Of a stretch of 32,545 nucleotides of DNA, positions 1-32,545 are shown piece after piece. Below the pieces are notes generated by a model. The model searched no databases and was not told where the DNA came from. It worked only from the letters and a program-made list of their open reading frames with translations. The DNA is from an uncultured Blautia sp. GTDB lineage: Bacteria > Bacillota > Clostridia > Lachnospirales > Lachnospiraceae. Location: positions 1 through 32,545 of the forward strand of contig CAMOQF010000013.1 in NCBI GenBank assembly GCA_946622645.1, written 5' to 3'. A program made the position numbers and the translations under genes. The first letter of the stretch is position 1; the number at the start of each line of letters is the position of its first letter.

Positions 1-1011
1 GATCCATCCTTCAGGCGCTTCGATCCGCCCCATCTGGATCCCGGTCAAAGTATCATACAGCTTCTGCGTGACCGGCCCCATAGCCTCCATTCCGCTCGGG
101 AAACAGATCTCCTTCCCATGATCGACAAGCTTGCCGACCGGCGAGATCACCGCCGCAGTCCCACAAAGACCACACTCAGCCATATCGGCAACTTCCTCCA
201 ACGTGATCTCACGCTCCTCAGCCTCAAGACCAAGATAATCCTTCGCAACCTGCACCAGAGATCTCCTGGTGATAGAAGGCAGGATACTGCTGCTCTTAGG
301 CGTCACGACCTTGTTGTCCTTCGTCACGAACAGGAAGTTGGCCCCGCCAGTCTCCTCAACCTTGGTACGGGTAGCAGCATCCAGATACATATTTTCATCA
401 AATCCCTGATTATGAGCGTCCACGATAGCATGCAGACTCATCGCATAGTTAAGACCCGCCTTGATATGACCGGTTCCTCTCGGCGCCGCACGGTCAAAAT
501 CACACACGCGCAAAGTAAGAGGCTTTACGCCGCCCTTGAAGTACGGACCCACCGGCGTGGTGAATACACGGAACTGATAATCAGCAGCCGGCTTAACACC
601 GATCACAGGGTTGATCCCGAACATGTACGGACGGATATAAAGCGTTGCCCCGGAACCATAGGGCGGTACGAAAGCCTGGTTGGCACGCACGGTCTGAATA
701 ACAGCATCGATGAACCTCTCCTTCGGAAAAACAGGCATCTCCAGCCTTCTGGCAGAATTCTCAAGACGTTCACCGTTCAGGTCCGGACGGAAAGTAACGA
801 TACGGCCATCCTCCGTGGTATAAGCCTTTAATCCCTCAAAAACGGTCTGGGCATACTGCAGGACACAGGCACACTCGTTCATGGTGATGGTCTCGTCGGT
901 GGTAAGACCGCCTTCATCCCAGGCGCCGTTGGTATAATTTGCGACAAAACGATAATCTGTCTTCACATAGCCAAAGCCCAGGCTTCCCCAGTCAATGTTT
1001 TTCTTTTCCAT
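1..1011 (-). CDS. ilvE: Branched-chain amino acid aminotransferase (partial at C-terminus)
   Basis: PLP-dependent fold-type IV enzyme that interconverts leucine, isoleucine and valine with their 2-oxo acids using glutamate/2-oxoglutarate in the cytosol. The reverse strand is open from an ATG at 1011 to the window edge: 337 codons with no stop. The family is about 340-360 residues, so only a short C-terminal piece is missing. I see EGLKAY at residues 59-64, the PLP-lysine motif GHIKAGLNYA with Lys184, and EETGGANFLFV, the stretch that contacts the PLP ring. The start is set by AGGAGG a few bases upstream and by the N-terminus MEKKNIDWGSLGFGY, typical of type II bacterial BCATs. It has its own promoter and is divergent from xpaC-telA. 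The family is often under CodY in Firmicutes, but no CodY box is evident here. Confidence 0.95.
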   Translation of the reverse strand, partial: MEKKNIDWGSLGFGYVKTDYRFVANYTNGAWDEGGLTTDETITMNECACVLQYAQTVFEGLKAYTTEDGRIVTFRPDLNGERLENSARRLEMPVFPKERFIDAVIQTVRANQAFVPPYGSGATLYIRPYMFGINPVIGVKPAADYQFRVFTTPVGPYFKGGVKPLTLRVCDFDRAAPRGTGHIKAGLNYAMSLHAIVDAHNQGFDENMYLDAATRTKVEETGGANFLFVTKDNKVVTPKSSSILPSITRRSLVQVAKDYLGLEAEEREITLEEVADMAECGLCGTAAVISPVGKLVDHGKEICFPSGMEAMGPVTQKLYDTLTGIQMGRIEAPEGWI

Positions 1012-1069
1012 ATGCTTTTCCTCCTGATTTTGCAGGAATATCCCTGCTTATTGCGGTTCGTTGATGACT

Positions 1070-1098
1070 ATTGTAAAACTTTTGCCGCCTGTGCGCAA
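1070..1098 (-). promoter_or_regulatory. Sigma-A-type promoter of ilvE
   Basis: On the reverse strand TTGCGC (1098-1093) and TACAAT (1075-1070) are separated by exactly 17 bases, about 60 bases upstream of the ilvE start. The spacing and -10 are good; the -35 is a four-of-six match. Confidence 0.6.
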
Positions 1099-1115
1099 TC
1101 ACAAAATGAAAAATC

Positions 1116-1144
1116 TTGTTTTTTATCGTCTTTTCCAGTATAAT
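1116..1144 (+). promoter_or_regulatory. Sigma-A-type promoter of xpaC-telA
   Basis: TTGTTT (1116-1121), a 17-base spacer and a perfect TATAAT (1139-1144), about 100 bases upstream of the xpaC start. It faces away from the ilvE promoter, and the two -35 boxes are only 17 bases apart. Confidence 0.7.
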
Positions 1145-1158
1145 ATTTACGGTAACCG

Positions 1159-1190
1159 TCCGGCCGTTTTGCTTCCGTGAAAACGACGGA
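1159..1190 (+). other. Hairpin in the xpaC 5' leader
   Basis: TCCG (1159-1162) and CGTTTT (1165-1170) can pair with AAAACG (1180-1185) and CGGA (1187-1190), leaving a small GC/A internal loop and a 9-base apical loop. It lies directly after the expected transcription start. No U-run follows, so it is not a terminator; a role in message stability is only a guess. Confidence 0.35.
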
Positions 1191-1245
1191 TAAAGATTGT
1201 TTTCGATGGATAAGACTTCGACCAGGAAATCCGACAGGAGAAGCT

Positions 1246-2442
1246 ATGGATGAATTTGATTTTGAGGAACTGGGCGACCGGATCAGCGATCTGATCGAAA
1301 ACGCCGTCAATTCCAAAAACTTTCAGATGCTGAACGAGACCATCACAGATGCGGTCAACACAGCCATCGACAGCGGCACCACCGCCCTGAAAGACGCTAT
1401 GACGGGCAAAAACGCGTACAAGCGCAACCGGTATCAGGCGCCCGAAGAGTTTCAGAAAAGAAGAGAAAAACCCAAAGAAAAAAAGGAAGATCCCACCAAA
1501 CATCTCTATGCGGATGTCTCCGGCGACCAGGTGAAAGGCATACTGGCTACCGCCGGCGGGGCAATACTGACCGGGTGGAACGCGATCGCGCTGATGGCCG
1601 GCGGAGCCATCTCCGCCCTGGCGCATGGCGGCGGAGTTTTCGGCATGATCGTCACAGGTCTTTTCATGGCGGCGGGCATCGGCCTGTTCGCCTGGGGCAG
1701 ATCCGTCCTGGGCCTCGCCAAACGCTTCAAGCGTTATAAACAGGAGCTGGGACAGAACACCTACATCGATCTGGAACGCCTCACACAGATCAGCAACAAA
1801 CCGGTCAAGTTTGTGCGGAAAGACTGTAAAAAGATGATCGCCAAAGGCTGGTTCAGAGAAGGACGCCTGGATCTGGAGGAAAAGACCCTGATCACCAGCA
1901 AGGAGACCTACGAGCAGTACCTGGAGACCCAGAAGGAAGTTCAGGCCAGGAAGATCCGCGAAGCACGCGAAAGAGCCAAAGAGCCGGTCATCACCCCTGA
2001 GGTACAGGATATCCTGGACAAAGGCCAGGAGTATCTGGACGAGATCCACCGCTGCAACGACGCGATCCCCGGTGCTGAAATAACAGCCAAGATCGCCCAG
2101 ATCGAAGAGATCGTACGCGAGATCCTGAACAGAGCAAAGAGCCACCCGGAGGTGGTCGGCGATCTCAAAAAGCTCATGAACTATTATCTCCCCATGACCA
2201 TCAAGCTTCTCAAAGCCTATGAGGAGATGGACCGCCAGCCGATCCAGGGAGAGAATATCAGAAAATCCAAAAAAGAGATCGAGGATACCCTGGATACCCT
2301 GCACAAAGCGTTTGAAAACCTTCTGGATTCGGTCTTTGCCGAGACGGCGCTGGATGTATCCACGGACATCTCGGTCCTGAATACGATCCTGGCACAGGAA
2401 GGCCTTAAAGAAGATGAGCTGCAAGTGGCCATGCGCCATTGA
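1246..2442 (+). CDS. xpaC: XpaC-family membrane protein (5-bromo-4-chloroindolyl phosphate hydrolysis family)
   Basis: About 398 residues. The N-terminal part (1-95) is acidic, then basic and Lys/Glu-rich. Two closely spaced hydrophobic helices follow at about 97-123 and 126-150, rich in Gly and Ala (e.g. GGAILTGWNAIALMAGG). A soluble, highly charged, probably coiled C-terminal half makes up the rest. This architecture, and the telA gene next door, match the XpaC family, named after a Bacillus gene linked to X-phosphate hydrolysis; its real biochemical role is unknown. I chose the ATG at 1246 because ACAGGAG lies 6-10 bases upstream; an in-frame ATG at 1177 lacks a ribosome binding site and would add a basic tail inside the leader. 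It is the first gene of a two-gene unit with telA, and the pair is commonly conserved in Firmicutes. Confidence 0.8.
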   Translation: MDEFDFEELGDRISDLIENAVNSKNFQMLNETITDAVNTAIDSGTTALKDAMTGKNAYKRNRYQAPEEFQKRREKPKEKKEDPTKHLYADVSGDQVKGILATAGGAILTGWNAIALMAGGAISALAHGGGVFGMIVTGLFMAAGIGLFAWGRSVLGLAKRFKRYKQELGQNTYIDLERLTQISNKPVKFVRKDCKKMIAKGWFREGRLDLEEKTLITSKETYEQYLETQKEVQARKIREARERAKEPVITPEVQDILDKGQEYLDEIHRCNDAIPGAEITAKIAQIEEIVREILNRAKSHPEVVGDLKKLMNYYLPMTIKLLKAYEEMDRQPIQGENIRKSKKEIEDTLDTLHKAFENLLDSVFAETALDVSTDISVLNTILAQEGLKEDELQVAMRH

Positions 2443-2489
2443 GCGATAGATGTATTTTTAAAAACCCGGCATGGAGAAGGAGAAGAACA

Positions 2490-3662
2490 ATGGGAGAAGA
2501 GTTTAAAGATTTTGGAGCATCCACACCGACCCTTACACTTGAACCGGACATCAGCACGCCGGCCGCCGCTGCCGCTGCTGTGGCGGATGTTGCCTCAGTC
2601 GTTGCAAAAGAGACTGTAGAAGAAGCTGTGATCGAAGAAGCCGCCCTGACTCCTGAAGAGCAGAAGATGGTGGAAGAATTCTCCAAAAAGATCGATATCG
2701 AGAATACCAATCAGGTGCTGCAGTACGGCGCCAACACACAGAAAAAGATGGCAGATTTCTCCGACGCTGCTCTGGAGAACGTACGCTCCCAGGATCTCGG
2801 CGAGGTCGGAACCCTTCTCGCCGACGTCGTAGGAGAATTAAAAGATTTTGACGCGCTGGAAGAAGAAAAAGGCATCTTCGGTTTCTTCAAAAAACAGGCC
2901 AACAAGCTGGAAAACCTGAAAAACCGTTATGCGAAGGCAGAGGTCAACATCGACAAGATCACCGAAGCCCTGCAGGAGCATCAGATCCGCCTGATGAAAG
3001 ATACAGCCATGCTGGACAAAATGTATGACCAGAACCTGGCTTACTACAAAGAACTCACCATGTACGTCCTGGCCGGAAAAGCAAGGCTGAAAGAAGTCCG
3101 CGAAGGCCAGCTGAAAGAACTCGAAGAAAAAGCCGCACGCACCGGCCAGGCGGAAGACGCGCAGGCCGCCAAGGATCTCGGCGACAAGTGCAACCGCTTT
3201 GAGAAAAAGCTGCACGACCTTGAACTGACCAAGATGATCGCCATGCAGACCGCTCCGCAGATCCGTCTGATCCAGAGCAACGACACCAACATGGTTGAGA
3301 AGATCCAGACCACGATCGTAAACACCATTCCGCTTTGGAAGAGCCAGATGGTCCTGGCACTTGGCATCGCCCATTCCACAGAGGCCGCACAGGCGCAGGC
3401 AAAGGTCACCAACCTGACCAACGAGCTGCTGCAGAAAAACGCCGAAGCCCTGCATCAGGCTTCTGTTGAGACCGCAAAGGAGTCGGAGCGCGGCGTCGTA
3501 GACATCGAGACACTCAAGAAGACCAACGCGGACCTGATCCAGACACTGGACGACGTTCTGAAGATCCAGCAGGAAGGCAAAGCCAAGAGACGGGCAGCCG
3601 AGCAGGAGATGGCCAGAATGGAACAGGATCTCAAGAAAAAACTGCTGGAGATCCAGCACTGA
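2490..3662 (+). CDS. telA: TelA-family toxic anion resistance protein
   Basis: 390 residues, almost entirely alpha-helical and charged, with long predicted coiled-coil stretches and no membrane segment or signal peptide. Family features include a low-complexity Ala/Val-rich N-terminus (about 20-50), the central GFFKKQANKLENLKNRYAKAE region, TAPQIRLIQ near the middle, and a Lys/Glu-rich C-terminal helix. TelA-like proteins were named for tellurite resistance in plasmid systems and are widespread in Firmicutes, where loss can affect resistance to cell-envelope-targeting compounds; the molecular activity is unknown. GGAGAAGGAGAAG immediately precedes the ATG at 2490. The gap after xpaC is 47 bases with no terminator, so the two are probably co-transcribed and may act together at the membrane. 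Confidence 0.85.
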   Translation: MGEEFKDFGASTPTLTLEPDISTPAAAAAAVADVASVVAKETVEEAVIEEAALTPEEQKMVEEFSKKIDIENTNQVLQYGANTQKKMADFSDAALENVRSQDLGEVGTLLADVVGELKDFDALEEEKGIFGFFKKQANKLENLKNRYAKAEVNIDKITEALQEHQIRLMKDTAMLDKMYDQNLAYYKELTMYVLAGKARLKEVREGQLKELEEKAARTGQAEDAQAAKDLGDKCNRFEKKLHDLELTKMIAMQTAPQIRLIQSNDTNMVEKIQTTIVNTIPLWKSQMVLALGIAHSTEAAQAQAKVTNLTNELLQKNAEALHQASVETAKESERGVVDIETLKKTNADLIQTLDDVLKIQQEGKAKRRAAEQEMARMEQDLKKKLLEIQH

Positions 3663-3680
3663 TAAACATCGGAACCAACG

Positions 3681-3705
3681 GGGGGTCTGCCGAAAAGGCA
3701 CCCCC
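3681..3705 (+). terminator. Hairpin after telA, possible weak terminator
   Basis: GGGGGT (3681-3686) pairs with ACCCCC (3700-3705) and GCC (3689-3691) with GGC (3697-3699), with a CT bulge and a GAAAA loop. Only a broken U-run follows (TCATTTTAT). It may partly separate telA from ispG, which has no clear promoter of its own in the 66-base gap. Confidence 0.5.
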
Positions 3706-3728
3706 TCATTTTATCGGAGGAGAGCGTT

Positions 3729-4817
3729 TTGTACAGAGATCATACCAGAAAAATACAGATCGGCGACGTAACGATCGGCGGCGGTTCACCCATCCGTATA
3801 CAGTCCATGACCAACACAAAAACGGAAGATGTCGAAGCTACGGTGGAACAGATTCTTGCGCTGGAGAAGGCAGGCTGTGAGATCATCCGCTGTACGGTGC
3901 CTACGATGGAGGCGGCAGAGGCTTTAAGATCCATCAAGGAGCGGATCCATATTCCGCTGGTGGCGGACATCCATTTTGACTACAGGCTGGCCATCGCCGC
4001 TATTGAGAACGGAGCCGACAAGATCCGCATCAATCCCGGAAACATCGGAAGCTCTGAAAGGATCCGGGCCGTGGTGGAAGCCGCCCGGCAGAAAAACATT
4101 CCCATCCGCGTCGGCGTCAACAGCGGCTCCCTGGAAAAAGAGCTTGTGGAAAAATATCACGGCGTGACGGCGGAAGGCCTTGTGGAGAGCGCACTGGACA
4201 AGGTTCACATCATTGAATCCTTCGGTTACGAAAATATGGTGATCAGCATCAAATCTTCCAACGTGCCTGTTTGCGCGGAGGCACACCGCCTTCTGGCCGA
4301 AAGGACCGACTATCCGCTCCATGTGGGGATCACCGAAGCCGGTACCCTCTGGTCCGGGAACATCAAATCCGCAGCCGGTCTGGGGCTGATCCTCGGCCTT
4401 GGCATCGGAGATACCATCCGGGTCTCCCTGACCGGTTCTCCGTTGGAGGAGATCCGTTCCGCAAAGATGATCCTCCGCACCATGGGTCTCAGAAAAGGCG
4501 GCGTGGAAGTGATCTCCTGCCCGACCTGCGGAAGAACGCAGATCGATCTGATCGGTCTTGCAAACCGTGTGGAGGAGATGGTGCAGGATATTCCTCTGGA
4601 CATCAAGGTGGCTGTGATGGGCTGTGTCGTGAACGGACCCGGGGAGGCAAAAGAAGCCGATATCGGTATCGCCGGCGGCATCGGAGAAGGCCTTCTGATC
4701 AAGGGCGGCCAGGTGATCCGGAAGATCCCGGAGGAACAGCTCCTGGAAGCGCTTCGGAAAGAACTGCTGATGATGGTACAGGACAACAAATACGATAAAG
4801 GAACCATTCTTTCATGA
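3729..4817 (+). CDS. ispG: 4-hydroxy-3-methylbut-2-en-1-yl diphosphate synthase (flavodoxin/ferredoxin)
   Basis: Iron-sulphur enzyme of the methylerythritol phosphate pathway that reductively opens MEcPP to HMBPP, the penultimate step to IPP/DMAPP. 362 residues, normal for bacterial IspG. The N-terminal TIM barrel is clear (QSMTNTKTEDVEATVEQI, LVADIHFDYRLA, KIRINPGNIGS). The three cluster cysteines are Cys264 and Cys267 in SCPTCGRTQID and Cys299 in MGCVVNGPGEAKEADIG, with Glu306 in the position of the fourth ligand. The start is TTG at 3729: GGAGGAG ends 6 bases upstream and the sequence then reads YRDHTRKIQIG, as in homologues. Its stop overlaps the start of polC (ATGA), so the two are translationally coupled. 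In many clostridia ispG follows dxr and rseP; here it follows telA. Confidence 0.97.
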   Translation: MYRDHTRKIQIGDVTIGGGSPIRIQSMTNTKTEDVEATVEQILALEKAGCEIIRCTVPTMEAAEALRSIKERIHIPLVADIHFDYRLAIAAIENGADKIRINPGNIGSSERIRAVVEAARQKNIPIRVGVNSGSLEKELVEKYHGVTAEGLVESALDKVHIIESFGYENMVISIKSSNVPVCAEAHRLLAERTDYPLHVGITEAGTLWSGNIKSAAGLGLILGLGIGDTIRVSLTGSPLEEIRSAKMILRTMGLRKGGVEVISCPTCGRTQIDLIGLANRVEEMVQDIPLDIKVAVMGCVVNGPGEAKEADIGIAGGIGEGLLIKGGQVIRKIPEEQLLEALRKELLMMVQDNKYDKGTILS

Positions 4818-7800
4818 ATAAAGCTTTTTTTGAGGTATTTCCGACACTGAAACTGGATAAAGAACTTCATGATCTTCTGGCAGACGCGGCTGTTTCCAGA
4901 GTCACGAGCAACCGGGAACGGACGAGGGTCGCAGTCTATCTGGAGAGTGAACGCTGGATCCATAAAAAACATATCTATTCTCTTGAAAAAAAGATCGCTT
5001 CCCAATGCTTTGCCGGACTCCCCGTCACGGTGAGGGTGGTGGAGAAATTCCGCCTGTCCTCCCAGTATACGGCGGAGAACTTTTTCGAGATCTATCGTGA
5101 CAGCATGGAATATGAGCTGCAGGCACAAAGCGTCGTAGAATACAATCTGCTCCACACGGCCAAACCGGTCTTTCTGTCGAGCGACACCCTGAGGCTTGAG
5201 ATGCCCGATACCATTCTTGCCGATGAAAAAAAGCATCTGTTGGAAGAATATCTGCATAAAGTGTTCTGTGAACGCTGCGGACTGGACCTGAAGCTTACGA
5301 TCCTGCTGACGGAAAACAAAGAGAGCAGACAGAGACAGAACGACGCCCTGCGGATCGCCGAAGAGGTGGCGCAGATCTCAAGGAACGCTTCTTCCGGCAG
5401 AACGGAGGCGCCTGCAGAAGAGAAAAGCGAAAAAGAACCCGAGAAGAAGAACGACGCGAAGACCCAGGAGAAAAAGACGTCTGCTCCTTTACGGAAGGAT
5501 GCTTCTCCCGATGTGATCTACGGAAAGGACTTTGACGGTGAGGCGGCAGAACTTTCTTCCATCACAGATGTGATGGGAGAGGTGGTCGTGCGCGGCCGTG
5601 TGATGGAGGTGGAGACACGCTCCATCAAGAACGAGAAGACCATCCTGATCTTTTCCATCACGGATTTTACGGATTCCATCGTGGTCAAGCTCTTTCTGCC
5701 GGATGAACACGTGGACGACGTGCTTTCCGGCCTGAAAAAGGGCTCTTTCATCAAGCTCCGCGGCCGGACCATGATCGACCGCTATGACGGAGAACTGACG
5801 ATCGGCAATCTGCTCGGGATCAAAAAGATCAAAGACTTTACCTCGACCCGCATGGATACGAGCCCGCAAAAAAGAGTGGAGCTGCATTGTCACACCAAGA
5901 TGAGCGACATGGACGGTGTGACAGACGCCAAAGCCCTGGTGAAAAGAGCGTACGAATGGGGTCATAAAGCCATCGCCATCACCGATCACGGTGTGGTCCA
6001 GGCTTTCCCCGAAGCCAACCACTGCTTCGACGCATGGGGCGGCTGTGTGCCCAAGGATTCGGATTTTAAAGTGCTCTACGGCATGGAAGCGTATCTGGTG
6101 GATGATCTGAAAGGAATCGTCACCAATTCGGAAGGCCAGAGCCTTTCCGGTTCTTATGTGGTTTTCGATATCGAGACCACGGGCTTTTCGCCCCTTTCCT
6201 GCAGGATCATCGAGATTGGAGCCGTCCGTGTGGAGGGCGGAAAGATCACCGATCGCTTCTCGCAGTTTGTAAACCCGCAGATCCCCATCCCTTTCCGGAT
6301 CGAACAGCTGACCGGGATCGATGATTCGATGGTGGCGGACGCGCCGCCGATCGAAGAAGTGCTGCCTTCCTTCCTTTCATTCTGTCATGACGCGGTGATG
6401 GTAGCGCACAATGCGGATTTTGACATGAGCTTTATCATGGAAAACTGTCGAAGGCAGGGGCTCCCGGATACATTTACCTACGTGGACACGGTCGGCATCG
6501 CCCGTTTTCTGCTTCCGTCCCTGAACCGTTTTAAGCTGGATATTGTAGCCAAAGCCCTGGGCGTTCCGCTGCTGAACCATCACAGGGCGGTGGACGACGC
6601 AGCATGTACCGCTGAGATCTTTGTCCGTTTTGTCAGAATGCTGGAAGAGCGGGAGATCTACAACCTCGATCTGTTAAACGATAAAGCGGCGGTTTCACCG
6701 GACATGATCAAAAAACTGCCCACCTATCATGCGGTCATCTTCATGCGCAACGAGACCGGCAGGATCAACCTGTACAAGCTGGTGAGCAAGTCTCACCTGC
6801 AGTATTACCACAGACATCCCAGAGTACCCAAGAGCGAATTTCTGCGCCACCGGGAGGGCCTGCTGATCGGCAGCGCCTGTGAGGCAGGAGAACTGTACCA
6901 GGCTCTTCTAAGGAACGCTCCGGAACCGGAGATCGCCAGGATCGTCAGCTTTTATGACTATCTGGAGATCCAGCCCCTGGGCAACAACGCGTTTATGATC
7001 AGGGATGAAAAGAATGACACCGTTCATTCCGAAGAGGACCTGATCACACTCAACAAAAAGATCGTACGGCTGGGAGAACAGTTTGACAAACCGGTCGTAG
7101 CCACCTGCGACGTGCATTTCATGGATCCGCAGGACGAAGTCTACCGCAGGATCATCATGGCTGGTTCCGGCTTTTCGGACGCTGACCAGCAGGCGCCACT
7201 GTACCTGAGGACGACTGAGGAGATGCTGCAGGAATTCTCCTACCTTGGCAGCGAAAAGGCGGAAGAGGTGGTCATCACCAACACCAACCGGATCGCGGAC
7301 ATGATCGAAAAGATCTCCCCGATCCATCCGGATAAATTCCCGCCGGTGATCGAGAACTCCGACCAGGATCTGCGGAAGATCTGTTATGAGAAAGCGCATC
7401 AGATCTACGGGGATCCGCTGCCGGAGATCGTAGAGAACCGTCTCTCGAGGGAACTTCATTCCATCATTTCCAACGGTTATGCGGTCATGTATATCATCGC
7501 GCAGAAGCTGGTATGGAAATCCAATGAAGACGGCTATCTGGTAGGCTCCCGTGGCTCGGTGGGATCTTCCTTTGCGGCCACCATGTCCGGCATCACGGAG
7601 GTCAATCCGCTTCCGCCGCACTATGTGTGCCCGTCGTGTCAGTACAGCGATTTCGATTCTGAGACAGTGCGCAGATATGCCGACAAGGTGGGGGCCGACC
7701 TGCCGGATATGAACTGTCCGGTCTGCGGCGCAAAACTCAGAAAGGACGGGTTCAACATCCCCTTCGAGACCTTCCTTGGCTTCAAGGGAGATAAGGAGCC

Positions 7801-9235
7801 GGATATCGACCTCAATTTCTCCGGTGAATATCAGGCTAACGCGCACAAATATACCGAAGTGATCTTCGGTAAAGGCCATACCTTCAAAGCCGGTACGATC
7901 GGCACGCTCGCGGAAAAGACAGCCTACGGCTATGTCAAGAATTATTTTGAGGAAAGAGGACAGCACAAACGGTACTGCGAGATCAACCGTATTGTACAGG
8001 GCTGCACCGGAATCCGGCGCACGACCGGACAGCATCCCGGCGGGATCGTGGTGCTTCCTCACGGGGAAGAGATCGAGAAGTTCACGCCGGTCCAGCATCC
8101 TGCCAACGATGTCAATTCCGACATCATCACGACACATTTTGACTATCATTCCATCGACGGAAACCTGTTAAAGCTGGATATCCTCGGGCATGACGATCCC
8201 ACCATGATCCGCATGCTGGAAGACCTGACCGGTACGGACGCGAAGAAAGTCCCCCTGGATGATCCGGGAGTGATGTCGCTGTTTGCGTCCACCAAAGCTC
8301 TGAAGATCCGCCCGGAAGATATCGGAGGCTGTCCGCTGGGATGTCTCGGAGTACCGGAATTCGGGACGGACTTTGTCATCGGGATGGTGCAGGAAGCACG
8401 TCCCACCTGCTTCTCGGATCTGATCCGTATCTCGGGGCTTTCACACGGCACCAACGTGTGGCTTGGAAACGCGCAGAAGCTGATCAGCGACGGACTTGCG
8501 ACCATCTCGACCGCTATCTGCACCAGAGATGATATCATGGCTTATCTGATCCGTATGGGCGTGGAATCGAGCCTTGCCTTCACGATCATGGAGAGTGTCC
8601 GTAAAGGAAAAGGCCTTCGCCCGGAATGGGAGGAAGCCATGCTCGAGAAAAACGTGCCGAACTGGTATATCTGGTCCTGCAAGCAGATTTCGTACATGTT
8701 CCCGAAAGCGCATGCGGCCGCCTATGTCATGATGGCTTACCGGATCGCCTGGTACAAAGTCTACATGCCTCTGGCCTATTACGCGGCTTTCTTCAGCATA
8801 CGCGCTTCTTCCTTCTCCTACGAACTCATGTGCCTCGGCCGGGACCGGCTGGAGTTTTATATGGATGAGATCCGCAAAAAAGGAGATGCCGCGACCAAAA
8901 AAGAACAGGATACCATGAAGGACATGAAGATCGTGCAGGAGATGTACGCAAGAGGCTTTACTTTTGCTCCGATCGATATCTACAAAGCCAAAGCCCATCG
9001 TTTCCAGATCGTCGGCGATCAGCTGATGCCTGCGCTGGACACCATCGAAGGGCTGGGAGACAAGGCGGCGGACGCGGTGGAAGAAGCCGCAAAAGAGGGG
9101 CCGTTCCTCTCGAGGGATGACTTCCGCGACCGTACTCACGTCAGCAAAACGGTCATCGATCTGATGCAGGATCTGCATCTTTTCGGGGACATTCCGGAAT
9201 CCAACCAGATGTCCCTGTGGGATCTCGCGGAATAA
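4814..9235 (+). CDS. polC: DNA polymerase III alpha subunit, PolC type
   Basis: Replicative polymerase of low-G+C Gram-positives with built-in proofreading. 1473 residues (B. subtilis PolC has 1437). Order of parts: N-terminal domain (1-190), a Glu/Lys/Ala-rich linker (about 195-235), an OB-fold (about 245-345), a PHP domain opening with HCHTKMSDMDG (His358, His360), an inserted DnaQ-like 3'-5' exonuclease with FDIETTG (Asp452, Glu454) and HHRAVDDA, the remainder of PHP, then the polymerase palm. The palm has GSRGSVGSSFAATMSG, a zinc-binding Cys cluster (CPSC...CPVC), and catalytic Asp997/Asp999 in EPDIDLNFSGEYQ. A helix-hairpin-helix DTIEGLGDKAADAVEEA lies near the end. It is coupled to ispG by an ATGA overlap. 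No terminator follows; the next gene has its own promoter. Confidence 0.98.
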   Translation: MNKAFFEVFPTLKLDKELHDLLADAAVSRVTSNRERTRVAVYLESERWIHKKHIYSLEKKIASQCFAGLPVTVRVVEKFRLSSQYTAENFFEIYRDSMEYELQAQSVVEYNLLHTAKPVFLSSDTLRLEMPDTILADEKKHLLEEYLHKVFCERCGLDLKLTILLTENKESRQRQNDALRIAEEVAQISRNASSGRTEAPAEEKSEKEPEKKNDAKTQEKKTSAPLRKDASPDVIYGKDFDGEAAELSSITDVMGEVVVRGRVMEVETRSIKNEKTILIFSITDFTDSIVVKLFLPDEHVDDVLSGLKKGSFIKLRGRTMIDRYDGELTIGNLLGIKKIKDFTSTRMDTSPQKRVELHCHTKMSDMDGVTDAKALVKRAYEWGHKAIAITDHGVVQAFPEANHCFDAWGGCVPKDSDFKVLYGMEAYLVDDLKGIVTNSEGQSLSGSYVVFDIETTGFSPLSCRIIEIGAVRVEGGKITDRFSQFVNPQIPIPFRIEQLTGIDDSMVADAPPIEEVLPSFLSFCHDAVMVAHNADFDMSFIMENCRRQGLPDTFTYVDTVGIARFLLPSLNRFKLDIVAKALGVPLLNHHRAVDDAACTAEIFVRFVRMLEEREIYNLDLLNDKAAVSPDMIKKLPTYHAVIFMRNETGRINLYKLVSKSHLQYYHRHPRVPKSEFLRHREGLLIGSACEAGELYQALLRNAPEPEIARIVSFYDYLEIQPLGNNAFMIRDEKNDTVHSEEDLITLNKKIVRLGEQFDKPVVATCDVHFMDPQDEVYRRIIMAGSGFSDADQQAPLYLRTTEEMLQEFSYLGSEKAEEVVITNTNRIADMIEKISPIHPDKFPPVIENSDQDLRKICYEKAHQIYGDPLPEIVENRLSRELHSIISNGYAVMYIIAQKLVWKSNEDGYLVGSRGSVGSSFAATMSGITEVNPLPPHYVCPSCQYSDFDSETVRRYADKVGADLPDMNCPVCGAKLRKDGFNIPFETFLGFKGDKEPDIDLNFSGEYQANAHKYTEVIFGKGHTFKAGTIGTLAEKTAYGYVKNYFEERGQHKRYCEINRIVQGCTGIRRTTGQHPGGIVVLPHGEEIEKFTPVQHPANDVNSDIITTHFDYHSIDGNLLKLDILGHDDPTMIRMLEDLTGTDAKKVPLDDPGVMSLFASTKALKIRPEDIGGCPLGCLGVPEFGTDFVIGMVQEARPTCFSDLIRISGLSHGTNVWLGNAQKLISDGLATISTAICTRDDIMAYLIRMGVESSLAFTIMESVRKGKGLRPEWEEAMLEKNVPNWYIWSCKQISYMFPKAHAAAYVMMAYRIAWYKVYMPLAYYAAFFSIRASSFSYELMCLGRDRLEFYMDEIRKKGDAATKKEQDTMKDMKIVQEMYARGFTFAPIDIYKAKAHRFQIVGDQLMPALDTIEGLGDKAADAVEEAAKEGPFLSRDDFRDRTHVSKTVIDLMQDLHLFGDIPESNQMSLWDLAE

Positions 9236-9241
9236 AATGAT

Positions 9242-9270
9242 TTGACAATCCCTTCAGGCAGCGCTACAAT
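9242..9270 (+). promoter_or_regulatory. Strong sigma-A promoter of the PurF-like gene
   Basis: Consensus TTGACA (9242-9247), 17-base spacer and TACAAT (9265-9270, five of six), starting just 6 bases after the polC stop. The PurF-like gene is therefore likely transcribed on its own. Confidence 0.85.
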
Positions 9271-9319
9271 ACGGTTCTGGAAAAAAAGAGTGAATGTAAG
9301 AAAAAAAGGAGCATATTAT

Positions 9320-10735
9320 ATGGGCGGATTCTTTGGAGTAGCATCAAAATCCAGCTGTATTCTGGATCTGTTTTTCGGAATCGACTATCATTCTCATCTG
9401 GGGACCCGCAGGGCAGGAATGGCGGTCTACGACAGAACTAACGGTTTTGACCGGGCCATTCACAACATTGAAAATTCTCCATTCAGGACCAAATTCGAGT
9501 ATGACGTGCAGGAGCTGGAGGGCACCATGGGGATCGGCTGTATCTCCGATTACGAGCCGCAGCCGCTGCTGGCAAGATCCCATCTTGGGAGCTTCGCCCT
9601 GACCTCCGTGTCGAAGATCAACAACATGGAAGAGCTGACAAGGACCGCTCTGAAGCGGGGACATACGCACTTTCTGGAGATGAGCGGGGGTTCCATCAAT
9701 CCGACGGAGATGATCATCGCGCTGATCAACCAGAAGGACAGCTTTGTGGAAGGCATCCGCTATGCGCAGGAGCTGATCGACGGATCCTGCTCCATCCTGA
9801 TCCTGACGCCTAAGGGGCTGATCGCAGCCCGCGACAGGCTGGGGCGGACGCCGGTCATCATCGGAAAAAAAGAAGACGCTTACTGCGTCTCCTTCGAAAG
9901 CTTTGCCTACGTAAATCTTGGATATGAAGATTATAAAGAGCTGGGCCCCGGCGAGATCGTACAGGTTACGCCCGACGGCGTCGAAACCCTGTCGCCTCCC
10001 GGAGACAAGATGCGCATCTGTTCCTTCCTGTGGGTCTATTATGGCTATCCTACTTCGACTTACGAAGGCGTCAATGTAGAAGATATGCGGTACAAATGCG
10101 GCCGTATCCTCGCTTCCCGTGATAAAGGAAAGGTGAACCCGGATCTGGTCGCAGGCGTCCCGGATTCCGGTACGGCTCATGCGATCGGCTATGCGAATGC
10201 TTCCGGCGTACCTTTCGCCAGACCGTTTATCAAATACACGCCGACCTGGCCGAGGTCCTTTATGCCGACCCAGCAGAGCCAGAGGAATCTGATCGCGCGT
10301 ATGAAGCTGATCCCTGTCCATAAGCTGATCAAGGGGAAGAGCCTCCTGATGATCGACGATTCCATCGTCCGCGGCACCCAGCTGAGAGAGACGACAGAGT
10401 TCCTGTATCATAACGGCGCAAGCGAGGTCCATATACGCCCTGCATGCCCGCCTCTTCTGTTCGGCTGCAAATATCTGAACTTTTCCAGATCCAAGTCGGA
10501 GATGGATCTGATCACCCGCCGGATCATCGCCGCCCGGGAAGGTGAAAATGTGTCGGAGTCCGTACTCCGCGATTATGCCGATCCGGATTCACAGAATTAT
10601 AAAGAGATGCTGGAGGATATCCGGAAGGAGCTGAACTTTACGTCCCTTCGTTTCCATCGGCTGGATGATCTGAAGAGATCCATCGACATCGATGAATGCA
10701 AGCTCTGCACCTACTGCTGGAGCGGAATAGAATAA
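9320..10735 (+). CDS. PurF-like phosphoribosyltransferase with a degenerate glutaminase domain
   Basis: 471 residues, colinear with glutamine-PRPP amidotransferase (PurF). The N-terminal Ntn domain is recognisable in fold but not in catalysis. PurF begins at Cys in CGVFGI; here the matching stretch is MGGFFGVASK, with Gly. PurF GH(V/T)RY becomes IGCISDYE, the HNGN loop becomes SVSKIN, and SSDTE becomes SINPTE. The PRTase half is intact: GVPDSG, RSFMPTQQSQR, RMKL and the PRPP motif LLMIDDSIVRGTQ (342-354). The four Fe-S cysteine positions of B. subtilis-type PurF also appear kept: Cys234, Cys383 and the C-terminal CKLCTYC (460, 463, 466). So PRPP use is likely and glutamine hydrolysis unlikely. 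It could use free ammonia, partner with another glutaminase, or be regulatory. ATG at 9320 follows AAAAGGAG; upstream in-frame codons lie in the promoter. Confidence 0.85.
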   Translation: MGGFFGVASKSSCILDLFFGIDYHSHLGTRRAGMAVYDRTNGFDRAIHNIENSPFRTKFEYDVQELEGTMGIGCISDYEPQPLLARSHLGSFALTSVSKINNMEELTRTALKRGHTHFLEMSGGSINPTEMIIALINQKDSFVEGIRYAQELIDGSCSILILTPKGLIAARDRLGRTPVIIGKKEDAYCVSFESFAYVNLGYEDYKELGPGEIVQVTPDGVETLSPPGDKMRICSFLWVYYGYPTSTYEGVNVEDMRYKCGRILASRDKGKVNPDLVAGVPDSGTAHAIGYANASGVPFARPFIKYTPTWPRSFMPTQQSQRNLIARMKLIPVHKLIKGKSLLMIDDSIVRGTQLRETTEFLYHNGASEVHIRPACPPLLFGCKYLNFSRSKSEMDLITRRIIAAREGENVSESVLRDYADPDSQNYKEMLEDIRKELNFTSLRFHRLDDLKRSIDIDECKLCTYCWSGIE

Positions 10736-10777
10736 AAAAGATCCTGGCGGGAGCCATTGCAGGGCTCTCGTCAGGAT
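10734..10777 (-). terminator. Hairpin between convergent PurF-like and XRE genes
   Basis: A 15-bp stem pairs 10741-10755 with 10763-10777 around a 7-base loop. As a plus-strand RNA the stem is complete with two G-U pairs, but only a weak U-run follows. As a minus-strand RNA it has two A-C mismatches but runs into six U (10739-10734). It probably serves both converging genes, with the U-run favouring the regulator. Confidence 0.6.
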
Positions 10778-10821
10778 ATCGCTTTAAGCCGATGATAAAG
10801 ATATATCAAATACGGACCGGA

Positions 10822-11037
10822 TCATTTGATTGGTTTTTTGTTGTCGGTACGGCCTACCAGATAGTCGATGGTCGTATCATAATAATTGGCCAGGCGGATC
10901 AGCATTTCGATCGGAATGCTGCGGGATCCTGTCTCATAATGTGAATACGAACGTTGACTGATGTGCAGGATCTCGCTTAACTGTTTCTGAGAAAGATCCG
11001 CATCATTTCTTAAATCCTGAATTCTCTGATATCTCAT
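10822..11037 (-). CDS. Small XRE-family helix-turn-helix regulator
   Basis: 71 residues, almost all of it one Cro/CI-type HTH domain: RIQDLRNDADLSQKQLSEIL (helices 1-2), HISQRSYSHYETGSRSIPIE (recognition region) and LIRLANYYDTTIDYLVGRTD. There is no sensor domain. Start ATG at 11037 follows GGAGAGGTG. Such proteins bind short dyads as dimers. The gene is divergent from comM, and its predicted -35 overlaps that of the comM operon, so it is a good candidate to regulate that operon and itself. Nothing around it looks phage-derived, and no toxin partner is adjacent. Target and signal are unknown. Confidence 0.88.
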   Translation of the reverse strand: MRYQRIQDLRNDADLSQKQLSEILHISQRSYSHYETGSRSIPIEMLIRLANYYDTTIDYLVGRTDNKKPIK

Positions 11038-11071
11038 CTTTTCACCTCTCCATCAAACACAAGATAATAAA

Positions 11072-11101
11072 ATTATAATCCATTTCAAAAATTGTGTTGA
11101 A
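11072..11101 (-). promoter_or_regulatory. Promoter of the XRE regulator
   Basis: Reverse strand: perfect TATAAT (11077-11072) with an 18-base spacer to a weak TTCAAC (11101-11096). The -35 overlaps the -35 of the plus-strand promoter. Confidence 0.5.
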
Positions 11102-11125
11102 AAAACGAGCAAAATGGGCTATAGT
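11097..11125 (+). promoter_or_regulatory. Promoter of comM-dprA-topA
   Basis: TTGAAA (11097-11102), 17-base spacer and TATAGT (11120-11125), both five-of-six or near matches, about 130 bases upstream of the comM start. This leaves an untranslated leader of roughly 120 bases. Confidence 0.7.
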
Positions 11126-11141
11126 AAACCTATCTTTTCTG

Positions 11142-11156
11142 CATTTTCTGAATTTC
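11142..11156 (+). promoter_or_regulatory. Possible CodY-like box in the comM leader
   Basis: CATTTTCTGAATTTC matches 11 of 15 positions of the CodY consensus AATTTTCWGAAAATT and lies about 10-25 bases after the expected start of transcription, where CodY could act as a roadblock. Four mismatches is borderline and such matches occur by chance. Confidence 0.25.
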
Positions 11157-11205
11157 TGATGCTTCTATCATAATTCATTCCACCCTGAAAAGCAAATCTG
11201 ACCGA

Positions 11206-11234
11206 GAAAATCTTGCATGGCCGGGGAGATTTTC
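11206..11234 (+). other. Leader hairpin upstream of comM
   Basis: GAAAATCT (11206-11213) pairs perfectly with AGATTTTC (11227-11234) around a 13-base G-rich loop, ending about 8 bases before the AGAGGAG ribosome binding site of comM. It has no U-run, so it is not a terminator. It may affect translation or message stability. Confidence 0.4.
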
Positions 11235-11252
11235 GAGAGAAAGAGGAGAATA

Positions 11253-12776
11253 TTGTTTGCACAGGTATTGACGGCAACCCTTCTTGGCATGGAGGTCCGT
11301 CCGATCCAGGTAGAGGTAGACGTAAGCGATGGTCTGCCTGTTTTTGTCATGGTCGGATACGCAAGCGCCCAGGTCAAGGAATCACAGGACAGGGTACGCA
11401 CAGCCCTGAAAAACAACGGTATCGCTTTACCGCCCAAAAGGATCACGGTCAACTTTGCTCCGGCGGATATCCGCAAGGAGGGGGCAGGCTTTGATCTGCC
11501 GGTGGCGGCTTCTCTGCTGACAGCAGCAGGGATCCTGGAACCCTCCTGCCTGCAGGATGTCCTGGTGATCGGTGAACTGAGCCTCAACGGGGATGTCCAT
11601 CCGGTCCCGGGGGTCCTTCCCTGCGTGATCAAGGCAAGAGAACTTGGCTGCCGCTTCTGCGTGATCCCTTACGGGAACCTGCGCGAAGCACGCCTGATCC
11701 GCGATATGAAGGTGATCGGCGTAAAAAACCTGCCGGATGTGATCAATTATCTCAGCCATCCGGAATCGTTCGAAGCGGATGATCTTCCTGAAGAGGAAGA
11801 TTCTCCTGCGGAGGAAGTGCCGGACTTTCAGGAGATCTGCGGGCAGGAAAGCGCCAGAAGAGCGGCGGAGATCGCCGTGGCCGGCTTTCATAACCTTCTG
11901 TTCATCGGTCCGCCCGGAGCCGGAAAGACCATGATCTCCCGGCGCATTCCCACCATCATGCCCAAACTGACATTTGAAGAGTCGCTGGAGCTCACCAAGA
12001 TCTACAGCATCGCCGGTCTGTTATCGGAGGAACATCCCCTGATCCGGGAGCGTCCTTTCAGGAGCCCTCATCATACCAGCTCTGCCCAGGCTCTGACCGG
12101 CGGAGGCAAGGTGCCGAGGCCGGGAGAGATCTCTCTGGCCCACCGGGGCGTCCTGTTTCTGGATGAACTGCCGGAATTCTCCCGCAGAGCGTTGGAGACA
12201 TTAAGGCAGCCTCTGGAGGATAAGGTCATCTGTCTGTCCCGGACCGCAGGCACTTACATATTTCCGGCCAGCTTTATGCTGGTAGCTGCGATGAATCCTT
12301 GCAAATGCGGTTATTTTCCGGATATGAACCGCTGTACATGTTCACCCGGAGAGATCTCGCAGTACCTGGGCCGGCTGTCCCAGCCCATGCTTGACCGGAT
12401 CGATCTCTGCGCCGACATCCCTGCAGTAGATTTTATGGAGATGAGCCGGCATACCTTACAGGAATCCTCGAAGGTGATCCGGGAGCGCGTGGAGCGTGTC
12501 AGGGAGCGGCAGCAGGACAGGTTTGCAGGCCGCGGCATCCTCTGCAACGGGGAGATGAACAACAAGATGATCGATGAATTCTGTCATCCCACGGACGAAG
12601 CCATGAGACTTCTGCGCTCCGCGTTTGACAGGCTTCGCTTCAGCATGCGCTCGTATCACCGCATCCTGCGGGTGGCGCGTACCATCGCGGATCTGGATGA
12701 TTCGTCTGCCATCTCATCAACCCATATCGCGGAAGCACTGTCTTACAGGGCACTGGACAAAAAATACTGGAGTTAG
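11253..12776 (+). CDS. comM: ComM/YifB-family Mg-chelatase-like AAA+ ATPase
   Basis: Homologues form hexameric helicases that help branch migration during natural transformation; many non-competent bacteria also carry the gene. About 507 residues. The N-terminal Lon-protease-like fold contains LTATLLGMEVRPIQVEVDVS and FDLPVAASLL. The AAA+ domain has Walker A GPPGAGKT (219-226), Walker B GVLFLDELPEF and a Cys-rich insertion NPCKCGYFPDMNRCTCSPGE. The C-terminal Mg-chelatase domain has RILRVARTIADLDDS. I chose TTG at 11253: AGAGGAG lies just upstream (spacing of 4 is short) and homologues begin M-F-x-x-V. An upstream ATG at 11217 has no ribosome binding site and sits in the leader hairpin. It is the first gene of an operon with dprA and topA. 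Confidence 0.92.
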   Translation: MFAQVLTATLLGMEVRPIQVEVDVSDGLPVFVMVGYASAQVKESQDRVRTALKNNGIALPPKRITVNFAPADIRKEGAGFDLPVAASLLTAAGILEPSCLQDVLVIGELSLNGDVHPVPGVLPCVIKARELGCRFCVIPYGNLREARLIRDMKVIGVKNLPDVINYLSHPESFEADDLPEEEDSPAEEVPDFQEICGQESARRAAEIAVAGFHNLLFIGPPGAGKTMISRRIPTIMPKLTFEESLELTKIYSIAGLLSEEHPLIRERPFRSPHHTSSAQALTGGGKVPRPGEISLAHRGVLFLDELPEFSRRALETLRQPLEDKVICLSRTAGTYIFPASFMLVAAMNPCKCGYFPDMNRCTCSPGEISQYLGRLSQPMLDRIDLCADIPAVDFMEMSRHTLQESSKVIRERVERVRERQQDRFAGRGILCNGEMNNKMIDEFCHPTDEAMRLLRSAFDRLRFSMRSYHRILRVARTIADLDDSSAISSTHIAEALSYRALDKKYWS

Positions 12777-12786
12777 GAGGAAGGAC

Positions 12787-13665
12787 ATGGAAGACAATTA
12801 TCCGGTTCAATGTATCCATAAAGACGAAGCGCTCTTTCCTGCCTGCTTTCTGCAGTATCCGCACATGCCGGACACTCTCTGGTACCGAGGCGCCCTGCCG
12901 GATCCGGAAAAGCCCTCGGCAGCCATCGTAGGCGCCAGGATGTGCAGCCCTTATGGAAGGATCCAGGCCTTCCGATACGCGAAAGAACTGAGCCGCTTCG
13001 GCGTCCAGATCATCAGCGGCCTTGCGTCCGGCATCGACAGCGAGGGTCACAAAGGGGCGCTGGAAGGCAGCACGCCCACCTTTGCTGTCCTTGGGAACGG
13101 CGTGGACGTCATCTATCCCAAAAGCAATACGCAGCTGTACCGCAGGATCCTGCGGGAAGGAGGCGGTATCCTGTCGCAGTTTCCGCCGGGAGAAAGCCCC
13201 AGGCCATACTACTTTCCGGAACGGAACCGCCTGATCAGCGCCTTTTCGGATCTGGTCCTGGTCGTGGAGGCCCGGGAGAAGAGCGGTTCCCTCATCACGG
13301 CATCGCACGCGCTGGAGCAGGGGAAGAGCGTATACGCGATCCCCGGACAGGTCACGGACCTCCTCAGCAGAGGATGCCACAAGCTGATTTACGATGGAGC
13401 CGGAATTGCATACGATCCAGCAGTTCTGCTGATGGAATGGGGCATTACCGTAGAAGAATTCGGCAAAAATGAACAAAAAAAGGACTTGGGACTTGCAGAA
13501 GATTTGAATTTGTTGTATAGTATCCTCGGTTCACGGCCTGCCAGTCTTGACAGTCTGATCAGAAGATCAGGGATCGACCCGGGACAGGCCGCCAAAGGAA
13601 TGATAGAGCTCTGCCTGATGGGGCTCGCAAGAGAAACCGCAAGACATTACTACATCAGGCTATAG
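12787..13665 (+). CDS. dprA: DNA processing protein DprA
   Basis: Loads RecA on incoming single-stranded DNA in transformation; also common in bacteria not known to be competent. 292 residues, shorter than the 360 or so of proteins with an N-terminal SAM-like domain, which appears to be lacking. The Rossmann-like core is complete: AAIVGARMCSPYGR, IISGLASGIDSEGHKGAL, AVLGNGVDVIYPKSN, PRPYYFPERNRLISAFSD, EKSGSLITASHALEQGK, YAIPGQVTDLLSRGCHKLI. A short C-terminal winged helix (about 235-292) follows. ATG at 12787 follows TAGGAGGAAGG, 10 bases after comM. A plausible promoter for topA lies inside its 3' part. Confidence 0.94.
   Translation: MEDNYPVQCIHKDEALFPACFLQYPHMPDTLWYRGALPDPEKPSAAIVGARMCSPYGRIQAFRYAKELSRFGVQIISGLASGIDSEGHKGALEGSTPTFAVLGNGVDVIYPKSNTQLYRRILREGGGILSQFPPGESPRPYYFPERNRLISAFSDLVLVVEAREKSGSLITASHALEQGKSVYAIPGQVTDLLSRGCHKLIYDGAGIAYDPAVLLMEWGITVEEFGKNEQKKDLGLAEDLNLLYSILGSRPASLDSLIRRSGIDPGQAAKGMIELCLMGLARETARHYYIRL
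13493..13521 (+). promoter_or_regulatory. Candidate internal promoter in dprA, upstream of topA
   Basis: TTGCAG (13493-13498), 17-base spacer, TATAGT (13516-13521), in a locally AT-rich stretch of the dprA coding sequence about 160 bases before topA. It would let topA be expressed independently of comM-dprA. Confidence 0.4.
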
Positions 13666-13679
13666 GCAAGGAGAAAGAT

Positions 13680-15737
13680 ATGGCAAAAAATCTGGTGATC
13701 GTGGAATCGCCGGCCAAGGTTAAGACGATCAAAAAATTCCTGGGCTCTTCCTACGATGTACAGGCCTCCAACGGCCATGTGCGTGATTTCCCGAAAAGTC
13801 AGTTCGGGATCGATGTGGAAAACGATTATGAGCCGAAATATATAACCATCCGGGGAAAGGGAGAACTGCTTTCCGAACTCAGAAAGGCAGCCAAAAAAGC
13901 GGACAAGATCTATCTCGCGACGGACCCTGACCGGGAAGGAGAGGCGATCTCCTGGCATCTGATGCAGGCTCTCCACACCGAGACGCAGAAGATGCACCGC
14001 ATCACCTTCAATGAAATCACCAAATCCGCCGTAAAAGCTTCTATTAAAGAAGCACGCGATCTGGACATGAATCTGGTGGACGCGCAGCAGACCAGACGTA
14101 TGCTGGACCGTATGGTAGGCTATTCCATCAGCCCTCTTCTGTGGGCGAAGGTAAAGCGGGGGCTCTCAGCCGGCAGAGTACAGTCTGTGGCCCTCCGGAT
14201 CATCTGCGACAGAGAAGAGGAGATCAGGGCCTTCATCCCCGAGGAATACTGGACCCTGGACGGGAAATTCGTGGTTCCCGGCGAGAAAAAGCCCCTCGAA
14301 GCCAAATTCTACGGCACTGACAAGCGTATGACGATCTCTTCCAGGGAGGAGATGGATAAACTTCTGAAAGACCTGAAGGGAAAAGAGTATGTCGTCCGGG
14401 AAGTAAAGACCGGCGAGAGGACCAAAAACGCTCCGCTTCCCTTTACCACCAGCACATTGCAGCAGGAAGCAGGCAAGGTCCTCAACTTCTCCACGCAAAA
14501 GACGATGCGGATCGCCCAGCAGCTGTATGAAGGCGTCGACGTGAAAGGCGTCGGGACCATCGGTCTGATCTCTTACCTGCGTACGGACTCCACCCGTATT
14601 TCGGAAGAAGCGGATACCGCAGCAAGAGCTTATGTGCAGGAACAGTACGGTGAACGCTATGTGGCCGGTGAAGAAAAACAAACCAAAAGCAAAAAACGGA
14701 TCCAGGACGCGCATGAAGCCATCCGTCCGACGGATATTCACCGCACGCCCCTGCTTGTGAAAGACTCTCTTTCAAGGGATCAGTTCCGCCTTTATCAGCT
14801 GATCTGGAAGCGCTTTACGGCCAGCCGCATGGCAAACGCCGTATATGAGACCACTTCCGTCCATATCGGGGCAGGAAACTATGTCTTTACGGTTTCTGCC
14901 TCCAAGGTCATTTTTGATGGTTTCATGTCTGTATACACCGAAGAGGAAGACCAGAAAAAAAGCAATCTTCTGAGCAAGAGCCTCAAGGAAGGGATGACCC
15001 TTTCCCTGCAGGATCTGGTCAGTGAACAGCACTTTACACAACCTGCCCCGCATTATACGGAGGCGACCCTTGTCAAGACCATGGAAGAGCTCGGGATTGG
15101 ACGTCCCAGCACCTATGCGCCCACTATTACCACCATCATCAGCCGACGCTATGTCTCCAAAGAACAGAAGAATCTGTACGCTACGGAGCTCGGCGAGGTG
15201 GTCAACCAGATCATGAAACAGTCCTTTCCATCCATCGTGGACGTAAATTTTACCGCCAATATGGAAGGCCTTCTGGACTGCATTGAAGAGGGAACGGTGC
15301 AGTGGAAGACTGTCGTCCGCAATTTCTACCCGGATCTGAAGCATGATGTGGAAAAAGCGCAGGAGGATCTGGAGAAGATCCATATCGAGGATGAGGCGAC
15401 GGATATCGTCTGCGAAAACTGCGGACGCCGCATGGTCATCAAGTACGGACCGCACGGCAGATTCCTGGCATGTCCCGGATTCCCGGAGTGCAAGAATACG
15501 ATGCCTTATTACGAGCATATCGGCGTCGCCTGTCCAAAGTGCGGACAGGATATCGTGCTGAAGCAGACGAAAAAGGGACGCAGGTATTATGGCTGCATCA
15601 ACAATCCGGAATGCGACTTCATGTCCTGGGACAGACCCTCCGGGAAGAAGTGCCCCGTGTGCGGAAGCTACATGGTGGAAAAAGGCAGCCGTCTGGTCTG
15701 CAGTGACAGAAACTGCGGTCATGTAGAAAAGGCCTGA
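13680..15737 (+). CDS. topA: DNA topoisomerase I (type IA)
   Basis: Relaxes negative supercoils through a 5'-phosphotyrosyl intermediate. 685 residues, normal for Firmicutes. The Toprim domain opens with NLVIVESPAKVKTIKKFLG and carries the acidic ATDPDREGEAISWHL motif. The active-site tyrosine is Tyr299 in LISYLRTDSTRIS. The C-terminus has three zinc-ribbon-like modules, starting CENCGRRM, CPKCGQDI and CPVCGSYM, of which the last two end in CxxxxC or CxxxxxC pairs. ATG at 13680 follows GGCAAGGAGAAAG, 14 bases after dprA. The dprA-topA neighbourhood is conserved in Firmicutes, often followed by trmFO and codV/clpQY before codY; here codY follows directly. Confidence 0.98.
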   Translation: MAKNLVIVESPAKVKTIKKFLGSSYDVQASNGHVRDFPKSQFGIDVENDYEPKYITIRGKGELLSELRKAAKKADKIYLATDPDREGEAISWHLMQALHTETQKMHRITFNEITKSAVKASIKEARDLDMNLVDAQQTRRMLDRMVGYSISPLLWAKVKRGLSAGRVQSVALRIICDREEEIRAFIPEEYWTLDGKFVVPGEKKPLEAKFYGTDKRMTISSREEMDKLLKDLKGKEYVVREVKTGERTKNAPLPFTTSTLQQEAGKVLNFSTQKTMRIAQQLYEGVDVKGVGTIGLISYLRTDSTRISEEADTAARAYVQEQYGERYVAGEEKQTKSKKRIQDAHEAIRPTDIHRTPLLVKDSLSRDQFRLYQLIWKRFTASRMANAVYETTSVHIGAGNYVFTVSASKVIFDGFMSVYTEEEDQKKSNLLSKSLKEGMTLSLQDLVSEQHFTQPAPHYTEATLVKTMEELGIGRPSTYAPTITTIISRRYVSKEQKNLYATELGEVVNQIMKQSFPSIVDVNFTANMEGLLDCIEEGTVQWKTVVRNFYPDLKHDVEKAQEDLEKIHIEDEATDIVCENCGRRMVIKYGPHGRFLACPGFPECKNTMPYYEHIGVACPKCGQDIVLKQTKKGRRYYGCINNPECDFMSWDRPSGKKCPVCGSYMVEKGSRLVCSDRNCGHVEKA

Positions 15738-15748
15738 ATACAAATAAC

Positions 15749-15777
15749 TTGATAATTGTACATGATTCATGTAAGAT
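15749..15777 (+). promoter_or_regulatory. codY promoter with a 15-bp dyad in its spacer
   Basis: TTGATA (15749-15754), 17-base spacer and TAAGAT (15772-15777). A perfect inverted repeat, TACATGATTCATGTA (15759-15773), fills the spacer and touches the -10. It does not resemble the CodY consensus. It is placed where a bound repressor would block RNA polymerase. Confidence 0.6.
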
Positions 15778-15824
15778 AATACTGTGTACCGCTTATATTT
15801 CAAATCATTCGAAAGGAGGATGTG

Positions 15825-16607
15825 ATGAGCGTTCAGCTGCTGGATAAGACCAGAAAGATCAACCAACTTTTGCATAACAGCAGCTCCAGCAAGGTCGTTT
15901 TTAACGATATCTGTCAGGTGCTGATGGAAACGCTGCGTTCAAATATCCTTGTTCTGAGCCGGAAGGGCAAAGTCCTCGGCGTAAGCCTCTGTCCCGGTGT
16001 GGCTGAGATCACCGAACTGATCGAAAGCAAGGTGGGCAGCTATGTGGATCCTCTCCTCAATGAGCGCTTTCTGGGCGTTCTCTCCACCAAGGAGAACGTA
16101 AATCTGGAGACCCTCGGGTTCGAGCATCTCGTCCCTGGCTACCAGGGCATCGTAAACCCCATCTATATCGCGGGGGAGCGGCTTGGAACACTGTTTATGT
16201 ACCGCATTGACAACCCATATGATATAGAAGACATTATAGTCAGCGAATATGGCACGACCGTTGTAGGTCTTGAGATGATGCGTGCGCTGCACGAAGAAAA
16301 CGCTGAAGAAGACCGTAAACAGCAGGTCGTCCGTTCGGCGCTGAACACCCTGTCCTTCTCGGAACTGGAAGCGATCATACACATCTTTGACGAGCTGGAC
16401 GGACCGGAGGGCATTCTGGTCGCAAGCAAGATCGCCGACCGTGTCGGCATTACGCGTTCCGTCATCGTAAACGCCCTTCGCAAATTTGAAAGCGCCGGCG
16501 TGATCGAGTCCCGTTCTTCCGGTATGAAGGGGACATACATCAAAGTGCTGAACGAAGTGATCTTCAGCGAACTGGATGAGATCAAAGCCAGAAAAAAGAA
16601 GGATTGA
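15825..16607 (+). CDS. codY: GTP- and branched-chain-amino-acid-sensing global regulator CodY
   Basis: 260 residues, the family's usual length. The N-terminal GAF domain (1-155), which binds isoleucine/valine/leucine in homologues, begins VQLLDKTRKINQLLHNSSS and includes MYRIDNPYDIEDIIVSEYG. The C-terminal winged helix has ASKIADRVGITRSVIVNALR, the very conserved recognition region, followed by ESAGVIESRSSGMKGTYIKV. ATG at 15825 is preferred to the adjacent GTG at 15822 because AAGGAGG ends at 15819, giving a 5-base spacing. It is transcribed from its own promoter and ends in a strong terminator. Targets in this window cannot be read with confidence. Confidence 0.98.
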   Translation: MSVQLLDKTRKINQLLHNSSSSKVVFNDICQVLMETLRSNILVLSRKGKVLGVSLCPGVAEITELIESKVGSYVDPLLNERFLGVLSTKENVNLETLGFEHLVPGYQGIVNPIYIAGERLGTLFMYRIDNPYDIEDIIVSEYGTTVVGLEMMRALHEENAEEDRKQQVVRSALNTLSFSELEAIIHIFDELDGPEGILVASKIADRVGITRSVIVNALRKFESAGVIESRSSGMKGTYIKVLNEVIFSELDEIKARKKKD

Positions 16608-16634
16608 GAGGCCGTCGGACCTCTCAATTTTTTT
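16604..16634 (+). terminator. Rho-independent terminator of codY
   Basis: TTGAGAGG (16604-16611) pairs with CCTCTCAA (16620-16627) around an 8-base loop and is followed by seven T. The stem includes the codY stop codon. Confidence 0.93.
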
Positions 16635-16644
16635 GCAAGATGCG

Positions 16645-16689
16645 AAAATTCAAGAAAACGAGAGAAAAAGGGAGAAAATTAGAGAAAAA
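16645..16689 (+). other. Helically phased A-tracts upstream of the groESL promoter
   Basis: Five A-tracts of 4-5 A begin at 16645, 16655, 16665, 16675 and 16685, exactly 10 bases apart, most within a repeated GAGAAAA unit (16662, 16672, 16682). Phased A-tracts bend DNA, and the block ends about 26 bases before the -35, where an UP-element or curved DNA would act. Confidence 0.7.
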
Positions 16690-16715
16690 TTAGAATAATA
16701 CGGCGTTTTCCGAAT

Positions 16716-16744
16716 TTGCATAAAGCATGGAAACAGAATAATAT
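16716..16744 (+). promoter_or_regulatory. Vegetative promoter of groES-groEL
   Basis: TTGCAT (16716-16721), 17-base spacer, TAATAT (16739-16744). The CIRCE operator starts 12 bases downstream, the usual arrangement for HrcA control of a sigma-A promoter. Confidence 0.8.
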
Positions 16745-16755
16745 AGCAACAGTGA

Positions 16756-16782
16756 TTAGCACTCGAAATGATTGAGTGCTAG
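16756..16782 (+). promoter_or_regulatory. CIRCE operator (HrcA binding site)
   Basis: TTAGCACTC, nine bases, GAGTGCTAG: the standard 9-9-9 CIRCE inverted repeat with one outermost mismatch. HrcA represses groESL from this site until heat or misfolded protein titrates GroEL away. hrcA itself is not in this window. Confidence 0.97.
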
Positions 16783-16818
16783 CAAAAAGGCAAACGACCT
16801 AAAGGAGGAAGATTGATC

Positions 16819-17103
16819 ATGAAGTTAGTTCCATTGGGAGATCGGGTAGTACTGAAGCAGCTTGAAGCAGAAGAGACAACAAAGTCCGGCATCGTGCTTC
16901 CGGGCCAGGCCAAGGAAAAACCCCAGCAGGCGGAAGTAATCTCCGTAGGCCCCGGCGGTATGGTTGACGGCAAGGAAGTCAGGATGGAAGTTGCCGCAGG
17001 CGATAAAGTCATCTATTCCAAATATGCAGGCACCGAAGTCAAGCTGGATGGCGAAGAGTTCATCGTCGTCAGACAGAGCGACATTCTGGCGATCGTCAAA
17101 TAA
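16819..17103 (+). CDS. groES: Co-chaperonin GroES (Hsp10)
   Basis: 94 residues, the standard length. It forms the heptameric lid of GroEL. MKLVPLGDRVVLKQLEAEE opens the protein, the mobile loop with KSGIVLPGQAKEKPQ follows, and the chain ends EEFIVVRQSDILAIVK. The ATG at 16819 follows AAAGGAGGAAG; an in-frame TTG two codons earlier would leave too little space after the ribosome binding site. It is the first gene of the CIRCE-controlled operon with groEL, 46 bases apart. Confidence 0.98.
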   Translation: MKLVPLGDRVVLKQLEAEETTKSGIVLPGQAKEKPQQAEVISVGPGGMVDGKEVRMEVAAGDKVIYSKYAGTEVKLDGEEFIVVRQSDILAIVK

Positions 17104-17116
17104 AACAACTTATCAA

Positions 17117-17129
17117 GGTGCAGCGCACC
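17117..17129 (+). other. Small hairpin between groES and groEL
   Basis: GGTGC (17117-17121) and GCACC (17125-17129) pair around a 3-base loop, before the groEL ribosome binding site CAGGAGG. Intercistronic hairpins in groESL messages can set relative expression by processing; that role is inference. Confidence 0.35.
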
Positions 17130-17134
17130 GATAA

Positions 17135-18772
<1,638 letters not shown>

Positions 18773-18785
18773 TAAAAAGAATATG

Positions 18786-18824
18786 CAGGCAGGCGTCACA
18801 TCGACGCCTGCCTGTTTTGTTCTT
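18786..18824 (+). terminator. Rho-independent terminator of groES-groEL
   Basis: A perfect 12-bp stem pairs CAGGCAGGCGTC (18786-18797) with GACGCCTGCCTG (18803-18814) around ACATC, followed by TTTTGTTCTT. Confidence 0.93.
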
Positions 18825-18855
18825 CGGGCAGGGGCTTTTTTTTATTGCCCGGTTG

Positions 18856-18864
18856 TGCTATAAT
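18856..18864 (+). promoter_or_regulatory. Extended -10 promoter of the small membrane protein gene
   Basis: TGCTATAAT is a perfect extended -10. No good -35 sits 17 bases upstream, as expected for promoters of this type. The start codon follows 44 bases later. Confidence 0.6.
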
Positions 18865-18907
18865 TTCAGCGATACATCAAATTACACAAAAGAACAGGAG
18901 ACCGATC

Positions 18908-19411
18908 ATGAGCGAGCTGTACACTGAACTTCTGGTAAAAAAAGATAAAACGCCCAAGGACTCCCTGATCAAGTACGGGCTGATCACCCTGACGGTGCTG
19001 TTTGTGCTTGCAGGACTTGTCATCCATCCGTTGATCCTGATCGGCGCGGTGGGTCTTGGCGTCCTGGATTACTTTATCATTCCAAAGACAGACCTGGAAT
19101 ACGAGTACCTTTTTATCAACGGGGAATTTGACATCGACATGATCATGTCCCGGCAGAAGAGAAAACGCGTCATGAGCTTCAGCCTGAAGGATGCGGATAT
19201 CTGCGCTCCGTTAAAATCGCACCGCATGGATTATTACAACGGAAATGCAACCATGAAGGTGTTCGATTATTCATCCGGAAACGACACACACAAAAGATTT
19301 GCCGTTGTCACAAGAAAGGACAATGAAGCCTGCCGGATCATCCTCGAACCGGACGAGAAACTGGCAATTTTAATGAAGAATGTCGCTCCCAGCAAGGTTT
19401 TTTTGGATTGA
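18908..19411 (+). CDS. Uncharacterised two-helix membrane protein
   Basis: 167 residues. The short N-terminal part (MSELYTELLVKKDKTPKDSL) is followed by a hydrophobic hairpin at about 24-58, LITLTVLFVLAGLVIHPLI and IGAVGLGVLDYFIIP, with room for two membrane helices. A soluble domain of about 110 residues follows, opening TDLEYEYLFINGEFDID, then RQKRKRVMSFSLKDA. The pattern 'EYEY-hydrophobic-G-EFDID...KRKRV' resembles a clostridial family of unknown function (possibly DUF6106, from memory, unverified). The soluble part looks beta-rich, like a cytosolic PH-type domain, which is a guess. ATG at 18908 follows CAGGAGACCGATC. It has its own promoter, and its stop codon lies inside the guaB -35. 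Confidence 0.75.
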   Translation: MSELYTELLVKKDKTPKDSLIKYGLITLTVLFVLAGLVIHPLILIGAVGLGVLDYFIIPKTDLEYEYLFINGEFDIDMIMSRQKRKRVMSFSLKDADICAPLKSHRMDYYNGNATMKVFDYSSGNDTHKRFAVVTRKDNEACRIILEPDEKLAILMKNVAPSKVFLD

Positions 19412-19436
19412 CATGCCACGGCATTTTTGCTACACT
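19408..19436 (+). promoter_or_regulatory. Promoter of the guaB-purO-purH operon
   Basis: Consensus TTGACA (19408-19413), 17-base spacer, TACACT (19431-19436). The -35 overlaps the stop of the upstream gene. The spacer holds ATGCC-AC-GGCAT (19413-19424), a perfect dyad that could be an operator. Confidence 0.8.
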
Positions 19437-19448
19437 GGTGGACAATAA

Positions 19449-20936
<1,488 letters not shown>

Positions 20937-20947
20937 CCTGACTCCAT

Positions 20948-20970
20948 TGCCCGGACTTTCAGCCCGGGCA
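20948..20970 (+). other. Hairpin between guaB and the IMP cyclohydrolase gene
   Basis: TGCCCGG (20948-20954) pairs with CCGGGCA (20964-20970) around a 9-base loop. No U-run follows, so it is not a typical terminator; it may set the ratio of the flanking messages. Confidence 0.45.
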
Positions 20971-20997
20971 GAATTATGCATGAAAAGAGGGAAAAGA

Positions 20998-21717
20998 ATG
21001 GCAGGATCACTGCAGACCAAATTGAAAGAAAACACTTATCCCGGCCGCGGTATCGTGATCGGAAGGTCCTCAGACGGCAAAAAAGCCGTCACAGCCTATT
21101 TTATCATGGGCAGAAGCACCAACAGCCGCAACAGGATCTTTGTGACCGAAGGCGAAGGGATCCGCACCCAGGCCTATGACGAAAGCCTTCTGGTGGACCC
21201 GAGCCTCATTATCTACGCCCCCGTGCGCGTCCTGGGCGATACGACCATCGTCACCAACGGCGATCAGACAGACACCATCTACGAAGGACTGCAGAAAGGC
21301 CTTACCTTTGAACAGTCTCTGCGGAGCCGCAGGTTTGAACCGGACGGTCCCAACTTCACCCCCAGGATCTCCGGCATCATGGAGGTGAAAGACGGCGGGT
21401 ATGCCTATTCACTCTCTATTCTGAAGAGCAACGAAGGCAGAGAAGAGTCCTGCGTCCGATTTACCTACGCTTATGATGAACCGGTCGCCGGTGAAGGCCA
21501 TTTTATCCACACCTATCAGCAGGACGGCGATCCGCTTCCAAGCTTTGCAGGGGAACCGGAGCCGGTAGAGATTCCCGATGACATCGATGCCTTCACAAAG
21601 ATGATCTGGGAAAGCCTGAACGAGGACAATAAAGTATCTCTGTTTGTCCGCTATATCGATATCGAAAGCGGAAAGTATGAGACCAGGATCGTAAACAAGC
21701 ACGAAGAGGAGAAATAA
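20998..21717 (+). CDS. purO: IMP cyclohydrolase, PurO type
   Basis: 239 residues. Resembles the archaeal-type IMP cyclohydrolase family rather than the MGS-like cyclohydrolase domain of bifunctional PurH. The family's start is clear: YPGRGIVIGRSSDGKKAVTA followed by YFIMGRSTNSRNRIF, then LIIYAPVRVLGDTTIVTNGD and PNFTPRISGIME. It closes the last ring of the purine, FAICAR to IMP. The ATG at 20998 is preferred because of AGAGGGAAAAG before it; an ATG six codons upstream is possible. It lies 61 bases after guaB and is separated by 1 base from the AICAR formyltransferase gene. The pair replaces bifunctional PurH. Confidence 0.88.
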   Translation: MAGSLQTKLKENTYPGRGIVIGRSSDGKKAVTAYFIMGRSTNSRNRIFVTEGEGIRTQAYDESLLVDPSLIIYAPVRVLGDTTIVTNGDQTDTIYEGLQKGLTFEQSLRSRRFEPDGPNFTPRISGIMEVKDGGYAYSLSILKSNEGREESCVRFTYAYDEPVAGEGHFIHTYQQDGDPLPSFAGEPEPVEIPDDIDAFTKMIWESLNEDNKVSLFVRYIDIESGKYETRIVNKHEEEK

Positions 21718-21718
21718 G

Positions 21719-22903
21719 ATGAAGGATTTTGAACTGAAATACGGCTGCAATCCCAATCAGAAGCCATCCCGTATCTATATGGCGGACGGATCAGAGCTTC
21801 CTGTCACGATCCTCTGCGGAAGACCAGGCTACATCAACTTCCTGGATGCTTTTAACGGCTACCAGCTTGTAAAAGAGCTCAAAAAAGCCGCCGGCCTTCC
21901 TGCCGCCACATCCTTTAAGCATGTCTCTCCCGCAGGAGCCGCCATCGGCCTTCCCCTCACGGAGACGCTTGCCAGGATCTACTGGGTGGACGATATGGAC
22001 TGGCAGAACTTTTCTCCCCTGGCCTGCGCTTATGCCCGTGCCAGAGGTGCTGACAGAATGTCTTCCTTCGGTGATTTTATCGCGCTCTCGGATATCTGTG
22101 ACAAGGACACGGCTCTCCTGATCAAGAGAGAAGTATCGGACGGTGTGATCGCTCCCGGTTATACGGAAGAGGCTCTCGAGATCCTGAAGACAAAAAAGAA
22201 AGGAAATTACAACGTCATTCAGATCGATCCGGACTATGTACCCTGTCCCACAGAGCATAAAGAAGTATACGGCATCACATTTGAGCAGGGACGGCAGGAG
22301 CTGCCCATAGATGACGCGCTGATCTCCAACATCGTAACGAAGAACAAGGATCTTCCGGAAAACGCTGCGAGAGATATCAAGATCTCCCTTATCATCCTCA
22401 AATACACCCAGTCCAACTCCGTCTGCTATGTAAAAGACGGTCAGGCCATCGGCATCGGCGCCGGACAGCAGTCCAGGGTCCATTGTACGCGTCTGGCAGG
22501 GCAGAAAGCAGATAACTGGTTCCTGCGCCAGAGTCCCAAGGTGCTTTCTCTTCCGTTTAAGGACACCATTACGAGGGCTGAGCGTGACAATGCGATCGAT
22601 GTCTATATCGGGGATGAATACATGGATGTCCTCTCTGACGGAGCCTGGGAGAAGACTTTTACAGAAAAGCCTGCCGTCTTTACCAGAGAAGAGAAGAGAG
22701 AGTGGCTGGATCAGATGACAGATGTGACGCTGGGTTCGGACGCTTTCTTCCCGTTCAGCGACAATATTGAAAGAGCCAGAAAGAGCGGCGTAAAATATGT
22801 GGCGGAGCCCGGCGGTTCTGTCAGGGATGACGCCGTGATCGAATGCTGCGACAAATATGGGATGGTCATGGTCTTTACCGGCATCAGGCTGTTCCATCAT
22901 TAA
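21719..22903 (+). CDS. purH: AICAR formyltransferase (stand-alone PurH C-terminal type)
   Basis: Transfers the formyl group of 10-formyl-THF to AICAR, giving FAICAR. 394 residues equal to only the transformylase part of PurH; the N-terminal MGS-like cyclohydrolase domain is absent. Diagnostic parts are ELKYGCNPNQKPSRIYM, the catalytic Lys67-His68 in SFKHVSPAGAAIG, the SFGDFIALSD segment, LKYTQSNSVCYVKDG, IGIGAGQQSRVHCTRLAG and the C-terminal SDAFFPFSDNIERA. ATG at 21719 follows AGAGGAGAAATA, one base after the previous stop, so translation is coupled. It uses folate that SHMT (glyA, next operon) supplies. No clear plus-strand terminator follows. Confidence 0.92.
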   Translation: MKDFELKYGCNPNQKPSRIYMADGSELPVTILCGRPGYINFLDAFNGYQLVKELKKAAGLPAATSFKHVSPAGAAIGLPLTETLARIYWVDDMDWQNFSPLACAYARARGADRMSSFGDFIALSDICDKDTALLIKREVSDGVIAPGYTEEALEILKTKKKGNYNVIQIDPDYVPCPTEHKEVYGITFEQGRQELPIDDALISNIVTKNKDLPENAARDIKISLIILKYTQSNSVCYVKDGQAIGIGAGQQSRVHCTRLAGQKADNWFLRQSPKVLSLPFKDTITRAERDNAIDVYIGDEYMDVLSDGAWEKTFTEKPAVFTREEKREWLDQMTDVTLGSDAFFPFSDNIERARKSGVKYVAEPGGSVRDDAVIECCDKYGMVMVFTGIRLFHH

Positions 22904-22932
22904 ACAAAAAATGCTCCCGCGAAAGCGGGAGC
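22904..22932 (-). terminator. Terminator of the tRNA-Gly gene
   Basis: GCTCCCGC-GAAA-GCGGGAGC (22913-22932) forms a perfect 8-bp hairpin. On the reverse strand it is followed by ATTTTTT (22912-22906), a proper U-run. On the plus strand both flanks are A-rich, so it does not terminate the purine operon. Confidence 0.85.
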
Positions 22933-22942
22933 AAAAAAAAAG

Positions 22943-23015
22943 AGCGATAGACGGGGCTCGAACCCGCGGTCTCGACCTTGGCAAGGTCGCGCGTTACCAA
23001 CTACGCCACTATCGC
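22943..23015 (-). tRNA. tRNA-Gly (anticodon GCC)
   Basis: 73 bases on the reverse strand. Acceptor GCGATAG pairs with CTATCGC. The D-arm region is GCGTAGTTGGTAACGC, the anticodon stem-loop CGACC-TTGCCAA-GGTCG holds anticodon GCC, and the T-arm contains GGGTTCGAGCCCC. The discriminator base is T(U), and CCA is not encoded: the next bases are CTTTTT. The gene has its own promoter and terminator and is divergent from glyA, the gene for the main glycine-producing enzyme. Confidence 0.97.
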
Positions 23016-23041
23016 ATGTGTCGTTCCTGACGACAAAAGCT

Positions 23042-23070
23042 ATATTACACTATTTAAATCCGGTTGTCAA
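23042..23070 (-). promoter_or_regulatory. Promoter of tRNA-Gly
   Basis: Reverse strand: consensus TTGACA (23070-23065), 17-base spacer, TAATAT (23047-23042), ending 26 bases before the mature 5' end of the tRNA. Confidence 0.85.
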
Positions 23071-23085
23071 GCAGAAAAATAAAAT

Positions 23086-23114
23086 TTGACACATTTTCTT
23101 TTATTTTGTATAAT
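23086..23114 (+). promoter_or_regulatory. Perfect consensus promoter of glyA
   Basis: TTGACA (23086-23091), 17-base spacer, TATAAT (23109-23114): all twelve consensus bases. The region is AT-rich, and the -35 boxes of this and the tRNA promoter are 15 bases apart back-to-back. Confidence 0.9.
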
Positions 23115-23157
23115 TCAAGAGCTATGAGAAACGAAAGCCTGTAAGAGGAGGAACTTC

Positions 23158-24396
23158 ATGTATTCATTGGAAGATATCGCAAAAGTCGATCCGGAGATCG
23201 CCAGTGTCATCGAGGCGGAGACAGCCAGACAGAATTCGCATATCGAACTGATCGCGTCGGAGAACTGGGTAAGCAAAGCAGTTATGTCCGCAATGGGAAG
23301 TGTACTGACCAACAAATATGCCGAAGGTTATCCCGGTAAACGTTATTATGGCGGCTGCGGCTGTGTGGACCAGGCGGAGTCTCTTGCCATAGAGCGCGCC
23401 AAAAAACTCTTTGAATGTGAATATGCCAATGTACAGCCGCATTCCGGCGCACAGGCTAACATGGCTGTTTTCTTTGCGATGCTGGAGCCTGGTGATACTG
23501 TCATGGGCATGCACCTCAATCACGGAGGTCACCTGACACACGGAAGTCCGGCCAATCTTTCCGGAAAATACTTCAAGATCGTCCCTTATGGCGTCGATGA
23601 CAACGGTTTTATTGATTATGACGAAGTCAGAAGGCTTGCTCTTGAAAACAAGCCCAAACTGATCGTTGCCGGTGCAAGCGCCTACGGACGTACGATCGAC
23701 TTTAAACGCTTCCGTGAGATCGCGGATGAAGCAGGCGCCTATCTGATGGTGGATATGGCTCATATCGCCGGTCTTGTGGCGACAGGACAGCATCCCAGCC
23801 CGATCCCGTACGCACATGTCGTCACGACCACGACGCACAAGACGTTAAGAGGCCCCCGCGGCGGCCTGATCCTCAGCAATGAAGAAAACGCTAAAAAGTT
23901 CAACTTCAACAAAGCGATCTTCCCCGGCATTCAGGGAGGCCCGCTGATGCATGTGATCGCTGCAAAGGCTGTCTGTTTCCAGGAAGCTCTGCAGCCGGAA
24001 TTCCAGGAATACGGCAGAAGGATCGTAGAAAACGCGAAAGCCCTGTGCCAGGGCCTGCTCGACCGCGGCATCCAGATCGTTTCCGGCGGTACCGACAATC
24101 ATCTGATGCTCGTAAACCTCCTGAATCTGGATATTACCGGCAAAGAAGCGGAGACCCGCCTCGACGAGGTCCACATCACCTGCAACAAAAATACCATTCC
24201 CAATGATCCCAGATCTCCGTTCGTGACCAGCGGCATCCGCCTTGGCACACCGGCTGTCACATCCCGTGGAATGAACGCGCAGGATATGGACAGGATCGCC
24301 GACGCGATCGCCATGACGCTGAAGGACCGTGACAATATGGAAGCAGCCAGAAACATCGTAAAAGAACTCACGGAAAAATATCCGCTGATCGGCTGA
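23158..24396 (+). CDS. glyA: Serine hydroxymethyltransferase
   Basis: PLP enzyme converting serine and THF to glycine and 5,10-methylene-THF. 412 residues, as expected. Landmarks are [48 protein letters not shown], the PLP-aspartate region [13 protein letters not shown] and the PLP lysine Lys228 in [19 protein letters not shown] at 23158 follows AAGAGGAGGAAC. It is transcribed from a consensus promoter, and a small membrane protein gene follows 25 bases later in the same direction. It supplies one-carbon units to the purine enzymes encoded just upstream. Confidence 0.98.
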
Positions 24397-24421
24397 CGGA
24401 CTTATCCGGAAGGAGAAGATT

Positions 24422-24526
24422 ATGAATTTTTTTGATCCCAAGAACAGAAAAGTACTCACGGCAGTCATCGTGATCATCCTGGTGCTGGCCATGGTCATTC
24501 CGACAGCGCTGGCGTATCTTCTTTGA
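24422..24526 (+). CDS. 34-residue single-pass membrane miniprotein
   Basis: MNFFDPKNRK, a basic N-terminus, is followed by one hydrophobic stretch VLTAVIVIILVLAMVIPTAL (11-30) and AYLL, then TGA at 24524. AAGGAGAAG lies at the ideal distance before the ATG, so translation is very likely. It sits 25 bases after glyA and one base before the next start codon. It has no recognisable catalytic part. Its layout (short charged N-terminus, one helix of about 20 residues, no tail) resembles Prli42-like stressosome anchor miniproteins of Firmicutes, but this is only a resemblance of shape. Short genes of this kind are often missed in annotation. Confidence 0.7.
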   Translation: MNFFDPKNRKVLTAVIVIILVLAMVIPTALAYLL

Positions 24527-24527
24527 T

Positions 24528-25172
24528 ATGATGCTGCCGGATGCGCTTACGGATATCCTGCTTCAGGATGTCCGGGGCGCCATGTCAGAAGAAGACAGTA
24601 TTCTGGTTTGCGGTCCTGTCGGGTTATCCGCCACGATCGCATCCATGTCGCTAAACCGCGATCTTCTGCGGATGCGCTTCTCGGAGCGCTTTTTGCAGGA
24701 AGAGAGACTGAAAGAAGCCCTAGAGGCTTCTTTTCGGTATGTGGAAAAAATACAGATGCTTTTCGAGAAAGAAAAGGAGAGCAGCATCACCTGTTTTGTC
24801 CCGATGGGGGAGGGCGGATTTACCGCAGCACTCTGGAAGATGGCAGAAGCTTCTTCCATGGGTCTGTCCGTAGATCTGAGGAAAGTACCCGTTCTGCAGC
24901 ATACGATCGAGGTTGCGGAGATCACTGGTGAAGATCCCTATCAGGCGGATTCCAGAGGCTCCTGTATCATTGCAAGTCATCACCCGGATGCGGCCTTCTA
25001 TTTCCGGGAGAATTACGGCCTGGAGGCCGTTCCGACAGGACATGCGCTGCAGTCCAGAGAAAGGCTGCTGACATCCGGCCCGATCATCCGTCATCTTGAC
25101 AGACCCTGGGCTTTGATCCGAAAAGCAGAGGAGAGTTTGCATGCATCTGAACATCGTTCTTCTGGAACCTGA
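24528..25172 (+). CDS. AIR synthase/HypE-like protein, C-terminal domain only
   Basis: 214 residues. The middle and C-terminus match the second domain of the PurM/HypE/ThiL/SelD fold: EGGFTAALWKMAEASSMG, LSVDLRKVPVLQHTIEVAEI, TGEDPYQADSRGSCIIA. The N-terminal ATP-binding domain is missing: upstream is only about 30 residues (LPDALTDILLQDVRGAMSEE) plus a helical stretch. HypE's C-terminal cysteine that carries the thiocarbamate is not seen; the chain ends SLHASEHRSSGT. Such half-length proteins lie in other clostridia as 'AIR synthase-related' and have no assigned function. The ATG at 24528 lies one base after the miniprotein stop and has no good ribosome binding site, so it probably depends on coupling; 24531 is another possible start. 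Its 3' end overlaps trmL by 32 bases. Confidence 0.75.
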   Translation: MMLPDALTDILLQDVRGAMSEEDSILVCGPVGLSATIASMSLNRDLLRMRFSERFLQEERLKEALEASFRYVEKIQMLFEKEKESSITCFVPMGEGGFTAALWKMAEASSMGLSVDLRKVPVLQHTIEVAEITGEDPYQADSRGSCIIASHHPDAAFYFRENYGLEAVPTGHALQSRERLLTSGPIIRHLDRPWALIRKAEESLHASEHRSSGT

Positions 25173-25635
25173 AATTCCATCCAATACAGGCAACATCGGC
25201 CGCACCTGCGTCGCGATCGGGGCTTCGCTTCACCTGATCGAGCCTCTCGGCTTTCATCTGAGCGAAAAAGCCCTGAAAAGGGCAGGAATGGACTACTGGC
25301 AGGACCTGCAGGTCTTCCGGTACCTGGACTATGCAGATTTTCTCAATAAAAACCCCGGCGCCAGGATCTTTTACGCGACCACAAAAGGGGCAAAAGTCTA
25401 CACCGACGCGGTGTACGAGGACGATTGCTTTATCATGTTCGGTAAAGAAAGCGCCGGGATACCGGAAACGATACTGCAAAAGAATCCGGAGACATGCATC
25501 CGGATTCCGATGCTCGATGAAACAAGGTCATTAAATCTCAGCAATTCCGTGGCGGTCATTGCCTATGAAGCACTGCGGCAGAATGCTTTTGAAGGGCTGT
25601 TGTGTACCGGAACACCACGAAGCTTCTCGTGGTAA
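25141..25635 (+). CDS. trmL: tRNA (cytidine(34)-2'-O)-methyltransferase TrmL
   Basis: SPOUT-family enzyme that methylates the wobble base ribose of tRNA-Leu in E. coli; the substrate here is inferred. 164 residues, slightly longer than the 154-160 usual. The trefoil-knot motifs are intact: LNIVLLEPEIPSNTGNIGRT at the start, CFIMFGKESAGIPE and RSLNLSNSVAVIAYEALRQ. The start at 25141 follows AGAGGAGAGTTTGC and lies inside the end of the upstream gene (32-base overlap). The gene converges on the histidine kinase gene with only 10 bases between stop codons. Confidence 0.95.
   Translation: MHLNIVLLEPEIPSNTGNIGRTCVAIGASLHLIEPLGFHLSEKALKRAGMDYWQDLQVFRYLDYADFLNKNPGARIFYATTKGAKVYTDAVYEDDCFIMFGKESAGIPETILQKNPETCIRIPMLDETRSLNLSNSVAVIAYEALRQNAFEGLLCTGTPRSFSW
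25614..25633. terminator. Hairpin at the trmL / histidine kinase convergent junction
   Basis: ACCACGA (25614-25620) pairs perfectly with TCGTGGT (25627-25633) around AGCTTC. It lies over the end of trmL, and no U-run follows on either strand, so it would be a weak bidirectional stop at best. Confidence 0.3.
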
Positions 25636-25645
25636 GTCTCACTCA

Positions 25646-27058
25646 TCAGGCTGCCGGCAAGGTGAAAATAAATTCTGTTCCTTCGCCTTCGGCACTTTTC
25701 ACTTCGATCTGCTCATTGTGGGCGTTTATGATCTCCTGTACGATGGAAAGACCAAGTCCGGATCCTTTACGGTCACGGCCCCGGGAAGCGTCCGTCTTGT
25801 AAAAACGATCCCAGATCCTGTCCAGGTCTTCTTTGGAGATCCCGATGCCCTGATCCTTGACGGAGACGTAGACTTTGCCTCGTCTGAGCCAGGTGGACAG
25901 GACCACCTCTTTGCCTTCTCCGCTGAATTTGATCGCGTTGTCCAGCAGGTTATAGATCACCTGCTGGATTTTTGCTATATCGGCGGAGACAGTCAGAGGG
26001 TTCTCTTTAAAAAGGGCCGACAGCCGGATCTGCTTTTTGGAACTGATGCCTTCAAAACTCGCCATGATCTGCCGGATCTGCTGATTGATATCAAAGATCT
26101 CACGCTCAAGGGCATTCCGGTTGGAGTCCAGGTCATTCAGCATGGTGAGGTTCTGCGTCAGTTTGGACAGACGTTCCGCTTCATAGGAGATGATCCCAAG
26201 ATATTTGTCATACTGCTCGGGAGGAATGGTCCCGTCCAGCATGGCGTTGGCATAGCCCTTCACTGAAGTAAGGGGAGAACGGAAATCGTGAGACACATTG
26301 GCGAGCAGGCGAAGCTGGTGCTCGTTGTTGGACCGCAGATGGTCGGCCATATAGTTCAGAGAATGAGCTACATAGCCGATATCATTCTCCGGGACGACCG
26401 GTATATGGTAGTCCAGATCTCCCCGAGAATAGCGCATGGCCCCTTCCTTGATCGCCAGGATAGGTTTCTGGATCTGGGTCTGGTAGATCAGCAGCGGGAT
26501 CAGTCCAAAGAGCACGATAAGGCCAAGGATCAGATACAGGACGCGCTGAAACACTCTTCGGAATCGGTAGATCCTGGCCATAGGATAATGATAAACGACA
26601 TACTCAGCCAGTTCATTGTCACGATTCACAGGCGCGATGACGGTGAGATAGTTTTCTTCAAAAACGTCATAGAAGGAACCTACGATAAAGTGGTCGCCGT
26701 TTTCTGCCATCTCCCGGTATGTAATGCCGATCTTTTCCGGTGAAAAAGAGACCGGCAGTTCTTCATCGTCAGGGATCAGCAGATTTCCGTCAGGATCCGT
26801 GATCCAGATGACGCTCTGCTGATAGCCCATGACAAACTCAAGGGTCTGGTCGATCAGTTCTACCTGGGCCCGCGCGTTCTTCTCGACAAAAAACTCATCC
26901 GATGCAATCCGCATGGATTCGGCGTAATACTGTTCCCCGAGGGTTGATGTCAGATACTTTTCAATGATATAAGATCCGAGAAAAGCCAGGACCATATAAA
27001 GGAGCCCGGCGATGATCAGATACCAGAACAGGATTTTGCCAAAAATAGAGCGCCGCAT
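25646..27058 (-). CDS. Membrane sensor histidine kinase
   Basis: 470 residues. TM1 is at about 8-30 (FWYLIIAGLLYMVLAFLGSY), an extracytoplasmic sensor follows at about 31-170, and TM2 is at about 174-195 (VLYLILGLIVLFGLIPLLI). A HAMP region and the HisKA domain follow, with phospho-His257 in NVSHDFRSPLTSVKGYA. The ATPase domain has the N box YNLLDNAIKFSGEG, DQGIGISKEDLDRIWDRFYK and G-rich GSGLGLSIVQEI. The sensor part includes VIWITDPDGNLL, a dCache/PAS-like stretch. ATG at 27058 shares one base with the stop of the response regulator, so the two are coupled. The stimulus is unknown; the general class is that of PhoR/ResE/WalK-type kinases. Confidence 0.95.
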   Translation of the reverse strand: MRRSIFGKILFWYLIIAGLLYMVLAFLGSYIIEKYLTSTLGEQYYAESMRIASDEFFVEKNARAQVELIDQTLEFVMGYQQSVIWITDPDGNLLIPDDEELPVSFSPEKIGITYREMAENGDHFIVGSFYDVFEENYLTVIAPVNRDNELAEYVVYHYPMARIYRFRRVFQRVLYLILGLIVLFGLIPLLIYQTQIQKPILAIKEGAMRYSRGDLDYHIPVVPENDIGYVAHSLNYMADHLRSNNEHQLRLLANVSHDFRSPLTSVKGYANAMLDGTIPPEQYDKYLGIISYEAERLSKLTQNLTMLNDLDSNRNALEREIFDINQQIRQIMASFEGISSKKQIRLSALFKENPLTVSADIAKIQQVIYNLLDNAIKFSGEGKEVVLSTWLRRGKVYVSVKDQGIGISKEDLDRIWDRFYKTDASRGRDRKGSGLGLSIVQEIINAHNEQIEVKSAEGEGTEFIFTLPAA

Positions 27059-27756
27059 TACTTTTTAGCCTCAAACTTGTAACCGATCCCCCAGACAGTC
27101 GAGAGACGCCAGGCGGGACGGTCTTTGATTTTTTCGCGGAGACGCTTGATATGTACGTCCACGGTACGCGTGTCTCCGATATATTCGTATCCCCAGATAT
27201 GGTCCAGAAGCTGCTCGCGGGTGAATACCTGGTTGGGAGAAGAAGCCAGGAAATATAACAGCTCCAGCTCCTTCGGCGGCATGTCTACCTGCTGACCCAT
27301 GTATGTGACAGAATAATTGGACAGATTGATCTCCAGGTCCGGGTAGGAAACCACCTTCTCCTCGGGGAGAGCTGTTGACCGGACGGCTTTGGATCTTCTC
27401 AGAAGAGCATGCACCCTGGCCACCAGTTCCTTGGTGTCAAAAGGTTTTGCTACATAATCATCGGCGCCGAGTTCCAGGCCGAGGACCTTGTCAAATGTCT
27501 CTGACTTGGCCGACAGCATGATGATCGGTATGTCGGATATGTTCCGGATCTCCCGGCAGATCTGGTAGCCGTCTTTGCCGGGAAGCATTACATCCAGAAT
27601 GATCAGGTCGGGCGAGAAAGTGCCGATCTCCCGCATTACCTTGTCTCCTTCGTTTACAATTCTCGTTTCAAAACATTCTTTGGTCAGATAAAGAGAGATC
27701 AGTTCGGCGATATCGTTGTCATCGTCCACGATCAAAATCTTTTGTCTGAGCGCCAT
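27058..27756 (-). CDS. OmpR/PhoB-family response regulator
   Basis: 232 residues. The receiver domain (6-118) has acidic residues Asp11-Asp13 (LIVDDDND), phospho-acceptor Asp55 in LIILDVMLPGKDG, and Lys in DDYVAKPFDTKEL. The C-terminal winged helix (about 135-229) has the OmpR pattern PPKELELLYFLASSPNQVFT, EQLLDHIWGYEYIGDTRTVD and VHIKRLREKI. It is a transcription factor activated by the cognate kinase encoded next. It starts 22 bases after mutS2, with a weak AAGTGAGAG ribosome binding site. Its regulon cannot be inferred from this window. Confidence 0.96.
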   Translation of the reverse strand: MALRQKILIVDDDNDIAELISLYLTKECFETRIVNEGDKVMREIGTFSPDLIILDVMLPGKDGYQICREIRNISDIPIIMLSAKSETFDKVLGLELGADDYVAKPFDTKELVARVHALLRRSKAVRSTALPEEKVVSYPDLEINLSNYSVTYMGQQVDMPPKELELLYFLASSPNQVFTREQLLDHIWGYEYIGDTRTVDVHIKRLREKIKDRPAWRLSTVWGIGYKFEAKK

Positions 27757-27778
27757 ACTCTCACTTCCCTTTTGAGAT

Positions 27779-30160
27779 TTATGATTTAAAGGTGACGATC
27801 GTCACGCCGGAGTCACCTTCGCCGAATTCCCCCAGACGGAAAGAATCGACATGCTTCTGCCGTTTCAGATACTGGTGTACGCCCTGACGAAGGGCACCGG
27901 TACCTTTTCCATGTACTACGCGGACGCTCTTCATATGTGCCAGATATGCGTCGTCCAGATATTTGTCGAGAGATGCGATCGCTTCGTCCACGGTTTTGCC
28001 GATGAGATTGATCTCCTGTGAGACCGAAGCGGATTTGGACATGCGGAGCTTTCCCTGACCGGTGGGCTTCAGGCCGGGACCGGTGATGTCGGCTTCATCC
28101 ACAAGCTCCAGATCGGATATGTGAACCTTGGAGCGGATGATGCCCATCTGTACGAACAGAAAGCCTTTTGCGTCCGGTTTGGTTGAAACAGTGCCGTTCA
28201 GATTCATGCTGAGCACATGGACGGCTTCGCCGAGCTTCAGATCCTCCGGTTTTAACTCTTTTGACTGCTTTTTGGGTTTCAGATCCTGAAGCGAGCTGCC
28301 CTGCGCGTTCTTCATCCGTTCACGCAGCCTGGTCCGCTCTCTTTCCATTGCGGCAGTATCCACATGATCCTTCTGGAATTTGTGGAAGAGCTTCATGGTC
28401 TGATCGGCATACTCTTTGGTTTCCTGGAGCATCTGCCGGGCCTGCTCGTTGGCCTCCCGGAGGATACGGTCCCGCTGATTCTCCAGCTTTTCTTTGTGAC
28501 GGGAGACTTCTTTGTTTTTGGCCTCCAGTTCAGCCTTCAAAGTTTCGATCTGCTGTTTTTCATTCTCCATGCGGATCCGGTTCTGTTCCAGACTTGTCAG
28601 TACATCTTCGAATGACTCGTCTTTTTCACTGATCTGTTCTTTGGCCCGCTCTATAATGGAATCCGGAAGACCAAGCCTTTTTGAGATGGCAAAGGCGTTG
28701 CTCTTGCCGGGAACGCCGATCAGAAGCCGATAGGTGGGGCGAAGCGTCTCCACATCGAATTCACAGCTGGCGTTTTCCACCCCGGGAGTGGAGAGAGCGT
28801 AGACCTTCAGCTCGCTGTAATGCGTCGTTGCCATGGTCCGGATGCCTTTTTCATGGAGCGATGAAAGGATCGAGATGGCAAGGGCGGCGCCTTCCGTCGG
28901 ATCCGTCCCTGCGCCCAGTTCATCAAAAAGCACCAGAGAGCGGCTGTCGGCTTTCTCGATGAAGGAGACCACATTTGTCATGTGGGAAGAAAACGTACTC
29001 AAGGACTGTTCGATGCTCTGTTCATCGCCGATATCGGCATAGATCTCTTCAAAGACAGCGATCTCACTCTGGTCAGCAGCAGGAATATGGAGGCCCGAAA
29101 GCCCCATCATGCTCAGAAGCCCGACTGTTTTTAAGGAGACAGTCTTGCCGCCGGTATTGGGTCCTGTCACGACCAGAAGGTCAAATTCATCTCCAAGCCA
29201 CAGATCGATGGGGACGACTTTTCCCTTGGAAATCAGGGGATGCCGCGCTTTCCGGAGACGGATATAGCCTCTGTCGTTCAGGACCGGCATGGAAGCGTTC
29301 ATATCCATGGCGAGAGAAGCTCTTGCAAAGATAAAATCCAGTTCGGACAGCACCTCCAGATCCATGCGGATCTCAGGGATGTGGCCGGCAGCCGATTCGC
29401 TCAGCTCCGCAAGGATCTTCTCGATCTCTTTTTGTTCCTTCAGCTCCAGCTCCTTATATTCGTTGTTCAGCCGGATCACGACCATAGGCTCGATAAACAG
29501 CGTGGAGCCTGTGGAAGACTGGTCGTGGATCATGCCAGGGACCTGGTTTTTATGCTCGGCCTTCACAGGCAGACAGTAACGGCCGTCCCGCATGGTGACC
29601 ACGGAGTCCTGCAGATAGGATTTTGCGCCCGAACTGACCAGCTGCGTCAGCTGCTGATGGATCTTGTCGTTGATCGCCTTCATGCTGCGGCGGACCGAAC
29701 GAAGGGCAGGGGACGCGTCGTCGCTGACTTCATCCTCGGAGAGGATACAGCGCCGGATCTCTGTGCTGAGCAGTGTCAGCGGTTCCAGGGAGTCAAAAAA
29801 GGCATCCAGCGAATCGGCCGGGGTATCGCTCCGGTCTCTGCGTGCATAGGCCTTTGCGCGGTTTGCATTTTCGAGAAGAGAGGCTGTCTGCAGAAGCTCC
29901 GGAATACTCAAGGTGCTGCCGATCTCCAGACGTTTCAGTCCGGCCCGGATATCCTTTGCGCCGCCGAAGGAAATATTACCTTTCTGGAAGAGTCTGGTCA
30001 GCGCATCGGCTGTCTGGGTCTGCAGCATACGGATTCGCTCGATCTCCGTCAGAGGAGAAAGCTTCCGGCACATATCCTTTCCGAGAGGAGAGGAGGCTTT
30101 TTCGGTCAGGGAATCGACGATCTTATTATATTCAAGGATCTTAAAGGCTTTTTCGTTCAT
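27779..30160 (-). CDS. mutS2: MutS2 (RqcU) ATPase with Smr domain
   Basis: MutS-like ATPase. In Bacillus it acts at stalled or collided ribosomes (RqcU); in other species it suppresses recombination. It is not a mismatch repair enzyme. 793 residues, standard. N-terminal core and clamp (1-310), ATPase with Walker A GPNTGGKT and Lys339, LVLFDELGAGTDPTEGAAL, then a long coiled-coil of about 510-640 (ENEKQQIETLKAELEAKN...). A KOW-like segment follows, and the C-terminal Smr domain begins at INLIGKTVDEAIASLDKYLD with the HGKGTGALR endonuclease motif. ATG at 30160 follows AAAGGAATAAA and starts MNEKAFKILEYNKI as in homologues; an upstream ATG at 30202 is less likely. It is the first gene of a reverse-strand unit with the two-component pair. 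Confidence 0.96.
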   Translation of the reverse strand: MNEKAFKILEYNKIVDSLTEKASSPLGKDMCRKLSPLTEIERIRMLQTQTADALTRLFQKGNISFGGAKDIRAGLKRLEIGSTLSIPELLQTASLLENANRAKAYARRDRSDTPADSLDAFFDSLEPLTLLSTEIRRCILSEDEVSDDASPALRSVRRSMKAINDKIHQQLTQLVSSGAKSYLQDSVVTMRDGRYCLPVKAEHKNQVPGMIHDQSSTGSTLFIEPMVVIRLNNEYKELELKEQKEIEKILAELSESAAGHIPEIRMDLEVLSELDFIFARASLAMDMNASMPVLNDRGYIRLRKARHPLISKGKVVPIDLWLGDEFDLLVVTGPNTGGKTVSLKTVGLLSMMGLSGLHIPAADQSEIAVFEEIYADIGDEQSIEQSLSTFSSHMTNVVSFIEKADSRSLVLFDELGAGTDPTEGAALAISILSSLHEKGIRTMATTHYSELKVYALSTPGVENASCEFDVETLRPTYRLLIGVPGKSNAFAISKRLGLPDSIIERAKEQISEKDESFEDVLTSLEQNRIRMENEKQQIETLKAELEAKNKEVSRHKEKLENQRDRILREANEQARQMLQETKEYADQTMKLFHKFQKDHVDTAAMERERTRLRERMKNAQGSSLQDLKPKKQSKELKPEDLKLGEAVHVLSMNLNGTVSTKPDAKGFLFVQMGIIRSKVHISDLELVDEADITGPGLKPTGQGKLRMSKSASVSQEINLIGKTVDEAIASLDKYLDDAYLAHMKSVRVVHGKGTGALRQGVHQYLKRQKHVDSFRLGEFGEGDSGVTIVTFKS

Positions 30161-30243
30161 TTTATTCCTTTGATCTTCTAAGAAAAACGGTTGATGGATC
30201 ACACCTACATTTTACATGATTTTCCGTGCAAAAGAAAGAATAA

Positions 30244-30275
30244 ATTGCAGCTGCGCAATCATTGAAACGTTCAAT
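30244..30275. promoter_or_regulatory. Two adjacent dyads between mutS2 and yhaM
   Basis: ATTGC-6-GCAAT (30244-30259) is followed after one base by ATTGAA-ACG-TTCAAT (30261-30275), both perfect inverted repeats in the divergent promoter region. They start with the same ATTG half. They may be operators for either gene; no binding protein can be named. Confidence 0.4.
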
Positions 30276-30286
30276 CAAATTCAAGG

Positions 30287-30316
30287 TTGTTCTGGGAACG
30301 GAGAGTATGGTATTCT
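30287..30316 (+). promoter_or_regulatory. Candidate promoter of yhaM
   Basis: TTGTTC (30287-30292), 18-base spacer, TATTCT (30311-30316). TTCTAT-GTG-ATAGAA (30313-30327), another perfect dyad, covers the -10 and probable start site. Confidence 0.45.
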
Positions 30317-30356
30317 ATGTGATAGAAAGAAAAAAGACGCTTAGAAAGGAAACTTT

Positions 30357-31304
30357 ATGAGATATCTGAACGATCTCCGCGAAGGAGACAGGATCAACGG
30401 TATTTATCTTTGCAAGCAGAAGACTTCCGCCATGACCAAAAACGGAAAGCCTTATGAAAATGTGACGCTGCAGGACAAAACCATGAGTCTGGACGGCAAG
30501 ATCTGGGATCCCAATTCCAACGGGATCGATGAATTTGACGCGCTGGATTACATTGATATCAACGGCGAGGTGACCAGCTTTGCCGGAACGCTGCAGATCA
30601 ATATAAGAAGAGCCCGAAAAGCACAGCCGGGAGAATATGATCCGGCCGATTACCTGCCGGTCAGCGAGAACAGTACCGAGACCATGCTCGGCTTTCTGAG
30701 GGAGGAAATCTCCACGATCCGGAATCCTTACCTGCAGAAGCTCCTGAGTGCCTTTTTTACAGAGGATGCCGGTTTTATAAAAAGCTTCTCGGAACATTCC
30801 GCCGCCAAGAGCGTTCATCACAGCTTTATAGGAGGACTTCTTGAACATACCTCCTCCGTCACCAGACTCTGCGAATATCTGGCCGGTGCCTACCCCGTTC
30901 TGAACCGCGATCTGCTGATCACAGCGGCGATGCTGCATGATATCGGCAAGGTGAAGGAGCTTTCCTCCTTCCCGCTGAACGATTATACGGACAGCGGGCA
31001 GCTTCTTGGACACATCGTGATCGGCGCGCAGATGGTTCATGACAAGATCCGGACGATCGAAGGATTCCCGGAAACGTTAGAAAACATCCTGATTCACTGT
31101 ATCTTGTCTCACCACGGTGAGCTTGAGTTCGGTTCCCCCAAAAAACCGGCTCTCGCGGAAGCATTTGCCCTTAATCTGGCGGACAATACGGATGCAAAGA
31201 TGGAAACCATCACGGAGATCATGGCGGCGGATAAGAGCAAAAAAGACTGGATCGGCTTTAACAGACTGTTTGAATCCAATCTACGAAAGACGGGTGACAT
31301 TTGA
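30357..31304 (+). CDS. yhaM: 3'-5' exoribonuclease YhaM
   Basis: Trims single-stranded RNA 3' ends in Firmicutes. 315 residues, the normal length. The N-terminal OB-fold (1-95) runs from LNDLREGDRINGIYLC to ALDYIDINGEVTSFAGTLQ. The HD metal-binding domain has HHSFIGGLLEHTSSV and LHDIGKVKEL with His194-Asp195, plus ILSHHGELEFGSPKKP. ATG at 30357 follows TTAGAAAGGAAAC. It is followed 3 bases later by the rRNA methyltransferase gene and is divergent from mutS2. Confidence 0.95.
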   Translation: MRYLNDLREGDRINGIYLCKQKTSAMTKNGKPYENVTLQDKTMSLDGKIWDPNSNGIDEFDALDYIDINGEVTSFAGTLQINIRRARKAQPGEYDPADYLPVSENSTETMLGFLREEISTIRNPYLQKLLSAFFTEDAGFIKSFSEHSAAKSVHHSFIGGLLEHTSSVTRLCEYLAGAYPVLNRDLLITAAMLHDIGKVKELSSFPLNDYTDSGQLLGHIVIGAQMVHDKIRTIEGFPETLENILIHCILSHHGELEFGSPKKPALAEAFALNLADNTDAKMETITEIMAADKSKKDWIGFNRLFESNLRKTGDI

Positions 31305-31307
31305 GAT

Positions 31308-32545
31308 ATGCCGTTAAAGAAAAATGACCTGATACAGCTCAAGATCACGGATATCGGGACTGAAGGGCAGGGAATCGGGAGGTTTGAAGACCAGATCTTT
31401 TTTGTAAAGGATACGGTTATCGGAGATGAAGTGACCGCTTCGGTCATGAAGCTGAAAAAGAATTACGGCTATGCCAGGCTTCAGAAGGTCCTGAAGCCGT
31501 CTTCTGACAGAGTGGAAGAGATCTGTCCCTCGGCAAAGGCATGCGGAGGGTGTCAGCTGCAGGCAATGTCTTATGAAAAGCAGCTTGCATACAAAACCGC
31601 TAAAGTGGAAAATAACCTTCGAAGGATCGGAGGCTTTTCCGAGATCCCGATGGAACCGATCCTCGGAATGGAGGATCCTTTTCATTACCGCAACAAAGCA
31701 CAGGTGCCTGTCGGCATAGATAAGACCGGGAAACTGACTGCCGGCTTTTATGCCGGCCGGACTCATTCCATTATCGGAAATCTGGACTGTGCGCTCAGTG
31801 CCCCGGAAAACAAGATGATCCTGGAGAGAGTTCTTTCATACATGGAAAAATACCATGTAGAGCCATATGACGAAGAAACCGGAAAAGGGCTGATTCGCCA
31901 TGTATTGACGAGGTACGGCTTTCATACCGGACAATGGATGGTCTGCCTGATAGCAGCCGGGGAGAGCCTTCCCCGGCAGGAGAAACTGATAGAGAGTCTT
32001 TTGCATGTACCGGGCATGACAAGCATCTGCCTTAATATTAACTGTGAGAGAACAAACGTCATCCTCGGTAATATGACGACGACTCTGTACGGTAAACCGT
32101 ACATTGAAGACAGGATAGGACCGCTTACCTACAGGATCTCTCCGAGATCCTTTTTTCAGGTGAATCCCCGCCAGACCGAAAGACTGTATCAGAAAGCACT
32201 GGATTACGCCGGCCTTACCGGAAACGAGACGGTCTGGGATCTCTACTGCGGGACCGGAACCATTTCTCTCTTCCTTGCGCAGAAGACAAAGACTGTAAAA
32301 GGCGTGGAGATCATCCCGGAGGCTGTGGAAAATGCAAGAGAGAATGCCGAACTGAACGGAATCACAAACGCAGAGTTTTTTGTGGGCAAAGCAGAGGAGG
32401 TTTTTGCGGACGAATACCGAAGGACCGGTGAAAGAGCGGATGTGATCGTTGTGGATCCGCCAAGGAAAGGGTGCGACCAGACTCTCCTGGATACCATTAT
32501 GGCTATGAATCCGGAAAGGATCGTTTATGTAAGCTGCGACAGCGC
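31308..32545 (+). CDS. rlmD: 23S rRNA (uracil-5-)-methyltransferase, RlmD/RlmCD type (partial at C-terminus)
   Basis: SAM-dependent enzyme that makes 5-methyluridine in 23S rRNA. In Bacilli one protein (RlmCD) methylates both U747 and U1939; which applies here cannot be told. The first 412 codons are present. An N-terminal TRAM domain (LKITDIGTEGQGIGRFED) precedes [4Fe-4S] cysteines Cys73, Cys79, Cys82 and Cys161 (CPSAKACGGCQLQ...LDCAL). The methyltransferase core has SPRSFFQVNPRQTERLY, VWDLYCGTGTISLFLA, GVEIIPEAVENARENA and VVDPPRKGC. The window ends just after the catalytic Cys410 in VYVSCDSA. It lies 3 bases after yhaM and is probably co-transcribed with it. Confidence 0.93.
   Translation, partial: MPLKKNDLIQLKITDIGTEGQGIGRFEDQIFFVKDTVIGDEVTASVMKLKKNYGYARLQKVLKPSSDRVEEICPSAKACGGCQLQAMSYEKQLAYKTAKVENNLRRIGGFSEIPMEPILGMEDPFHYRNKAQVPVGIDKTGKLTAGFYAGRTHSIIGNLDCALSAPENKMILERVLSYMEKYHVEPYDEETGKGLIRHVLTRYGFHTGQWMVCLIAAGESLPRQEKLIESLLHVPGMTSICLNINCERTNVILGNMTTTLYGKPYIEDRIGPLTYRISPRSFFQVNPRQTERLYQKALDYAGLTGNETVWDLYCGTGTISLFLAQKTKTVKGVEIIPEAVENARENAELNGITNAEFFVGKAEEVFADEYRRTGERADVIVVDPPRKGCDQTLLDTIMAMNPERIVYVSCDS

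Follow-up and report, generated by a model that had tools for sequence, protein, structure and literature searches.

A PurF paralog of Clostridia with an inactivated glutaminase half, probably an ammonia-dependent PRA synthase

The window analyzed here, a stretch of 32,545 nucleotides from an uncultured Blautia sp., carries a gene for a PurF descendant whose glutaminase half survives as an apparently dead, conserved scaffold, and which we judge, from its sequence and that of its relatives, to be quite probably an ammonia-dependent PRA synthase. This function was one of several offered in the original prediction, and it gains support from a wider family, where the paralog stands in for purF both within purine operons and in genomes that have kept the remaining pathway genes. 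Many bacteria of the gut, and relatives of these, carry such a paralog. As it seems to be the sole copy in a good number of them and to occupy the place of purF, free ammonia is probably what its purine synthesis starts from; PRA would be the product and free ammonia the nitrogen donor, and a genome holding both the paralog and canonical PurF would have two nitrogen sources for one step.

The gene and its setting in the window

The features of the gene, in window coordinates, are as follows.

9242..9270, + strand: promoter-like TTGACA-17-TACAAT, 11/12 matches
9306..9311, + strand: ribosome-binding site AAGGAG, read from the sequence, 8 bases 5' of the ATG
9320..10735, + strand: CDS of the glutaminase-dead PurF paralog, 471 aa, ATG start, stop included
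9323..9325, + strand: codon of Gly2, which aligns with the catalytic N-terminal Cys of PurF (alignment of 103)
9383..9406, + strand: DYHSHLGT (residues 22-29), family signature replacing canonical ...LQHRGQ (alignment)
9545..9547, + strand: Ser76, aligned with the glutamine-site Arg, with the loop after it shortened (alignment of 103)
10019..10021, + strand: codon of putative Fe-S cluster Cys234 (103/103)
10232..10261, + strand: PRPP flexible loop KYTPTWPRSF (305-314), with Trp310 inserted and K305 and R312 kept (alignment)
10343..10381, + strand: PRPP-binding signature LLMIDDSIVRGTQ (342-354) (alignments)
10466..10468, + strand: codon of putative Fe-S cluster Cys383 (103/103)
10706..10717, + strand: putative Fe-S cluster Cys463 and Cys466, CTYC (103/103 each)

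A promoter-like site that fits the near-consensus promoter claimed for the gene lies at 9242-9270, in a region (9100-11200) where nine promoter-like sites were found against 2.5 expected from shuffling. Behind this site the paralog stands alone, flanked by polC and comM (gene names by eye) and outside any purine operon, and an Rfam scan of the window at gathering scores returned tRNA only. Elsewhere in the window, positions 20929-22903 hold an IMP cyclohydrolase-like gene and a separate AICAR formyltransferase (NF005492), located after guaB (named by eye); the first of these matches PF07826 well over its cut-off and scores far under the archaeal PurO cut-off, and the pair represents split PurH functions. 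A further gene pair at 1177-3662 matches PF10112 and TelA (PF05816).

A PurF variant that has lost the glutamine site and kept the PRPP site

The window paralog matches solved PurF chains by sequence over both domains, and scores 181.6 bits against the NCBIfam purF model TIGR01134, about half of the curated cut-off of 350, which it does not reach. In a quick tree whose 11 canonical PurFs all come from the same order, 103 paralogs lie together on the other side of a branch with an SH-aLRT value of 100. These 103 sequences, of which 46 come from genomes lacking any match to canonical purF over the cut-off, make up the family alignment, and 29 PurFs form the canonical reference set. Mean identity between paralogs and the 29 canonical PurFs is about 26% in the N-terminal half and 34% in the PRTase half. 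Within the paralogs the corresponding values are 59% and 63%, and within the canonical PurFs, a sample not matched to the paralogs by genome, they are 61% and 65%. The N-terminal half of the paralogs is thus as conserved as that of canonical PurF, which argues for a dead domain that is under selection and shows no decay; the original description of this half as drifted is wrong for the family.

The individual losses read from the window protein recur throughout the alignment. Cys1 of PurF is replaced by Gly in 98 and by Ser in 5 of 103 paralogs, and is retained in none. The glutamine-site Arg of HVRY, which is Ser in the window protein, is Ser in 100, Asn in two and Ala in one of the family, with Arg in 0/103, and the canonical columns Y79, T81 and G83 are deleted in 103/103. 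HNGN has become SVSK in the window paralog, its first Asn being kept in 0/103, and the Asp of S-D-[ST]-E has become Pro, with an Asp two positions before the Glu in 1/103. The alignment also brought out changes that the first reading had missed: HRGQ is replaced by HLGT (Leu in 103/103, Thr in 101/103), D22, H24, S25, H26, L27 and G28 of the DYHSHLGT signature are invariant in the family, and His48 joins His24, Ser25 and His26 as invariant across the 103 aligned paralogs.

In the PRTase half the PRPP signature is kept, as first proposed, and alignment confirms this for the window paralog. The flexible-loop residues K305 and R312 are each present in 103/103 paralogs, as is the inserted W310, a residue overlooked in the first reading, at which the 29 canonical PurFs are gapped. 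PRPP residues K312, R318, D353, S354 and G358 occur in 103/103 paralogs and K335, D352, R357 and T359 in 102/103. Among the paralogs from 46 of the purF-less carriers, K312, R318, K335, D353, S354, R357, G358 and T359 are found in 46/46, and D352 in 45/46, the exception being one Glu. Three of the four cluster cysteines originally assigned, 234, 383 and 463, stand at 103/103, whereas residue 460 falls away, being Cys in only 48/103; the fourth conserved position is instead Cys466 (103/103).

Distribution of the paralog

Counting strong matches and including partial ones, we found the paralog in 122/391 genomes in a sample of the window's class; the order-wide count is 68/295 (66 full-length, one split in G329 and one partial in G163). 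Viral contigs yielded no relative. Among the best 80 of at least 597 loci, the carriers include Claveliimonas bilis, [Clostridium] asparagiforme DSM 15981 and Eubacterium ruminantium ATCC 17233, and all 12 genomes reached via named records (12 chosen of the 80 loci) hold canonical purF besides the paralog. Many carriers have canonical PurF as well; in others the paralog appears to be the sole copy.

Carriers without canonical purF

Canonical purF was sought with TIGR01134, over its cut-off, in 148 carriers (68 order-level and 80 class-level), and 48 of them gave no match. At order level these comprise 19 apparent purF-less carriers and 3 of the other 49; at class level they are 26/80. PurD exceeds its cut-off in 46/48 purF-less carriers (21/22 order-level, 25/26 class-level), the two misses being G190, which is 68% complete and has a sub-threshold piece, and G620, which shows purE-paralog-purM. 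The purM search, made in the order-level set, found the gene in 21/22 purF-less carriers, G190 again being the miss. Genomes with neither protein keep purM in 3/20 cases (G054, G096, G166), and the same three have purD; the Fisher p value for purD retention is about 4e-11, with kinship ignored. G054, which has neither full protein, carries a piece of canonical purF at the end of one contig, and a genus relative with neither protein, G003 (81% complete), has purM.

Of the 55 order-level carriers with completeness of 90% or more and contamination of 5% or less, 14 have no canonical purF over the cut-off and none is without purM or purD over theirs, a pattern that random gaps explain poorly. The assemblies of two purF-less carriers consist of one contig each (G576, 99% complete; G291, 92%), and canonical purF is absent from whole groups, namely g78 (4/4 sampled) and g182 (4/4 tested, with G556, 77% complete, left out). 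Mapped onto the tree, its absence takes a minimum of 22 changes (21 if G531 is dropped; the count omits ten rows that belong to less complete genomes). Some of the absences are probably assembly gaps; most purF-less genomes are drafts. Close relatives of the purF-less G531 and G111 hold purF, and G303 has, on another contig, a weak 26-bit match to the PurF profile (profile 1-73) that could be a piece of purF or of another amidotransferase. As a general explanation, assembly gaps were rejected on the strength of purM and purD retention and of the single-contig genomes; they were kept for G531 and G111 and possibly for G000.

In the window's own genome (92.9% complete, 186 contigs), where the original prediction had proposed looking for a canonical purF, the search gave no match. 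The second-tier match seen in most relatives, taken for GlmS by its size, is absent as well, and in view of this second absence and the state of the assembly the lack of purF may be a gap, in an organism that may have both enzymes. The genome contains purM and purD, as well as a purE-like gene identified by eye. Among its 36 genus relatives, 28 pass the purF cut-off, 28 show a match at the paralog's level and 22 do both, leaving 8 with no paralog-level match.

Position in purine operons

Neighborhoods were read for all 26 class-level and 20/22 order-level purF-less carriers, over at least 1.5 kb per side where the contig allows. In eight of these genomes (G358, G393, G419, G576, G587, G620, G635, G636) the paralog fills the purF slot, in the order purE or purC, paralog, purM (names by motif or eye). 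The most complete gene orders, those of G393, G636 and G358, read purE-(purC)-paralog-purM-purN-IMP cyclohydrolase-like-AICAR formyltransferase-purD-purL, with purD assigned by HMM and the other names by motif or eye. HMM searches placed purE, purM, purN, AICAR formyltransferase and purD of G636 over their cut-offs and purC under its own, gave no NCBIfam match at 1e-20 for the IMP cyclohydrolase-like protein of that genome, and placed purE, purC and purM of G576 over their cut-offs. A ZTP riboswitch lies 5' of purE in 5/8 purF-slot loci (L208, L216, L226, L218, L229) and was not found at the other three (L201, L228, L230). Five further purF-less carriers have purine neighbors: purC in G609 and G692, purE in G139, and purC, purB and purA in G249 and G215; the order purB-paralog-purA occurs at some other loci, with HMM support for G249. 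The remaining 33 of the 46 carriers read, the window included, show no recognized purine gene directly beside the paralog.

At family level, both lines of evidence for a PRA synthase are in hand, purD and purM without canonical purF and a position in the purine operon, and this evidence for replacement exceeds co-occurrence. Counting against the reading are the 12 named-record genomes that also carry canonical purF, the four genomes (G054, G096, G166, G003) with purM and neither protein, the 33 carriers with no purine neighbor recognized, and the draft state of most purF-less genomes. Genome G526, which has both proteins, shows purE-purC-paralog-purF-purM, an order suggesting that the paralog arose by tandem duplication and that one copy was later lost.

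Several other neighborhoods were recorded. At L220 the paralog closes a run of pyrimidine genes (names by eye). In the genus relative G005 (L071), canonical purF lies apart from the purine operon in a nitrogen locus, with neighbors read by eye as glutamate synthase, glutamine synthetase, CTP synthase and an ammonium transporter. At L061 (3580-5622), and also at L062-L065 and L070, a protein of about 680-715 aa precedes purE; in its C-terminal part the L061 copy scores above the cut-off for M29 peptidase (PF02073), and the likeness of the others was judged by eye.

Putative mechanism and alternative explanations

The putative mechanism for PRA formation begins with a protein in which, judging by its sequence, glutamine hydrolysis by the known route is impossible. 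PRPP would bind, and the loop would close as in PurF, as the conservation of the PRTase half suggests; NH3 would then attack C1 of PRPP to give PRA and pyrophosphate, and PurD, whose gene is retained, would take the PRA. We speculate that the new histidines and Trp310 might serve in ammonium capture and loop closing.

The source of the ammonia could differ from this scheme if the paralog makes PRA from ammonia supplied in trans by a separate glutaminase or an ammonia-releasing deaminase, which we consider unlikely. Possible ammonia sources do lie beside it at some loci: downstream of the purE-paralog pair, L095 (5473-7071) and L096 (5792-7447), both from f8 genomes, have genes for a D-serine-dehydratase-like PLP enzyme and a Rid-like protein, and a divergent Rid-like gene follows the paralog in L083 (5637-6146) and L112 (3434-3892), with HMM support only for the L083 Rid-like protein and for the PLP enzymes at L095 and L096. 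A carB-like gene also lies upstream in three f31 genomes, directly so in L210 and L235 and with a small ORF between in L227 (names by eye). However, no recognized glutaminase gene consistently adjoins the paralog in the neighborhoods, which were read by eye, and the window paralog is isolated with a promoter-like site of its own. Proximity likewise lends something to the idea that the paralog is a pseudoenzyme sensing PRPP, or else a regulatory subunit of canonical PurF, as canonical purF adjoins the paralog, or nearly so, in G526, G430, G529 and G668, and G109 has both in one cluster with purB and purA (by eye). Sensing, a role also raised in the original prediction, is nevertheless unlikely as the main one because in 48/148 tested carriers no match was seen to a canonical PurF that it could regulate, and in 46 of these carriers the paralog keeps the catalytic PRPP residues as strictly; overall we find this explanation very improbable.

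The near-invariance of DYHSHLGT in 103 sequences indicates that the N-terminal domain does something, and that something might be hydrolysis of glutamine or another amide at a new active site, formed for example by H24-S25-H26, H48 or Cys13. We give this little credence. A conserved alternative nucleophile, which the original prediction had named as evidence against itself, was sought in the alignments and none emerged: residue 2, Gly in 98/103, offers no N-terminal nucleophile, Cys13 is Ala or Val in 17/103, and the glutamine loop is shortened, with its Arg, Asn and Asp gone. Finally, the purF-less carriers might be artefacts of incomplete assembly and the paralog might have another role, given that drafts predominate and that purF-bearing close relatives are frequent, as the number of changes on the tree attests. 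Set against this are the two single-contig cases, the g78 and g182 groups, the order-level purM and purD genes, which are not missing at the rate of purF, and the eight genomes in which the paralog has taken the purF slot, and we regard such an artefact as extremely improbable.

Implications of an ammonia-dependent PRA synthase

Textbooks present the first committed step of purine synthesis as glutamine-dependent. If the paralog is an ammonia-dependent PRA synthase, purine synthesis in the genomes where it is the sole PRA source would start without glutamine. From the sequences we think it rather likely that Clostridia contain a large clade with ammonia-only purine entry, in which the paralog is the sole PRA source in dozens of genomes, and we lean to a similar degree toward the more detailed proposal that the dead, re-used glutaminase domain, with its invariant HSH, His48 and the PRPP-loop Trp, takes ammonium directly. 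Among the literature matches listed (titles and abstract openings), there was no report of a glutaminase-less PurF in Clostridia or of such a bacterial clade. According to the available text of a 2012 study on Salmonella (PMC3485032), no PurF-independent route had yielded PRA in amounts that covered the purine requirement, and TrpD was the one enzyme other than PurF for which direct PRA formation in the cell had been demonstrated. A PRA synthase that occurs naturally without a glutaminase would be the case that was lacking. It would also correct annotations that call such genomes purine auxotrophs or the gene plain purF, and would link the purine supply of gut Clostridia to the ammonia around them. 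Drugs that act on PurF as glutamine analogues should spare the paralog.

Comparison with known systems

The paralog is a variant of PurF and no new kind of enzyme. It is like PurF (EC 2.4.2.14; TIGR01134; B. subtilis 1ao0/1gph, E. coli 1ecb) over both domains, sharing the PRPP loop, the flexible-loop Lys and Arg, the four Bacillus-type Fe-S cysteines and, in part of the family, the purine operon setting. It differs in the absence of Cys1 and of the glutamine-site Arg, Asn and Asp, in the shortened glutamine loop, in the change of HRGQ to HLGT and in the one-residue Trp insertion in the flexible loop.

A further PurF-like protein, the crenarchaeal PurF', was the subject of a 2011 paper by authors whom we take to be Brown et al. 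In its available text, an ammonia-dependent PRPP aminotransferase is suggested as a hypothesis, and the crenarchaeal genomes studied have one canonical PurF and one PurF' each (PMC3261824). Compared by description at family level, as far as that text goes, PurF' and the paralog are both PurF-like, without the N-terminal Cys and near purine genes; PurF' coexists with canonical PurF, whereas the paralog is alone in 48/148 tested carriers. If our reading of the paralog is correct, the archaeal hypothesis becomes testable.

According to the available text of PMC12017579, canonical PRPP amidotransferase uses ambient NH3 too, and that of PMC3261824, citing earlier work, reports that E. coli PurF with Cys1 replaced kept its ammonia activity and lost the use of glutamine. 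This variant is a working model for the paralog family, in which the same exchange of capacities would have occurred; it is, however, a single laboratory substitution, whereas the paralogs are a natural clade with a remodelled loop.
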